Below are positions 1-64,000 of a DNA stretch of 64,000 bases, in pieces. This stretch comes from Catenovulum maritimum (lineage in GTDB: Bacteria; Pseudomonadota; Gammaproteobacteria; Enterobacterales; Alteromonadaceae): the NCBI RefSeq assembly GCF_001050375.1, contig NZ_KQ130483.1, forward strand, positions 224,478 to 288,477, read 5' to 3'. The translations under genes were made by a program, and so were the position numbers. The stretch's first letter is position 1; each line of letters begins with the position of its first letter. Below the pieces are notes generated by a model. It ran no database searches, was not told where the DNA came from, and was given only the letters and a program-made list of their open reading frames with translations.

Positions 1-2
1 CT

Positions 3-83
3 TTGGACTTTGGACTTTGGACTTATAAAGGTAGAAAAACACGTCGACCGACAGAATTAATGCCAGGAGGTAGTAAGGGATGA
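3..83 (+). CDS. 3' end of an unidentified protein (partial)
   Basis: An open frame runs in from the left edge and ends at TGA 81-83. Its last 26 residues are basic, include WTYKGRKTRRPTELMPGG, and look like a true protein end rather than random sequence. It points toward the convergent first flagellin gene. A heptamer TTTGGAC is repeated three times at the start of the visible part and is read through in frame. The family cannot be named from so short a tail; genes beside flagellins are often flagellin-modification genes, but nothing here proves that. Confidence 0.5.
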   Translation: MDFGLWTYKGRKTRRPTELMPGGSKG

Positions 84-256
84 GGTTTCAAGTCATCAGC
101 CCTGCCAATCGACGATTAGATTAAGTCAATTTGAAATTAACTTTGAGGGAAGCTAACAACAATATTTTGACTCAACCTTAGCAAATCACTTTGCTTGGTT
201 AACTAAGCACAATCTAAGCCAACCTTCCTTCATTCAAACATTTTGAATTAAAAACC

Positions 257-275
257 GCCGGAGTAGAACTCCGGC
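257..275 (-). terminator. Intrinsic terminator of first flagellin gene
   Basis: A perfect 7-bp stem GCCGGAG/CTCCGGC with loop TAGAA is followed on the minus strand by GGTTTTTAATT. It lies 45 bases past the stop codon of the flagellin gene at 320. The same GCCGGAG stem ends the third flagellin's 3' region. Confidence 0.85.
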
Positions 276-278
276 AAG

Positions 279-302
279 CGCAACAACTAGGAGAAAGTTG
301 CG
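279..302 (-). promoter_or_regulatory. 3'UTR hairpin with anti-Shine-Dalgarno loop (copy 1)
   Basis: Stem CGCAAC/GTTGCG encloses a 12-base loop, which reads TTTCTCCTAGTT on the transcribed minus strand. All 12 loop bases can pair with the AATTAGGAGAGA of this gene's own ribosome-binding region if two G-U pairs are allowed. It sits between the flagellin stop codon and its terminator. Its role is inferred. Confidence 0.45.
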
Positions 303-319
303 ATTCTGTTCAACGAGTA

Positions 320-1147
320 TTAACCACCTAATAATGATAACGCTGATTGAGGTCTTTGATTCGCTTGACTCAATACTGTTGTACTCGCTTGTTGTAAAAT
401 TTGATTTTTAGTTAATGAAGCTGTTTCTGTGGCAAAGTCTGTATCTTTAATTCTTGAGCGTGCAGCTGACACATTCTCAACAACATTGCTTAAGTTACGA
501 ATCGTTGATTGAAAACGGTTTTGCAATGCACCTAAATCAGCTCTTGCACTACCTACAGCAGAGATTGCGGCATCAATTGCAGTTAAAGCGGCAGATGCAT
601 CCTGCTCCGTGGCAACTGTTAAACTACCAACGCCTAAACCAGAAGCACCAAAACCAGCTGTTCTAGAAAGGTTGACAGAGATGGATTGGCCTCCATTTGC
701 ACCCACTAAGAATTTAGCTGAGTAATTTCCAGTTAATAACTCAACGCCAGCAAACTGAGTCGTTGCACCAATACGGCTTATTTCTGTTTTTAATGCTGAT
801 ACTTCTTTTTGAAGTGCTAAACGGTCAGATGAACTATTAATACCGTTTTGTGATTGTATTGCTAATTGGCGAATTCTTTGTAATGAAGTCGTGATTTCTT
901 GCATAGCGCCTTCAGCAGTTTGAGTTAAAGAAATTGCGTCGTTTGCATTTCTTACTGCCATATTTAGGCCTTGAATCTGAGTTGTCATTCGGTCTGTAAT
1001 TTGTAGACCTGCAGCATCATCTGATGCTCTATTAATACGAAAACCTGAAGATAAACGTTCAAATGCAGTGCTTAACTCTGTACCTGAACCCATTAATTGT
1101 CTTTGTGCATTTAATGATGAAACATTAGTGTTTACGAACATAGTCAT
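320..1147 (-). CDS. fliC: Flagellin (paralogue 1)
   Basis: This is the structural subunit of the flagellar filament, exported by the flagellar type III system. The 275-residue protein has the conserved N-terminal D0/D1 region (FVNTNVSSLNAQRQL, LSSGFRINRASDDAAGL) and the C-terminal helix (ILQQASTTVLSQANQRPQ). Only a short middle section lies between, so large exposed D2/D3 domains are absent. The ATG at 1147 follows AGGAGAGAG by a few bases. A sigma-28 promoter lies about 105 bases upstream. It is closer to the third flagellin than to the second: for example it shares the RQLAIQSQNGINSSSDRLALQ stretch and KFLVGANGG. The 3'UTR carries an anti-RBS hairpin and then a terminator. Confidence 0.97.
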   Translation of the reverse strand: MTMFVNTNVSSLNAQRQLMGSGTELSTAFERLSSGFRINRASDDAAGLQITDRMTTQIQGLNMAVRNANDAISLTQTAEGAMQEITTSLQRIRQLAIQSQNGINSSSDRLALQKEVSALKTEISRIGATTQFAGVELLTGNYSAKFLVGANGGQSISVNLSRTAGFGASGLGVGSLTVATEQDASAALTAIDAAISAVGSARADLGALQNRFQSTIRNLSNVVENVSAARSRIKDTDFATETASLTKNQILQQASTTVLSQANQRPQSALSLLGG

Positions 1148-1150
1148 AAT

Positions 1151-1200
1151 ACTCTCTCCTAATTCTTACATTGCGATTTATGGTGTGCGGTTATTCGCAC
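1151..1200 (-). promoter_or_regulatory. Flagellin 1 leader: RBS region and 5'UTR hairpin
   Basis: On the minus strand, stem GTGCG/CGCAC (1185-1200) with a 6-base loop precedes the ribosome-binding segment GAATTAGGAGAGAGT (1151-1165), which ends three bases before ATG. The 15-base segment is exactly complementary to the loop and stem base of the hairpin in the third flagellin's 3' region (3932-3946). Confidence 0.6.
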
Positions 1201-1252
1201 CAGGTCTTTTCTAGACCCCTTATTTTTATGATTGTCTGCCCTGACAATTAAG

Positions 1253-1279
1253 TTATCGGAGTAATAATTCGTATCTTTA
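1253..1279 (-). promoter_or_regulatory. Sigma-28 (FliA) promoter of flagellin 1
   Basis: On the minus strand TAAAG, 14 bases, TCCGATAA. This matches the FliA consensus (TAAAGTTT, N11, GCCGATAA) with one mismatch in the -10 element and the correct spacing. Confidence 0.88.
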
Positions 1280-1600
1280 ACAAACAAATCGGGGATTATT
1301 TGCCGAAAATAGGCAATGAAGATTGAAAAAAGCGGAAATTAAAAATTTAGATATGTAATTACAGTAAGATAGAGCGGCAAAACTTTAGTTATTTTTTATT
1401 TAACTTTTAATAAAAAATAACTAAATAAAGCCTAAAGTCTGACTAAAGTAGAAAATAAGAGGCAGGCTGACCGGAAAAGAAGGGGTTAACCTCATCGAAA
1501 ACCCCTAAACCGGAGCGAGTTACACCCGCCTGGCCTGCTATGCCCTTACACTACCTCCTGACTTAGCTTCCAGTGGGTGAAAGCAGAGTCAAATCAAATA
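1280..1600. other. Spacer between flagellin 1 promoter and flagellin 2 stop
   Basis: No gene is seen. The upstream part is AT-rich (1320-1440), with a CTAAAGT-type short repeat. The part beside flagellin 2 is strikingly GC-richer and folds into nested stems, listed separately. A motif CAGGAGGTAGT-GT-AAGGG (minus strand, 1543-1560) nearly repeats CAGGAGGTAGTAAGGG at 64-79 on the plus strand, where it is coding. Confidence 0.6.
1460..1536 (-). terminator. Nested-stem structure 3' of flagellin 2, possible terminator
   Basis: Three nested stems are present: AGGCAGGC with GCCT-G-GCCT (1460-1467 / 1528-1536), CCGG with CCGG (1471-1474 / 1510-1513), and AGGGGTT with AACCCCT (1481-1487 / 1500-1506). 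On the minus strand they are followed by CTTATTTTC. The fold differs from the simple GCCGGAG terminators of the other two flagellins. It may be a terminator or a structured RNA element. Confidence 0.5.
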
Positions 1601-2425
1601 TTATCCTAATAGAGATAATGCTGATTGTGGACGCTGATTAGCTTGACTCAGAATAGTAGTACTGGCTTGCTGAATAATCTGATTTCGAGTTAACTCAGCC
1701 GTTTCAGTCGCAAAATCAGTATCTCTGATTTGTGCTCTTGCACTTGAAACATTCTCAACAATATTACTTAAGTTACGAATTGTTGATTGAAAACGATTTT
1801 GCAATGCACCCAAATCAGCCCTTGCAGCACCAATTGATGATATTGCAGAATCTATTGCGGTTAAGGCTGCTGAAGCATCTGACGCAGTGGCGACAGTAGT
1901 ATTACTCAAGCTTAAACCTGAGGCACCAAAGCCACCTGTTCGAGATAAGTTAACAGAAATTGTTTGACCACCATTTGCGCCAACCAAGAATGCAGCTGAA
2001 TACCCGCCTGTTAACAAATCAACACCGGCAAACTGGGTTGTCGTACCAATACGACTAATCTCAGTTTTAAGTGCAGAAACTTCTTTTTGTAGTGCTGTTC
2101 TATCTGCAGAAGTATTAATACCATTTTGCGATTGAACCGCTAGCGTACGAATACGCTGCAAAGAGTTAGTTATCTCTTGCATGGCACCCTCAGCCGTTTG
2201 GGTTAACGAGATCGCATCATTAGCATTACGAACAGCTTGATTCAACCCTTGGATTTGGGTAGTCATTCTGTCTGTGATTTGAAGGCCCGCGGCATCATCA
2301 GAAGCACGGTTAATTCTAAAGCCAGATGATAAACGCTCAAATGACGTGTTTAACGCATTACCAGAACCTGCCAACTGACGTTGTGCATTTAAAGATGATA
2401 CGTTGGTGTTTACGAACATACTCAT
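1601..2425 (-). CDS. fliC: Flagellin (paralogue 2)
   Basis: A filament subunit of 274 residues with intact N- and C-terminal flagellin domains (MSMFVNTNVSSLNAQRQL at the start, IIQQASTTILSQANQRPQ near the end). It is the most divergent of the three: TLAVQSQNGINTSADR and SRTGGFGASGLSLSNTTV differ from the other two. I place the start at ATG 2425, eight bases after AGGAG; a longer frame from GTG 2434 overlaps the ribosome-binding site itself. Its leader (TTTAGGAGTGAGT) diverges from the other two leaders, and its 3' region lacks the anti-RBS hairpin, so it may escape whatever control those elements exert. It has its own sigma-28 promoter. Confidence 0.97.
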   Translation of the reverse strand: MSMFVNTNVSSLNAQRQLAGSGNALNTSFERLSSGFRINRASDDAAGLQITDRMTTQIQGLNQAVRNANDAISLTQTAEGAMQEITNSLQRIRTLAVQSQNGINTSADRTALQKEVSALKTEISRIGTTTQFAGVDLLTGGYSAAFLVGANGGQTISVNLSRTGGFGASGLSLSNTTVATASDASAALTAIDSAISSIGAARADLGALQNRFQSTIRNLSNIVENVSSARAQIRDTDFATETAELTRNQIIQQASTTILSQANQRPQSALSLLG

Positions 2426-2518
2426 AGTACTCACTCCTAAAGAAGTATATTTATATTAAAAACCAAACTTTTATTACCGAAGCTTTATAAATACAACTTA
2501 AAGCTCCACTCAACTTAC

Positions 2519-2545
2519 ATATCGGCAAAACAAAAAAACACTTTA
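2519..2545 (-). promoter_or_regulatory. Sigma-28 promoter of flagellin 2
   Basis: On the minus strand TAAAG, 14 bases, GCCGATAT. It has the same spacing as the other flagellin promoters and lies about 95 bases upstream of the ATG. Confidence 0.88.
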
Positions 2546-3890
2546 GATATTTGTTTTATTATTTTTAAGCAAAAAATAACTAATTAATAAAAACTTATAC
2601 GACACACATACTTAAAATAATACAAAACAACCAAAACAAATAACAATCAAAATTAAAAACATGATAAAAAACATATTATTAAATATATAATTTAAAAAAT
2701 AAAAATGGAAAGCACACTCGAATCTACTCAATTTCAGTTAGGCATTAAAAGACCTAATATTTGAACGAATAAGCTTAATCACAGCTGAACTAAACCAATC
2801 TAAAATTCAATTCATTTAAGAATTGAATTCCTGGGTATAAAATTTGAGCGCTGTGCGAACTGCATATAAATATAAAGATTGATGGAGGATGATGATTCAA
2901 GAAGGGCAAACAGATAAAAATGGGTCAAAGCAAAGATTCAAATAGAAATAACATTCGTTGCTTTAATTACTTTTAAATCTTTCTACGGCCAATGTTTATG
3001 TCCATACAAAGGATACAGACGAAATTTAAGTAGGTTAGAACTTAAATTATTTGCAACCACTCCCTAACTTTAAACCTCAAACAAAAAATAAAAAGTCATA
3101 AGACTGGTTTAATAAACCTAGGCTAAAGATTTATATCTGCTTATACATTCGTGATAAAAAAATACAATGAAGTAACTGAATCAAGATATACATTTGCTTC
3201 AGCAAAATGTTATCCGCAATCAAACAAGTCAAGTTAGGCTAGTAAGTCAGATCGTCTCCAATTTATCTCTAAGGCATAGAAATAAATATAATGCGTTACC
3301 AAACAAGCTAAATTAACAGATTTAATTGCTAACCAAGAGCCCTATAACGCTAAACTATCCAGCTAATTTATTAATTCCAAGTGCCGAATTAGGTAAGCAC
3401 TGGTCTTAATAGAAAACAATATTGTGAAATCGCAAGACACAATACCGGCAGATAAAGTTAACGTGAGGGAGATCAAATTTAAATTGGGCCTATATCTATG
3501 CTTATCTTGAGCAATCAAGAACGAATTAGGTAGCTCTTAATCTCGTGATTTACATCAAATGACGGTAATCGCAAACACATCACTTGTTGATTGGCACAAT
3601 ATATCTGATCATTAAGTTAATTAGATTCTTTACTGTGATAATGACTAAAACCTAGCAATTACTACTTCGCTAAATTCGATTATCCCATTGTAAAAATCAA
3701 CCTCAAACTATATGCTAGTTGTCCAAATTGTCTCTAATTTAAAGCCTAACATCACAAAAATTGAGTATGCCGAGCTACAAACTAGGTGCTTTCGCAAGTT
3801 TATTGTTAGTTATAATCCATATATTCTTATCGCATTACCTCATCTAATATTCGTTAAGACTCTCTTCTTAACACTTATAAATTGCTTAGT
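2546..3890. other. Long non-coding, hairpin-rich spacer between flagellins 2 and 3
   Basis: About 1.3 kb of AT-rich sequence has no convincing gene on either strand. It contains several perfect inverted repeats: AATTCAATTC/GAATTGAATT (2804-2829), AATTTAAGT/ACTTAAATT (3023-3048), AGTGC/GCACT (3380-3401) and TATTGTG/CACAATA (3420-3444). No flagellin remnant was recognised on the minus strand. A short frame at 2889 (18 codons) follows a GGAGG but has no other support. Confidence 0.6.
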
Positions 3891-3939
3891 TTAAAACTGC
3901 CGGAGGAAATCCCTCCGGCCAATCAACACACGAATTAGG
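3385..3939. repeat. Three copies of CGAATTAGG in the flagellin spacer
   Basis: The nonamer CGAATTAGG occurs at 3385-3393, 3522-3530 and 3931-3939. In the first and third copies it lies in the loop of a hairpin (stems AGTGC/GCACT and ACACAC/GTGTGT). The second is flanked by the short complementary pair GAGC/GCTC. The core GAATTAGG is also the sense sequence of the flagellin 1 ribosome-binding region. On base composition I would expect fewer than one copy in the whole window. Confidence 0.6.
3899..3919 (-). terminator. Intrinsic terminator of flagellin 3 3' region
   Basis: A perfect 8-bp stem GCCGGAGG/CCTCCGGC with a 5-base loop is followed on the minus strand by CAGTTTTAAAC. It shares its stem sequence with the flagellin 1 terminator but lies about 255 bases past its own stop codon. 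Confidence 0.85.
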
Positions 3940-3950
3940 AGAGAGTGTGT
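3926..3950 (-). promoter_or_regulatory. 3'UTR hairpin with anti-Shine-Dalgarno loop (copy 2)
   Basis: Stem ACACAC/GTGTGT encloses a 13-base loop. On the minus strand ACTCTCTCCTAATTC is the exact reverse complement of the 15 bases just before the flagellin 1 start codon. Most of those bases are in the loop and so would be exposed for pairing. Together with copy 1 at 279-302, the arrangement of anti-RBS hairpin and then GCCGGAG terminator occurs twice. Confidence 0.5.
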
Positions 3951-4173
3951 GATCTGGTTTAAAGCTAAGCTTTAATTCTTAAAAATCATTTAAATAGGCG
4001 ACAAATGTCGACAAAATCAATTTATTTAATAGTCAATAAACAAACACTTAATAAAAATAGAGCTAGAAAAACCATTAAATAAATAGGAACTCGTCCACTG
4101 CCACTTATTAAAGTTTCAGTGCTAAACAAAGACACCGCACTCGAATTTGTCGAGTACGGCCTTCTATTATTCA

Positions 4174-4998
4174 TTAACCTAGTAAAGACAAGGCTGATTG
4201 AGGTCTCTGGTTAGCCTGACTTAACACAGTTGTACTGGCTTGTTGTAAGATTTGATTTTTGGTTAAGCTAGCGGTTTCAGTTGCGAAATCTGTATCTTTG
4301 ATTCGAGAACGTGCAGCTGAAACATTTTCAACAACATTACTTAAATTTCGAATCGTTGATTGGAATCGGTTTTGCAACGCACCGAGATCTGCCCGAGTTG
4401 AACCTATGGTTGATATTGCCGCATCAATCGCTGTTAAAGCAGCAGATGCATCGGCTTCAGTCGCAACTGTTAGTGTACCAATGCTCAAACCAGAAGCCCC
4501 AAAACCACCAGAGCGCGACATATTAATTGATATAGATTGACCACCATTTGCGCCAACTAAGAATTTAGCTGAATAATTACCCGTTAACAGCTCTACCCCA
4601 GCAAACTGAGTGGTGGCACCAATTCGACTAATTTCAGTTTTAAGTGCGCTCACTTCTTTTTGTAGAGCTAATCTATCTGATGAACTATTAATACCATTTT
4701 GTGACTGGATCGCTAATTGTCGAATTCGCTGTAACGAAGTGGTAATTTCTTGCATTGCACCCTCAGCAGTTTGACTGAGTGAGATAGCATCATTTGCATT
4801 TCTTACCGCTTGATTTAAACCCTGGATTTGGGTTGTCATCCTGTCAGTAATCTGAAGACCCGCGGCATCATCAGATGCTCGGTTAATTCTGAAACCAGAT
4901 GATAGTCTCTCAAATGCAGTATTTAGCGCATTACCAGAGCCCATTAATTGTCTTTGAGCATTCAAAGAAGATACATTCGTGTTTACAAACATTGTCAT
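4174..4998 (-). CDS. fliC: Flagellin (paralogue 3)
   Basis: A filament subunit of 274 residues with complete D0/D1 ends (TMFVNTNVSSLNAQRQLMGSG; ILQQASTTVLSQANQRPQ). It is nearly identical to paralogue 1 over most of its length, with changes in the short variable centre (INMSRSGGFGASGLSIGTL). The ATG at 4998 follows GAGTTAGGAGAGAAT. Immediately upstream, the leader can form AACTC/GAGTT, a stem that partly overlaps the ribosome-binding site. The gene lies downstream of flgL on the same strand and has its own sigma-28 promoter. It has a long 3' region of about 275 bases that ends in an anti-RBS hairpin and a terminator. Confidence 0.97.
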   Translation of the reverse strand: MTMFVNTNVSSLNAQRQLMGSGNALNTAFERLSSGFRINRASDDAAGLQITDRMTTQIQGLNQAVRNANDAISLSQTAEGAMQEITTSLQRIRQLAIQSQNGINSSSDRLALQKEVSALKTEISRIGATTQFAGVELLTGNYSAKFLVGANGGQSISINMSRSGGFGASGLSIGTLTVATEADASAALTAIDAAISTIGSTRADLGALQNRFQSTIRNLSNVVENVSAARSRIKDTDFATETASLTKNQILQQASTTVLSQANQRPQSALSLLG

Positions 4999-5102
4999 TT
5001 TATTCTCTCCTAACTCTTATTGAGTTATCGTTATTTGGGCCTAACTACCCAGAAAAATTAAATTAGCTTTTTGTTATTAATTGTCTTTCCTTGACACTTA
5101 AT

Positions 5103-5129
5103 ATATCGGTATGGGAAAGGAGAGCTTTA
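5103..5129 (-). promoter_or_regulatory. Sigma-28 promoter of flagellin 3
   Basis: On the minus strand TAAAG, 14 bases, ACCGATAT. It lies about 105 bases upstream of the ATG with spacing identical to the other flagellin promoters. Confidence 0.85.
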
Positions 5130-5506
5130 CGAATATAAGTTAAATAAATCGATCTTTTTTAACTAAAGAAATTAATCAAATTGCCGAGTCAGAACCAAAT
5201 AAAAATTCTTTAATTTTCATTTAATTCATTGAATTAATTATAAAAAATTAAAATTCCAGCTTAATTCCAGAATTGAGCAGATATTAATGAAATTTGAAAA
5301 AATTAAGTTAATCGAGATGAAATGGAGAATATTATCAAGAAGAGTTTAATTTAGGTGTTAATTGGTCCTTTTTAAGACAGTAAATGCGGAGTTAAAAATA
5401 TAGAATAGAAATTAATAGCTTGATTTATATTAATTTTTTATCTAAAAGCATGAGAAATGAGAGTTAACTGGATTAAGTGGTTAAGTGAATAGAATGCTTA
5501 AAGGAA
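5130..5506. other. AT-rich spacer between flagellin 3 promoter and flgL terminator
   Basis: No gene, repeat or further promoter is recognised in this stretch. It is very AT-rich and may carry upstream elements for the sigma-28 promoter, but none can be named. Confidence 0.5.
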
Positions 5507-5533
5507 GTTATTGGCTGATTGTGAGCCAATAAC
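5507..5533 (-). terminator. Terminator of flgKL
   Basis: A perfect 10-bp inverted repeat GTTATTGGCT/AGCCAATAAC with a 7-base loop directly abuts the flgL stop codon. The following T-run on the minus strand is modest (TTCCTTT). Confidence 0.65.
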
Positions 5534-6760
5534 CTATAAGAAATTAAATAGAGATAAGTTGGTTACTCGTCCAAAAGTTTGGTTGGCTACCGTTAGCGCT
5601 GTTTCTTGTTTTTGCAGTTCGGTGATTGCCTCAGCCATATCCACTTCAGATACTTTTGCTTTAGCTTCTTTTAAATTAATTTCTAAATCTTCATTGGATA
5701 AAGTAACACTGGTTAATACATTTAACCTGCCTCCAATTTCAGATCGAGCAAAACCAATATTTTCTTGAGATTGCTGAAGCGCATAAATTGAATGTTTGAT
5801 AGTATCGAACATATCATCACCAGGTACTTCATTCGCCTGTAATGCTAGGATCATTTCATCCATTACATTCAACATATTGTTTTTATTTGGTGGATCTAAG
5901 CTGAAATCTAACTGATCACCTGCATTACCACTAATATTAAATTCCGCACCTTTAAAATTAATCGGTTCGCCAGCTGTATAATTACCATTTTCTATCACAT
6001 TGCCACCACTATCTAATACTTGATAGGTACCAGCACCTAAAACAATACTAAAATCATTGCTGCCGGCCGGATTTGGTGGAATTTGGACATAATTTTGTTT
6101 CTGAAAACGATCAAATGCATCAGGGTTTTCTAAACGATAACTACCTGATGCTGTAGATGTACTATTAGGGTCAAGAGTAAGGCTACTTCTAGCTTTGACA
6201 TCTTGAAACAGTGTTAAGCCTGAACCTGGTACACCGGTTTCTAATTTTAAGGTCTCTGATATTTGAACTTTTTTTACGTTTTCATCGCCTTGATATTGAA
6301 ACTGACCTGATGAATCTTGAACAAAAGGAATCACATCAGATTTAGAACCCGAGAATAGATATTCACCTTGGGAGTTTTTAGAGTTCATTAAATCTAATAA
6401 CTCTTCTTTAATTAAAGAAAGTTCATTAGCCACAGCTCGTCTATCACTAAAACTTAAAGCACCGTTACCACCTTGAATCGCTAATGTGCTAGCACGATTT
6501 AACGCTTCGTTAATACTTGTCAATACGCCTTCTTGTTGCGTTAATTGATTTTCAACTCGAACACCATTTCGACCAAACTGTTCTAATCTGCTCAAATCTT
6601 CATTAAAACGGACAACTTTCGTCGCGCCAGTTGGATCATCAGAAGGTTTTAAAATATTAGTTTGTTTAACTAAAGTGTCCTGGGCTCTTACCAATCGTTT
6701 TTGGGCTTCCAGAATACCGTCTAAATTACGGCCATAAATCATGTTAGTCGTTAAACGCAT
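5534..6760 (-). CDS. flgL: Flagellar hook-filament junction protein FlgL
   Basis: FlgL (HAP3) forms the second junction layer between hook and filament and is exported late. The 408-residue protein has the flagellin-like N-terminus (MRLTTNMIYGRNLDGILEAQ, PSDDPTGATKVVRF) and C-terminal helical end (ALTVANQTFGRVTNLSLFNFL). The centre is a variable beta-rich domain. It starts three bases after the flgK stop, so the two are co-transcribed, probably from the sigma-28 promoter upstream of flgK. A terminator follows immediately. Confidence 0.96.
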   Translation of the reverse strand: MRLTTNMIYGRNLDGILEAQKRLVRAQDTLVKQTNILKPSDDPTGATKVVRFNEDLSRLEQFGRNGVRVENQLTQQEGVLTSINEALNRASTLAIQGGNGALSFSDRRAVANELSLIKEELLDLMNSKNSQGEYLFSGSKSDVIPFVQDSSGQFQYQGDENVKKVQISETLKLETGVPGSGLTLFQDVKARSSLTLDPNSTSTASGSYRLENPDAFDRFQKQNYVQIPPNPAGSNDFSIVLGAGTYQVLDSGGNVIENGNYTAGEPINFKGAEFNISGNAGDQLDFSLDPPNKNNMLNVMDEMILALQANEVPGDDMFDTIKHSIYALQQSQENIGFARSEIGGRLNVLTSVTLSNEDLEINLKEAKAKVSEVDMAEAITELQKQETALTVANQTFGRVTNLSLFNFL

Positions 6761-6763
6761 AAC

Positions 6764-8821
6764 CTACCTCACCGCAGATAATAATGAATCAAAAATAGTT
6801 TGAGCAACAGTTAATATCCTAGCTGAAGCATTATAGGCTTGCTCAAATTTAATTAAGTCTGCAGCTTCTTCATCTAAGTTAACACCTGCCATATCTTGTA
6901 CCCGAGCAAAAGATTGCTCTAATAAAGCATTACTTGAAGCTAAATCAATTTCCGCTCGATTAGCCGTATCACCTATGTAACCAATTAAATTAGAGTACGC
7001 TTCACCAAAAGTTAAGGTGTTGTTCCCAGAGCCAGCGATATTTCGCCTCATGGTATCTTCCGATTGTAAATCGGTTAATGCTAAACCATTATAGTTATCA
7101 TCTAAGGCTTCAGAATTAAATCCAATATTAAAAACATCGCCAGGTTTAGGATCCCCGCTAATGTTAACTTCAAATCCTGGATAATCATCTCCAGTTGCAG
7201 CTCTACCTCCAGCATCAAAATCTCCAGCCGCCTTCAATTGCTGCATAATATTATCACCTGAGCTAGCCGTACCAATTAAGGTGCCTGCCGTATCATATAC
7301 ATCATAACCTCCTGATGCATTGATCTGAATAGAAGCAGGTGCTGCTGCATCAAATCCATTCGAGCTAAATGCGGTTTCATCTGCATTGGTATTATCAGTG
7401 TTAGTGCTGGTAATAGATTCAATTTCGATTTTTCCACTACCTATATTAGTAATCGGATTTTCAACTGTAATTGGTGAAGCTAAAGCCAATTGCTCTGGGC
7501 GGTTCAAATTCATTTCAATTTGAACCCCAGCTAAGCGAGAAGGCCGTACTAAAAATGTATCACCTTCTGCGAAACTACCATCTGGTGAGAAAGTGAACTC
7601 TAGGCCATCTGGTAAACCATCAGCACTTGCCTGTGAGTCTGTGGCGACTGCTGGAATCGTAAAAGGACCAGACATAGAACCTATAGTTTCGCCACCTTGA
7701 TATGCTTGCAGTGTGTATTCAGTTGCAGAAGTAAAGGTTAGCTCATAATCAAAATTGGCAACTTGATCGCCGAAACCATCTTCGACACCAATTTCAATTA
7801 AATGATCCGCACTAGAGTTGTCATCGTAGCCCAAAGCTTTTATCGTTGGAATGTTAAAGACATCCCCACCTAATTCACCATCTAGCGTGACACCTAGTTT
7901 ATTTTGTTCGTTAATTGCATCCGAAAATGAAATCGCTAGTTGGCCTAATGAATTAATGGTTTGATCCAACACTTCAGTTCGGTAAGCAGTAAGTCCACCT
8001 AAAGAGCCACCTAAGCCTTCTGTTCTAAAATCTTTTGTAATTGATGGATTACTATTAATATAAACTTCTATGTCTGTTCTTTGTGGATCTGGGTTACCAG
8101 GAACTGCGGCTAATTGGAAGTAATTGGCATTAGTAACTAAGGTTTGACCACCTTGAGTGTTAACTAAATAGGCACCTGCATCATCTTCCATTACTTGTAA
8201 ATTTAATTTACTGGCTAATTGACGGACAACCTCTTCACGCTCATCTAATAACTCCGGTGACGCTTCACCTGTAACATCATTCGATTTTTTAGAAGTAACA
8301 ATTTTCCCATTTAAATCATATAAGCTACTAATTAAGGAGTTAGTTTCACTGACTTCAAGTTTTAGCTCATCATTTACGATTTCTTCTTGTTCAAGCACTC
8401 GATCTGATAAACCTTGCATACGTGCAACAAGTGCATTAGCGTCTGAAATAAATAACTGCCTAGGGGTCAAAGAAGTTGGTTCGTCACTTGCTTCATGTAA
8501 ACGCTGGAATACACTATCTAAACCTTTCGCAATACTAGTTGATTCATCAGAGAAAAGATTATCTAAAATTGAAGAATTATCAGAGTAGGTTTGTAATTTA
8601 GCTTGCTCAGTTGTGTCGCGTCTTAATTGGTCTGTTGCGTATTTATCAAACATTCTGACAACTTGTGGGCGACCCACCCCCCACTCAACATAACTGGTAT
8701 ATTCAGTGCGTTGTCTGGTGTAGCCTGGTGTATTTACATTGGCAATATTGTTACTGGTAGAGGCCAGCTGATTCTGGTTACCTAATAATGAAGATGTGCC
8801 AATTTTAAAAAGGTCTGTCAT
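6764..8821 (-). CDS. flgK: Flagellar hook-associated protein FlgK
   Basis: FlgK (HAP1) is the first hook-filament junction protein. The 685-residue product has the rod/hook N-terminal signature (LFKIGTSSLLGNQNQLASTSNNIANVNTPGYTRQ). The C-terminal helix ends QAYNASARILTVAQTIFDSLLSAVR. The centre is a long, acidic, threonine- and serine-rich domain, and the whole is longer than the enteric protein (about 550). A consensus sigma-28 promoter lies just upstream, overlapping the end of flgJ, which separates its timing from flgFGHIJ. Confidence 0.96.
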   Translation of the reverse strand: MTDLFKIGTSSLLGNQNQLASTSNNIANVNTPGYTRQRTEYTSYVEWGVGRPQVVRMFDKYATDQLRRDTTEQAKLQTYSDNSSILDNLFSDESTSIAKGLDSVFQRLHEASDEPTSLTPRQLFISDANALVARMQGLSDRVLEQEEIVNDELKLEVSETNSLISSLYDLNGKIVTSKKSNDVTGEASPELLDEREEVVRQLASKLNLQVMEDDAGAYLVNTQGGQTLVTNANYFQLAAVPGNPDPQRTDIEVYINSNPSITKDFRTEGLGGSLGGLTAYRTEVLDQTINSLGQLAISFSDAINEQNKLGVTLDGELGGDVFNIPTIKALGYDDNSSADHLIEIGVEDGFGDQVANFDYELTFTSATEYTLQAYQGGETIGSMSGPFTIPAVATDSQASADGLPDGLEFTFSPDGSFAEGDTFLVRPSRLAGVQIEMNLNRPEQLALASPITVENPITNIGSGKIEIESITSTNTDNTNADETAFSSNGFDAAAPASIQINASGGYDVYDTAGTLIGTASSGDNIMQQLKAAGDFDAGGRAATGDDYPGFEVNISGDPKPGDVFNIGFNSEALDDNYNGLALTDLQSEDTMRRNIAGSGNNTLTFGEAYSNLIGYIGDTANRAEIDLASSNALLEQSFARVQDMAGVNLDEEAADLIKFEQAYNASARILTVAQTIFDSLLSAVR

Positions 8822-8861
8822 TTACTACACCAAGAGTTAATATTTAGTTTTGCTCGATTAT

Positions 8862-8888
8862 TTATCGGCATGCATAGTTAAAACTTTA
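8862..8888 (-). promoter_or_regulatory. Sigma-28 promoter of flgKL
   Basis: On the minus strand TAAAGTTTT, then GCCGATAA, with 14 bases between TAAAG and the -10 element: a near-perfect FliA site. The -35 element lies inside the last codons of flgJ. It explains how the hook-filament junction genes can be expressed with the flagellins although they sit behind an early operon. Confidence 0.92.
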
Positions 8889-9837
8889 GCACATTCTCAA
8901 ACTTATCAAATACTGTATCTTTAAGTATAGATAAAATTTTCTGGCTATAATTAGGATCCGTCGCGTAACCGGCTTGCTGTAAATTAGAAAAGTATTTATC
9001 TGGTTGGTCGGCATGTTTCACCGCATCTTTGTATCTATCGCTGCCAGAAACAAAGTTTACATAATCATTAAGCCCCTGCTCCACTGAATTATATGAACGA
9101 AACTGTGCTTGTTCTTTTCTGGCGACGCCTTCACGGAACTCTAGTGTATTGACAGTCGCTTTATCGCCCTGCCATCTTTGATCGGCCTTAATACCAAAAA
9201 AATTAAGTGCATTGGAGCCATCAAAGTTTTGAATCATTTTCTGTCCCCAGCCTGTTTCTAAAGCAGCTTGCGCAACCATAGCCGCTGGAGGTAACCCTAT
9301 TTTAGCTGCAATTTTTTCAGCTATAGGCATAAGTTTATCTACAAAGTCTTGCTTATCATTAAAAGATATATCTTGCTTGGTTTTTTCAATTGGTGTGCTT
9401 GCAGATATGTCTTGATTATTGTTTTCAGCAGCGACATTCGCTGAGCCCTGAACACTTTGGTGTTGTCTCATAGCTCCAGTAAGATCGGCATTACTACGCA
9501 TTACGCCGCTTGGCATGTAATTCCCTTTCTGTGGCATCATTTGTTCAACAATTAAGTCAGCAAAACCTAATGCGCCACTTGATGACATTTCAATTGCCAT
9601 CTGATCATCTCGCATACCACGATAAAATTTAGTCGTCTCACTATTGAACGGACTATCTTTATCAGCTAAAACATCTTCCGCTTGACGCATACTCTTTAGC
9701 ATCATACGGGTAAATATAGATTCAAAATGTTCAGCAGCTTTGCGCATAGCTTTTTCGTCATTGGCTTGCGCGCCCTGACGAAGACTATCTAAACCACTTG
9801 GGTCTGAATATAAGCTAACTTGATCTAATTTATCCAT
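8878..9837 (-). CDS. flgJ: Flagellar rod assembly protein / muramidase FlgJ
   Basis: FlgJ caps the growing rod and cuts peptidoglycan so the rod can pass the cell wall. The N-terminal rod-binding domain (about residues 20-105) contains FESIFTRMMLKSMRQAED and FYRGMRDDQMAIEMS. The C-terminal glucosaminidase-type domain (about 170-315) contains AALETGWGQ, whose glutamate is the expected catalytic residue, and NALNFFGIKAD. At 319 residues it is a full two-domain form. It is preceded by GAGG at good spacing, follows flgI by 17 bases, and has the flgKL promoter embedded in its 3' end. Confidence 0.95.
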   Translation of the reverse strand: MDKLDQVSLYSDPSGLDSLRQGAQANDEKAMRKAAEHFESIFTRMMLKSMRQAEDVLADKDSPFNSETTKFYRGMRDDQMAIEMSSSGALGFADLIVEQMMPQKGNYMPSGVMRSNADLTGAMRQHQSVQGSANVAAENNNQDISASTPIEKTKQDISFNDKQDFVDKLMPIAEKIAAKIGLPPAAMVAQAALETGWGQKMIQNFDGSNALNFFGIKADQRWQGDKATVNTLEFREGVARKEQAQFRSYNSVEQGLNDYVNFVSGSDRYKDAVKHADQPDKYFSNLQQAGYATDPNYSQKILSILKDTVFDKFENVLKF

Positions 9838-9854
9838 AACAACCTCAGTGTCAA

Positions 9855-10961
9855 TTAAATGACAACCAATTCACCTTGTAATGCACCCGCCTCTTTTAAG
9901 GCTTCTAGAATAGCCATTAAGTCTCCTGGTGCAGCACCAATTTCATTCATAGCACGGACTAAATCATCTAAAGTTGCGCCTGTATCCAGCACAAACATAC
10001 GAGTGTCATCTTGAGCAATGTCTATTACTGTTTGTTTTGCTACAACAGTTTCACCAGCAGCAAACGCATTCGGTTGACTAATTTGTTGGTTTGCCGCGAT
10101 TGTCACAGTTAAACCACCATGAGTAATTGCTGCAGGTTGAAGCCTAACATTTTGGCCAATGACAATGGTACCCGTTCGAGAGTTCACAATAACTTTAGCT
10201 GGCGCATCAGCCGGTTTAAATTCTAAATTTTCTAATGTCGCGATATAAGATACTCGCTGTGATACATCTCTAGGCGCGGTGACTTGAATTGAAGTACTAT
10301 CCATCGCTTTTGCGGTATTAGGACCGACTAAATCATTAATCGCAGCAGCTAAACGTTTAGCTGTGGTGAAGTCAGATCTGTGTAAATTAAAGACTAAATG
10401 ATCACCATGACCAAAGCTATTAGCAACTTCGCGTTCAACCAAGGCACCATTCGGTATACGACCAACTGTTGGCGTATTAACTAACACACTTGAACCATCT
10501 TGACCTTGAATACCAAAACCACCAACAATCAAACTGCCCTGAGCAACCGCGTAAATTTGACCATCCACCCCTTTTAAGAAGGTTTGTAGTAAAGTACCAC
10601 CAGTTAAACTACCTGCACTACCGATAGATGAAACGGTAATATCAATTGATTGGCCTGGTTTAGTAAAAGGAGGCAAAGTAGCACTAACCGCCACAGCTGC
10701 CACATTTTTAATTTTAGGTTTAATGTTGGATGGCAATGAAATACCAAAATTATTCAACATAGCTCTAAAGCTTTGCTCTGTGAAAGGGCTTTGCTCACCT
10801 GTACCAGGTAAGCCAACGACTAAGCCATAACCAACCAATTGGTTATCACGAATACCTTGAATGCTGGCTAGATCTTTTATCCTTTGAGCGTAAACCGCTT
10901 CACAAAATAAAATGGAAAACAGTGAAACGAGGACTAAATGTAATTTGAATAAATTTCTCAT
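9855..10961 (-). CDS. flgI: Flagellar P-ring protein FlgI
   Basis: FlgI forms the periplasmic P ring around the rod in the peptidoglycan layer. The product begins with a signal peptide ([25 protein letters not shown]) and then the conserved [30 protein letters not shown]. The C-terminus has the usual [35 protein letters not shown] chose ATG 10961, six bases after GGAG, over an upstream TTG at 10967. The gene lies between flgH and flgJ in the standard order. Confidence 0.97.
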
Positions 10962-10970
10962 ATCCAACTC

Positions 10971-11675
10971 CTAAAATGGCCACCAAGTGGAATAGAAAAA
11001 TTTAGATAACCAGCCTTGTTGGCTAGAATCTGCAAAAGAACCTGTACCGCTATATTGAATTCTTGCGTTGGCAATTCTGTTACTTGCAATTGTATTACCA
11101 CTACTAATATCTTCAGCTCTAATCGTGCCGGTTAAACGTATATATTCACTGCCTGTATTTAATGTCAGCCACTTTTCACCGCGAACAACTAAATTACCAT
11201 TTGAAAGTATACGCGTAACATGAACAGAAATTTGCCCAGTTAAATTATTGCTTTGATCCGCTTTCGAATCGCCTTTAAATTCAGTTTCTGAACTTAAACT
11301 TAAATCTAAAGGGTTACCATTTATAGTGAGATTTTTACCCAGTGCCGAAAATGGCTGTAAGCTAATATCATTTTCTTTACCGTATTCAGCTTTAGCCTGT
11401 TTTGAGGCAGACGTTTTTTCTTGTAACATCACAGTAATAATGTCACCGACTCTTCTCGCCTTGCTGTCCGAGTATATTCCATTCGTATGTATAGTGTTAA
11501 ACAAAGAACCTGTCGGTACGATATTGACAACTTGTTGCGGTGGCTCAATCGGCGCAAAGTCTGGATCATCCGGTATCGCACTTGTTTCTGGCGAACTAGC
11601 ACACCCCGACAAAATAAGTCCGAACATGCTCAAAATTAAATAAGCTGTTTTGATATTTTTCATCGGTTTCACCAT
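10971..11675 (-). CDS. flgH: Flagellar L-ring lipoprotein FlgH
   Basis: FlgH forms the outer-membrane L ring. It has a lipoprotein signal peptide ending in the lipobox LILSGC, and conserved segments SLFNTIHTNGIYSDSKARRVGDIITVMLQEKTSASK and WLTLNTGSEYIRLTGTIRAEDISSGNTI. It ends in an aromatic-rich WLSKFFYSTWWPF. An upstream GTG at 11681 exists; ATG 11675 lies five bases after AAGG, and ATG 11663 is also possible. The order flgG-flgH-flgI is standard, with gaps of 15 and 9 bases at most. Confidence 0.95.
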   Translation of the reverse strand: MVKPMKNIKTAYLILSMFGLILSGCASSPETSAIPDDPDFAPIEPPQQVVNIVPTGSLFNTIHTNGIYSDSKARRVGDIITVMLQEKTSASKQAKAEYGKENDISLQPFSALGKNLTINGNPLDLSLSSETEFKGDSKADQSNNLTGQISVHVTRILSNGNLVVRGEKWLTLNTGSEYIRLTGTIRAEDISSGNTIASNRIANARIQYSGTGSFADSSQQGWLSKFFYSTWWPF

Positions 11676-11690
11676 TTTCACCTTAATTAA

Positions 11691-12479
11691 CTATAACTGC
11701 TGAATTGCTTGACCTAACATTTGGTCAACTGCAGATATTACTTTTGAGTTCATTTCAAATGCACGCTGAGTTTCTATCAAATTAACTAACTCTTCCGTCA
11801 CATTTACATTAGAAGTTTCAAGCGCACCTTGCACCACAGCACCTAAACCATCAACACCAGGGTTACCTTGAACTGGCGCACCACTCACTGCGGTTTCAGT
11901 GAATAAATTTTGACCAATTGGTTGTAAACCAGATGGGTTAATAAAATCAGAAATGGTGATTTGACCCACCACAGCATTATCCGCTTGGCCTGGTAATTTA
12001 ACCGAGACCTCACCGTCTTGTGAGATAGTGATTGACTGAGCGTCTGGTGGAATCGTGATATTAGGTTGTAATAAGAAACCCGCGCCTGAAGTAACCAATT
12101 GACCATCACCATCAATGGTGAACTGACCATTTCGGGTATAACCTATGGTGCCATCTGGTTGAAGTATCTCGAAAAAACCTTTGCCTTGAATCATGACATC
12201 TAAAGAGTTTTCAGTGGTTAATGTATTACCTTGGGTGAAGTTTTTCTGTGTGGCTACAACTTTTGCACCCGCACCTAACATCAAACCATTCGGCAATTCA
12301 GTATCTTGTGAAGAGCGTCCACCTGGTTGATTTATATTTTGATAAAGTAAGTCTTCAAAAATAGCTCGGCTCTTCTTAAAACCGACTGTGCTAGCATTTG
12401 CTAAGTTATTAGAAATAACTGAAATATCTTTTTGCTGGGCATCAAGCCCAGTTTTACTTATCCAGAGTGCTGAATGCAT
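11691..12479 (-). CDS. flgG: Flagellar distal rod protein FlgG
   Basis: FlgG builds the distal rod. The 262-residue protein starts MHSALWISKTGLDAQQKDISVISNNLANASTVGFKKSRAIFEDLLYQ, the typical rod-protein N-terminus. It contains the FlgG-type QPGGRSSQDTELPNG segment and ends with the helix VNLIETQRAFEMNSKVISAVDQMLGQAIQQL. A strong GGAGGTG precedes the ATG. It follows flgF by 28 bases. Confidence 0.97.
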   Translation of the reverse strand: MHSALWISKTGLDAQQKDISVISNNLANASTVGFKKSRAIFEDLLYQNINQPGGRSSQDTELPNGLMLGAGAKVVATQKNFTQGNTLTTENSLDVMIQGKGFFEILQPDGTIGYTRNGQFTIDGDGQLVTSGAGFLLQPNITIPPDAQSITISQDGEVSVKLPGQADNAVVGQITISDFINPSGLQPIGQNLFTETAVSGAPVQGNPGVDGLGAVVQGALETSNVNVTEELVNLIETQRAFEMNSKVISAVDQMLGQAIQQL

Positions 12480-12507
12480 AATTCACCTCCTGAGTGATTA
12501 AACTCAA

Positions 12508-13272
12508 TTAAAATACTCTCATTAACATGTCTGATTTTTGATCTAAAGACTCAGCTTTTTTCATCATCTTAGTTTGCATATCAAATTGTCTTTGCAACGC
12601 TATCATATCGACCATAGCGCTAATTGAATTGACATTACTTGACTCAAGTGCACCTTTTACAATACGTACATCAGGTGAAGCCTCACAATAACCACATTGA
12701 GCAAACTCATTTAATTCTTCAGGTCGAAATAAACCATCATTACCTTTATCCAATTTAAAATCATCTGCGGGTTTGATCAGCTTGAGTCGGTCCACTTCCT
12801 CAAGGAAATTTGGCGGAGCACCTTGAGGCCGAACCACTATCATGCCATCAGATCCAATTTCGACTTTACCGACTGGAACAGGCAAGACAATAGGTCCACC
12901 TTCACCTAAAATAGGGTTCCCTCTAGCTGTGGTGAGTAAACCTTCATTGGTAATTTGTAAATTCCCTTCTCGGGTATAAGCTTCTTTGCCTTGACCATCT
13001 TCAACCGCTAACCAACCATTTCCCTGAATTGCGATATCCAGATCACGGCCTGTCGTAATTAAAGTACCACCAGACATGTCTTGTCCCGGACGTTCAGTCA
13101 TAGAAAAAACACGAGAAGGGTGACCTTCTCCAAATGCTTGCATTGATCTAGCCTGCGCTAGATCAGCTTTGAAGCCTATCGTTTTAACATTTGCTAAATT
13201 GTTAGCTTGCATAGCGACACTAAGTAAATTTTGCTTAGCTCCACTCATTGCAACATAAAGCATTTTATCCAT
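12508..13272 (-). CDS. flgF: Flagellar proximal rod protein FlgF
   Basis: FlgF is a proximal rod component. The start MDKMLYVAMSGAKQNLLSVAMQANNLANVKTIGFKADLAQARSM is typical. The C-terminal part has GALESSNVNSISAMVDMIALQRQFDMQTKMMKKAE. I place the start at ATG 13272, because family members begin MDKMLY; an in-frame GTG at 13299 would add nine non-conserved residues. It is the first gene of this flagellar transcription unit and has a sigma-54-like promoter about 40 bases upstream. flgBCDE, which usually precede it, are not in this window. Confidence 0.96.
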   Translation of the reverse strand: MDKMLYVAMSGAKQNLLSVAMQANNLANVKTIGFKADLAQARSMQAFGEGHPSRVFSMTERPGQDMSGGTLITTGRDLDIAIQGNGWLAVEDGQGKEAYTREGNLQITNEGLLTTARGNPILGEGGPIVLPVPVGKVEIGSDGMIVVRPQGAPPNFLEEVDRLKLIKPADDFKLDKGNDGLFRPEELNEFAQCGYCEASPDVRIVKGALESSNVNSISAMVDMIALQRQFDMQTKMMKKAESLDQKSDMLMRVF

Positions 13273-13312
13273 GACTAACCGCCGTAAAAAAATTGACACC
13301 TAGTGTGATAAA

Positions 13313-13327
13313 GCGATATTTATGCCA
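13313..13327 (-). promoter_or_regulatory. Sigma-54 (RpoN)-type promoter of flgFGHIJ
   Basis: On the minus strand TGGCATAAATATCGC, against the consensus TGGCAC, N5, TTGC. The invariant GG and GC are present at the right 10-base distance, with two mismatches. The predicted start near 13301 gives a leader of about 30 bases. Polar flagellar basal-body operons of this order of bacteria are commonly RpoN/FlrC-dependent. Confidence 0.6.
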
Positions 13328-13427
13328 AGTATATAAAAGATAGGGATTTAATTTTAAGCGACTGTTTTATAAGGACTTTGCGGCTTCTAGGGTTGAGCCG
13401 CGGACGAGTTTAATCGGTGAAGGTTAA

Positions 13428-13988
13428 TTAAAATAACTCAATATCATTTTCATCATCTTGGCTATTCATAGCATCTTTGTGCTTAGCCAAAGCTTCTTCA
13501 GGAGAACATCCTTGCATTATTAATTCGTACATTTGATGCTCTGCTTTCATAGTATATTGCTGCTTAATCTGTTCTCTCAAATCTTGCCAGCCTTCTTGCT
13601 GTTCAAGATGAGCTTCTTCTTTCAACAGTTCTGATAATTTATCCAAGCTGGTGGCAACATGACTCATGCGTTGACACAACCTATCATAAAATTGAAAAGC
13701 CATAATAGCGCCATTAATTTGGGTTGACATATCAGAGGCAACATTGACAATTTCTTGACTGCTTTCTTCTTTAACTTCAGTTTTAGCTAAGTTTTCAACT
13801 TTCATGCAAAAATGAGCTAAATCTTGAAATGACTGAGTTAAGGTATCAATAGAATTATCACCTTCGGTTAAACTCATATGTATTTGTGCTATCGACAAAG
13901 CCAGTAAATTAGCGGTTTGAGAACGAAAACACCAATCGCGAGACTCGCCGTCCGTTGAAACTTGATTTGTGTTAGAAAGATCAGTCAT
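13428..13988 (-). CDS. Conserved hypothetical protein with FQFYDR motif
   Basis: An acidic, mostly helical 186-residue cytoplasmic protein with no signal peptide. It contains FQDLAHFCMKVENLAK and MAFQFYDRLCQRMSHV; the second resembles the helical Q-F-x-D-R-x-x-Q pattern of some chemotaxis-related proteins (CheZ-like), a weak resemblance only. The C-terminus is very acidic (DDENDIELF). It lies immediately upstream of the flgF promoter on the same strand, which may mean a motility role, but this is inference from position. It is separated from flgF by 155 bases and a GCGGCT/AGCCGC hairpin (13380-13401). Confidence 0.75.
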   Translation of the reverse strand: MTDLSNTNQVSTDGESRDWCFRSQTANLLALSIAQIHMSLTEGDNSIDTLTQSFQDLAHFCMKVENLAKTEVKEESSQEIVNVASDMSTQINGAIMAFQFYDRLCQRMSHVATSLDKLSELLKEEAHLEQQEGWQDLREQIKQQYTMKAEHQMYELIMQGCSPEEALAKHKDAMNSQDDENDIELF

Positions 13989-14270
13989 GAATTAATCCGT
14001 TTTCCAGTATAAATTAGCTCTAATGTATGAGTATAACTATAAACTTGATTATCGAAAGTAATCTTGTGAAAAAATCCTTAAAAACAAGTCACTAGCTCCA
14101 CACAAATTTTTAGTATTATTTATTGCTTCATGAATAAAATAGTTTATTGCTCAATAAAAACACAACGATTAACAGACCTTGGCATCAAATCATGGCCGTC
14201 AGTAACTACTGCTTGTTTTCTATTCAATATACTGGCAAATTATAAAAATCTTATTTGGGATGAATTAGCT

Positions 14271-15665
14271 ATGTTAGATTGGGATTTATTATTATCCGGT
14301 GCAAGACGCAAAGATAAGCATGGAATTGGCAGTAATGTTTTATCTGCTAATGGTCGAATTGAGCTAGAAAGGGACTATGACAGAATACTGTTTGCCACAC
14401 CAACGAGACGATTGGCAGACAAAACACAAGTATTTCCGCTTGAACGAAATGATAGTGTTCGTAACCGTCTAACTCATTCTCATGAAGTATCAAGTCTAGC
14501 AAGAAGTATAGGAATAAGGCTCGCATTTGATTATAGAGACAAGGTTTTTGGTAATGCTTCAGATGCAAGCTTAGAGCGCTGTGTTCCTGCATTACTCTCA
14601 GCTATTGGTTTAGCTCATGATCTAGGTAACCCACCATTTGGTCATCAAGGTGAAAAAGCAATTCAACACTGGTTTAAACGCAACGAAGTTAAAGTATTTG
14701 GTCAAACAGAGCATCCAGATAGTTTAGATTTCACTAACTTTGATGGCAATGCACAAACACTCAGACTCGTCACTCGTTTACAGGTATTAAATGATAGCTT
14801 TGGTTTAAACCTAACCTACGCAACTTTAGCATCAATGATAAAATACCCAGTAAATAGTTATCAAAACCAACCAATGGGCTGGAAAAAATCTGGTTTCTTT
14901 CAATCCGAACAAGAGATTGTAGAAGATATCTGGCAAACCACAGGTCTAGAGGTCGGTATTCGCCACCCTTTTACTTTGCTAATGGAAGCCTGCGATGATA
15001 TCGCTTATTCAGTGCTAGACGCAGAAGATATAGTCAAAAAAGATATCGCTTCATTTTCAGACATTGTCGACCATTTAGAGCATCAAAATCCAGACGATTT
15101 AATCACCAATAATATTCTGTCAGCCGCGAAGAAAAAGAACAAAGAGTTTAAATCAGCAGGTTTAAGCCCTAAAGAATTAAATGAAGTTTCAATGCAAATG
15201 TTTCGGGTTTATGCCATTAGTGCTATGGTGAAATCCGTCATTGAAGCTTTTGTCACTGACATCAGTAAAATCCTAAAGAATGAAATATCCCCCAATTACG
15301 ATATTATTAGTCATTCTGCCGCTGCTGAATTTTGTAATGCGATGAAGCAATTCGATTATATTCATGGTTATAGGCATAAATCAGTGCTCGAACTTGAACT
15401 AAAGGGTAATAACTATATATCGGGTATTATGGATATGTTGTGGCAAGGCATTGAAAACAATAGTCTAGATAATGCTGAGAAAAGCTTATTTGGCCAATAT
15501 GCCTATAATCGAATTTCAGAGAATTACCGCCGCATATATCAAAATGCTGATAATAAAATGAGCGAGAATTATAAAAAAGCTCAGTTGTTGGCAGATGCGG
15601 TATCCGGTATGACAGATAGTTACCTAATACATATCCACGACGAGCTTAAAAATTTACATGACTAA
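14271..15665 (+). CDS. dgt: dGTPase-like deoxynucleoside triphosphate triphosphohydrolase
   Basis: It hydrolyses dGTP or other dNTPs to the deoxynucleoside and triphosphate. The HD-domain metal ligands are visible: the first histidine in LTHSHEVSSLARSIG, then GLAHDLGNPPFGHQGE with the HD pair, and a later aspartate in EACDDIAYSVLDAEDI. I prefer ATG 14271 (MLDWDLLLSGARRKD), which gives 464 residues, near the family length. The longer frame from 14130 lacks a ribosome-binding site and adds 47 unconserved residues. The next gene starts eight bases inside this one, so the two are co-translated. Confidence 0.88.
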   Translation: MLDWDLLLSGARRKDKHGIGSNVLSANGRIELERDYDRILFATPTRRLADKTQVFPLERNDSVRNRLTHSHEVSSLARSIGIRLAFDYRDKVFGNASDASLERCVPALLSAIGLAHDLGNPPFGHQGEKAIQHWFKRNEVKVFGQTEHPDSLDFTNFDGNAQTLRLVTRLQVLNDSFGLNLTYATLASMIKYPVNSYQNQPMGWKKSGFFQSEQEIVEDIWQTTGLEVGIRHPFTLLMEACDDIAYSVLDAEDIVKKDIASFSDIVDHLEHQNPDDLITNNILSAAKKKNKEFKSAGLSPKELNEVSMQMFRVYAISAMVKSVIEAFVTDISKILKNEISPNYDIISHSAAAEFCNAMKQFDYIHGYRHKSVLELELKGNNYISGIMDMLWQGIENNSLDNAEKSLFGQYAYNRISENYRRIYQNADNKMSENYKKAQLLADAVSGMTDSYLIHIHDELKNLHD

Positions 15666-16479
15666 AGTTGTAAAATCTATAGCAAATCAACCAAGTGTAC
15701 TTAAACAAAGGTTAAACAGGTTTTTTTTTCAGCACAAAAACATTGGCAGAACTCAAGTTAAAGAGATACTAACTGAATTAGCAAACTCTGGTCCGGTTTA
15801 TTTATTTGGTGGTGCTATACGTGACATAGCGTTGCAAGGAATAAGAGATTTTTATTCTGATCTCGACTTTGTTGTAGATTGCAACCCCGCAGTATTAGAT
15901 GCAGCCATATACAAAATTGCGCCTGAGCATAAAATCATTAAAAATAAGTTTGGCGGCTACCGCATACTGTGTGATAAATGGTGGTTAGATGTTTGGGCGT
16001 TAGAGTCAACTTGGGCTTTTAAACAAAATATAATTAATTTCGAATCTGTCGATAGTTTACTAAAAACGACAATATTGAATTGGGATGCCATTTTATTTGA
16101 TTTCCAACATAATCGTTTAATCCATAACCCCAAGTATTTTGATGAGCTAACGAGCCAAACAATTGATATAAACCTAGCGGAAAATCCCAATCAAATAGGC
16201 GCAGTAACTCGCGTATTAAGGTGTTTAGTTAGCAAGCCGGTGAAACAAATTAGTTTAAATTTACAAACATTTCTAAACACAAGTATTACTCAAGCTGACA
16301 TTTCTCATATTCTTGATTACGAAGCTAGTCATTACCCTAACAGATATTTAGATGGGCTAAACTTAGCCGACTTAAACCAGTTATTAAGCCAACCGACAGA
16401 GCTAAATTTAGGTTATAATTCCGACTTTGTCTTAAACCCTTTTTATCAGAAAAATTTGGAATTAGCGCTCAATGATTAA
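15658..16479 (+). CDS. Pol-beta-superfamily nucleotidyltransferase (poly(A) polymerase head-like)
   Basis: The N-terminal half has the nucleotidyltransferase signature: VYLFGGAIRDIAL, then SDLDFVVD with the two metal-binding aspartates, and a third carboxylate in WWLDVWAL. This resembles the head domain of CCA-adding enzyme and poly(A) polymerase. The usual RNA-binding neck and tail are absent: the remaining C-terminal 100 residues are short and unlike them. At 273 residues it is too small to be the cell's main CCA or poly(A) enzyme. It overlaps dgt by 8 bases and the next gene by 8. The substrate is unknown. Confidence 0.75.
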   Translation: MTKVVKSIANQPSVLKQRLNRFFFQHKNIGRTQVKEILTELANSGPVYLFGGAIRDIALQGIRDFYSDLDFVVDCNPAVLDAAIYKIAPEHKIIKNKFGGYRILCDKWWLDVWALESTWAFKQNIINFESVDSLLKTTILNWDAILFDFQHNRLIHNPKYFDELTSQTIDINLAENPNQIGAVTRVLRCLVSKPVKQISLNLQTFLNTSITQADISHILDYEASHYPNRYLDGLNLADLNQLLSQPTELNLGYNSDFVLNPFYQKNLELALND

Positions 16480-16897
16480 GACTCGATATTTACTCTTAGG
16501 CTTAGGTTTACTCTTTGCTACCCTAACCTTTTTGTCCTTTTATTTTTACTGGCAAGAAAATAAGGGGATTTTAGAAGAAATAACGCTTCAAGCAGAAGCA
16601 GATGCAGTGAAGTTTGCTCAAACTCATGATCAAAATGATTGTTTAACCAAGGTGATTGAGCAGAGTAACGACTGCCGAGATTCAAATTGTACCGTTGGCT
16701 TAAAACAATTTTTTTATACCTGCTTTAAAAACGCTAAATTGAGTGACCAAGTTTGTTACAAAGTACCAGAAACGAGTGACTATATGGCGAAAGTAAGTTG
16801 GGCTACGTCAACTTGCCGCAAAGCTAAAGTAAAAAATGGAGTATGTAATAACATAATTAATGAACTCCCTCTGCTTTGCCACCAAAAGTCATCTTAA
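16472..16897 (+). CDS. Membrane-anchored cysteine-rich hypothetical protein
   Basis: Residues 5-28 form one hydrophobic segment (LLLGLGLLFATLTFLSFYFYW), an anchor or uncleaved signal. The remaining 110 residues are predicted periplasmic and hold eight cysteines at even intervals, suggesting a small disulfide-bonded domain. No family is recognised. Its start overlaps the nucleotidyltransferase gene by 8 bases, so the two are probably translated together with dgt. Confidence 0.7.
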   Translation: MIKTRYLLLGLGLLFATLTFLSFYFYWQENKGILEEITLQAEADAVKFAQTHDQNDCLTKVIEQSNDCRDSNCTVGLKQFFYTCFKNAKLSDQVCYKVPETSDYMAKVSWATSTCRKAKVKNGVCNNIINELPLLCHQKSS

Positions 16898-16952
16898 ATC
16901 TATCTTTGGTTTAATTTACGATTTATATTGAGTTTCAAGATGAATCAAAACC

Positions 16953-16980
16953 TAAAGATAGCATCATCAAGCTATCTTTA
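16953..16980. terminator. Bidirectional terminator
   Basis: A perfect 10-bp stem TAAAGATAGC/GCTATCTTTA with an 8-base loop lies between converging genes. On the minus strand it is followed by GGTTTTGATT, so it serves the galactanase gene well; on the plus strand the T-run is weaker. Confidence 0.75.
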
Positions 16981-17020
16981 AGTTTACATTAGTTAAAAGT
17001 TTTAACTAAACAATAAAACG

Positions 17021-18451
17021 TTAATTATCTTTCCATTGTTGATTCCAATTACTGTGACAAGTCCATTGTATTATTGAGTCTCCATTACTGGTTCCTCCAG
17101 CATTTACATCGATACACTTATCACTTAATCTAGATCTCAAACGATAATATCCGTCACCCATATCTTCTTTAAAAAACTGCTGATTATAATTTCCAGAGCA
17201 GCTCCACTGGACTATATTCCCACCATTTTCGGTACTATGAGCATAGATGTCCAAGCACAAGCCACTATGGTTCGCTTTAATTTGAAAGTAACCATTTTCA
17301 ACTGGTTCAAAAGACCATTGCTGGTTGGCATTATTATGACAAGTCCATTGTAAAACATCTTCGCCATTTGCTGTTTTAGCACCATTAACATCAATGCATT
17401 TATTGCTTTGACGAGACTGGATTCGATTTGACGGGTATGTAGAGCTTGACTCTAAAAACATATCCAGAGCTTGTGTTGGTCTGCCTGTATTTGGATCCCA
17501 AGCACCCAAGGTGTAGCCATTCCAATTAGAAGCTTGTGGTTCCCAATAAAAAATTCCTAAGCCTCTGCCACCTTCAACTTGTCGAACTTTAGATATCATA
17601 TCAGCAATGATAGCGGGTGCATTTTCATCATCCCAAGGGGCCCCAACTTCGGTAATCATCACATCTTTATTATAACGAGAAACCATATCGTTCATATTAG
17701 CTAAACATTGGTTATTAATGGTTTGCCAAGCTGTTGGAGCCGCATTAGTTGGATAAGCTGAAGCACCTATGACATCATATTTTGCGCCATGCTGTGTAAT
17801 ACCATCAAAAATCCACCGAAAGTTAGCATTATCATGACAATTAGCTAGATGAACGATAACTTGAGCATTCGGAAAAACTTCTTTGGCAGCGTCATGGCCA
17901 CTATTTATTAACCATGCAAAATTTTGCATGCTATTAGTTGCCTTCCCTTCTTCCCATAACATACCGTTATTTGTTTCATTACCGACTTGTACCCATTCAG
18001 GTGTGATACCTGCATTTTTAATCGCATTTAAAGCATCATAGGTATGCCACCAAACAGCCGACATTAGACCATCTATATCATAAGTTTCCCAAGCAGCTGG
18101 CTTAAATTGCTTCGCAGGATCTGCCCATGAATCACTGTAATGAAAATCGATCATAATTCTCATACCAGCATTTTTTGCTCTTATCGCTTTCGCAATTACA
18201 TCATCTACACTATTCCAACCAGCTTCAGGATTGACCCATACTCTCAGTCGTATCGAATCCATACCATGATCTTTTAAGATTTGTAATACATCTTGCTCTT
18301 CTCCAGCATCGTTATAGAACTCAGTGCCGTAGTATTCCATCTCAGATAACCAACCTACATCCGCACCTTTAGCAAATCCGAATGCACTCGTGTGGGTAAA
18401 AACTAACGCAATCCCTGAAATTATTGTCAGAATAAGTTTTGTTTTTATCAT
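17021..18451 (-). CDS. Secreted GH53 endo-beta-1,4-galactanase with CBM13 lectin domain
   Basis: Predicted to cut beta-1,4-galactan chains (arabinogalactan or pectin side chains) outside the cell. After a signal peptide of about 25 residues, a GH53 barrel spans roughly 27-340, with FAKGADVGWLSEME, SIRLRVWVNP and MIDFHYSDSWADP. The acid/base glutamate is near 159 (QVGNETNNGMLW) and the nucleophile near 268 (MITEVGAPW). Residues 345-476 form a ricin-B type CBM13 with three repeats (NQQWSF, NQQFF, NQQWKDN). It stands alone, with no transporter or other glycosidase beside it. A promoter with an overlapping palindrome lies upstream, suggesting sugar-responsive repression. Confidence 0.93.
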   Translation of the reverse strand: MIKTKLILTIISGIALVFTHTSAFGFAKGADVGWLSEMEYYGTEFYNDAGEEQDVLQILKDHGMDSIRLRVWVNPEAGWNSVDDVIAKAIRAKNAGMRIMIDFHYSDSWADPAKQFKPAAWETYDIDGLMSAVWWHTYDALNAIKNAGITPEWVQVGNETNNGMLWEEGKATNSMQNFAWLINSGHDAAKEVFPNAQVIVHLANCHDNANFRWIFDGITQHGAKYDVIGASAYPTNAAPTAWQTINNQCLANMNDMVSRYNKDVMITEVGAPWDDENAPAIIADMISKVRQVEGGRGLGIFYWEPQASNWNGYTLGAWDPNTGRPTQALDMFLESSSTYPSNRIQSRQSNKCIDVNGAKTANGEDVLQWTCHNNANQQWSFEPVENGYFQIKANHSGLCLDIYAHSTENGGNIVQWSCSGNYNQQFFKEDMGDGYYRLRSRLSDKCIDVNAGGTSNGDSIIQWTCHSNWNQQWKDN

Positions 18452-18493
18452 ATCGTTATTGCCTTATTAATTATTTAACAAACTTTCAACAAT

Positions 18494-18523
18494 ATAATAC
18501 ACATCAAAGTAAACGTTTAACAA
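18494..18523 (-). promoter_or_regulatory. Galactanase promoter with LacI-type operator
   Basis: On the minus strand TTGTTA, 18 bases, TATTAT. The palindrome TAAACGTTTA (18510-18519) lies in the spacer and overlaps the -35 element. Central-CG palindromes of this form are typical of LacI-family repressors. No repressor gene is present in the window. Confidence 0.45.
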
Positions 18524-18869
18524 GCTTTATTTCATATTTTATTTAACAATCGAAAATACAGCTTTGATTTTAAAGACAAAATAAAGTTAAACGATTAACA
18601 TTATTTTTTGTTATTATCGGTTGTATAGAAATGGCCAAAATCTAAATTTGAATAGAGGTATTTTATTAATTCATATCATGATATTTGTGCTTTAGAACTT
18701 AAATTAAAGCGCAACTAGCGAGTTAGCATTAGATTAGTAGCTAAAGCACTTGCTGTACTATCGCTTTTAAATCAATCTAAGGAGATAGAAAAACTCAGAT
18801 CGTGGCCATAAGGGATGAATATAGCCTAATCTCAGTTCAAATAAGCAGAGACTAGGTTATAAGTTTGGT
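18524..18869. other. Intergenic region between galactanase and ccmI
   Basis: No gene is recognised. It is AT-rich, and a second TTAAACGATTAAC resembling half of the upstream operator occurs near 18588. Nothing else can be supported. Confidence 0.4.
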
Positions 18870-18897
18870 CTGTTTAACCGATTAATACTTTAAACAG
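18870..18897 (-). terminator. Possible terminator of the ccm operon
   Basis: An 8-bp stem CTGTTTAA/TTAAACAG with a 12-base loop lies just past the ccmI stop codon. The T-run that should follow on the minus strand is poor, so this is a weak call. Confidence 0.3.
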
Positions 18898-18898
18898 C

Positions 18899-20191
18899 CT
18901 AGAGTAAAATATTCAGCGCCGTGTTGTTTGACAGCTCAAGTTTTTCGCTATTGTATTCTATCTCCCCTTCGCTCTTGCTCACATCAGCGTCTTTAGATAA
19001 ACGTACAGTCACATGAGCAGAGGTTAACGAAGATAAGTTGAAATTAGGCATCATAGCGTTATCGTCAGATAGTTTAACTTGCGTTGGGAAATATTTATCA
19101 AGATCAATCTTGACCACAGCAGCTGGTGGACCTGCTAATGCCGGTCGAGCAAACACAACTAAATATTTAAACTCAGATAATCTAGCTTGAGTTTCATCAC
19201 TTAACTGAAAACTTACTAAAATTTGATTTGCATTAGCATCTTGAGTTTTCTGCTCGCTAACGGGGTGATCTGCTGTTGCTGGATGGTTTTGCGGCATTGC
19301 TGATGAACTAATATCTATATTAAATTCTTCAGCTAAAACAGGGATAGTTCTTGCCATCACCAAACGGCGCGAATCATTCTCAGGTAATAGCTTTAAAGCA
19401 AAACGCCAATATTGAGTAGCAGATTCCATATCGTCTAACTGTAACGCCACATAGCCAGCCATAGCTAAAGCTTCACTCTCTTGTGGTGATTGCTGTAAAA
19501 CTTTCAAATAAACGTTAGCGGCTTTCTTTAAATAGGTTTCATCATTAGTCGCAACCAATACCTGCCCATAACTCAATAAAGCAGATATATTCGAACCATC
19601 TAGCTTGATTGAATGCTCAAAAGCGGCGATGGCATTGGTTAATTCACCATTTGAATAGGCAACTCTGCCAAGTAGAAGCCAACCAACTGCATCATTCGGC
19701 TTTTGGCTCAATTGGTGCCTTAAGCCAATGTAAAATTGCTGTAATTCTTCAGTAGTAAAATTTTGATCACCACTCAATAATTTTTGACCAAAGGCTGGCG
19801 TGTTTTCTTTGGCTTGATAAAATTGAATCATTTGCTCAGGTTTACCCTGAATGCGATAAATTGAAAACGCGATAACCAAAGTTACAACTGGTAATAACCA
19901 AAGTAACTTTGGATTAAAGCCCTTGCCATGTCCAGAATGGTTTAACGCCAATTCGCTTGCTAATTGAATTTTTAAATCATCTTTTGCAGCTTGCGCGGCT
20001 TGCTCATCTATATTTCCTGATGTTAAATCAGCTTGAATATCTGCTAATTTTTCAGCATACAGCTCAGTTTGCCGTTTTTGGTCTAACTGCAATACGTGTT
20101 TTTTTCTCAGCCAAGGAAATACAACAGCAACAGAGGCTATAATGGCGATTAAAGCCAGTACAATAGTTAAATTAATCACTTTATTTATCAA
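18899..20191 (-). CDS. ccmI: Cytochrome c biogenesis protein CcmI
   Basis: CcmI is a membrane-bound chaperone that holds apocytochrome c for haem ligation with CcmF and CcmH. Two transmembrane segments (about 8-27 and 95-112) flank a cytoplasmic leucine-zipper-like region. A periplasmic TPR domain follows (NDAVGWLLLGRVAYSNGELTNAIAAFEHSIKLDG and later repeats), then a beta-rich C-terminal domain. At 430 residues it is a full-length long form. Its start overlaps ccmH by 11 bases, and it is the last gene of the operon. Confidence 0.92.
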   Translation of the reverse strand: MINKVINLTIVLALIAIIASVAVVFPWLRKKHVLQLDQKRQTELYAEKLADIQADLTSGNIDEQAAQAAKDDLKIQLASELALNHSGHGKGFNPKLLWLLPVVTLVIAFSIYRIQGKPEQMIQFYQAKENTPAFGQKLLSGDQNFTTEELQQFYIGLRHQLSQKPNDAVGWLLLGRVAYSNGELTNAIAAFEHSIKLDGSNISALLSYGQVLVATNDETYLKKAANVYLKVLQQSPQESEALAMAGYVALQLDDMESATQYWRFALKLLPENDSRRLVMARTIPVLAEEFNIDISSSAMPQNHPATADHPVSEQKTQDANANQILVSFQLSDETQARLSEFKYLVVFARPALAGPPAAVVKIDLDKYFPTQVKLSDDNAMMPNFNLSSLTSAHVTVRLSKDADVSKSEGEIEYNSEKLELSNNTALNILL

Positions 20192-20687
20192 CCTCTTGAG
20201 TTGTATTTGAATTGGCTTTTAATTGACTTTGTTTTTCAAGTTCAGCAAAAATAGCTTCTGCTTCTCTTATATGAGGATCGGTAATCTGACTACCTGATTC
20301 TGTACGGTTGCGCTTAAGTACAAATAGCACCAAAAAAATACAAATAAAACCTGGGATTATCCAAAGCCAAATTGTGACATGATTTACTGGCGGATCGTAA
20401 TGAACAAATTGAGTATATCTTTGCACCATGTAATCAACCACTTCTTGTTTTGTTTTGCCTTCTTGAACCAATTGATAAGTCTTATTTTTTAAGTCGATTG
20501 CCACTAATGAATTCGAGTCAGCTACGTTTTGATTTTGACATTTAGGGCATCTTAATTCTTGCACTAAGGCTTCAAAATCCGCGCGTTTAGCTTCACTTTC
20601 AAACGGATAATTCTCTTCAACAGCGAGTAAATTAGCTGAAGCAAACACACTTGTGATAAAAATAACAAATTTAAAAAATTCTTTCAT
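20181..20687 (-). CDS. ccmH: Cytochrome c biogenesis thioreductase CcmH
   Basis: CcmH reduces apocytochrome c cysteines before haem attachment. It has a signal peptide, the LRCPKCQ motif with redox cysteines near 47 and 50, and a C-terminal membrane helix (VTIWLWIIPGFICIFLVLFVL). The 168-residue size is that of the short CcmH, with its TPR function carried by the separate CcmI. It follows ccmG by 13 bases. Confidence 0.95.
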   Translation of the reverse strand: MKEFFKFVIFITSVFASANLLAVEENYPFESEAKRADFEALVQELRCPKCQNQNVADSNSLVAIDLKNKTYQLVQEGKTKQEVVDYMVQRYTQFVHYDPPVNHVTIWLWIIPGFICIFLVLFVLKRNRTESGSQITDPHIREAEAIFAELEKQSQLKANSNTTQEVDK

Positions 20688-20700
20688 TTAATAGCCCTGC

Positions 20701-21288
20701 TTAATTTGATTGGCTCTTAGCTTGATTAGAATACGAATTGAGTAGTGGCTGAAACTCTTTTTGCCAAACACGTTCATCTATTGCACCACGTCTGTGGGCA
20801 ATGATGACCCCCTCGGGATTCACTAAAAAGCTTTCCGGTGCACCCGTTACGCCTAAATCTAAAGACAGGTCTCGCTTCACATCATAAATATTAAACTGAA
20901 AAGGATTACCGAGTTGGGCCAACATTTGTTTCACTTCAAGCCGAGTTTGCTCTACATTCACTTCCCCAAAAGCGGCATCAGCTGCGTTGTCGTAATAGAC
21001 GCCGACAATTCTGACACCCTCTTGCCTTAATCGTGTCATATAAGGCAACTCGACTCGACAAGTAACGCACCAAGTCCCCCAAACATTAACTAAGGTATAA
21101 TCACCTTTAACACTATCTTTTTGATAGAAAAGGTTTTCATCCATTAAATCTGGCAGATTAAAATCTGGAAATTGGCGCTCAACATTGGCATTTTTAATAT
21201 CTGTCGGGTCTGAGAACAGTCCCTTATACAAGAATATGCTGACAGCTAAAAAGGAGACAATCGGAATAATGACTCGAATTGACTTCAT
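20701..21288 (-). CDS. ccmG: Periplasmic thioredoxin CcmG (DsbE)
   Basis: A membrane-tethered thioredoxin that keeps apocytochrome c and CcmH reduced. It has an N-terminal anchor (about 5-23) and a thioredoxin fold with WGTWCVTC (cysteines near 74 and 77). The conserved cis-proline loop VTGAPESFLV and the CcmG-type HRRGAID follow. Its start overlaps the ccmF stop by 4 bases. Confidence 0.95.
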   Translation of the reverse strand: MKSIRVIIPIVSFLAVSIFLYKGLFSDPTDIKNANVERQFPDFNLPDLMDENLFYQKDSVKGDYTLVNVWGTWCVTCRVELPYMTRLRQEGVRIVGVYYDNAADAAFGEVNVEQTRLEVKQMLAQLGNPFQFNIYDVKRDLSLDLGVTGAPESFLVNPEGVIIAHRRGAIDERVWQKEFQPLLNSYSNQAKSQSN

Positions 21289-23264
21289 GCTTGCACCTCT
21301 TGCGCTGCTTTAACTTGAGTTTCGTCTTGGCTGCCTACTGGCTTATTTAAAGCTTTAGCACTCAAAATTTTACGATAGCGTTTATCTGCAATACAGAGTA
21401 AACCACCAATTGACATTAATAGCCCACCTAGCCAAATCCAACGTACAAATGGCTTAACGTAAACTCTGACAGCCCAAGCGCCATCTTGTAATTGCTCACC
21501 TAAAGCAACGTATAGATCTCGAGCCAAGCTGGCGTCAATTCCAGCTTCAGTCATTACATTAGACTGTACATTGTAATAACGCTTCTCCGCTTGTAAATCG
21601 AACTGCTTATCGCCTTGTGCAATATCGAATTTTGCATGGTAGGCTGAATAGTTTGGTCCTTTGACGAAATCAACCGCTTCAAGCTTAAAGGTATAATCAT
21701 TAAGTACCACTTGCTCTCCGACTTTCATTCGAACATCTTGCTCTACTGTGCCCCATTGTGTAACAGCAATTCCAAGCACTAACGCAGCGAAACCTAAATG
21801 GCCAAATATCATGCCCCAATGAGACAATGATATTTTTAAAATTTGTTTATTTTTAACTAATTCCAATAAAGTCAAACCAGCAACCCATCCGGCTAACACC
21901 ACAGCTGTCATAGTAACGACAGAGTCTATCTCTAAAGCTAGATAAAAAGTCAGTCCTGTAAGTAAAGCAATAACGAGTCCTGAAACAAGCTTTCCAGTTA
22001 AACGCGATAACTTATCTTGTTTCCACCGTACAAAAGGCGCAACTCCAAGTAACAAACAAAATGGCAAGTACCAAAGCGCTGCTATACGGTCAAAGAAGGG
22101 GGCGCCAATCGAGATTGAACCCAAACCAATTTCTTTGTGAACTAAAGGTAATAAAGTACCCAAAAGCACAACAACTAAAGCGACAACGAGTAAGATATTA
22201 TTCGAGAATAAGAAAACCTCGCGAGAGAACAATTTATATCTATGAGTACTGACAACATTAGAGGCTCTAATTGCATATAAAGTTAACGCGCCACCAATCA
22301 CTAACAATAAATAAATGAGAATAAACAAACCACGTGTTGGATCACTCGCGAACGCGTGAACTGAAACTAAAATACCTGAACGTACTAAAAAGGTACCCAG
22401 CAAGCTTAAAGAAAACGCCGAAATCGCCAGTAAAACAGTCCAGCTTTTAAATGCACCGCGTTTTTCTGTAACTGCTAATGAATGAATTAAAGCTGTCCCA
22501 GCTAACCAAGGCATAAACGAAGCATTTTCTACAGGATCCCAGAACCACCAGCCACCCCAGCCAAGTTCATAATATGCCCACCAGCTACCTAAAGTAATAC
22601 CAGCAGTTAAAAAGATCCAAGCCGCTAATGTCCAAGGTCTAGACCAGCGAGCCCAAGTAGCATCTAATTTACCGCTAATTAGTGCAGCAACTGCAAATGC
22701 AAACGCAACAGAAAAGCCAACATAGCCCATATAAAGCATAGGTGGATGAATAATCAAACCAATATCTTGCAATAATGGATTCAGATCACGTCCATCAATA
22801 GGGAAATTTGGGAAGGTTCTTTCAAATGGGTTTGAAGTGAAAATAACGAAAGCTAAAAAGCCAATAGAAATAAAACCCATTACCGCTAGGACACGGGCAA
22901 CATCATCATCATCCAGAGTACGGCTAAAGATTGCAACCGCACTAGTCCATAGGGCTAAAATCCACACCCAAAGTAACAGTGAACCTTCATGAGCGCCCCA
23001 AACAGCAGATAATCTATAATACCAAGGTAGCTCTGAATTTGAGTTCATCGCGACATAATAAACAGAAAAATCGTTATGATAAAAAGACCAAGCAAGACAG
23101 AATAAGGAAACTGACAATAAAACGAAATTAGCATGGACTAAAGGTTTTCCCAGCGCAATTAAATCAGCAATGCGCTTCTGGGCACCTATCATAGGAAATA
23201 TCGCTAAGCAGATTGAAAATACAAAAGCGATTAATAACGAAAAATGGCCTATTTCAGGTATCAT
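21285..23264 (-). CDS. ccmF: Haem lyase subunit CcmF
   Basis: CcmF attaches haem to apocytochrome c in the periplasm. The 659-residue multi-spanning protein has the tryptophan-rich WWD motif (GWGGWWFWDPVENASFMPW) that presents haem, plus conserved histidines in the surrounding loops. A large C-terminal periplasmic domain precedes the final helix. It starts three bases after the ccmE stop. Confidence 0.97.
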   Translation of the reverse strand: MIPEIGHFSLLIAFVFSICLAIFPMIGAQKRIADLIALGKPLVHANFVLLSVSLFCLAWSFYHNDFSVYYVAMNSNSELPWYYRLSAVWGAHEGSLLLWVWILALWTSAVAIFSRTLDDDDVARVLAVMGFISIGFLAFVIFTSNPFERTFPNFPIDGRDLNPLLQDIGLIIHPPMLYMGYVGFSVAFAFAVAALISGKLDATWARWSRPWTLAAWIFLTAGITLGSWWAYYELGWGGWWFWDPVENASFMPWLAGTALIHSLAVTEKRGAFKSWTVLLAISAFSLSLLGTFLVRSGILVSVHAFASDPTRGLFILIYLLLVIGGALTLYAIRASNVVSTHRYKLFSREVFLFSNNILLVVALVVVLLGTLLPLVHKEIGLGSISIGAPFFDRIAALWYLPFCLLLGVAPFVRWKQDKLSRLTGKLVSGLVIALLTGLTFYLALEIDSVVTMTAVVLAGWVAGLTLLELVKNKQILKISLSHWGMIFGHLGFAALVLGIAVTQWGTVEQDVRMKVGEQVVLNDYTFKLEAVDFVKGPNYSAYHAKFDIAQGDKQFDLQAEKRYYNVQSNVMTEAGIDASLARDLYVALGEQLQDGAWAVRVYVKPFVRWIWLGGLLMSIGGLLCIADKRYRKILSAKALNKPVGSQDETQVKAAQEVQA

Positions 23265-23267
23265 ATT

Positions 23268-23756
23268 TTACTGACCTTGGTTTAATTGTGATTCAGTGTA
23301 TTCAGGGCGAACATGCTTAATACCTTTCATTGCTTCAGCAACTTCAGGTGGCATATACTCTTCATCATGCTTAGCTAATACTTCAAATGCCTCAATGACA
23401 TTATTTTCACGCAAATATCCATTGGCGACTATGCCCTGACCTTCTCTAAATAAATCAGGTAAAATGCCCGTGTATTTAATTGTCACTTCTGGACCAGTAT
23501 CAACAATTCTAAACTCAACATCTAGACTATCAGTTGCACGCTTAACACTATCATCAACCACCATACCGCCAATTCTTAACCTTTGACCAACAGAAGGTTT
23601 AATTCCAGTTTCGTTTTTACCATTGATAATCTCTGAAGGCGTATAAAATAAATCGATATTATCTTTTAGCGCATATAAAACTAAGCCTGCAGTTAGTGAT
23701 AAACCGACAATTAAAATTAGTGCAGTGAATAAACGGCGTTGGCGTCTTGGATTCAT
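23268..23756 (-). CDS. ccmE: Haem chaperone CcmE
   Basis: CcmE carries haem covalently bound from CcmC to CcmF. It has an N-terminal membrane anchor (about 9-30) followed by an OB-fold domain. The haem-binding histidine is near 130 in [13 protein letters not shown]. Its start codon overlaps the ccmD stop by 4 bases. Confidence 0.97.
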
Positions 23757-23962
23757 AAACTCATCTCCGAATTTGTGTGTTGGCTTCTACGTTTTTTGAT
23801 CTCATCTTGTTGCTTAATTTCTTCAATTAATTGTTTTCGTTTATGTTTAGACCAAAATACTAAACCAACAATTAATAAAGCCGCTATCCCATACGAAGAC
23901 CAGACATAATCTGCATAACCATTCATCGAGATAAATTCTGCAAAAGAATCAAACGCACCCAT
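23753..23962 (-). CDS. ccmD: Haem exporter protein CcmD
   Basis: A small membrane protein that stabilises the CcmC-CcmE complex and helps release haem-loaded CcmE. The 69 residues have one transmembrane segment ([19 protein letters not shown]) and then a basic, charged tail ([21 protein letters not shown]). It is slightly longer than usual and sits in its standard position between ccmC and ccmE. Confidence 0.9.
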
Positions 23963-24031
23963 AACACACCTATAAATTTAAAATTCTGTACATGATCTTG
24001 GGATTAACCTAGATCTCACCATTAATGGCCT

Positions 24032-24763
24032 TTATTTAATTAAGTTAATAACCCATTTTCTGTGGCTTTCAGCCCTTAACAGCTCAGTTGCAAATCGGTA
24101 ACCAGTTAAAGCAATAAAAAATAATAGCACTGAGAAAATATTGATTAATAATGGCCATAACATAGGCCCTGCAATAGAAGGTTTATCAAACTTGGTAATA
24201 CTGGCACCTTGATGTAACGTATTCCACCATTCAACTGAGTAATGAATAATAGGCACATTAATCATACCGATAACGGCTAAGATGCAAGCGGCTTTAGCGC
24301 CTGTTCTTTGATCGTCAAAACTGTGAAACAAAGCAAACACACCAAGGTATAAAAACAACAATATGAGTTCCGAAGTCAGTCTCGCGTCCCACACCCACCA
24401 AGTGCCCCACATAGGCTTACCCCAAAGAGAACCGGTAATTAATGCCAGCGCTGTAAATATCGCGCCAATGGGCGCCATAGCCAATACGCTAATTTCCATT
24501 AAACGGATCTGCCAAACCAGAGCACAAAACCCTGCAATGCCCATAGACATATAAATGCCCATTGACCAAATAGCAGAAGGAACATGGATATAGATAATGC
24601 GGAAAGAATCGCCTTGCTGGTAATCAGTTGGTGCAAACATTAAACCCCATAAGCAACCGACAAAAATTCCAATTAAAGAGAGCGGCATTAGCCATTTGTA
24701 AAAACTTAAAGAAAGTTCATAAGCTTTTTCAGGCTTAGCATACGGGTGTAACCACTTAAACAT
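24032..24763 (-). CDS. ccmC: Haem transporter/handling protein CcmC
   Basis: CcmC loads haem onto CcmE. It has six predicted membrane helices and the WWD motif (MWGTWWVWDARLTSELIL), with flanking histidines in IIYIHVPSAIW and IIHYSVEWWNTLHQG. The 243-residue length is typical. It lies 44 bases downstream of ccmB. Confidence 0.97.
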   Translation of the reverse strand: MFKWLHPYAKPEKAYELSLSFYKWLMPLSLIGIFVGCLWGLMFAPTDYQQGDSFRIIYIHVPSAIWSMGIYMSMGIAGFCALVWQIRLMEISVLAMAPIGAIFTALALITGSLWGKPMWGTWWVWDARLTSELILLFLYLGVFALFHSFDDQRTGAKAACILAVIGMINVPIIHYSVEWWNTLHQGASITKFDKPSIAGPMLWPLLINIFSVLLFFIALTGYRFATELLRAESHRKWVINLIK

Positions 24764-24807
24764 AACGATTCTCTTAAATATTACTCTAATTCTGAATGAT
24801 TTATTAA

Positions 24808-25482
24808 CTAGCCCAAATTCAACTTTAATGCTTGTGCTGTCGCTATTGGCGCCACTGTTAAAGCGAAAATAGTTAACGCCATTAAAATGAACATAGGACC
24901 TGTTATTGGCAAATTCTGTCCAGCTGCATCCATAGTTGCTGTCGCAAAAATCAAGGCAGGTATCAATAACGGAACCACTAATAAAGCCATCACGCCACTA
25001 CCTTTTCGACTTGCAACTAGTAATGCACTTGCTACTGAGCCTAAACAAGCCATCAACATACTGCCACATAACAAAGTCTGAGCTAAAACCCACCAAAGCT
25101 TAATTTCTAACGAAAAGAACGGCACCAATAAAAAACTGGTTAATACAAGCGGCAAGCAATATAGCGCCCAAAAGCTGATGATTCGAGCGGAGACAATTAA
25201 ACTACCGGGATAACCTGATAAAAATAATTGCTCTAACCATCCATTTTCATAATCTTCAACAAACATTCTAGGCAAGGCAATTAGCATAGCTAAAATTAAT
25301 GCAATCCAGCCAACTGCTGGTGCTAGTCTATTTAACAAACCGGGTTCAGGACCAATAGAAAGTGGGAATAACACTAACACTAAAATAAAAAAGATAATTG
25401 GCAAACCAAACTCATGCTTTTGCGTTGCAGCCACCTGAAAATCTCGTTGCAGCATATGCTTAAAAAACTGGCTATACATCAT
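24808..25482 (-). CDS. ccmB: Haem exporter permease CcmB
   Basis: CcmB is the membrane subunit partnered with the CcmA ATPase. The 224-residue protein has six hydrophobic segments, the conserved EDYENGWLEQLFLSG near residue 75, and KGSGVMALLVVPLLIPALIF. It begins two bases after the ccmA stop. Confidence 0.96.
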   Translation of the reverse strand: MMYSQFFKHMLQRDFQVAATQKHEFGLPIIFFILVLVLFPLSIGPEPGLLNRLAPAVGWIALILAMLIALPRMFVEDYENGWLEQLFLSGYPGSLIVSARIISFWALYCLPLVLTSFLLVPFFSLEIKLWWVLAQTLLCGSMLMACLGSVASALLVASRKGSGVMALLVVPLLIPALIFATATMDAAGQNLPITGPMFILMALTIFALTVAPIATAQALKLNLG

Positions 25483-25484
25483 AA

Positions 25485-26084
25485 TTAAAACCTATATGCC
25501 AATTTAAATTCTTGATCGACAATCGATTCAGGTAAGCTTTGATGGCTAGTCACAATGACATATCCACCGTTTTCCTTATGCCGTTTAAATAAGGCAGTTA
25601 AAACCTCAACACCTTTATGATCAATAGAAGTAAAAGGTTCATCTAATACCCAAATTTTAGCTTGGGAGATCCACATTCTAACCAAAGCAACTCTTCTTTT
25701 TTGACCGGCTGATAAATATCTAACAGGTACATCAGTCAAACCAGTTAAACCGACTTTGTATAACAACTCTGTAGAATCTGCTTGTACCTGTGTTAACGAG
25801 AGCCAATGCAAAAGATTTTGTTCTGCTGTCAGCCACTCATTTATTGCGGGCTTATGACCGATGAACAAGATATTAGTTCCACATTCGGAAATGTTTTGTT
25901 GGTTAAAAGTGATTTCACCGTGTTGTAATTGATTTAAACCGACTAAACTTCTGAGTAAGGTCGTTTTTCCAGCGCCATTAGGGCCGGTAACATACATTAA
26001 CTGCCCAGCATTGAGCTCTAATGACAAATTTTCAAATAAAACACGTTGATTTCTAACGCAAGTCAGGTTTTTGGCCGATAACAA
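25485..26084 (-). CDS. ccmA: Haem exporter ATPase CcmA
   Basis: The ATP-binding subunit of the CcmAB complex, whose ATPase activity releases haem-CcmE from CcmC. It has Walker A GPNGAGKTT (34-42), signature LSAGQKRR, Walker B WVLDEPF and the switch histidine in VTSHQ. The short 199-residue length fits CcmA. It is the first gene of the ccm operon, divergent from the FliK-like gene with only about 100 bases between. Confidence 0.96.
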   Translation of the reverse strand: MLSAKNLTCVRNQRVLFENLSLELNAGQLMYVTGPNGAGKTTLLRSLVGLNQLQHGEITFNQQNISECGTNILFIGHKPAINEWLTAEQNLLHWLSLTQVQADSTELLYKVGLTGLTDVPVRYLSAGQKRRVALVRMWISQAKIWVLDEPFTSIDHKGVEVLTALFKRHKENGGYVIVTSHQSLPESIVDQEFKLAYRF

Positions 26085-26187
26085 AATGAATATTAACCAC
26101 GAATAATTTTGTGCGAGATATTAACACAATGCAGTTTAAAAACGACAGTTGAGAGACTAATTATCACCAGATAACTTGATATCAATC

Positions 26188-28506
26188 ATGACATTTAATC
26201 AATCTTTAAATAAATTAAAAAATAACGCGGCTGATTTAGTTAAGCAAGCGAGTGCTAGCTATCAAAACTCATTGAACCAAATTGGAAACATTCGCCAAGC
26301 GGCTTTAACAAAAGTAAATCAAATTACCAGCCAATTAACTTTTCAGACAGGGCAAAAAGTTCATGTCGAGTTAACTAAACATCAGCAGCAACAATTAGAG
26401 AATGTAAAAACTGTTTCAGTCGAGCTAAACTCGGATAAATTAATTATTAGGCCTGCATCAATCAAAATATTTAGCCAGACATTAACCGATAGCAATAAAG
26501 CGTTTTTGTTTAACCAAGCGCTGCAGCATTCAGAATCTGAGACGCCAAAAGGCAATATAGTATTAGCAAAAATCTCTAATAACCAAGCAAGGTTTGAATT
26601 TGACGGCAGAGTTTATCAAATCCCTGTTTCAGCCAAATTAGCTAAACAACAATCGGTATACCTACAAGTCAACCAAACGAATAATGGTTTAAGTGTAAAA
26701 GTCATTAATACAAACGAAAAACCTATCATAGCGCCTTTTGAGCTACAGACTAAAATCAGTAATGGTTTTTTACATATCTCAAATGACAAGATTCAACTCC
26801 CTAAAAGCTTAGCAAGTTTAATAACCGGTTCCTATACCGCTAGTTTGAAAACCCAAGGTTCAAGTCGCCACAATCCCGAGAGAATGATTGAATTAATCAA
26901 TAATCAAACAAAGGAGATTCATAAACTTAATTTAAACAAACTAAACAATAGTTTTGTTGATGCTTTAATCACAAAATTAATCCCTAAGCAGGGAAATCAC
27001 TTAATTAAAACCATACAAATCCACGACCAAGAAATTAACATCAAACTTGCGGGGCAAAAGGTTAAAATAGCTTTAGAAGACTTAAAACAAGCCAATACAG
27101 CCGCACAGAGTCAATTAGCAAATGTAAAATTAGCTCATAACCAAGTCGAACTAAAACTAGCAAATGGTCAAAAATTCCATTTTGTCATGGATGAAATACC
27201 GAGTATTAAAAATTTAATTGAGCAGCAAAATAACCAAGTAGCTAAACAAAACTCGAACATTACACAAGTGCTTGAAAAATTGAATGTTAGTTTGCTTCCG
27301 GAGCATAGAGAGGCATTAAAACAACTAAATAGTTTAGCTGGTCTCAGACTAAATTTAGAAAATAAAAACCTAGTTTTAAGCCAACAACCTCATACCAGTA
27401 TATCTGTACCTATGAGTGCTAAACTGAAAAATGATTTACAGCAATCAGGATTAATCAACGCCCCAACAAAAGAAAACACTGTAAAATTAAATCCAGATAT
27501 TCAAAACACTCATCAAGAAAATTTATCTAGCTCACAGACTCAGCTGTTTGAAAAATTTGATCCTAAGTTATCCGAACAGAGTTTATTAAAACAACTTAAC
27601 CAAACCAGTCTCATTTCAGATAAGCAGATTTTGGAACTTAGTGCCAGCAGTAAATCACAATTGAATCAGCAACTTAAACACCAAGTAGGTCAGATAAGAC
27701 CCTTAAACGAGCTGTTTAGTCAATTACAAGCTCAAGTGACAGAGCAACAAAATGCTGAACTAATCTCGGCGGCACCGAAACCAAATGAAAGCGTCACTAA
27801 AGCCATTAGAAGTTTACTAAACCAATTCACTCAACTACACAATGCTGAGCAGATACAGCAGATAGTCCAAAGCCAAATAAATATGCCGCAAAGTTTAACC
27901 AGCCAGACTAACCCTACTGGATTATCGAACCAGCTGGCACTAGCTTTACAACTACTATTAAAGCCTAAAACATCTAGAAATTATAATAAAGAAACGACAA
28001 CTAGCGCTAAAACAAACAAACCGCATTTAAGCCCAGAAGGCAGCCTAACTCTTAAGGCCCTAGCCCAGAGTTTAAAACACATACAGCACAACCAACAGCA
28101 AACGGCATTATCTAAAACAGAATCTCACGCTCAAATTTTTGCAACTATCCCATTCGGTGCGAATAGCAAAGTTGAACAAGCTGAAGTCAAAATTAATCTA
28201 GAACAACATGAAGACGAATTATCAAATCAAGACAAAGCCTTATCTATGTGGAAGTTTTCAGTAAAATTTGACTTAGAAGCACTTGGTAAAATGGTCACTA
28301 AAGCAAGTCTATTTGAAAATGAACTCAGGTTAAATTTATATTGTGAAAACCCAAAACTGGCTATTATAGCGGAAGACAAAATATCGCATTTGAGGAAAAA
28401 ATTAGCTGAATCCGGCATACAGCTCAACGAGGTCGAATACAACTGCGCCAAAATCGCCGAGCATTTATGGCAAGAAACCTCACTACAAGGATTTTATTCA
28501 AAATGA
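26188..28506 (+). CDS. FliK-like hook-length control family protein
   Basis: A long, low-complexity, glutamine-, asparagine- and lysine-rich protein of about 770 residues. Its C-terminal 110 residues resemble the FliK C-terminal domain (KVEINLEQ, WKFSVKFDLEALGKMVTKASLFENELRLNLYCENPKLAIIAEDKISHLRKKL). FliK-type proteins measure hook length and switch the export gate through FlhB. I use ATG 26188 rather than TTG 26176; neither has a clear ribosome-binding site. The stop overlaps the next gene, an FlhB-tail-like protein, by ATGA, so the pair echoes the FliK-FlhB partnership. It lies apart from the main flagellar genes and may be a secondary FliK. Confidence 0.75.
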   Translation: MTFNQSLNKLKNNAADLVKQASASYQNSLNQIGNIRQAALTKVNQITSQLTFQTGQKVHVELTKHQQQQLENVKTVSVELNSDKLIIRPASIKIFSQTLTDSNKAFLFNQALQHSESETPKGNIVLAKISNNQARFEFDGRVYQIPVSAKLAKQQSVYLQVNQTNNGLSVKVINTNEKPIIAPFELQTKISNGFLHISNDKIQLPKSLASLITGSYTASLKTQGSSRHNPERMIELINNQTKEIHKLNLNKLNNSFVDALITKLIPKQGNHLIKTIQIHDQEINIKLAGQKVKIALEDLKQANTAAQSQLANVKLAHNQVELKLANGQKFHFVMDEIPSIKNLIEQQNNQVAKQNSNITQVLEKLNVSLLPEHREALKQLNSLAGLRLNLENKNLVLSQQPHTSISVPMSAKLKNDLQQSGLINAPTKENTVKLNPDIQNTHQENLSSSQTQLFEKFDPKLSEQSLLKQLNQTSLISDKQILELSASSKSQLNQQLKHQVGQIRPLNELFSQLQAQVTEQQNAELISAAPKPNESVTKAIRSLLNQFTQLHNAEQIQQIVQSQINMPQSLTSQTNPTGLSNQLALALQLLLKPKTSRNYNKETTTSAKTNKPHLSPEGSLTLKALAQSLKHIQHNQQQTALSKTESHAQIFATIPFGANSKVEQAEVKINLEQHEDELSNQDKALSMWKFSVKFDLEALGKMVTKASLFENELRLNLYCENPKLAIIAEDKISHLRKKLAESGIQLNEVEYNCAKIAEHLWQETSLQGFYSK

Positions 28507-28814
28507 CAAACAATAAAAATCTAGACAATAAAGCCATAGCTTTAACTTACGACGCACCGAGGGCGCCTAAAGTAATCGCTAAAGGCTTTGATGATTTAGC
28601 TGATGAAATTATTAACTTAGCACAAGAACACGGTGTTTTACTGCATCAAGATACTGAATTAGCCAACTTTTTAGCTGAGTTGGATATAGGTGAAGAAATC
28701 CCAAGAGAAGTTTATATCATTATTGCAGAATTAATTGCTTGGTCTTACATTTTAAGAGGGCTAGAGCCTGAAAACTGGAATAATATTCATAATCGAATTG
28801 ACCAAACCATATAA
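28503..28814 (+). CDS. FlhB C-terminal-like (EscU/YscU-type) protein
   Basis: A 103-residue protein that resembles only the cytoplasmic tail of FlhB: AIALTYDAPRAPKVIAKGFDDLADEIINLAQEHGVLLHQDTELANFLAELDIGEEIPREVY. The autocleavage motif NPTH of true FlhB is missing, as is the whole membrane domain. I place the start at the ATG overlapping the previous stop; the open frame extends upstream to 28467, inside the FliK-like gene. Such FlhB paralogues can partly stand in for the cleaved FlhB tail. Confidence 0.85.
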   Translation: MTNNKNLDNKAIALTYDAPRAPKVIAKGFDDLADEIINLAQEHGVLLHQDTELANFLAELDIGEEIPREVYIIIAELIAWSYILRGLEPENWNNIHNRIDQTI

Positions 28815-28842
28815 AGCCAATTTCGCAATCCATATAGCTAAG

Positions 28843-29400
28843 CTAGTGAATAAAGTCGAGTTTAGGTACTGTTAATGGATGATACTGATGAATTTCAGAT
28901 TCAACGAACAAGTCATCTGCAGCAACCGTCAATAAGTCACCATCTATCATCACGCTCCATTTTATCTGCTTTTGGATACATTGGCTGAGTTGAGTGATTA
29001 ACTCTGGTGAGTATTGGATTAATTGTAATCTTGGATGTTTATTGATTGACTTTAGCAGTTTGCTTGCTTTGTCTGTATCATGATAAAAAAGCCAAACATG
29101 CTCCGATTTAGCTTCTGCTTTTTCTAACTGTTCAGGTAAAAAGCCGTCCACACCTATCCAATGTTCGTAATGTGCTTGATTACGTTTAACAAAAAGATCT
29201 GGTTCTCCTGCCAAGAAGTCATTTTGATTAAACTCTAAGTTTTGATGTTTAAATAAGGCGAGCGCCAAAATACGCTGAACTAAGTGGTCACTTGATTCAG
29301 AAGACTTGGTTGCCAGAACCTGATTTAAATTAAAGTATTCATGTGTATCAACATGAGAAATATTCAGTTCGGCTTTAATAATAAAACTGCCATCAGCCAC
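28843..29400 (-). CDS. Divergent YaeQ-family protein
   Basis: The 185 residues follow the YaeQ pattern (IIKAELNISHVDTHEYF, SSDHLVQRILALALF, GEPDLFVKR, HWIGVDGFLPEQLEKAE), a family with a PD-(D/E)XK nuclease-like fold. The acidic residue in the usual W-I-[DE]-V-G motif is glycine here (WIGVD), so any catalytic activity is doubtful. A canonical YaeQ lies at 49526. The gene is convergent with the FlhB-like gene, only 28 bases away. Confidence 0.7.
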   Translation of the reverse strand: MADGSFIIKAELNISHVDTHEYFNLNQVLATKSSESSDHLVQRILALALFKHQNLEFNQNDFLAGEPDLFVKRNQAHYEHWIGVDGFLPEQLEKAEAKSEHVWLFYHDTDKASKLLKSINKHPRLQLIQYSPELITQLSQCIQKQIKWSVMIDGDLLTVAADDLFVESEIHQYHPLTVPKLDFIH

Positions 29401-29487
29401 ATCACACCTTCAAAACAAAAAGTTATAACTTATATTTTAATTGATAATTTTTATTTTACGAGTTTTGACTGAAATCGGATCAAAATA

Positions 29488-29518
29488 AAAGGCGAATTAG
29501 TAAAACTAGTTCGCCTTT
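29488..29518 (-). terminator. Intrinsic terminator of glnS
   Basis: A long hairpin AAAGGCGAA.TAGT/ACTA.TTCGCCTTT has a three-base loop. T-rich runs flank it on both strands; on the minus strand TTTTATTTTG follows, just past the glnS stop. Confidence 0.85.
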
Positions 29519-29548
29519 TTAAAGTCGTTAGAGAATAAAGATTAAACT

Positions 29549-31210
29549 TTATTTATCCCAAGTGTCTCTTAAACCAACCGTTAAGTTAAAAACGACATTT
29601 TCTGCAGTAGAGTCAACTGAGTCTTTGCAAAAATAGCCAATTCGCTCAAATTGAACGGCTTTGCTCGGCTTTATATCGACTAAACTTGGTTCAACAAACG
29701 CATTACTATTAGTAACTAAACTTTCAGGATTAATTGCGTTTAAAAAATCTTCTTCAGCAGCAGGATTAGCGACGCTAAACAATCTATCGTATAAACGAAC
29801 TTCAACTGGTTTAGCATGTTTTGCAGAAACCCAATGAATAACCCCTTTCACAGAGCGTCCATCTGCTGGTTTTTTGCCTAGAGTATCAGCATCATAGGTA
29901 CAATAAACCGTAGTGATTTCGCCATTCTCATCCGTTTCGATACGGTTAGCTTTAATCACATAAGCACCACGTAATCGGACTTCTTTATCCAATACTAAAC
30001 GCTTGAATTTCTTATTTGCAGACTCTCTAAAGTCTTCTTTTTCGATAAAAATTTCACGAGCAAAAGGTACTTCACGCTTACCAAAAGACTCATCTTGCGG
30101 ATGGTTTGAGACAGATAAAATTTCTTCATCTGCTTCTGGGTAATTTTCGATGATGATCTTCAATGGATCTAAAACAGCCATAGCTCTGGCTGCGTTAGTA
30201 TTTAAATCTTCTCGAATACAAGCTTCTAACATAGGCATTTCTACCATGTTTTCCATCTTAGTTACGCCAATTCGCTTACAAAATTCACGTATTGAAGCTG
30301 GGGTATAACCACGTCGTCTTAAACCAGCGATTGTCGGCATACGTGGATCATCCCAGCCACTAACATGGCCGTCAGTCACGAGCGTATTTAACTTTCGTTT
30401 ACTCATGACAAAGTATTCAAGGTTTAATCGAGAAAATTCATATTGATGTGGTCTAGCTTCAATCGAAATATTATCTAAGACCCAGTCATACAAACGTCTA
30501 TTGTCTTGAAACTCTAGTGTACATAACGAATGTGTGATGCCTTCGATTGCATCAGAAATACAATGGGTAAAATCATACATAGGATAAATGCACCATTTAT
30601 CCGCTGTTTGATGATGATGAGCAAATTTGATTCGATAAATGATTGGGTCACGCATACACATAAAAGGTGACGCCATATCGATTTTAGCTCGTAACGCGCA
30701 CTCACCTTCTTTAAACTCGCCCGCTTTCATTTTTTCAAATAACGCTAAATTTTCAGCAGGACTCGTATCTCGATAAGGACTATTTTTACCTGGTTGAGTT
30801 AAAGTACCGCGGTACTCTCTCGTCTCTTCTGCATTTAAAAAGCATACATAGGCTTTGCCTGCTTGAATTAATTCAACGGCATAGGCATATAATTGATCGA
30901 AGTAGTTTGATGAGTAGCAAATCTCATTGCTCCATTCAAAGCCTAACCACTTGACATCGTCTTGAATAGAACGAACATAATCAATATCTTCTTTTTCAGG
31001 ATTAGTATCGTCAAACCGCAGATTACATTGCCCTTGATAGTCTTGAGCTATACCAAAGTTTAAACAAATTGATTTAGCATGACCTATATGTAAATAACCG
31101 TTAGGCTCAGGTGGGAAACGAGTGTGAATTTGGCTATGTTTTCCATTCGCTAAATCCTCATCTATGATATTTCGAATAAAATTACTCGGGCGATCTACAG
31201 TGTCGACCAT
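29549..31210 (-). CDS. glnS: Glutaminyl-tRNA synthetase
   Basis: Charges tRNA-Gln with glutamine. A class I enzyme of 553 residues: the HIGH motif is at 41-44 ([10 protein letters not shown]), followed by NLRFDDTNP, and the KMSKS equivalent is VMSKRKLN. The C-terminal anticodon-binding beta-barrels are complete and end in [10 protein letters not shown]. It is monocistronic, with a terminator downstream. Confidence 0.98.
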
Positions 31211-31517
31211 AAAATGTTAATTCTCCGGAAAGCTTAATTTAAAAATGATAATTAAGACAAATAAACGATAAAAGTGTGAACATTGTATCGTATTTTGCAT
31301 TGAGCTCACAATCTCAGATAGTTTAATTGTTTTTCTATTGTGTTGTTAAGCAAAATTAACTAGATTAGTTAATAATTTAATTGAAAAAGCACAAATTTAG
31401 ACAATAGTTAAGTATGTAAATCTTATCTGTAAATGTCTGGGTTATTTTTCAATGAATTAACCAATAAACATAGAGTCAGGCTGACGTAGCACCACCAAGT
31501 TTACACAAGGATAATAA
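31211..31517. other. Divergent promoter region glnS / GGDEF-EAL gene
   Basis: About 300 bases between divergent genes. GGAG lies 12 bases before the glnS ATG and AAGGATAAT before the plus-strand ATG. No operator, sigma-28 or sigma-54 site could be recognised. Confidence 0.4.
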
Positions 31518-33656
31518 ATGTTTGTTAGTATTCGTACTAAATTAATTTTGATGACGTCAACTGTGGTTATTGTCACATCAGTTGCGTTGTTACTGATATC
31601 CATTAACGAGCACACTCGGCTTTACAAAAAAAACTTTAGCTCTGACGCCCAAGCGCTCGCAACTAATTTATCCAATGATTTAATCGAATACTTTAATCAA
31701 GAGCCCATTGATGACTTTGGCATATCGACAGAACTTCTGAAGCTCGATACCGAAAGTCATATGAAATATGCTTTAGTATTAGACAACCAACATAAAGTTA
31801 TACAGCAATTCATCAACCCTTCTCTACATTCTGAAAAATTGATATCTGAGTTAAATCGAACTTTAGAGTTAGTCATAAACCGTAATTTCACTCAACTGAA
31901 TACAGATTTAACTGAAACTGAGATGTTAGTGACAACACCAATAGGAGATAAGAATTACTCTGTTGGTTATTTAATTTTATCTTTTAACTATCATTCAAGA
32001 TTAAAAAACAGTCAGAGTATTTTTCTAGCTAAGCTATTACCATTGGCTTTATTAGCAGTTGTGGTCATCATATTGATATCGCAGTGGGTACAAAATTCGA
32101 CCATTAAGCCGTTGATTAATCTGACAGAGCTTATCTTTAACGTTAAAAAATCAAAAAATTATGATTTGAGAATTAAAGAATCGGGTAACGATGAAGTACA
32201 TGTATTGAGTGTTAACATCAACCAAATGTTAGCAACGATTTCTGAACAAAAAACTGAAGCAGAAAAGCAAACTAAAGCCCTGTTAGAACAACAAAAGAAA
32301 CTAATCCAGCTGGCTAACTATGATCCTTTAACTGGCCTCCCAAACAGAAAACTATTTATGGAAATCCTAAGTAGTTATCTACGAACCGCACAAAACGACA
32401 ATAAGAAACTTGCAGTTTTATTCTTAGATATAGATGATTTTAAAACAGTTAATGACTCTTTAGGGCATGCAGCTGGAGATGAGCTACTAGTGGAAGTCAC
32501 AACTAGATTAAAGGACTTATTAAAATTAGAAAAACTGATCGCTAGGATTGGTGGCGACGAATTTAGCATAGTTTGCTTTAATGAAGACAAAGCAAGGAAT
32601 AATGTTTTGGATATATGTAGTCGCATTATCCAAGAATTAAATAGGCCTATGCATATTAAGGGCTGGGAATTACAAATCACTGTGAGTATTGGTATAGCTT
32701 ACAATACGCCCAAAAACATTAGCATGCTTGAAATATTGAGTAATGCCGATACCGCTATGTATCGTGCTAAATCCAGTGGCAGAAGCCAAAGTATTGCTTA
32801 CCTTTCCAAGATGCAGGTTGAACAAGATCGCCGTCTACAAATCGCAAGTGCTATCAGTAAAGGTTTACAAAACAACGAGTTTAGTATGCTTTATCAACCT
32901 AAAGTTTGTGCCGAAAAAGGCGTCGTAGGGTTAGAAGCTTTAATAAGGTGGAATAGCAAAAGCTTAGGATTTATCTCGCCTGCAGAGTTTATCCCAATTG
33001 CAGAACAGTCAGGTAAGATTCACGAAATTACACTTTGGGTAATCAATCAGGGCTTTCAACAAATAAATTCTCTATACAATGATTATCAAAAGCATATAAA
33101 AGTTAGTTTTAACTTATCCACCTTTGACATTTTAAAACCAGATTTTATTCAACATATTAGGCAGGCCATATCTGAACATCAAGTATCACCTAAGCTAGTT
33201 GAATTTGAAATTACAGAGTCTGCTTACATGGAGAATTTTGAAATCGCGCAAGGCTTTATGCTAAATATTCAAGCTATGGGCTGTGCTATTGCCCTAGATG
33301 ATTTTGGCACTGGTTATTCTTCACTTAGTTATCTGACCCAGGTGCAAGCCAATACATTAAAAATTGATCAGCAATTTATTAAAAATTTATTCAAGTCAGA
33401 AAATGACAGACTAGTGGTTGAATCTATTATCTCCTTGGGACAAAAGCTAAATTTAGAGATATGCGCAGAAGGGGTAGAAACTAAACAGCAATACGAATTC
33501 TTAAAAAACCTAGGTTGTGATTTAATCCAAGGCTACTACTTTTCAAAACCTGTAAAATATAATGACTTAGCCGAAACACTGCTCAAAATAGATCACTTAT
33601 TAAAGTGCCTAGCAACTGAACAAAAATTAAAAAACAGAGCAAGTAATCTATTTTAA
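31518..33656 (+). CDS. Membrane GGDEF-EAL cyclic-di-GMP protein
   Basis: A dual-domain c-di-GMP enzyme in the inner membrane. Membrane helices at about 8-27 and 170-190 flank a periplasmic sensor region. A HAMP-like linker (about 192-245) leads to a GGDEF domain with an intact active site GGDEF at 345-349, then an EAL domain with EAL at 473-475, ALDDFGTGYSS, KIDQQFI and EGVETKQQ. Both active sites look complete. The inhibitory I-site RxxD five residues before GGDEF is absent (KLEK at that place), so product inhibition is not expected. The gene overlaps the convergent binding-protein gene by 9 bases at the stop codons. Confidence 0.94.
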   Translation: MFVSIRTKLILMTSTVVIVTSVALLLISINEHTRLYKKNFSSDAQALATNLSNDLIEYFNQEPIDDFGISTELLKLDTESHMKYALVLDNQHKVIQQFINPSLHSEKLISELNRTLELVINRNFTQLNTDLTETEMLVTTPIGDKNYSVGYLILSFNYHSRLKNSQSIFLAKLLPLALLAVVVIILISQWVQNSTIKPLINLTELIFNVKKSKNYDLRIKESGNDEVHVLSVNINQMLATISEQKTEAEKQTKALLEQQKKLIQLANYDPLTGLPNRKLFMEILSSYLRTAQNDNKKLAVLFLDIDDFKTVNDSLGHAAGDELLVEVTTRLKDLLKLEKLIARIGGDEFSIVCFNEDKARNNVLDICSRIIQELNRPMHIKGWELQITVSIGIAYNTPKNISMLEILSNADTAMYRAKSSGRSQSIAYLSKMQVEQDRRLQIASAISKGLQNNEFSMLYQPKVCAEKGVVGLEALIRWNSKSLGFISPAEFIPIAEQSGKIHEITLWVINQGFQQINSLYNDYQKHIKVSFNLSTFDILKPDFIQHIRQAISEHQVSPKLVEFEITESAYMENFEIAQGFMLNIQAMGCAIALDDFGTGYSSLSYLTQVQANTLKIDQQFIKNLFKSENDRLVVESIISLGQKLNLEICAEGVETKQQYEFLKNLGCDLIQGYYFSKPVKYNDLAETLLKIDHLLKCLATEQKLKNRASNLF

Positions 33657-34082
33657 ACTGACTTTATATAATACTTTGTAAGCAGTTTGATTCAAGGAAC
33701 CGGAAGGAAGATAAGCAATATAACCTTTCTTCTCAGTCACTAGCAGTTTTATTTGTTGCATATCCGATAATTCAACAGGTGGCTTTCTTTGCCCACTAAA
33801 GCGCATCTGAGCCCAGTAAGATTGAATTCTTGACTCACTCAACCCAACAATTCTCGTATGAAAAATAGTTCGAGTCATGTCACCCGAAGGTAAACTAATA
33901 GGCTTGACAATTGTTTCACCATCCGCAATCTTTGCCCCCAAGTATAAGTGTTTTATTTGCTGACGTGTCAATTCAAGTTTGCTGTCTTTGTGTGTCACAA
34001 CCAAAATATCAGCAGAAACACAGTAGGATGTAAAAAAGCTTGAAAACAACAAAAGCTTTTTTGGCCAAGTTAAAACACCCAT
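33648..34082 (-). CDS. Small PstS-like periplasmic substrate-binding protein
   Basis: The 144-residue protein has a signal peptide (to about residue 24, SYCVSA) and a short form of the phosphate-binding-protein fold (LTRQQIKHLYLGAKIADGETIVKPISLP, MTRTIFHTRIVGLSESRIQSYWAQMRFSGQRKPP, GYIAYLP). True PstS proteins are twice as long. The ligand is unknown; phosphate is only suggested by the fold. Its start overlaps the porin stop by 13 bases, so the two form an operon. Confidence 0.7.
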   Translation of the reverse strand: MGVLTWPKKLLLFSSFFTSYCVSADILVVTHKDSKLELTRQQIKHLYLGAKIADGETIVKPISLPSGDMTRTIFHTRIVGLSESRIQSYWAQMRFSGQRKPPVELSDMQQIKLLVTEKKGYIAYLPSGSLNQTAYKVLYKVSLK

Positions 34083-35263
34083 TCGATACCTCCGACTAAT
34101 AAAGTCGAACGACCATCGTATGGCACACTATCAATGGTTGGCAAAGTAGTTGTAGGGCTGCCTTCAATCCACTTGATATCAAGCTTAAAAGCTAAACTGT
34201 CTTTGAAATCCCATCTTGAGCCCAAAGTAACGCTTTTGGATGAGGAATCTGGGCGGTTTTGTCGTAAAAATTCATATTGCTCAATCACAACATCAAGATT
34301 GGTGTTTAAACCGCCGGTTGTTGGTATGGCAGGTAGCTGAGCATCATAGTTTGCGGACTTTTTAGCAAGCGTTACATGAAAAGTAAACTCATTAACTAGG
34401 TAAGCTAAGCTGATGTATTTACTTTCCATTTCTGTCAGTAAATCAATATCATGTTTAACTTTGATCCATTCTGAACTGAAGAAAAAATCAACTAAGTTAT
34501 AAGACAAACTCATTTGGGTGAAATTAATATCGCCATCTACGGTCAGTTTTTCTGCTGCATTTGCGTAAACCGGATTTATTACTGAGGCTTGATTAAGTAT
34601 ATCAATAAAAGGTCTTAACTCAGTTTCCCGAACCAAGTAATCACCAAATGTATGAGAAATTCTAAACTTTAATGCTTCACTTGAAATATTCGCTACAAAA
34701 CCTGTAAAAACATCAGATTCAGCTGTATATACAGTCTCACCTGCTTGAATTTCATCATCAACATAACCAAAATAAGTTTGAATATTTAAGTCAAATTGCT
34801 CAGCTAAATATGAATAATTGGCTTGTATGCCATTAAATTTTCGAAAAAAGAAGGACGCATAAATTTCTTCGGGTGGTAGCACCCAGTGATAAGCATAACC
34901 GACATTGATAATGCTGCTATATTCGAAAAAAGGCGTATTTAACTTTCCTAGTTTAAATTGCCAATTCTCATTGAGATGATAGGTTAAATAGAGCCATTCT
35001 AAGCCAGAATCAAAATTCTCAGATTTACCAAGTAGTTGAACTGTAGCCGAAAGTTTGTCAGAAAAAGCATAGTCGGCTTGGATACCAATTAAGCTATGCT
35101 GGTTAACTTTAAAGTCATCAGTGTAACCGATCGCCGTATCATTAGATGAAATCGTGGCTCCACCGATAAATCGAGCAAAGCCAGAATATTGTATTTTTGC
35201 TGCCTCGTCCGCTAAGCTAGCTGCACTAGATAGAAATAGAACTATTAGTACCAATACACGCAT
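34070..35263 (-). CDS. Outer-membrane porin-like protein
   Basis: After a signal peptide (MRVLVLIVLFLSSAASLADE), the 397 residues alternate polar and hydrophobic stretches typical of beta-barrel strands, with aromatic girdles. The last residues, LLVGGIEWVF, end in a C-terminal phenylalanine as expected for BAM recognition. Segments like WLYLTYHLNENWQFKLGKLNTPFFEYS resemble porins that pair with small PstS-like proteins. The substrate is unknown. It is translationally coupled to the binding protein downstream. Confidence 0.75.
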   Translation of the reverse strand: MRVLVLIVLFLSSAASLADEAAKIQYSGFARFIGGATISSNDTAIGYTDDFKVNQHSLIGIQADYAFSDKLSATVQLLGKSENFDSGLEWLYLTYHLNENWQFKLGKLNTPFFEYSSIINVGYAYHWVLPPEEIYASFFFRKFNGIQANYSYLAEQFDLNIQTYFGYVDDEIQAGETVYTAESDVFTGFVANISSEALKFRISHTFGDYLVRETELRPFIDILNQASVINPVYANAAEKLTVDGDINFTQMSLSYNLVDFFFSSEWIKVKHDIDLLTEMESKYISLAYLVNEFTFHVTLAKKSANYDAQLPAIPTTGGLNTNLDVVIEQYEFLRQNRPDSSSKSVTLGSRWDFKDSLAFKLDIKWIEGSPTTTLPTIDSVPYDGRSTLLVGGIEWVF

Positions 35264-35394
35264 TTGTCGTCCCTAATATATTTGCTTGTAAAATGATTAT
35301 AGTCGCTAATATCAAAATATCATTGAGAATTTGTTATTCCAGTTCACCTAAATTTTTGATCTATATTTTACATAGAAAAAAAGTGCGCTAACAA

Positions 35395-35438
35395 GTTATG
35401 AATTTTGCTACTAGTAAACTAATCGCAAAATTCATAAC
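35395..35438 (-). terminator. Terminator of the RND efflux operon
   Basis: A perfect 14-bp inverted repeat GTTATGAATTTTGC/GCAAAATTCATAAC with a 16-base loop. On the minus strand a CACTTTTTTTC tract follows after about 11 bases. It lies about 70 bases past the stop of the RND permease gene. Confidence 0.7.
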
Positions 35439-35510
35439 GCAGTTTACGTGCTTTTTAACCCGTAAAATTGAGCAATAATTAGGATGGATTAGTATTAAAT
35501 GTTAGCCGAT

Positions 35511-38500
35511 TTATAAACTGCGCCACTTTTGCCTAATTTGATAAACAAGCAAATAATTTACTGGCACCAAAATGAGTGTAATCAAGGTTGCAAAAATGAT
35601 CCCAAAGCCTAGTGAAACTGCCATTGGAATCAAAAATTGAGCCTGAGTAGACTTTTCAAATAACAGAGGCATCAGTCCAATAAACGTTGTCATAGAGGTC
35701 AACATAACAGGCCTGAATCTAGCAGCGCCTGCGGTTAATACCGCTTCTAAGACGTCATGCCCTTTAGCCCGCATTTTTCCTATGTAATCAACTAACACCA
35801 GTGAATCATTTACCACTATGCCTAATAAAGCAAGCAGACCAAGTAAACTCATTAAAGTTAAATGCATGCCGATTAGCCAATGACCTAATACTGCACCGAT
35901 TACGCCGAATGGGATGACAGACATGACGATAAGCGGCACTGAATAAGAGCCTAGTGGGATTGCTAATAAGACATAAATCGCGACTAATGCTGCAGTTACC
36001 CCCCAAAACAAAGAAGAAAACGAATCTGCTTGTTCTTCAGCTTCACCGCGCATGACATAATCAACCTCAGGGTATTGACCAATCAATTCTTTTAAAAATC
36101 CTGACATGTCGGCATTCAACACTGTCACATTAGTATTTTCTTTGTCCAGATCGGCTCGAACATTTAAGGTTCTATAACCATCCTGACGATAAATTGCACT
36201 CGGGCTTTTACCTGGTTTTAGCACTGCAACTTGAGATAATGGTACTTTTTGACCTTTAGTTGTCGTAATCAGCATATCTTTAAGCGAGGCGATAGATTCA
36301 CGTTCCTCACGAGGAAACCTAACCATAACCCGAACATCATCTCTACCTCTTTGTATTCGCTGCGCTTCAACCCCAAAAAAAGCTTGGCGTACTTGACGAA
36401 TAATGTCCGAACGGCTGATGTCTAATAAATAGGCTTCTGTTTTTAATTCAATTTGGAGCTCTTCTTTACCGTCTTCCATCGAATCACGAATCTCAAATAC
36501 TGTTGGATAGGTCTGCAATCTCTGCTTAATTTGTTCACTCAATTTAGCCAGTAGTTGAGTATTGTTTCCTCTCAGCTGTATATCAATTGGATCGGATGAC
36601 CGGCCTATTTCAGAGCGATAAATTAACTCTTCTGCACCAGGAATATCACCTATCAACTTTCTCCACTCTCTAGCAAGCGATTGAGTTGTCATCGTATTTG
36701 CTCTTGTTTCGGGTGGCGTAACTTGAAATCTAACTTGTCCCCAGGCAGCATTGCCCCCAGAGCCTGTTCTAGATAGAACATGCATTATGATGCTTTCATT
36801 AGTTATTTCATCTATATATTTATCTTGTAACTGCTGAGCAATCGCTGTCATTCGCGTAATGTGCTTATCAGTCACCTCAAACGGTGTACCACTCGGCATT
36901 GTCAATGTCGCAGTAATAGTTTCACTAGGTACTCTAGGGAAAAAAGTAAACTTAGCATGCCCTGCCATAGCAGCCGAGATAACCAAAATCAATATACCCG
37001 CAAAGCTTATGACAGTAGAAGATTTATGATTAATACAAAAATCTAATGCCGGTTTATAATACTTTAAAATAGCTTGTTCAAAACCAGAGGCAAAACCTTG
37101 TTGCCACTGTTGCAGACGCGTTTGCTTAGATATATCTTTTGAAACTTTCAAATATTTTAGGTGGGCAGGTAAAACGAACTTAGATTCAACTAAAGAAAAG
37201 AGTAATACAGGCACTACCACTGCTGGTATTTGAGCAAATATTTTGCCGCGATTACCTTCCATAAAAAAGATAGGTAAAAACGCTGCAACCGTTGTCAACA
37301 CGCCGAATGTCACAGGGACAGCGACTTCTTTAGTACCATTAATCGCAGCTTGCAATCCATTTTCAGAGCCGCCTAAATGTTTATAAACATTTTCACCTGT
37401 CACAATCGCATCATCTACGACAATCCCTAGTACCACAATAAAACCAAATAAACTGACAATATTTAAGCTGATACCTAAGAAAGGCATGATGAAAAAAGCG
37501 CCTAAAAAACTAACAGGAATACCAATAAAGACCCAAAAGGCAACAGCGGGTCTTAAAAATAAACTTAACAGAATTAAAACTAATATGCCGCCTTGAAGCG
37601 CGTTAGAAACTAAGGTCGCTATCCTATTTTTAACGATTCGAGAATCATCGCTCCAATAACCAAGCTTTATACCTTGGGGCATATTAGCTTGCTCAGTATT
37701 AATATATAGCTTAACTTGATCAGCAACGGATATGGCACTTTGTTGCCCTACCCTATAAACCGAAATAGTTGCAGCAAAATTTCCATCTAAGCGAGTTTTT
37801 AATGCAGTTTCTTCAAATCCATCTGTTATCTTAGCGATATCACCCAAAGTCAGTACCGTACCATTGGCGTGACTTTTAAGCACAATTCTCTCGAATTCGT
37901 CCTGCTGATAAGCTTGGCCTTTGGAGCGGATTAAAATGTCACCCCCTTCAGTCCTTATATTACCTGCAGATAAATCAAGCGAGCTGCGGTTTATTGCATT
38001 TGCCACTTGACTTAAGGTTAAATCGTATTGCCTAAGTGTATCTTGATCCAGTTCGACTGCAATTTCATATTGGCGAACCCCTTCAAGTGAAACTTGGGTA
38101 ACACCATCCAACTTTAAAAGATCGTCTCTAACTTTCTCAGCTATTTGCTTTATCTCTTTTTCCGAAACATCTTTACCCGAAATCGTCACATCAATAACAT
38201 CACGTTTGCGTACCGCCAAAGAAATAATGGGCCGCTCAGCTTCATCAGGTAAAGTGTTAATTGAATCAACTCTATTTTTTACATCGTCCAATAAATCTCT
38301 TGGGTTATAGCCTTGTTCAACTTCAACGGTTATTGTTGAACCACCCTCAGTCGAACGACTCGTTAGTTCCTCAATTCCCTCTAAATCAAACAAAGCTTCC
38401 TCAATTCGAGTCGCTATAGATAACTCAGCATCTTCGGGGGTCGACCCTCTTAAACTAACTTTAATACTGATTTTATCAGAATCAATACTAGGAAAAACCT

Positions 38501-38600
38501 CTAAAGGGATCCGATAAGTTAAACTGAGTAAACCAGCTGCTATGATAGCGGCCATCAATAAATTAGCAGCGACATGATTTTTGGTGAACCAAGCTATCAT
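35511..38600 (-). CDS. RND efflux transporter permease
   Basis: The inner-membrane proton-driven pump of a tripartite efflux system. The 1029-residue protein has the duplicated 12-helix RND layout with two large periplasmic loops. The proton-relay aspartate pair is in GIVVDDAIVTGENVY (helix 4), and the other conserved motif is LALLGIVVNDSLVLVDYI (helix 10). The substrate is not predictable; divergent Alteromonadales members of this AcrB-like family are common. Its ATG overlaps the last base of the adaptor stop codon. Confidence 0.95.
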   Translation of the reverse strand: MIAWFTKNHVAANLLMAAIIAAGLLSLTYRIPLEVFPSIDSDKISIKVSLRGSTPEDAELSIATRIEEALFDLEGIEELTSRSTEGGSTITVEVEQGYNPRDLLDDVKNRVDSINTLPDEAERPIISLAVRKRDVIDVTISGKDVSEKEIKQIAEKVRDDLLKLDGVTQVSLEGVRQYEIAVELDQDTLRQYDLTLSQVANAINRSSLDLSAGNIRTEGGDILIRSKGQAYQQDEFERIVLKSHANGTVLTLGDIAKITDGFEETALKTRLDGNFAATISVYRVGQQSAISVADQVKLYINTEQANMPQGIKLGYWSDDSRIVKNRIATLVSNALQGGILVLILLSLFLRPAVAFWVFIGIPVSFLGAFFIMPFLGISLNIVSLFGFIVVLGIVVDDAIVTGENVYKHLGGSENGLQAAINGTKEVAVPVTFGVLTTVAAFLPIFFMEGNRGKIFAQIPAVVVPVLLFSLVESKFVLPAHLKYLKVSKDISKQTRLQQWQQGFASGFEQAILKYYKPALDFCINHKSSTVISFAGILILVISAAMAGHAKFTFFPRVPSETITATLTMPSGTPFEVTDKHITRMTAIAQQLQDKYIDEITNESIIMHVLSRTGSGGNAAWGQVRFQVTPPETRANTMTTQSLAREWRKLIGDIPGAEELIYRSEIGRSSDPIDIQLRGNNTQLLAKLSEQIKQRLQTYPTVFEIRDSMEDGKEELQIELKTEAYLLDISRSDIIRQVRQAFFGVEAQRIQRGRDDVRVMVRFPREERESIASLKDMLITTTKGQKVPLSQVAVLKPGKSPSAIYRQDGYRTLNVRADLDKENTNVTVLNADMSGFLKELIGQYPEVDYVMRGEAEEQADSFSSLFWGVTAALVAIYVLLAIPLGSYSVPLIVMSVIPFGVIGAVLGHWLIGMHLTLMSLLGLLALLGIVVNDSLVLVDYIGKMRAKGHDVLEAVLTAGAARFRPVMLTSMTTFIGLMPLLFEKSTQAQFLIPMAVSLGFGIIFATLITLILVPVNYLLVYQIRQKWRSL

Positions 38601-39934
38601 TAATTATGCCCTCGATTACGACGCTGCTCTTTAATCACTTGCTCTAAACTTTTGCCTTCATCTTTAGCCATCTGTTTCAACTTTGCTAACTTATCAGCAG
38701 GGATTCTTTGTAGTGCTTTGTCTAAATCAAATGGTTTAGCTTTGTTATTCGATGTTAAATTTTTAGCCGTATCATCACCTTTACTCTGAACATTAACTAA
38801 AGTCCCACTAGAAACTTGGCCTAAAGATGTCGTCACTAAATAATCATCTGAGGTTAAGCCGGATTTAATTACAGCTTTGGCTTTATTTTGCCACAAGATA
38901 TCGACCGGCTGGCGCTTTAAAACACCATCTAAGTACAAGTAAACATAACTACCTTGGTATATCGCTGAGTTATCAATCACTATGACATCTTTCAACAATT
39001 TACCTTGTATCTCGGCACGGACATACTGGCCAATTTTTAGAGGGAAACGGCCTTCTGCTTTAACCCCAAATGGATCATTTAACCTTGCAACTACATGTAA
39101 CTGACGACTAACGGGATCTATTGTACTTGCAGTTCTAACCAACCTAGCACGCCATTTTTCTTTGTTAGATATTTCAGATATTATCCAGACATCTGCTTCT
39201 GAAGTTTTGCTCTTTCCTTTGTACTGCTCAGGTAAATCCATTAACTCTAATTCATTGTTTTTAATCGGTAATTCCACCTCTATTGCATCAGAAGCATAAA
39301 TCTCACTAATCAAAGTATTAGTCGAAATAACTTGGCCAATATCAACATACTTATCTAATGCTCGACCTGAAAAAGGCGCTAGAATTTTTGTTCTATTCAG
39401 TTGAATTAAGGCTTGTTTATGCTTAGCCTTTGCTGACGCTAATTGAGCTTTAGCAGCTGATAATTGGGGCTTTCGTAATACCAAATCACTTGGTTGACCA
39501 CTTTGACCTAATCGCTCCCAGTCCAACTTAGCTTGTTCAGCCAAAGCTTGCTGCTCTGCCAATTTTTGTTCCATATCAAGCAAATTTGCATAGCTAATAT
39601 CAACTTCAGATTGATAATCAACATCTTCTATTTGCAACAACAATTCATCTTTTTCAAAAAATCCACCACTGCGTAATGATTCTGAAATGTATATTACTTT
39701 GCCACTGACTTGAGATTGCAATTTAGATTGTATGAGTGCGCCGACTTCGCCATAGGAGTTTAAATAGACTTGAAAATCTTGCTGCTGTAGTTTGACGACA
39801 TCAACTGAAATTTTTGATTGAGGCGGTTTAAAGTTTCTTTCCGCACTTGGCTTAAACCAAAAAATCATACAGGCGAGTAAAACAAATACAGCCAGCAATA
39901 AAAATGGGATAAATACTTTTAAACGCTTATTCAT
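38600..39934 (-). CDS. RND efflux membrane-fusion (adaptor) protein
   Basis: A periplasmic adaptor linking the RND pump to the outer-membrane channel. An N-terminal membrane anchor (about 8-26) is followed by a lipoyl/barrel-sandwich half (LQSQVSGKVIYISESLRSGGFFEKDELLLQIE) and an alpha-helical hairpin (about 100-175). The second half is ILAPFSGRALDKYVDIGQVIS, then beta-barrel domains. An unusual basic C-terminal tail (PADKLAKLKQMAKDEGKSLEQVIKEQRRNRGHN) extends past the usual end. It overlaps the channel gene by 8 bases. Confidence 0.92.
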   Translation of the reverse strand: MNKRLKVFIPFLLLAVFVLLACMIFWFKPSAERNFKPPQSKISVDVVKLQQQDFQVYLNSYGEVGALIQSKLQSQVSGKVIYISESLRSGGFFEKDELLLQIEDVDYQSEVDISYANLLDMEQKLAEQQALAEQAKLDWERLGQSGQPSDLVLRKPQLSAAKAQLASAKAKHKQALIQLNRTKILAPFSGRALDKYVDIGQVISTNTLISEIYASDAIEVELPIKNNELELMDLPEQYKGKSKTSEADVWIISEISNKEKWRARLVRTASTIDPVSRQLHVVARLNDPFGVKAEGRFPLKIGQYVRAEIQGKLLKDVIVIDNSAIYQGSYVYLYLDGVLKRQPVDILWQNKAKAVIKSGLTSDDYLVTTSLGQVSSGTLVNVQSKGDDTAKNLTSNNKAKPFDLDKALQRIPADKLAKLKQMAKDEGKSLEQVIKEQRRNRGHN

Positions 39935-41321
39935 TAATCTCTGTTCCTGCTATCGATTGCCAATTTTTACCTAGTGCTAAATGGAGGCTAATTTGATTAA
40001 CCACCAAATTTTTGTTTAATTCGAGTAACTGAATTTCCGCATCTAAGGTTCGGTTTTGAGCAGTTAATACCGTAGCGTATGTCACCAAACCATTTAGATA
40101 TTGTTCAAAGGCCAACTTCTCGGCGATTACCGCATTTTCCTTCTGAGATACTGCATGCTTTTTTTGCCTATCTAAAACATCAATTTGAGTCAAAGTTGTC
40201 TCAACTTCATGGAAAGCTTCATAAGTGGTTTTAAGATAAGCTAACTCGCTTTGTTGAAATTCTAGCTGGGCTGTTTCTTCAGCTGATTTTAAATTTCTGG
40301 AATCTAAAATAGGCAAAGTTATGCCTGCGGCTAATGACCACAAGCCATCTTTTAATAAATTAGATACTTTGGACTCTTCATCTGAAATGGAAGCCCTTAT
40401 CTCAAACTTTGGAAACCTATTTTTATGAGCGATAGCAAGCTCTGCATCATCAATCAACACATCTAACCAGCTTAACTGTATATCTGGACGCGCTTTTATC
40501 ACCTCTGCCGGTACGCCTTTAGGTACACTAACTTTGACCTGTTTGAATAAAAAGTCACTCGTAATAGATTTATCTGGGTAGCCCCCAATTAATAGAGATA
40601 ACTTTCTGCTGGCGTTTTCGATTTGTTGTTGCTGACTGATTAACCTTGACTGCTCTTTTTCATAGTCGCTTCGAGTAAGGTACACATCTAATGCTTTGTT
40701 TAATCCCGCTTGATAACCTTGCTCAATGATGTCTAGATTATTTTTGACATTTAATGTCCTTTGCTCATATAGCTTATAAAAATTTTCGGCAGCCACTAAA
40801 TCAAACCAAGCATTAGCGACCTGACTAACTATATTATTTTTAGTTTGTAGAAAAGCAATTTCAGCTTTTTGATAGCCAAGCTGTGCCGCTTTTTCCGCAT
40901 CTGACAATTTGCCCCAGATATCTAAATTATAACTTGTGGTTAAACCTAGGCTAAAACTGTTCGAGATACCGTTTCGATTACCTCGACTTGCATCCACTTT
41001 AAAATCTAAATCTGGCCAAAGTGCCATCCCCGCCCTTTTCAAATTAATCTCAGCTTTTTGCAAATTAAGTGCTTGGGAGCGCAATTCTAAGTTATTAACC
41101 AGAGCATCATTAATTAAAGCTTTTAGTTTGTCTGATTGTATATTGTCAGATAGCAGAGGAGATGTATCCTGATATTTAGTTAGCACGGACTGCCATTGGG
41201 TAGGTGAAACAAGTTCACTTTGTATATCGGTTGTAGGTGTGCTGCTGCAAGACAGTAAAAAGAGTAAAGATGAAGAGATACAAGATAATTTAAAGATTTT
41301 TATACCATTATTTTTGACCAT
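39927..41321 (-). CDS. Outer-membrane efflux channel (TolC/NodT-type lipoprotein)
   Basis: The outer-membrane component of the pump, first gene of the operon. A lipoprotein signal peptide ends in LLFLLSC, so the mature protein would be lipid-anchored. Two repeated outer-membrane-factor domains follow, with long helices and VPAEVIKARPDIQLSW, a NodT-family hallmark. I chose ATG 41321, nine bases after GGA, over a GTG at 41345. Translational overlap continues into the adaptor gene. Confidence 0.9.
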   Translation of the reverse strand: MVKNNGIKIFKLSCISSSLLFLLSCSSTPTTDIQSELVSPTQWQSVLTKYQDTSPLLSDNIQSDKLKALINDALVNNLELRSQALNLQKAEINLKRAGMALWPDLDFKVDASRGNRNGISNSFSLGLTTSYNLDIWGKLSDAEKAAQLGYQKAEIAFLQTKNNIVSQVANAWFDLVAAENFYKLYEQRTLNVKNNLDIIEQGYQAGLNKALDVYLTRSDYEKEQSRLISQQQQIENASRKLSLLIGGYPDKSITSDFLFKQVKVSVPKGVPAEVIKARPDIQLSWLDVLIDDAELAIAHKNRFPKFEIRASISDEESKVSNLLKDGLWSLAAGITLPILDSRNLKSAEETAQLEFQQSELAYLKTTYEAFHEVETTLTQIDVLDRQKKHAVSQKENAVIAEKLAFEQYLNGLVTYATVLTAQNRTLDAEIQLLELNKNLVVNQISLHLALGKNWQSIAGTEINE

Positions 41322-42092
41322 GCTTAATTCCAATTTAAGTAACACTTAAATTATCTCCTATATTATTAAAATTTAAAACCAAACATCTAAGTGACTGATA
41401 AAAATAGCAATCAAAAAATAATCAACTTGCAATCTAACAGACAAGAGCTGCAAACCAAATGCCTCTAGTTCAATCAATAGTCATAAAGAGTTGAATAATT
41501 CTGAAATATTTTAGTTAGTTCATTTTGTATTAATATACCACTAACCTAATACAAATCTGTCTATAAATTAATTGAGAATCATTTATGTTTACTAAAAACT
41601 GACAATTCCAGACCACTATTTTATAAAAAATAACCCAATTAATAACGAGTAGAATTTAAGCTAGCGCCAACATCTTACCCAATCTAACGAAGACCAAATT
41701 AGTGCAAAACATAACAACACCAATCAATTTGCACCAAAAGTGATAAATTTAACTCAAATTTATACAACTCATTATTGAGGAATTCCCTATTAATATAGTT
41801 CTATTAGGTAATCTAAACTACTCACAGAGACTCTTATAAATCGATACAGTTCAACAAAACAACTAATTATATAAAATCTCTTATAAATTAGGATTTAAGA
41901 TATCATTTAGTCACTATTTTATAAACAAAAAACCTACATAATAAAAACCTTAAAATTTCAATTATTTGATAAAAAAAATACAAAGAAATATTATCCGGCT
42001 TTATTTCATAAAAATGTCAAAATCAAATTTCAGTTAACTTGATATTGTGGTAGATTGCGCGCTTATAGTGCAACCTAAAATAGTATCGGCAG
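41322..42092. other. Long divergent intergenic region (efflux operon / nhaD)
   Basis: About 770 bases of very AT-rich sequence with no recognisable gene. An 11-base direct repeat CTCTTATAAAT occurs at 41831-41841 and 41878-41888. A loose sigma-70 promoter for nhaD is possible near 42040-42070 (TTGATA ... TATAGT, 19-base spacer). No regulator-binding site can be named. Confidence 0.4.
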
Positions 42093-43559
42093 ATGAGTTT
42101 AACTAACTTCAAAAAACATTCCTATTTATACCAATTTATAACTTTCTTTTTGCTAATCGCCATTCCATCAAGTGTATTGGCAAGCAGTTTGAACTTAGAA
42201 GCAACGGGCAATCACGCATTAGACTTAACCTCTCATTGGGCTGGCTATTTTGCTTTATTTTTATTTGCTTTGGCTTACAGCCTTGTTATTGCTGAAGATT
42301 ATCTGCATTTAAGAAAATCTAAACCAGTATTAGTCGCCGCTGGTGTGATTTGGTTCATTTTAGGTTACGTTTATACTCAAAATGGTATGCAAGAACTGGC
42401 GAAATCAGTTTTTGAGCATAATTTATTAGAATATGCTGAGCTACTACTATTTTTATTGGTTGCCATGACGTATATCAATGCGATGGAAGAACGAAAAGTA
42501 TTTGACGGGATTCGTGTTTGGATGATGTCTAAAGGCTTAAGTTTACGTAATTTATTCTGGTTAACAGGTATTCTTGCCTTTGCTATATCATCATTTGCCA
42601 ACAATCTAACGACCGCAATGTTAATGTGTGCGATTATTTTGAAAGTCGCCAAAGGTAATAAAAAATTTATTAATATAGCTTGTATCAATGTTGTTGTTGC
42701 ATCAAATGCCGGAGGTGCTTTTAGTCCATTTGGTGACATCACTACCCTAATGGTGTGGCAAGCTGAGTTAGTTGGCTTTACTGAATTCTTTGCTTTATTC
42801 ATTCCTTCTGTTGTTAACTTCATAGTCCCAGCAGTTATTATGAGCTTATTCATCAGCTCAGAACCTAGCCAAATTATTCTAGAAGAGTTTGAAATGAAAC
42901 GCGGCGCGAAACGCATCGTTTTCCTTTTTATCTTAACCATAATTACCTCTGTAATCGCATTTAATTCATTTGGTATGCCGCCAGTGTTAGGCATGATGAC
43001 AGGTTTAGGTTATTTAAAATTCTTTGGTTATTATTTAAGAAAATCTTTACCAAGATCATTAGAGAAAAAGCGTACCGAAGCACAACAACGTAAAGATGAA
43101 AAAGCACTTAAGCGTTTAGGTCAGGTTGTTCCATTTGATGTATTTTCTAAAATAGCTGCAGCTGAATGGGATACCTTATTATTCTTCTTTGGTGTTGTAA
43201 TGTGTGTTGGTGGATTAGGTTTTATGGGCTATTTAACGCTTATTTCTGAAGCTATGTATACCAACTGGGATCCAACTTACGCTAATATTGTAGCTGGTGT
43301 TTTATCTGCAATTGTCGACAACATCCCTGTCATGTTCGCTGTTATCAATATGAACCCTGCAATGGGATTAGATCAATGGTTGCTCGTGACTATGACAGCT
43401 GGTGTTGGTGGCAGTTTATTATCTGTTGGTTCAGCTGCGGGCGTTGCGCTTATGGGGCAATCTAAAGGTAATTACTCATTCTTTGGTCATTTAAAATGGA
43501 GCTGGGCAATTGCACTTGGCTATATAGCTTCAATTTTAACCCATCTCTGGATTAATTAG
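42093..43559 (+). CDS. nhaD: NhaD-type sodium/proton antiporter
   Basis: An inner-membrane Na+(Li+)/H+ antiporter important for salt and alkaline tolerance, fitting a marine host. The 488-residue protein has a cleavable-looking N-terminus (IPSSVLAS) followed by about a dozen membrane helices. The IT-superfamily core NAGGAFSPFGDITTLMVWQAE and a second half with AIVDNIPVMFAVI and GGSLLSVGSAAGVALMG are conserved NhaD features. It stands alone with a hairpin downstream. Confidence 0.95.
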   Translation: MSLTNFKKHSYLYQFITFFLLIAIPSSVLASSLNLEATGNHALDLTSHWAGYFALFLFALAYSLVIAEDYLHLRKSKPVLVAAGVIWFILGYVYTQNGMQELAKSVFEHNLLEYAELLLFLLVAMTYINAMEERKVFDGIRVWMMSKGLSLRNLFWLTGILAFAISSFANNLTTAMLMCAIILKVAKGNKKFINIACINVVVASNAGGAFSPFGDITTLMVWQAELVGFTEFFALFIPSVVNFIVPAVIMSLFISSEPSQIILEEFEMKRGAKRIVFLFILTIITSVIAFNSFGMPPVLGMMTGLGYLKFFGYYLRKSLPRSLEKKRTEAQQRKDEKALKRLGQVVPFDVFSKIAAAEWDTLLFFFGVVMCVGGLGFMGYLTLISEAMYTNWDPTYANIVAGVLSAIVDNIPVMFAVINMNPAMGLDQWLLVTMTAGVGGSLLSVGSAAGVALMGQSKGNYSFFGHLKWSWAIALGYIASILTHLWIN

Positions 43560-43581
43560 CTTCTGCCGAATACTGTAACTT

Positions 43582-43610
43582 GGCATAGTGTCAGTACTTG
43601 ATGCTATGCC
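43582..43610 (+). terminator. Possible terminator of nhaD
   Basis: A 7-bp stem GGCATAG/CTATGCC, with an inner TCA/TGA pair, is followed by TTATTAGGTTCTG. The T-run is weak. It lies 22 bases after the stop. Confidence 0.45.
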
Positions 43611-43861
43611 TTATTAGGTTCTGATTCAATTTCATTACACCTAGAGTGCTCAAACAGTACTAATATTTCACTTCATCAAACAAAATACCATCAAATCCAA
43701 TTCAATACTTTAAGAAGCTTTAGACTCTACTGATCTTTGAAATAATTAAAACAGATGAGTTAGCACTATTTAGCTATAAATTTTTGATCTTAAACATAGA
43801 AATTTCTTGATACTGTTCTAAGCTTATCAACATAAGAAGACCAAACGGAATTTCGGATAAT

Positions 43862-44479
43862 ATGGCGCTAGCTAAATCCCCTGTTTTTTTTGTAGTATCT
43901 GCCCAAATATCAGCCCATTTATATTCAGCAACAAAAATAGCTGAGAAATTGTCGCTAACCGCAAAAAATGCAAGAGCAATTACAGCTCGAGCTGGACAAG
44001 TAGCCGTAGGATTTGCAGCTATAACAGGCTTTATACAAGAGCTGGCCATTTCAACTATATCCCTAGCGCAAAGCATTAATATGATAGCGATTAAAATTAG
44101 TATGGTCGCAACTCAATTAGAAAGAGCGCAACAAGCTCAACTTAGATTTGAAAACGTTATTTCTCGATCAAGTGATGCGCAATATATAGATTCAATCAGA
44201 CCTATGCTGAAACAAAACCAAGGCCTTATTATTGAACTTAATCAGAGGTTCAATAAATTAATCTCTGAATTATCTTCACTGTTAGATGAAACAGCGAAAC
44301 AAATTCGATCGGCAAGTGTTATATCAAGTATGTCAAAAATTGAAGCATCACAATCAGGACAATACCAAAATCAACTTGAAGTGATATCTGAAAATATTGA
44401 TACTTCAGCACAACAAATCAAATCGGAATTAAACAAAGCAAGTCAATTGCTCTCTAATACGGATAGAAAAACAAGATGA
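43862..44479 (+). CDS. Coiled-coil protein with MCP-like signalling-tip segment
   Basis: A 205-residue, largely helical protein. Residues 30-80 are small-residue-rich and may pack against a membrane or partner. Residues 95-200 form coiled coil. The segment near 154-185 (ISSMSKIEASQSGQYQNQLEVISENIDTSAQQI) recalls the tip of chemoreceptor signalling hairpins (the N-A-x-I-E-A-A-R-A-G-E pattern), but it is too degenerate to be sure. Its stop overlaps the next gene, a di-iron oxygen-binding domain protein, by 4 bases. Chemoreceptor/ODP pairs that sense oxygen are known in other bacteria, so an aerotaxis or oxygen-signal role is an inference. Confidence 0.6.
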   Translation: MALAKSPVFFVVSAQISAHLYSATKIAEKLSLTAKNARAITARAGQVAVGFAAITGFIQELAISTISLAQSINMIAIKISMVATQLERAQQAQLRFENVISRSSDAQYIDSIRPMLKQNQGLIIELNQRFNKLISELSSLLDETAKQIRSASVISSMSKIEASQSGQYQNQLEVISENIDTSAQQIKSELNKASQLLSNTDRKTR

Positions 44480-45210
44480 AAACAACCGAAATTGCACAAT
44501 CCTCTAATTCGAAATGGCTAATGTTTGGCCGAGATAACGAAAAGCCAAATAAAATTATCGACACAAACCAATACATGTTAGTTGCAGGTCAAAGAGCCTT
44601 ATTAATGGATCCTGGCGGGATAGAGTTATTTGCCCCCATGTTAGGTGCAGTGTTACGGCACGCATCGGTCGAACATATCACGGATATTTTTGCATCTCAC
44701 CAAGATCCAGACATCATCTCTTCGCTCGGTTTATGGGATCAAGCATTACCAAATGCTAAGCTGCATTCACCTTGGCTTTGGGAAGGGTTTATCCGCCATT
44801 TTGGAATGAATAATATCGAATATGTCGCAGTTCCGGATGAAGGCGGCACAATTGATCTAGGTAGTCACAGTGTTGAAATGGTGCCAGCCCATTATCTCCA
44901 TTCTTCTGGTAATTTTCATATCTATGATCCTAGTTGTAAATTATTAATGAGTGGTGATGTTGGCGCTGCATTAGAAGATGTCGATGCCCCACTCTATGTT
45001 GATAATTTTGAACAACATATCCCTAAAATGAAAGGGTTTCACCAAAGGTGGATGCCATCAAATGCCGCTAAGCTAGACTGGATTAACCGGGTTAGAAAAT
45101 TAGACATTGAAATTATGGCACCTCAGCATGGCCGGATATTTACCGGAGAAAATGTCGGTAAATTCCTAGATTGGTTTGAAGCACTTGATGTCGGTACCGC
45201 AATAAAATAG
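44476..45210 (+). CDS. Metallo-beta-lactamase-fold di-iron oxygen-binding (ODP-like) protein
   Basis: The 244-residue protein matches the metal-binding domain of flavodiiron proteins without the flavodoxin part. Ligands are visible as H75-x-D77-x-D79 (ASHQDPDI), H142 (LHSSGNF), D161 (MSGDVGAA) and H218 (APQHGRI). Stand-alone domains of this kind (ODP) bind oxygen and act as sensors rather than reductases. It is translationally coupled to the MCP-like coil protein upstream, consistent with a two-protein sensor. Hydrolase activity is less likely given the flavodiiron-type ligand set. Confidence 0.8.
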   Translation: MKTTEIAQSSNSKWLMFGRDNEKPNKIIDTNQYMLVAGQRALLMDPGGIELFAPMLGAVLRHASVEHITDIFASHQDPDIISSLGLWDQALPNAKLHSPWLWEGFIRHFGMNNIEYVAVPDEGGTIDLGSHSVEMVPAHYLHSSGNFHIYDPSCKLLMSGDVGAALEDVDAPLYVDNFEQHIPKMKGFHQRWMPSNAAKLDWINRVRKLDIEIMAPQHGRIFTGENVGKFLDWFEALDVGTAIK

Positions 45211-45293
45211 ATTAAATAAATCATTTTTTTCGATTATCAGTCATTCTTGACTTGAGATATGATGAATTGACCATATTAATGGCTTAATGCTGA

Positions 45294-46262
<969 letters not shown>

Positions 46263-46283
46263 CGCTAGGTATTAGACGCAAGA

Positions 46284-46321
46284 TTAGAACTAGGTCGAAA
46301 CGTTTATCGACTTAGTTCTAA
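46284..46321 (+). terminator. Hairpin downstream of trxB
   Basis: An inverted repeat TTAGAACTA.GTCG/CGAC.TAGTTCTAA with a 10-base loop lies 21 bases past the trxB stop. It is followed by an AT-rich but not uniform T-run, so termination is likely but not certain. Confidence 0.6.
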
Positions 46322-46351
46322 ATTAACTATTTGTTTAAAAAACGAATTAGT

Positions 46352-46365
46352 GGAGGTAAAAAATC
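46352..46365 (+). promoter_or_regulatory. Strong RBS and apparent AUC start codon of aat
   Basis: GGAGG at 46352-46356 is followed by six bases and then ATC at 46363-46365. The reading frame of Aat is blocked by TAA at 46357-46359. No ATG, GTG or TTG occurs in frame until TTG 46438, which would delete conserved residues. ATC is therefore the best-supported start. Confidence 0.6.
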
Positions 46366-47067
46366 GCTCTATACCAATTATCCAGTGATGATCTAACCTT
46401 TCCTAACCCACAGCTCGCGCTCGATAATCCAAACGGCTTGCTCGCGATTGGTGGTGACTTATCTAGTACAAGACTTATCAATGCATATAAGCTTGGTATT
46501 TTTCCATGGTTTAACCCCGAAGAGCCTATACTTTGGTGGAGCCCTAATCCTAGAGGTGTGATAACACCAGCTGAGTTCAAATTAAACCGAAGTACCAAAA
46601 AAAGCATCAAAAGAAGTAATTTCTCGTTTACAGTCAATCAAGCGTTTTCCGACGTTATTCAAAACTGCGCTAAACTTAGAGTTAAAGAAGGCACTTGGAT
46701 TAGCGACGAAATGATTTCAGCTTATACAAAATTACACGAAGAAAAATATGCCCACTCAATAGAAGTTTGGCAAAACGATAAATTAGTCGGTGGTCTATAC
46801 GGTATTGGCCTAGGCGCATTATTTTGCGGTGAATCTATGTTTCATCTCGCCACAGATGCCTCTAAAGCGGCATTCTGGCAGCTTTGTGAGTTAGCAAAAA
46901 AGTTTGGCATCCAGTTAATAGATTGCCAAATGCAAAATAGTCATTTACAAACACTTGGGATTTATGAAATTGAACGCAATGATTTTTTAACCATCTCAGC
47001 CGAATTACAGCAAGCCTCCATTTCTTCTGATGTTTGGCATAAGAGGCAATTAAAATATGAGTGGTAA
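46363..47067 (+). CDS. aat: Leucyl/phenylalanyl-tRNA-protein transferase
   Basis: Adds Leu or Phe to proteins with N-terminal Lys or Arg, marking them for ClpAP (N-degron pathway). The conserved start region LTFPNPQLALDNPNGLLAIGGDLS is encoded upstream of the first standard start codon. Further conserved parts are LGIFPWFNPEEPILWWSPNPRGVI, EGTWISDEMISAY, GGLYGIGLGALFCGESMF and IDCQMQNSHLQTLG. From ATC 46363 the protein is 234 residues, the normal family length. It overlaps bpt by 11 bases; the two transferases act in the same degradation pathway. Confidence 0.93.
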   Translation: MALYQLSSDDLTFPNPQLALDNPNGLLAIGGDLSSTRLINAYKLGIFPWFNPEEPILWWSPNPRGVITPAEFKLNRSTKKSIKRSNFSFTVNQAFSDVIQNCAKLRVKEGTWISDEMISAYTKLHEEKYAHSIEVWQNDKLVGGLYGIGLGALFCGESMFHLATDASKAAFWQLCELAKKFGIQLIDCQMQNSHLQTLGIYEIERNDFLTISAELQQASISSDVWHKRQLKYEW

Positions 47068-47770
47068 TATCCCGATCAAATTTGGCATCAGCCAAGCTTT
47101 TCCTTGTAACTACTTACCCGAACAATATGAGAGGTTACTCGTTGCGATAGATGATATTGTTTATAATCCAACCAATTACGAAGTAATGCTTAATTTAGGC
47201 TTTAGACGAAGTGGTGAGCAAGTTTACAGGCCTCATTGCGAATCTTGTCAACAATGTATTTCAATCCGCATACCCGCAGCTGAATTTAGCTTAAGTCGCA
47301 ATCAAAAAAGAACAGCGAAAAAGTGCCAAAATTTCACAACTCGAATTAATAAAAAAGCCATACCAAGCCAATATTTCGAGCTATATTCAAAGTATATCAA
47401 TCAAAGGCATAGCGACAGTACTATGTTTCCGCCAGATTTAGCCCAATTTGAAAACTTTGTCTCTGCTAGTTGGCTCGAGGTTGGTTTTTTAGAGGTATAC
47501 GATCAAAATAAACTCATCAGTATTTCAGTTATCGATTGTCTACCTGATAGTTTTTCTGCTGTTTATACTTTTTTTGACCCTGATTACTCTCATTATTCTT
47601 TAGGTCGATTTGCAATATTACAAATGGTCGAGTTTGCTAAAATCACTCAGCGTAATTATGTTTATTTAGGCTACCAAATAGATGAATGCCAAAAAATGAA
47701 CTATAAAACAGAATACCAACCGCATGAAAAACTAATTGCTGGACATTGGCTTACAACGTCCAAGGCTTAA
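47057..47770 (+). CDS. bpt: Aspartate/glutamate leucyl-transferase (Bpt/Ate family)
   Basis: Transfers Leu from tRNA to N-terminal Asp or Glu, feeding substrates to ClpS/ClpAP. The 237-residue protein has the family's N-terminal cysteine cluster (YRPHCESCQQCISIRIP). The GNAT-like core follows, with TMFPPDLAQFENF, YTFFDPDYSHYSLGRFAILQMVEFA and YVYLGYQIDECQKMNYKTEYQPHE. It overlaps aat by 11 bases and converges on the receiver/TPR gene with a 4-base tail overlap. Confidence 0.95.
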   Translation: MSGNIPIKFGISQAFPCNYLPEQYERLLVAIDDIVYNPTNYEVMLNLGFRRSGEQVYRPHCESCQQCISIRIPAAEFSLSRNQKRTAKKCQNFTTRINKKAIPSQYFELYSKYINQRHSDSTMFPPDLAQFENFVSASWLEVGFLEVYDQNKLISISVIDCLPDSFSAVYTFFDPDYSHYSLGRFAILQMVEFAKITQRNYVYLGYQIDECQKMNYKTEYQPHEKLIAGHWLTTSKA

Positions 47771-49407
47771 CTTACACTGATAATCCCTTGCAACTCTTGT
47801 TCTAAGCTTTTAAACGTCTTAAATTGCTTCTCGTTTAGCTTAGAGGAACCTAACAGATCAACTATCTCATTTGCAGTTTCTCTCTGATCTGTATCTAATC
47901 CGTCTTTCCGATGGATAACCACTAATACTTTTAATATGCTCAACATAACTCGTGCATTTTTAGGGGTTAACATCAAAGCTTGGTTTAGCGAATTAATTGA
48001 GGCTTCAAATCGGCTCTTGTTAAAATATTCAATAGCCATCTCATTTAATTGTTTAGCTGTGAAATGAATTTCAGAACAGGCTTTTAATTCTTGCTCTATA
48101 TAACGACTCACAACTTGACCTGTTAAATTGTCACCCGTTATTTGTTTTTGTACCGACTCAAGCAATACCAAAGCCTCTTCTCTTTTACCTAATTCATGGA
48201 ACACTTTAACTTTATCCAAGTTATCTTCCAAAGAAGGCTTAGCTTTTAGCGAAACGTGTGCATCAACTAAACGCTCAGCTAGGTCCCTTTCATTTTTTAA
48301 GTTAAAGACTCGAGCCTTAGTAATAAATATTTGCTCTTTTAGCTGTGAAGCACTTTGAGCTTGTCCTTCTAATTCATGAATAGAATGCTCTACTTGACGT
48401 AAGATTTTTTTAGACGACTCTTCAGGCAAGGTTGACGCGAAATCAATCCCAGCGCGGATTACATTTAAAGTTAAGTCTGGCGAATCATGGACTGAGTTTT
48501 TAGCAATCCTAGCCATAGCTTGAGTTGCTTTAAATTGACCTTCATGATCATGATTTAGACGAGCAAGATCCCAGAATTTTTTATTTCTTTCTATGTTTCT
48601 AGGTGATAATTTAGTCGCCTTCTTGATTACGTCGTAAGCATTTTCATAATCTTGTTGATCAATATAATGCTCTGCAAGTAAATCATAGGTCGCAAACCGA
48701 GTGTCAGGCTTGTCTTGCATCTTTTGCAGTAGCTCAGATATCTCATCAATTTTATTTTGCTTAATTAATGATTTAGCATAGCCAACATACATCCACGAAT
48801 ATTTATGCAATTCGAGTAGCGCTTCGTAAAAAGTTTCAGCTTCTGTAAACTCTCGCAGGTTGAGTAAACTATCCCCTTTCATTCGCATTAAATTTAAATG
48901 ATATTTATGTAACTTATTATTAAGCAGGTGTCTTTCTACATAATAAATCGCTTTACTATATTCATTTTTATCAAATGCTTCATAGACATTGAAAAGCGTT
49001 TTCTTAACTTCCAGTATATAAGCTAGCCTTTCTTTTATACTTTTTGGAGACAGTGGTTTAACCCAGAAATCATCTGGCTGTAATTCAACAATACCATTAA
49101 CTAAAGTCTCTTCTGTATCAGCACTCAAAAATATTAAAACAGTACGTTTGTTCACATAACCTTTAAATTTAAGTTCTTCGAGTAAGTGAAAACCGTCTTT
49201 ATCACTTTTAACATTGAAAGCACAAATAACCACATGGAAACGTGTTTTTTCACATAAACGAATTGCATAGTAGGCATTTTCTGCACTAACTATGTTTTGG
49301 ACACCTAATTCTGCCAGCGTATTTTTTATAGTATGGTGGACTAAACTATGATCATCTATGATCAAAACATTCAGTGCTGAAAAATTATTTAAATCTTGTT
49401 TTTCCAT
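47767..49407 (-). CDS. Pseudo-receiver response regulator with TPR repeats
   Basis: Residues 10-130 form a CheY-like receiver: acidic pair D18-D19 (VLIIDDHSL) and lysine K117 (FWVKPLSP) are present. The phosphoacceptor position at the end of strand 3 is alanine 63 (VVICAFN) instead of aspartate. The remaining 400 residues are TPR-like helical repeats (for example LIKQNKIDEISELLQK, YIDQQDYENAYDVIKKATKLSP, SINSLNQALMLTPKN). It has no DNA-binding or enzymatic output domain, so it probably works by protein-protein contacts. Related receiver-TPR proteins exist in Alteromonadales and Vibrio; most keep the aspartate (family recollection, not checked). Confidence 0.9.
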   Translation of the reverse strand: MEKQDLNNFSALNVLIIDDHSLVHHTIKNTLAELGVQNIVSAENAYYAIRLCEKTRFHVVICAFNVKSDKDGFHLLEELKFKGYVNKRTVLIFLSADTEETLVNGIVELQPDDFWVKPLSPKSIKERLAYILEVKKTLFNVYEAFDKNEYSKAIYYVERHLLNNKLHKYHLNLMRMKGDSLLNLREFTEAETFYEALLELHKYSWMYVGYAKSLIKQNKIDEISELLQKMQDKPDTRFATYDLLAEHYIDQQDYENAYDVIKKATKLSPRNIERNKKFWDLARLNHDHEGQFKATQAMARIAKNSVHDSPDLTLNVIRAGIDFASTLPEESSKKILRQVEHSIHELEGQAQSASQLKEQIFITKARVFNLKNERDLAERLVDAHVSLKAKPSLEDNLDKVKVFHELGKREEALVLLESVQKQITGDNLTGQVVSRYIEQELKACSEIHFTAKQLNEMAIEYFNKSRFEASINSLNQALMLTPKNARVMLSILKVLVVIHRKDGLDTDQRETANEIVDLLGSSKLNEKQFKTFKSLEQELQGIISVS

Positions 49408-49525
49408 CTAACTAAATCATCTAAAGGTAGGGGCTATTGCAGAAAAGCTTTTTCATTTTAGTTCATGATACTAAAAATTTAATCATCAGATTAAATTAAT
49501 ATGAACTTTTTTTAAAAAACTTACA

Positions 49526-50056
49526 TTAATCTAAAACTTTATAGTCTATTTGACAGTCCGCTGTATCTGAGCTGACGAAGATAGAATTAGCTGAAATCGA
49601 ACATGAAAGGGACACACTGCGATCAATTAATTTAACTAATTCCGAAATTTGTTCAAAATTAAACTGATAAAATTCGGCTTTTAAACTAGATAATTTGGCG
49701 GATGATTGCTTCCACCATACATCCGACTTAGTGTTAAAACTATATACTTTAACTTTATCTGAAATTCTGGTTGCCTTCTTAACCCGTTCAAAGGAAGGCT
49801 CACCAACATCAATCCAAAGTTTTGTTTGCTCATCTAGCGTTTTTAGCCAAACATCAGCTTCTTCAACTGAGCTTAGACCTTTGGTGAAAATTAAATCCGG
49901 ATCTGCATTTAAACAAAAAGCAAGCAAACGAACCATCATACGCTCCAGTGTCTCTGATGGATGCTGGGCAAGTGTTAAATTTAAATTATCGTAATAATCT
50001 CGATCAAAATCAGACAAGCCGATTTTAAATTTATAAATGGTTGGTTTTAGCGCCAA
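49526..50056 (-). CDS. yaeQ: YaeQ family protein
   Basis: The 176-residue protein begins MALKPTIYKFKIGLSDFDRDYYDNLNLTLAQHPSETLERMMVRLLAFCL, the canonical YaeQ start. It has the acidic LWIDVGEPSFERVKKAT motif of the PD-(D/E)XK-like fold. YaeQ was linked to RfaH suppression in enterics, but its biochemical role is not settled. It keeps the residues that the second family member at 28843 has lost. Confidence 0.92.
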   Translation of the reverse strand: MALKPTIYKFKIGLSDFDRDYYDNLNLTLAQHPSETLERMMVRLLAFCLNADPDLIFTKGLSSVEEADVWLKTLDEQTKLWIDVGEPSFERVKKATRISDKVKVYSFNTKSDVWWKQSSAKLSSLKAEFYQFNFEQISELVKLIDRSVSLSCSISANSIFVSSDTADCQIDYKVLD

Positions 50057-50316
50057 AAGAAATGCTCGTAAATTAAAAACTATTTGATTTAGTTTACCCT
50101 ATATAGTCTCTAATTAATCCTAAACTGTGTGAAATACAGAAAAATAACTCATTATATCGCCATATAAATAATTTCTGATAATTACAAACACATCTGGATT
50201 TACAATTTGAATTTTAATCCGGAGAAAAAAACAGCAAAAGCTTTACTTACAAGGCTAGTTAAGGCATGATCTGCGCCGATTTTTATACCGAATTAAATTC
50301 TGAGGTTTTTAACTGA

Positions 50317-50535
<219 letters not shown>

Positions 50536-50567
50536 TTGCTCGCTGGCTTACAGCATCGACCTCAAAA

Positions 50568-50608
50568 AAATCCAGAGTACTTAAGTTTTTAAGATCTACT
50601 CTGGATTT
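50568..50608. terminator. Bidirectional terminator infA / lipoprotein gene
   Basis: A 12-bp stem AAATCCAGAGTA/TACTCTGGATTT is flanked by A-run and T-run (GGATTTTTTATTT on the plus strand, GGATTTTTTTGAGG on the minus strand). It serves both converging genes. Confidence 0.85.
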
Positions 50609-50632
50609 TTTATTTCTGAATATTAAGTTTTA

Positions 50633-52204
50633 TTATTCAGACCCATCTGCAGGCCAACCTAATGGCACATTTGCTACTTGGATCCCTCTCGCTAATAAAC
50701 CTTCTTGAATCGTCAAACCTTCAGGCGCTTGCCATAAATCATGAATGAAGGCTTGAGATGCCGATTCTTCGGTAATATCACCCAAAACACCACTCGCATC
50801 GATATCAAAAACAAAGTTACCTAGGCCATCATAGCTACAGCTTGAGGTTGGCACGTACTCAATATTAGCTCTATGATCGCTACCTAGGTAGGTATTAGTT
50901 AGAGTATCATATTCAATAAATTGCCTTTGAGTGTATGCCTGCAAAGCATGTGTACTTGATGGAGTTGCCCAATCACAAATAAAGCCTAGGATAGCGCCGT
51001 CTGTATTATCAACAGTATCACCATAGCCATAATGCGCTTCACCATCCATAGGTTCATTCGGATTTAAACCTATGTTAAATACTCGGCTATTCGAGTCATT
51101 AACACCAGCTTGCCAAACATAAGTATAATCTCCACTTAAATCTGTTAAATCAAAATTAGCGCCAAAAATATTAAAATTTTCACTCCAACCACTCATATTT
51201 GTCGTTACATTATATTGATTAGCTGAATCAACTAGCCCATCTGATGTAAAAACACTGGTGACATTATGACCACATAAAGTTGCATTGCGAGCTTGCAAGC
51301 TAATATTATCCCCTGCTCTTTCATATGTTAAAGAGCCCGCTAAACTTCGCTCGTCTTGACTGCAATTATTGCCTGGCAGATTAACGTCGGTTACGCCATT
51401 TTCTCCTTCGGCTATATATTTTAAATGCCCTTGGTATTCTGAATAATCATTGCCTGGCATATGCTCCATTTCTAACCAAACTGAGTAGCTATTGCCACTT
51501 GTTACCCAATCAAATTCAACACGGTAAAACCAAGTATCTAGACTATGAGTGATTTCAGCTAAACCAAAAGTCACATTAATCAATCCTAGAGTATTCATAT
51601 AGCTAGTCAAATTGAGTGTGTGGCCTTCACTTGGTAATGACTCACCATGACTTATTGCTGAAGAGATAAGGCTTGCTAGTGTCATAAGGGCCATTCTAGA
51701 CTGATCTTGTACACCAGATAATAAAGCATTGGTTTGTGCTACAGCACATGCATCACCATTTTCATCTTCAACTAGCCAAATGCCTAAATCACCACCAGGT
51801 AGAGTACCATTTTCGCTAGTACTATCCGTTGCATTTGGGTGGCCAGTAAAACTCACACTTGGGCCAAAGCAATTTGCATTATGTGCAATTCGATAAAAAC
51901 TCTCAGGCATAAATACATCACGCAGAGGTGTAATACTGTTTAGTAATAAGCCAATTCGCTGAGTGGACCAAAAATAGTGTGGGATTGAATTGCTAGACCT
52001 AGCAGCAGTCCCAATAATTAACGAGTTATCTTGTTCTAAGAAAGGAGAAGCTGCAGCCAAACCAGTTGGAAAAATATTTTCAACTGCAATAGAATGGTAT
52101 TCGCTCTCTTCCCCTTCGTCTGTTTGAATAGAAATATTACAGCCAGATAACACAAGGCACGCAGCTAGATAGCCAGTAATTTGGTTAAACTTCATGTATC
52201 TCAT
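50633..52204 (-). CDS. Hypothetical lipoprotein
   Basis: A 523-residue protein with a lipoprotein signal peptide (ACLVLSGC, lipid-modified cysteine near 22). The mature part is acidic and rich in Asn, Ser and Gly, with several cysteines (NANCFG, GNNCSQDE, FICDW, TSSCSY) that may form disulfides. No family is recognised. Alternating strands (SGNSYSVWLEMEHMP, YTYVWQAGVND) suggest a beta-rich surface or outer-membrane-anchored protein. It has its own terminator on both sides and no operon partner. Confidence 0.8.
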   Translation of the reverse strand: MRYMKFNQITGYLAACLVLSGCNISIQTDEGEESEYHSIAVENIFPTGLAAASPFLEQDNSLIIGTAARSSNSIPHYFWSTQRIGLLLNSITPLRDVFMPESFYRIAHNANCFGPSVSFTGHPNATDSTSENGTLPGGDLGIWLVEDENGDACAVAQTNALLSGVQDQSRMALMTLASLISSAISHGESLPSEGHTLNLTSYMNTLGLINVTFGLAEITHSLDTWFYRVEFDWVTSGNSYSVWLEMEHMPGNDYSEYQGHLKYIAEGENGVTDVNLPGNNCSQDERSLAGSLTYERAGDNISLQARNATLCGHNVTSVFTSDGLVDSANQYNVTTNMSGWSENFNIFGANFDLTDLSGDYTYVWQAGVNDSNSRVFNIGLNPNEPMDGEAHYGYGDTVDNTDGAILGFICDWATPSSTHALQAYTQRQFIEYDTLTNTYLGSDHRANIEYVPTSSCSYDGLGNFVFDIDASGVLGDITEESASQAFIHDLWQAPEGLTIQEGLLARGIQVANVPLGWPADGSE

Positions 52205-52366
52205 TATCGAATCCCGTCTAGATATTTATTATCTAAGGATAGAAAATAAATAAATTTTTCCAAATAAATTTAACTAACCTTAATTTTGGATAAGAAATTA
52301 TTTAATTCTATGAAGTTATTTAGATTATTTATGGAGAGGCATTTTTTTGGAGTTAAGGAAAATTTG

Positions 52367-52394
52367 CGCTAGTAATAGTTGGCTATTACTAGCG
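52367..52394 (-). terminator. Terminator of the DUF2835 gene
   Basis: A perfect 12-bp stem CGCTAGTAATAG/CTATTACTAGCG with a 4-base loop is followed on the minus strand by CAAATTTTCC. It lies about 60 bases past the DUF2835 stop. Confidence 0.7.
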
Positions 52395-52456
52395 GATTCA
52401 ACCCAGTTATCAGGAAAAAGGCTTTCAAGAAAGCAAGTTGTTATTCCTACTTGAAG

Positions 52457-52687
52457 TTAGCTAGTTTGTTCGAAACTCATAATTTTATTGTTGCTATCAA
52501 CTAACATTCTAAAGCGTCCTTTCAATCCAGAACTATTAATAAAGCGCCTTAAATTACTAGTCGGTACTTGAATTCGCTTACCACATTCAGAAATCAGCAA
52601 TACGTTAGGTAGTTGCCCTGTATAAAATACACTGCACTCTTGATAAGAGACGTCTAAGCTAAAAAAATAAATTTGATAATATGACAT
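52457..52687 (-). CDS. DUF2835 family protein
   Basis: A small protein of 76 residues matching the DUF2835 pattern: YYQIYFFSLDVSYQECSVFYTGQLPNVLLISECGKRIQVPTSNLRRFINSSGLKGRFRMLVD. The function of the family is unknown. Small basic-acidic single-domain members lie beside pepN in many Alteromonadales, as here, on the same strand and behind the pepN hairpin. Confidence 0.85.
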   Translation of the reverse strand: MSYYQIYFFSLDVSYQECSVFYTGQLPNVLLISECGKRIQVPTSNLRRFINSSGLKGRFRMLVDSNNKIMSFEQTS

Positions 52688-52716
52688 GAAAAATTGAAAT
52701 GAAATAAGAGAAATAT

Positions 52717-52738
52717 GGGCAGTGTGTTGACACTGCCC
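52717..52738 (-). terminator. Hairpin downstream of pepN
   Basis: A perfect 9-bp stem GGGCAGTGT/ACACTGCCC with loop GTTG. The minus strand continues ATATTTCTC, a poor T-run, so termination may be partial and allow DUF2835 expression. Confidence 0.55.
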
Positions 52739-52746
52739 AAACGATG

Positions 52747-55374
52747 TTATGCTTTTAACGCTTTAGTGATCTTTTCATACAGATCACTCGATAAATTTTC
52801 GATTTTGGCCAATTTTTCCAACTCTAATTTAATCAGGTTTTGTCTTGATGGGTCCAGTTTTCTATATTGAATAAGCGGATTTATCAACCTAGCCGCAATT
52901 TGCGGGTTAATCGTATTAAGCTTAGTTATGACACTGGCTAAGTACTGATAGCCTCGTCCACTACTATGATGAAATTGCTCATGATTTCCCATTGCAAACG
53001 CACCAAATAAAGAGCGAACTTTATTAGGGTTCTTCCAATTAAAATCTGGATGCTGCTGCAAATCATCGAGCTTATCAAAAACGGTGTCGGATTCCATTCT
53101 TGCTTGTGTAGAGAACCATTTATCCATAACTAAAGCATCGCCACGCCATTTTTGATCAAATTGTTTTAATATATTTGAAAAGACTTGCTCTGGTAATTTT
53201 CTAGCGATATTCATTGCGGCAAGTGAATCCGTCATATTGTCAGCCGAATCAAATTGCTCAACAACCAATTGAGCAATTTCCGCTTGAGTCGCTGCTGGTG
53301 AATCTTGCTTAACATCAGCTAACAATGATAAACAGACATTGGCTAAACTTCTCTGCGCAATTGCTTTTTGACTGTATTGATATTGGCTGCTGTGATTTGC
53401 ACTGTATGTTTGTTGAAGTTCAGTGACAAGTGATTCAGCAATAAACTCAATCAAAGATTTACGCGCGCTTAAGATAGCATCGACATCAACTGTTTCAAAA
53501 TGCTCAAGCATGGTCGCAAAAGTTGGTAAACACAGTAATTCAGCCAGTAAGGCTTTATCAAGTGAAGTATCCATCAAGATTTGTTTCAGTATTTGTGGAA
53601 TACTGGATGGGTATTGATAATTTGAATCTGAAATTTTAGCTTTTAGGTGTTTAACATAAAGCGCTTGAGTTAATTCCCACTTAGTAAAGTCACTGGTCTC
53701 CGCAGGGATCAAACAAGCAAGTGCATCATCTGAGTATTCAAAATTCAATTTAACTGGTGCTGAAAAATCTCTCAATAAAGAAACATATGGCTTTTCAAAT
53801 GCATTGAATTCAAACGTCTGACTTGGCTGAGTTAAGTTTAATACTTGTTCTGCGCCACCTTCGACGGCCAAGGGCTGGCCAGTTTGACTAAAAAAACCAA
53901 CATTAATCGGAATATGTAATGGTAATTTGTTTTTTTGATCTGCCGTCGGCTGAGTGTTTTGACTTAAGGTTAGTTTGTAAACACCTGAGTCTGCATCATA
54001 ATCTTCTGTTGCAGTGACAATTGGTGTCCCGCTTTGGCTGTACCAACGACGGAAGAGGCTAAGGTCAATCTTTGAAGCATCTTCCATAGCTGCAACAAAG
54101 TCATCACAGGTAACAGCCTGACCGTCATGGCGCTCAAAATAAAGCGCCATACCTTGCTGGAATTTATCCTCTCCTAAGATACTGTGCATCATACGTATGA
54201 CTTCAGCGCCTTTGTCGTAGACTGTTACTGTATAGAAGTTATTCATTTCTATTACAGATTCAGGTCTAATCGGATGTGACATTGGGCCAGCATCTTCAGC
54301 AAATTGATGATCACGCATAACACCAACTTGCTGTATGCGGTTTACGGCACGGGAACCTAGGTCCATACTAAATTCTTGATCACGGAAAACCGTTAAGCCT
54401 TCTTTTAAACTAAGCTGAAACCAATCTCGACAAGTAACTCGATTACCCGTCCAATTATGGAAGTACTCATGGCCGACAATTGATTCTATACGTAAGTATT
54501 CAGCATCAGTGGCGCTTTGACTATCTGCAAGTACACAACTGGAATTAAAGACATTTAGGCCTTTATTTTCCATCGCGCCCATATTGAAAAAGTCGACCGC
54601 AACTATCATGTAAATATCTAAATCGTACTCAAGATTAAAGCGCTCTTCATCCCATCTCATTGAAGCTTTAAGTGACTCCATTGCATGAGGTGCGCGCCCC
54701 ATATTTCCTTTATCAACAAATATCTCTAGTGCAATTTCACGATTAGATTTAGTTGTAAAGCTATCTCGAAGTACATCAAAATCACCTGCCACCAAGGCAA
54801 ATAAGTAACAAGGCTTTCTAAATGGGTCAACCCAAGTCACTTTAGTGCGACCATCGTCTAATTTTTCTTCTGCGGTTTTATTGCCGTTAGATAATAAATA
54901 CGGGTACTCTTTAGTGTTAGCAATAATATGTGTTGTAAATTTAGCAAGAACATCTGGTCGATCAGGATAAAATGTAATGCGCCTGAAGCCTTCTGCTTCA
55001 CATTGAGTACAATAGGCGCCGCCAGATAAGTATAGTCCTTCCAAAGATGTGTTATTGACAGGATCAATTTCAGTTTCGATGACCAATTCAAAGGCATCCA
55101 AATTAGTTGAAAAACTAAGACCAGACTCATCTATATGATAATCATCCGAAGTTAGCGTTTGACCGTCTAATTTGATTGATAAAAGCTTTTGCTGCTCGCC
55201 ATTTAAGAATAACTCACCCTTTCCAGTGGTGTTGTTAATATATCGGGTTTTAGAACAAACTTTAGTTTGCTCTGCATTTAACTCTATCGTTAACTCGATG
55301 TTATCAACCAAAAAATTTGGCTTTTTGTAATCTTTTAACAGCTTTGCCGCTGGCGTATTCATTTCATTTTTCAT
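52747..55374 (-). CDS. pepN: Aminopeptidase N (M1 family)
   Basis: A cytoplasmic zinc aminopeptidase of 875 residues. The substrate-binding GAMEN motif (NMGAMENKGLNVF) is followed near residue 300 by the zinc motif HEYFHNW with the third ligand E in KEGLTVFRDQEF. The C-terminal helical domains are complete and end in LYEKITKALKA. The N-terminal region (LLKDYKKPNFLVDNIELTIEL) is typical. It lies 47 bases downstream of the symporter gene on the same strand. Confidence 0.97.
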   Translation of the reverse strand: MKNEMNTPAAKLLKDYKKPNFLVDNIELTIELNAEQTKVCSKTRYINNTTGKGELFLNGEQQKLLSIKLDGQTLTSDDYHIDESGLSFSTNLDAFELVIETEIDPVNNTSLEGLYLSGGAYCTQCEAEGFRRITFYPDRPDVLAKFTTHIIANTKEYPYLLSNGNKTAEEKLDDGRTKVTWVDPFRKPCYLFALVAGDFDVLRDSFTTKSNREIALEIFVDKGNMGRAPHAMESLKASMRWDEERFNLEYDLDIYMIVAVDFFNMGAMENKGLNVFNSSCVLADSQSATDAEYLRIESIVGHEYFHNWTGNRVTCRDWFQLSLKEGLTVFRDQEFSMDLGSRAVNRIQQVGVMRDHQFAEDAGPMSHPIRPESVIEMNNFYTVTVYDKGAEVIRMMHSILGEDKFQQGMALYFERHDGQAVTCDDFVAAMEDASKIDLSLFRRWYSQSGTPIVTATEDYDADSGVYKLTLSQNTQPTADQKNKLPLHIPINVGFFSQTGQPLAVEGGAEQVLNLTQPSQTFEFNAFEKPYVSLLRDFSAPVKLNFEYSDDALACLIPAETSDFTKWELTQALYVKHLKAKISDSNYQYPSSIPQILKQILMDTSLDKALLAELLCLPTFATMLEHFETVDVDAILSARKSLIEFIAESLVTELQQTYSANHSSQYQYSQKAIAQRSLANVCLSLLADVKQDSPAATQAEIAQLVVEQFDSADNMTDSLAAMNIARKLPEQVFSNILKQFDQKWRGDALVMDKWFSTQARMESDTVFDKLDDLQQHPDFNWKNPNKVRSLFGAFAMGNHEQFHHSSGRGYQYLASVITKLNTINPQIAARLINPLIQYRKLDPSRQNLIKLELEKLAKIENLSSDLYEKITKALKA

Positions 55375-55421
55375 AATTAATATCTTTTATTGAATGCCTT
55401 AAGACGTATGCAACTTAGTGT

Positions 55422-56795
55422 TTACAACACATCAATCAAATTTAAGAACACAATAATTATCATAGCTGGTGCTAACCAACGTAATAAAAATTGAATAATA
55501 CTAAATACTTTATCTGAGACTTTTAATTCAGATTTAAATGCCTCTGCCTTCACTACCCAAGCGGCAAAAATACAAATTAGTAATCCGCCAATGGGTAACA
55601 TTAAATTAGCTGTTAAGTAATCGAGCCAATCAAATAAACTTTTTTCTAATCCAAACAAATTCAGTTGAGCCCATTGCGCACCAGCAAAGCTATAAATAGT
55701 CAGTAAGCTCAAACACCATAGTAAACAACCACAACAAACAGCAGCTAATGGTCTGTTAAAGCCCATTTTTTCAACTAACCACGCCACACTCGATTCGATC
55801 AAAGCGATTGCCGAAGTGAAAGCAGCAAACACTAACATGACAAAAAATAATGTGCCGAATAACTGCCCGCCAGGCATTTGGCCAAAGGCTAAAGGTAAGG
55901 TTTGAAAAATTAAGCCAGGGCCGGCACCTGGCTCTAAATTATTCGCAAATACGATTGGAAATATAGTAATCCCAGCCAATAAAGCAACTAGTGTGTCCGC
56001 AATTGCAATCCAAATTGAAGTTTTTACAATCGAAGTATTTTTAGGAAGGTAGGCACCGTACATTATCATAATGCCAGACGCTAAACTAAGAGAGAAAAAA
56101 GCATGACCCAATGCGACTAAAACACTTTCTATTGTCAACTTAGAAAAATCTGGTGAAAACATAAAATGAAAAGCGCTCGAGAAGTCACCTAATATAGCGG
56201 CATAAATAGCAATAATAACCAGTAAAGTGAGCATAACAGGCATCATGACACTAATTGCTTTTTCTAAGCCCTTTTGCAGACCATTTGCAACTGTAATTGT
56301 AGTCGCAACCAATACGGCACTTGTCCAAAGTATAAGTTGCTTTGGCGAACTAACTAAATCGTTAAATATTTCGGATAAAAATTCAGGTTCAGCCGCATTG
56401 AATGTACCTGCTGCAGATTTAAACACATATGCACTGGCCCAACCCGCAATGACGGCATAGAAAGATAAAATTAAAAAACCAGCAACGACACCTAATCCAC
56501 CCACGACTTGCCAAAACGGCCTAGCGTTAGATTGCCTAGCGACTTCCGCAACCGCTCTAAGTGGACTTTTCCGGCCTCTTTTACCGATATAAACTTCGGC
56601 AATCATAACTGGGATACCAATTAAAACGATACAGAGTAGGTAAACTAGAACAAAAGCTCCACCACCATTTTCGCCCATGATGTAAGGAAATTTCCAAATA
56701 TTACCTAATCCAACCGCAGCACCAGTCGCAGCCAAAATATAGGCAAATCGGCTCGACCAGAGTTGATGAGATTCAGTTAATTCAGATTGAGACAT
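55422..56795 (-). CDS. SNF-family sodium-dependent transporter
   Basis: A sodium-coupled neurotransmitter:sodium symporter homologue (LeuT fold), probably moving an amino acid. The 457-residue protein has about twelve helices and the hallmark first helix AATGAAVGLGNIWKFPYIMGENGGGAFVLVYL, with the unwound sodium-binding centre. Helix 6 region FSLSLASGIMIMYGAY is also typical. I chose ATG 56795 (MSQSELTES), which directly follows GGAGAGAGCT; the longer frame would start at an ATG within that Shine-Dalgarno region. The substrate cannot be told. Confidence 0.93.
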   Translation of the reverse strand: MSQSELTESHQLWSSRFAYILAATGAAVGLGNIWKFPYIMGENGGGAFVLVYLLCIVLIGIPVMIAEVYIGKRGRKSPLRAVAEVARQSNARPFWQVVGGLGVVAGFLILSFYAVIAGWASAYVFKSAAGTFNAAEPEFLSEIFNDLVSSPKQLILWTSAVLVATTITVANGLQKGLEKAISVMMPVMLTLLVIIAIYAAILGDFSSAFHFMFSPDFSKLTIESVLVALGHAFFSLSLASGIMIMYGAYLPKNTSIVKTSIWIAIADTLVALLAGITIFPIVFANNLEPGAGPGLIFQTLPLAFGQMPGGQLFGTLFFVMLVFAAFTSAIALIESSVAWLVEKMGFNRPLAAVCCGCLLWCLSLLTIYSFAGAQWAQLNLFGLEKSLFDWLDYLTANLMLPIGGLLICIFAAWVVKAEAFKSELKVSDKVFSIIQFLLRWLAPAMIIIVFLNLIDVL

Positions 56796-56855
56796 AGCTC
56801 TCTCCATTAATTATTGTAGTTATAGAATTAAAGGAATGTTTAGCGTTAACTATAA

Positions 56856-56882
56856 AAAAGCTAGCCACAATGGCTAGCTTTT
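56856..56882 (-). terminator. Intrinsic terminator of prc
   Basis: An 11-bp stem AAAAGCTAGCC/GGCTAGCTTTT with a 5-base loop is followed on the minus strand by TTTTTTATAG. It lies immediately past the prc stop codon and is a strong terminator. Confidence 0.88.
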
Positions 56883-56886
56883 AGTA

Positions 56887-58929
56887 CTAAGATTTAGCAA
56901 GTTTATGACTGGGAGACTGACCAATGTAATCAAATAAAATATTAGCAGTTTCATCTAAATAAACGTCAGGCTCTTCGAGATCTTCTGGCACATCGTCAAT
57001 TGATTCAACTTTCGCTTTACCAAGTCTGACCAGTCTTTCATTCGTTCTTTGTAAGTTTTTAGCTTTATTCTTTTCTTTTTCAGCAAGTCTGACTGACTCT
57101 TTCAAAGATTCGAACTTTTTATCTTTAGTGTCTTTATATTCTTTTATGTCATCAAATATATAACCGAACTCTGCCGAAGTTTTAATCCGCGCTAAATGAT
57201 TCGTGGTTAATTTATCAATGATTGTTGGATCGACAGCATCCAACTCTCTATAATTAGCACTTTTTATTTTATCCCAAGGCAAGGCATTTTCTTCATGGCT
57301 TTCGCCCCACTCTTCGGCATTGATAGCTGAAGGAAAATTAATATCTGGCACCACACCTTTGTGCTGTGTACTTCCACCATTAATTCGATAAAACTTAGCG
57401 AATGTATAATGAATATTGCCTAAAGGCTTAACCAAGAAGTCTAATTGCTTAGTTAATGGTCGAGCAGCCTGTACCGTGCCCTTACCGAAAGTTTGTTCAC
57501 CAACCACTATCCCGCGCTCATAATCTTGAATTGCAGCGGAAAATATTTCAGATGCAGAAGCACTGTACCTATCAACCATCACAATTAAAGGGCCTTTGTA
57601 GAGTACACTCGCATCTTGATCGCTATGAACATTGACCCTATTACCTACGCTTCGAACCTGAACGACTGGACCTTTTTCTATAAATAATCCAGTCAATGAG
57701 ATAGATTCGGGTAATGAACCGCCACCATTACCACGTAAATCAACCACTAAGCCTTCAACATTCTCAGCTTGTAATGAGTTGATTTCTTTAATTACGTCTC
57801 TAGTCAAGCCATTGTAAAAGCTCGATATTTCAATAACGCCTAATTTTCTACCCTGGTATGGGCCTGCATCTGGAACATAGACTTTAGAGCTGGCAGCTTG
57901 ATCTTCAAGCCTAATTTTATCTCTCACGAGAGGGACTACTACAGTTTGATTATCAGCAGAGTCGCCTTTTAATAGCTGCAGTCTAACTTGAGTACCTTTT
58001 GGACCTTTAATTAGGTCCACAACATCATCTAAACGCCAACCCACTACGTCAATAAATTCTTCACCAGTTTGAGCCACACCAACAATTTTATCTTTGGGCT
58101 TAATTTTTTCTGATCTTTCCGCTGGCGCACCTGGTACTAGTTCTCTAATCACAGTGTGATCGTCTTCTGTGTATAAGACAGCGCCTATCCCTTCAAGCTC
58201 TAAATTGATTTGTTGGTTGAATCTATCTGCACTACGCGGAGATAGATAGCTGGTATGGGCTTCAATACTTCGGGCAAAAGCATTCATAGCCGTTTGGAAA
58301 ACATCTTCACTTTGAGACTGAGATAAACGCTTGATAGCCATATTGTATCGTTTAGTTAAAACTTCTTGGATTTTTGGCCACTCTTTGCCAGCAAGCTTTA
58401 AATTTAGCGCATCGTATTTAACTCTAGTTCGCCAATATTCCTTTAACTCATCAACCGAAGTTGGCCATTCTATGTCTTCACGGTCATAGTAATAATTATC
58501 ATCTTTGGTAAAATCCATTTCTTTATCTAATAAAGAAATGGCATAAGTAAACATCTCTTTTCGACGAACTAGATTACGCTCATATATTTGATAAACAAAA
58601 TCTAACTCCCCACGATAAAAAGCTTCATCAAACTTATTTTTATGAACCGATAATTCAGCAATATCTGAAGCTAAAAAGAACTGTTTATTGTAATCCAGTT
58701 GTTTGATGTAACGATCGAAGACCTTTTGAGAAAAATCATCATCAACGCTAAACCGCTTATAATGTTCACGAGTAAAAGCATGATAAATTCGTTTACTGGC
58801 TAGGGAATGTTGGCTTTCTTGATTTAGCTTTGGAAGTTCTGGTATTTCTTCAGTTGCATCTACTGCCTGAACAAGATGACTAAAAACGAGCACAGAAGAC
58901 AGCAAAATACTGCGAACTGGAAATTTCAT
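56887..58929 (-). CDS. prc: Tail-specific periplasmic protease Prc (Tsp)
   Basis: A C-terminal-processing protease that degrades or trims periplasmic proteins by their C-termini. It has a signal peptide (MKFPVRSILLSSVLVFSHLVQA), an N-terminal helical domain and a PDZ domain (about 230-330, GIGAVLYTEDDHTVIRELVPGAPAERS). The S41 catalytic region has the serine in VDRYSASASEIFSAAIQDY and the lysine in GEQTFGKGTVQ. I placed the start at ATG 58929, eight bases after GGAG. It is directly downstream of proQ, as in enterics. Confidence 0.95.
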   Translation of the reverse strand: MKFPVRSILLSSVLVFSHLVQAVDATEEIPELPKLNQESQHSLASKRIYHAFTREHYKRFSVDDDFSQKVFDRYIKQLDYNKQFFLASDIAELSVHKNKFDEAFYRGELDFVYQIYERNLVRRKEMFTYAISLLDKEMDFTKDDNYYYDREDIEWPTSVDELKEYWRTRVKYDALNLKLAGKEWPKIQEVLTKRYNMAIKRLSQSQSEDVFQTAMNAFARSIEAHTSYLSPRSADRFNQQINLELEGIGAVLYTEDDHTVIRELVPGAPAERSEKIKPKDKIVGVAQTGEEFIDVVGWRLDDVVDLIKGPKGTQVRLQLLKGDSADNQTVVVPLVRDKIRLEDQAASSKVYVPDAGPYQGRKLGVIEISSFYNGLTRDVIKEINSLQAENVEGLVVDLRGNGGGSLPESISLTGLFIEKGPVVQVRSVGNRVNVHSDQDASVLYKGPLIVMVDRYSASASEIFSAAIQDYERGIVVGEQTFGKGTVQAARPLTKQLDFLVKPLGNIHYTFAKFYRINGGSTQHKGVVPDINFPSAINAEEWGESHEENALPWDKIKSANYRELDAVDPTIIDKLTTNHLARIKTSAEFGYIFDDIKEYKDTKDKKFESLKESVRLAEKEKNKAKNLQRTNERLVRLGKAKVESIDDVPEDLEEPDVYLDETANILFDYIGQSPSHKLAKS

Positions 58930-59053
58930 ACATTCTACTCCAAAGACTTGAATCGAGATTATCCTCAAGTAGCGAATAAATCTGGTGATTTAAAATAAAC
59001 TACTTGAGTATATATAATAGCTGATTCTGACTAATCAAGCTGAAATATTGATT

Positions 59054-59755
59054 TTAAACGATTTTATTTTTCTCAGTTTTAATTGTCATACCAGAATTAG
59101 TCATAACAACAACGTCGTTACCACTTATTTCTTGTAAGGTACAACTTACTGGCGAGTTGCCTAATAAAACTTGAACTTTTTCACCAACCGTCAATGGTAA
59201 AGAAGGATCGCGCGCTGGTTTAGCTGCAGGCTTAGCTTTAGATTTATCTGAGTCTTTTTTCGATTTAAAATTCGATTTTTTAGCTCGATCTGGTGTTTGA
59301 ACATTCGCTTTTTTGCGTGCTGGCTTATTTTGCTTACGTCGTTCAGCCGCTTTTTGCTTACTTTCAACTAATTGTTTTTCAGCATGCTCAGCATGTTCAG
59401 CTTCAATTTTAGCAACCGCAGTACCTTGTAAATCAACTCGGTCAGCATCTAATTTAACTGATTCTAAATATCGCCAGCTCGAAGTATATTTACGTAACGC
59501 AGAGCGTAAAACAGTTTTAGAGACTTTATCATCATCCTTTAAACTTTCTGCTAATTCCTGAAAAATCCCAATTTTGAGCGGCTTAGCAGCCCCTTTAATC
59601 GTAAAGCAGTTTGGAAATTTTTCAGCTAAGTAAGCAATCACGACCTGTGAATCTTTTAACTTAACAACTTGTTCTTCTGTTGTTTCTACTTCAGCAGTCA
59701 CTGTCGTTTCTGCCGATTCTTGATTAACTGTTTTGAGCTCAGTAGTCTCTTGCAT
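59054..59755 (-). CDS. proQ: RNA chaperone ProQ
   Basis: A global small-RNA-binding protein. The FinO-like domain covers about residues 35-140 ([51 protein letters not shown]). A long lysine-rich linker (about 140-185) and a small Tudor-like C-terminal domain ([38 protein letters not shown]) follow. The length of 233 residues is standard. It lies just upstream of prc, 125 bases away. ProQ is a plausible partner for any flagellin small RNA in this genome. Confidence 0.96.
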
Positions 59756-59773
59756 TATTACACCATTAAAAAA

Positions 59774-60049
59774 TTATGCTTCAGATTGAGTTTCAATATA
59801 TTGCTCAGCCCAAAAAATAATTTCATTTTCATCTTCAAATTCGGTTAGATATTCATCTGCTGCTAACGCTTGCCATACTTGTTCTAATAAACCAAGTAAG
59901 ACATCGCCATCAACATCTTCATCTACCAGTTGATAAATACAGTGAATCGCCTGATTATAATTATCAGCTGCTAATTCACTATCGACATGCCAATCTGCTA
60001 AATCATTAGGACTGACTAAAAATTCTTGAATAGAGATACTTTCTTTCAT
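59774..60049 (-). CDS. Small acidic hypothetical protein
   Basis: A 91-residue, very acidic and probably helical cytoplasmic protein (VDEDVDGDVLLGLLEQVWQALAADEYLTEFEDENEIIFWAEQYIE). No family is recognised. It ends 18 bases before the proQ start codon on the same strand, so co-transcription with proQ is likely. Coding is supported by the clean start, tight spacing and full-length frame. Confidence 0.7.
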   Translation of the reverse strand: MKESISIQEFLVSPNDLADWHVDSELAADNYNQAIHCIYQLVDEDVDGDVLLGLLEQVWQALAADEYLTEFEDENEIIFWAEQYIETQSEA

Positions 60050-60179
60050 ATCAATCTCAAATTCAGCTTAGTTATTCATAGTTGTGCGCATAATACACTG
60101 AATAAAGCCTAAGCTTAACGTTTTATCGCAAAATTTAAACTGATTATTTAAATTTATCATGACAAATATTCATTTTTTA

Positions 60180-60884
60180 TTACCAAGACATCACTGATTT
60201 GACAAATGGAATGGTAATTTTTCTTTTTTCCAGCAAAGATTCTTTATCTAATTTATCTAAACACGACAGAATACTTGCATTATCTTGCTGACACCTCAGG
60301 ACAATAAAATTAGCCAATTCGTCACTCATAGGAATCCCCCTAGCTTGGCTTCTTAATGTCAGCATTGCTTTTCTTTGTTCGTCGTCTAAAGCATATAACG
60401 GCCATTTTTGGCCCCAATTTAAACGAGAGACAAGATCAGGAAGGGTAAAGTCAATTTGATCAGCTGGCTTATTAGCAGTAAAAATAATCTTATTGCCTGC
60501 TTCAATACAACGATTAATTAAGTCAAATATGGTAGTTTGCCAAATTGGGCTATGCTGAAATAATTGGACATCATCAATTAATAATAACTCACAGTTTTCT
60601 AGGCCTAACGTAAATTCTGGTGACATATCCAGTAATTGGTTAGCAGGCAAATATTGAGCTAGTTTATCTTTTTGATCGGCAAAATGGCAGAGTGCTTGTA
60701 ACACATGAGACTTACCTGCGCCTTTCCCACCGTGGATATAGAATAATTGTTTACTGGGTATATCTGATTCGGTTTCAACAAATTGCTTTAGATTGTCAAT
60801 TAAAACCTGATTATCCGCAGCAAAAAAGTGTTCAAATGTTGCTTCTAATTGTAAAGCAAAATCAATTGTAAGCTGTTGTTTCAA
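60180..60884 (-). CDS. hda: DnaA regulatory inactivator Hda
   Basis: Hda, with the sliding clamp, promotes hydrolysis of DnaA-bound ATP to prevent re-initiation. The 234-residue AAA+ protein has a clamp-binding-like N-terminus (QLTIDFAL), Walker A GGKGAGKSH near 52-60, and Walker B ELLLIDDVQLF. Sensor/box motifs IIFTANKPADQIDF and LVSRLNWGQ complete it. It starts five bases after the stop of the DUF2066 gene. Confidence 0.94.
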   Translation of the reverse strand: MKQQLTIDFALQLEATFEHFFAADNQVLIDNLKQFVETESDIPSKQLFYIHGGKGAGKSHVLQALCHFADQKDKLAQYLPANQLLDMSPEFTLGLENCELLLIDDVQLFQHSPIWQTTIFDLINRCIEAGNKIIFTANKPADQIDFTLPDLVSRLNWGQKWPLYALDDEQRKAMLTLRSQARGIPMSDELANFIVLRCQQDNASILSCLDKLDKESLLEKRKITIPFVKSVMSW

Positions 60885-60889
60885 ATTAC

Positions 60890-61987
60890 TTAACCTTTCC
60901 AGCGGTATAAATTAGGTATAGCTGGTTGTTCTTGTCCAAATTTGGGTTTAACTATCTCAATCCGGTTATCTAAAGAAAGCGCATCTAGCACGTCTAAGGC
61001 TTCGCCCAGTAATTTTAATTTAAAGCTAACACCGTTTGGATTGACGGATTGTATCTGAGACTTTTCGACTGCTGAAATAGAATCGAGAAATTCTTGGATT
61101 TTAATCGCGGTAATTGCATCATTAACATTATTAACTGTCAAACTTAAAAATTCGGCGCTGACACTATTTGCTCTTATCGAATATTTTTCGGCCATATAAT
61201 CTGCTAACCAATCAACCATTTCTGGCCAAAGTTCAATTTGCTCTTCTGCTTTAAACACATGCGTTACAGGCTCCCCCTGTTCTATTAAGGTCAGTTGCGC
61301 AATCCATTGATTAGCCAAAACAGATTCTTGTTCATTATCCTGTTTAAAAACTCTTACCATTACCACTGAATCAGGGTTATACCTTTGGCTGGCTTGTAAA
61401 ACAGGCGCTTGAAATCGCCCCCAAAGATCGGTAAGTGTCAATTGGGTTTGGTCATCAAAATCCATTAATGGAAAAAGTAAGGGTAAGCCTCGTTTTTTAC
61501 TTTGCAGTTGAATCAAAGTATTCGGTTGAGCATCTCCATCAGCGACAATATGTTTCTGACCTTGGTTGTCAACTACAATCCACCAAAGTAACAATGGCCT
61601 GCGTTTCCCCCAGATAGTTTGATTATTTTGTTTGATTAACTTATTTACTGCGGTTTCGTTAAATTGAACTTGCAGTAATAGCTTATCTTGCAGTGTTTCA
61701 TATTGGTAACGATTTAAATAGGACACAGGTCGCTGAATAGCTTTTTTAATGCTGCTGATTTGTTCGATTTGGGGATTACCGGTAACCCGAATAAAAACCT
61801 CTTTAAGTGCAAGCTGATAAGCTAACTTTCTAGAATCATAGCTTTGATCTTCAACTTCAATTTTAGTCTGGTATAAATCATTCACTTCAATAGCGTTCAC
61901 CGTCAGTGAAAAGCAGCTAGTAAAAATAAGATAAAGCCAAGTGAATGATAAATTTGAAGTAAATTTGGGCAATAATGTCCTAATCAC
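60890..61987 (-). CDS. DUF2066 domain protein
   Basis: A 365-residue protein with an N-terminal hydrophobic segment (about 12-32, SFTWLYLIFTSCFSLTVNA) that looks like a signal peptide. The DUF2066 pattern follows (VNDLYQTKIEVEDQSYDSRKLAYQLALKEVFIRVTGNP, RRPLLLWWIVVDNQGQKHIV, DLWGRFQAPVLQASQRYNPDSVVMVRVF). The function of the family is unknown. It lies between hda and divergent purM, a conserved arrangement in gammaproteobacteria. Confidence 0.85.
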   Translation of the reverse strand: MIRTLLPKFTSNLSFTWLYLIFTSCFSLTVNAIEVNDLYQTKIEVEDQSYDSRKLAYQLALKEVFIRVTGNPQIEQISSIKKAIQRPVSYLNRYQYETLQDKLLLQVQFNETAVNKLIKQNNQTIWGKRRPLLLWWIVVDNQGQKHIVADGDAQPNTLIQLQSKKRGLPLLFPLMDFDDQTQLTLTDLWGRFQAPVLQASQRYNPDSVVMVRVFKQDNEQESVLANQWIAQLTLIEQGEPVTHVFKAEEQIELWPEMVDWLADYMAEKYSIRANSVSAEFLSLTVNNVNDAITAIKIQEFLDSISAVEKSQIQSVNPNGVSFKLKLLGEALDVLDALSLDNRIEIVKPKFGQEQPAIPNLYRWKG

Positions 61988-61996
61988 AAAGTATAA

Positions 61997-62056
61997 TTTC
62001 CTAATATTGAGACAATTTGATCATAAAACATTTAATCACGAAAAACGATTAGGAAA
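61997..62056. repeat. Inverted repeat in the purM upstream region
   Basis: TTTCCTAAT (61997-62005) and ATTAGGAAA (62048-62056) form a perfect 9-bp inverted repeat with 42 bases between. It lies between the divergent DUF2066-hda and purMN units. Role unknown; possibly a looping operator. Confidence 0.35.
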
Positions 62057-62222
62057 TCATAAAACTCAATTTATATTGCATACAAACTGGTAAAGTGATT
62101 AAAAATCAAACAAAATTAAAAATTATTTTGCGATATAAAGACAAAAGCTTTCTATTAGCAAACTATACTTGTTAAAATAGATTTGTTTTCTGTTTGAAAT
62201 TAATTGATAGGTGGATGCCGCT

Positions 62223-63263
62223 GTGGCCGAACAAAAAAATTCCTTAAGTTATAAAGATGCTGGTGTTGATATTGATGCTGGAAATGAATTAGTTGATCGC
62301 ATTAAAGGTGTATCAAAAGCAACTAAACGTCCAGAAGTTATGGGTAACTTAGGTGGTTTCGGTGCTTTATGCAAACTACCAACAAAATATAAAAGCCCAT
62401 TATTAGTATCTGGCACAGATGGTGTTGGTACAAAATTACGTTTAGCGATTGACTTAAACTGCCATGACACTGTTGGTATTGATTTAGTCGCAATGTGCGT
62501 GAACGACTTAATTGTTCAAGGTGCTGAGCCACTATTTTTCTTAGATTACTATGCAACAGGTAAGTTAAATGTTGATGTTGCTGCATCTGTTGTTACTGGT
62601 ATAGGTGAAGGTTGTAAGTTATCTAACTGTTCACTGATTGGTGGTGAAACAGCAGAAATGCCTGGTATGTACGAGAAAGACGATTACGATATCGCAGGTT
62701 TTTGTGTTGGTGTAGTTGAAGAAGCAGATGTCATAGATGGTACTCAAGTAAAAGCGGGTAACCGACTTATCGCATTAGGCTCTTCAGGCCCTCATTCAAA
62801 CGGCTACTCTCTAATTCGTAAAATATTAGAAGTCAGCAATGCAGACCTAGACCAGGATTTAGATGGACGTCCATTAAAAGAACACCTAATGGAACCAACT
62901 AAAATCTATGTTAAGTCTACTTTAAAATTATTAGAAGAAGTTTCAGTTAATGCGATTTCTCATATTACTGGTGGTGGTTTCTGGGAAAATATTCCGAGAG
63001 TTTTACCTGCTAATACAAAAGCAGTCATCAACCAGAAAAGCTGGGAATGGCCGTCAGTATTTAACTGGTTACAACAAGCTGGTAATGTTGAAACAACTGA
63101 AATGTTAAGAACATTCAACTGTGGTGTTGGTTTAATCTTAGTTGTTGACCAAGATGATGTTGAAAAAACACTTGTAAGCTTACGTCAATCTGGCGAAAAA
63201 GCTTGGTTAATCGGCCACATTGAAGATGCTGCTGAAAACGAAGCTCAAGTTGAAATGGTATAA
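62223..63263 (+). CDS. purM: Phosphoribosylformylglycinamidine cyclo-ligase
   Basis: Makes aminoimidazole ribonucleotide (AIR) in de novo purine synthesis. The 346-residue protein has [23 protein letters not shown] at the start, [45 protein letters not shown] and [17 protein letters not shown], all AIR-synthase family motifs. I chose GTG 62223, which follows AGGTGG by a few bases and gives the enteric length, over the in-frame GTG 62211. Confidence 0.95.
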
Positions 63264-63267
63264 ATAA

Positions 63268-63918
63268 GTGCAAGAAAGCAAAAAGATTGTCGTACTTATA
63301 TCTGGTAGTGGTTCAAATCTACAAGCCATAATAGATGCATGTATCAGTCAGCAAATTAACGGCGTTATCAGCGCCGTTATTTCAAACAAAGCTGATGCTT
63401 ATGGTTTAACCAGAGCGCAAAATGCGAATATCCAAACTCATGTAGTCGATCATAAAGCTTTTGATAGCCGTGAAGCTTATGACAAAGTTTTAGCAGATAA
63501 AATTGAACTTCATAACCCAGACTTAGTCGTACTAGCTGGTTTTATGAGGATTTTAACCCCTGAATTTGTCCAACGCTTTGCGGGTAAAATGCTCAATATA
63601 CATCCTTCTTTATTACCTAAATATCAAGGTCTAAATACCCATCAAAGGGCTTTAGATGCGAAAGATAAAGAACATGGTGTGAGCGTACATTTTGTAACTG
63701 AAGAGCTCGATGGTGGCCCTGTTGTTTGTCAAGCAGCGATAGAAATCACTGCAGAAGACACAGCAGACACCTTAGCAGCAAGAATTCATACAAAAGAGCA
63801 CATTATTTACCCTTTAGTGGTAGAGTGGTTTTGTGATAACAAGCTAACTATGGATAATAGTTTAGTATTTTTAAATGGCGAACAATTAGAGGCTACGGGT
63901 ATACGATATGCTGAATAA
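63268..63918 (+). CDS. purN: Phosphoribosylglycinamide formyltransferase
   Basis: Formylates GAR using 10-formyl-tetrahydrofolate. The 216-residue protein has the family's IVVLISGSGSNLQAIIDA, VVLAGFMRILTPEFVQRFAGKMLNIHPSLLPKYQGLNTH and HVVTEELDGGPV-like region (VHFVTEELDGGPVVCQAA), with catalytic N-H-D features. It starts with GTG four bases after the purM stop, indicating co-translation of the two purine genes. Confidence 0.95.
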   Translation: MQESKKIVVLISGSGSNLQAIIDACISQQINGVISAVISNKADAYGLTRAQNANIQTHVVDHKAFDSREAYDKVLADKIELHNPDLVVLAGFMRILTPEFVQRFAGKMLNIHPSLLPKYQGLNTHQRALDAKDKEHGVSVHFVTEELDGGPVVCQAAIEITAEDTADTLAARIHTKEHIIYPLVVEWFCDNKLTMDNSLVFLNGEQLEATGIRYAE

Positions 63919-64000
63919 AATTAGTGCTTTAATATCTACAGGCCTAGTTTTTTTAAATATGGCTGTTATTGCTAACAGTCATGCTATTACCCCCACTCCA
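63908..64000 (+). CDS. Start of a secreted protein downstream of purN (partial)
   Basis: The ATG at 63908 overlaps the purN stop by 11 bases. The visible 31 residues (MLNKISALISTGLVFLNMAVIANSHA...) are a clear signal peptide. In related bacteria a DUF3108 protein follows purN, so that is the likely identity, but the diagnostic part lies outside the window. Confidence 0.6.
   Translation, partial: MLNKISALISTGLVFLNMAVIANSHAITPTP

Follow-up and report, generated by a model that had tools for sequence, protein, structure and literature searches.

In many bacteria a single filament is assembled from several flagellins, and the post-transcriptional setting of flagellin amounts and order is, to our knowledge, largely open. 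The stretch of Catenovulum maritimum DNA analysed here (64,000 nucleotides; the window) raises the question at a single locus. Its three flagellin genes all lie on the minus strand, with a fourth (fliC4) just outside, and the minus strand 3′ of fliC3 carries a hairpin (hairpin A) that exposes ACUCUCUCCUAAUUC and is followed by a G+C-rich, terminator-like stem (Table 1). Could such a hairpin belong to an RNA that acts on the ribosome-binding site of a sister flagellin?

Hairpin A and its match to the fliC1 leader

The original prediction claimed a perfect 15-nt match between this region and the fliC1 leader, and the match is there: ACTCTCTCCTAATTC at 3932-3946 (−) has its complement, GAATTAGGAGAGAGT, at 1151-1165 (−) on the fliC1 coding strand. 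This complement covers the fliC1 Shine-Dalgarno (SD) sequence, as had been claimed, but it does not directly precede the start codon, ending instead three bases upstream of the ATG at 1145-1147 (−). The predicted hairpin likewise holds, as 3880-3985 folds better than 200 of 200 shuffles (z −4.8), and the 13 nt of its loop have a predicted unpaired probability of about 1.0, also when the whole 286-nt 3′ region is folded. What had been called a strong terminator does have a strong stem, but with only a short T run (AGTTTTA), and a terminator scan did not report it. No sigma-70-like promoter was found by a scan of the interval from fliC3 to hairpin A. The window holds a second hairpin of the kind, which the original prediction had missed, after fliC1 at 279-302 (−); we refer to its loop as loop B and to that of hairpin A as loop A.

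Table 1 Features of the flagellin region, in window coordinates
Feature	Position	Strand	Basis or remark
Anti-SD hairpin A, fliC3 3′ region	3921..3954	-	13-nt loop 3932-3944 within 15-mer 3932-3946
G+C-rich terminator-like stem after hairpin A	3894..3919	-	stem 3919-3899, short T run; sequence, folding
Terminator-like hairpin directly 3′ of fliC3 stop, ahead of hairpin A	4134..4160	-	terminator scan
fliC1, predicted main target	320..1147	-	leader ranking
fliC1 SD region GAATTAGGAGAGAGT, putative target, exact complement of 15-mer	1151..1165	-	sequence match
fliC2, predicted weakest target of the window's three; ATG 2425 derived	1601..2425	-	duplex energy
fliC3, hairpin A 3′ of it; SD is second best match to loop A	4174..4998	-	leader ranking, duplex energy
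Second anti-SD hairpin (loop B), fliC1 3′ region, CGCAAC - TTTCTCCTAGTT - GTTGCG	279..302	-	best match among 326 is the fliC1 leader
Terminator-like stem (275-257) and T run after fliC1 hairpin	251..275	-	sequence, folding
Structured element, fliC2 3′ region, with CAGGAGGTAGTG at 1549-1560, possible SD mimic	1500..1585	-	sequence
GCCAGGAGGTAGT, core of same element kind as in fliC2 3′ region, opposite strand beyond fliC1	62..74	+	sequence

How specific is this match? Within the window alone, the 15-mer has five matches at up to three mismatches compared with 1.73 expected, which is weak evidence by itself because 3 of 100 shuffles also reach five. Across the 4.55-Mb genome, the 14-base core of the match occurs exactly at two sites only, the fliC1 SD and the hairpin itself; there are no sites at one mismatch and 27 at two, against 22 for the reversed control. 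As a background of leaders we used 326 non-overlapping ORFs of at least 120 amino acids from 475,001 bases (about a tenth of the genome), each given up to eight candidate starts, a choice that favours the background. Loop A ranked the fliC1 leader first among these (score 15) and that of fliC3 second (12.5), with the next at 9.5, and loop B also ranked fliC1 first (13), rankings that carry the caveat that the core of any anti-SD loop fits many SDs. Duplex energies for loop A were −25.3, −21.2, −15.4 and −10.6 kcal/mol with fliC1, fliC3, fliC2 and fliC4, respectively, and so agree with the target order originally proposed (fliC1, then fliC3, then fliC2). The further claim that fliC2 would be spared is correct in that fliC2 is the weakest target of the window's three, yet seven contiguous pairs remain.

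Other elements of the flagellin array were also apparent. A second element conserved in flagellin 3′ regions is recognizable by the 13-mer GCCAGGAGGTAGT, which has 28 exact matches in 17 of 60 relatives; 26 of these 28 adjoin flagellin genes by position, and reversed controls gave none. Judged by eye, AGGAGGTAGTG can pair with CACTCTCTCCT of loop A at 10 of 11 positions, and it may therefore be an SD mimic or sponge. The leader of the fourth flagellin (locus L015, about 3105-3294, −) is long, with repeated GAGG-type stretches, and is similar in relatives of the genus. Between fliC1 and fliC4 lies a long tandem array of the 7-base unit GGACTTT (L015, about 3337-3958; window 1-25), which meets a stretch of N immediately outside the window start and continues into the window.

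Related units across the Alteromonadaceae

A search of relatives for the hairpin-plus-terminator pattern, the check named with the original prediction, found related units 3′ of flagellin genes across the Alteromonadaceae, the family to which the window belongs judging by its relatives. The flagellin loci of relatives comprised 330 flagellin genes in 113 loci, and 3′ of these genes a search anchored on CTCCT gave 106 candidate hairpins. Eleven loci that repeated the same genomes were left out, flagellins of <60% identity were also dropped, and the hairpins after gene 1 of L047 and gene 3 of L015 were set aside as not of the family. The pattern was found after flagellin genes in 63 of the 89 loci thus retained (those with a flagellin of at least 60% identity, repeats removed). 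The CTCCT-anchored search found no such hairpin in the other 26, some of which hold only the separate gene d; one of these 26, L068, nevertheless has a covariance-model match. In L068 (genome G009), unit A has lost the anti-SD core of the loop (CACTCTCAGTATACC), and the stem and terminator-like stem are kept. The usual gene order in relatives is a-b-c-d-flaG, with unit A 3′ of gene a and unit B 3′ of gene c, and the B-unit consensus reads TTTGCTCnATCTCCTAACGTGAGCAAGTTGGCCGGG..CCCGGCCTTTTTT.

A covariance model of the B units gave 88 listed matches of at least 46 bits, in 73 of 295 family genomes, a lower bound because the model missed the window's own genome. In a sample of 369 class genomes, scores outside the family stayed at chance level, the highest being 30.5 bits. 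At E ≤ 0.01 the model matched 127 of the 295 family genomes compared with 65 of 369 in the class sample; since the class sample also gives such scores, we take the weak family matches to be mostly chance. In the loci of the 30 best-scoring family genomes, every match (30 of 30) lay 3′ of a flagellin gene, and none of nine class loci had a flagellin. Outside the family but within the order, a similar hairpin was seen by inspection in one locus (G043/L071). A model of the A units (R2) was dropped for searching, as it had no consensus for the first hairpin, the arms being offset in the alignment.

The B units also carry a 5′ domain, conserved from AAAACG on (mean column identity 78%, 35 rows); the approximately eleven columns ahead of AAAACG are not conserved. 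Measured from AAAACG through the T run, seven B units are 137-152 nt long, and tandem B units lie 174-455 nt apart in 10 of 11 loci (a pattern search of loci chosen for likely tandem copies), second copies sitting past the terminator of the first. The conserved start and end, the tandem arrangement and the length together indirectly suggest that the B unit of those relatives is a discrete RNA of approximately 145 nt. No 5′ domain of this type was seen ahead of the window's hairpins. We make no claim for a structure of the B-unit 5′ domain, for which none of the 14 pairs from RNAalifold showed a double change. A degenerate copy between two B units in L258 keeps the 5′ domain, and the anti-SD hairpin is absent from it.

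The leader of flagellin a (for example, in L067, L112 and L139) is approximately 120 nt long and very conserved, with GAGAGNGCCAG present in 51 of 52 such leaders (selected by GAGAGTGTAGGAG near the ATG), and could possibly be a riboswitch or protein site. Two strands of this leader recur, with their order swapped, in the B unit. A tentative reading, with the odds clearly against it, is that Alteromonas and its relatives make a two-part RNA of approximately 145 nt. Its 3′ half would be the anti-SD hairpin directed against flagellins b and c, and its leader-like 5′ half would consist of the two flagellin-a leader strands in circular permutation (ACUGAGAGUGUAG; GAGAGAGCCAG in the leader, GAGAGGCCAG in the unit) and would bind the same putative protein or ligand as the flagellin-a leader, thereby linking regulation of flagellin a with that of b and c by antisense pairing. 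If so, an RNA switch would set the order of flagellins in a multi-flagellin filament.

Pairing across paralogues and lineages

We put at roughly two in three the probability that a flagellin-linked RNA represses sister flagellins through loop-SD pairing. A small RNA, transcribed separately or processed out of a flagellin mRNA, would end in the hairpin and the stem that follows it, and the exposed anti-SD loop would lower translation of sister flagellin mRNAs by pairing with their ribosome-binding sites. In the window, fliC1 would be the main target of the RNA after fliC3, with a smaller effect on fliC3 itself and little on either fliC2 or fliC4, and the hairpin after fliC1 would act chiefly on fliC1 itself. 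We infer that the RNA is made and represses, presumably helped by Hfq (an hfq gene is present in the genome), and that its purpose may be to adjust flagellin proportions or their order along the filament. Counted against this explanation are the predicted folding-away of the SD within the fliC3 leader, the promoter scan that found no site ahead of hairpin A, the terminator-like hairpin between the fliC3 stop and hairpin A, the stem after hairpin A that the terminator scan did not report, and the 26 loci in which the CTCCT-anchored search found no hairpin.

The loop could instead act in cis, the hairpin staying in the flagellin mRNA and pairing with the SD of the same molecule, as in icaR of Staphylococcus aureus, an alternative that we consider unlikely. 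If this were so, the best fit of each loop should be to the SD of its own gene. In the window, loop B does fit fliC1, the gene that it follows, best of the 326 leaders, and loop A also fits fliC3's own SD (score 12.5, −21.2 kcal/mol); however, the exact match of loop A is to another gene, its best partner being fliC1 and only the next fliC3. For relatives, we averaged contiguous pairs per paralogue, with leaders typed by motif, gene c taken as the one with a B unit 3′ of it, and excluded L071, L088 and the Catenovulum loci together with leaders without AGGAG (these here and in the position-by-position pairing below). Loop A gave means of 7.5 with its own leader a (n = 22), 9.9 with b (23), 9.7 with c (22) and 6.3 with d (24), whereas loop B fits its own leader c nearly as well as b (10.0 versus 10.3, against 6.7 for both a and d). 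The poorer pairing of loop A with its own leader than with b and c favours trans action for unit A, and the second tandem copies, lying as they do past the first copy's terminator, also speak against a purely cis role. A mixture of trans and cis action is possible.

If the match matters, loops and SDs should change together. We scored the longest pairing run of the loops of each locus with their own flagellin leaders or with those of other groups. Pairing with own-group leaders exceeded foreign pairing in 16 of 17 groups (50,000 permutations, p = 4e-5, a value that carries ancestry because the species are related; L066, L097, L108, L110 and L135 were placed in Alteromonas by judgement), the exception being Paraglaciecola (own 8.96, foreign 9.22). 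Position by position, loop B pairs with leader b in 20 of 24 cases at k = −2 (A-T 10, T-A 9, T-G 1; 0.48 expected); at k = +8, where both G-C and T-A occur, 22 of 25 pair (0.70 expected). Loop A shows an excess with leader b at k = −3 (17 of 23 pair, 0.54 expected) and hardly any with leader c, and most other single positions are invariant or close to the expected pairing. Double changes that keep the match were found in Bowmanella (G-C to T-A), in G007/L058 (CTCCTGA with TCAGGAG), in G043/L071 (CTCCTATC with GATAGGAG) and in the window (CTAATTC with GAATTAG). On a FliD tree of 54 of the 63 loci, the loop changes four times at k = −2 and the leader four times, leaving 1-3 independent pairs, too few to be informative. 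At k = +8 there are three loop changes and a single leader change, and neither of the two independent pairs shows a leader change accompanying that of the loop, a result that does not support co-change at this site. Complementarity to the candidate trans target mRNAs is thus kept in evolution, with exceptions that include Paraglaciecola and the k = +8 result on the FliD tree.

These co-changes also bear on a different role for the hairpin, as a component of a two-hairpin terminator or as a protein-binding site; the CUCCUAAC loop would then be kept for that role and the SD match would be incidental. Such a role would fit the location of the unit at a terminator and the invariance of CTCCTAAC, which is greater than that of the flanking pairs, in 31 aligned B units (themselves found by CTCCT). 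It does not, however, account for pairing that is better within than between groups, for double changes in several lineages or for a match specific to flagellin leaders within the genome, and we regard it as improbable. The flagellin paralogues did arise by duplication and SD-like sequences are simple, but chance or functionless repeats left over from that duplication are a very improbable source, as the element is inverted relative to the SD and the loops and SDs have changed and still match, with conservation in the family; for the first two reasons, the shared ancestry of repeats offered as the alternative to the original prediction is not favoured.

Repression of sister flagellins by loop-SD pairing remains our preferred reading. 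Uniqueness in the genome, rank among leaders, conservation beside flagellin genes and the co-change of loop and SD support a putative RNA element targeting flagellin SDs, and the main idea of the original prediction gains strong support from these sequence comparisons. The original interpretation as a whole is supported in part, its separate, repressing RNA of about 100 nt being a prediction.

Known RNAs and a possible role in the flagellin array

No Rfam family (4,227 searched) matched at its gathering score in the window or in loci L060, L064 and L067, and none at E ≤ 1 in L265, L067 and L015. Nor, among the papers listed from the open-access literature on flagellin together with sRNAs, anti-SD sequences or UTR-derived RNAs, did an antisense system between flagellin paralogues appear. 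The original statement that no system of this form had been described is upheld to that extent, but must be qualified by FliX of Escherichia coli, an sRNA from the fliC 3′ UTR whose overexpression lowers flagellin mRNA and protein (PMC10578931).

The comparisons here draw on excerpts of the cited papers. On that basis, FliX is the closest known RNA. The unit described here shares with it a place in a flagellin gene's 3′ region, but FliX pairs within coding sequences (fliC and the S10 operon), whereas the match found here is to an SD region, and the excerpts describe no control between flagellin paralogues by FliX (PMC10578931). In icaR of S. aureus, a C-rich 3′-UTR motif pairs with the SD and blocks initiation, as proposed here. 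The pairing is confined to one mRNA in icaR (PMC3868564), whereas the unit described here finds its best match in another gene and recurs as a family along a gene array. CJnc230/FlmE of Campylobacter jejuni, presented alongside CJnc170/FlmR, is also an sRNA from the 3′ region of a flagellar gene with a putative anti-SD stretch. It differs in lying 3′ of flgE, in having that stretch single-stranded between stem-loops and in its direct targets, those named in the excerpts being Cj1387c and flgM rather than flagellins (PMC11187230). In Alteromonas, a close relative for which 127 chromosomal sRNAs have been reported, CsrA with the Aln1a-c RNAs provides RNA-based control that may touch flagellar genes, but by sequestration of a protein rather than antisense pairing (PMC5864184).

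Taken at the strength that these sequence data allow, one flagellin message may help to switch down other flagellins. If this is true, the conserved antisense RNA in the flagellin array would constitute a simple form of wiring, in which the mRNA of one flagellin would also yield the repressor of another.
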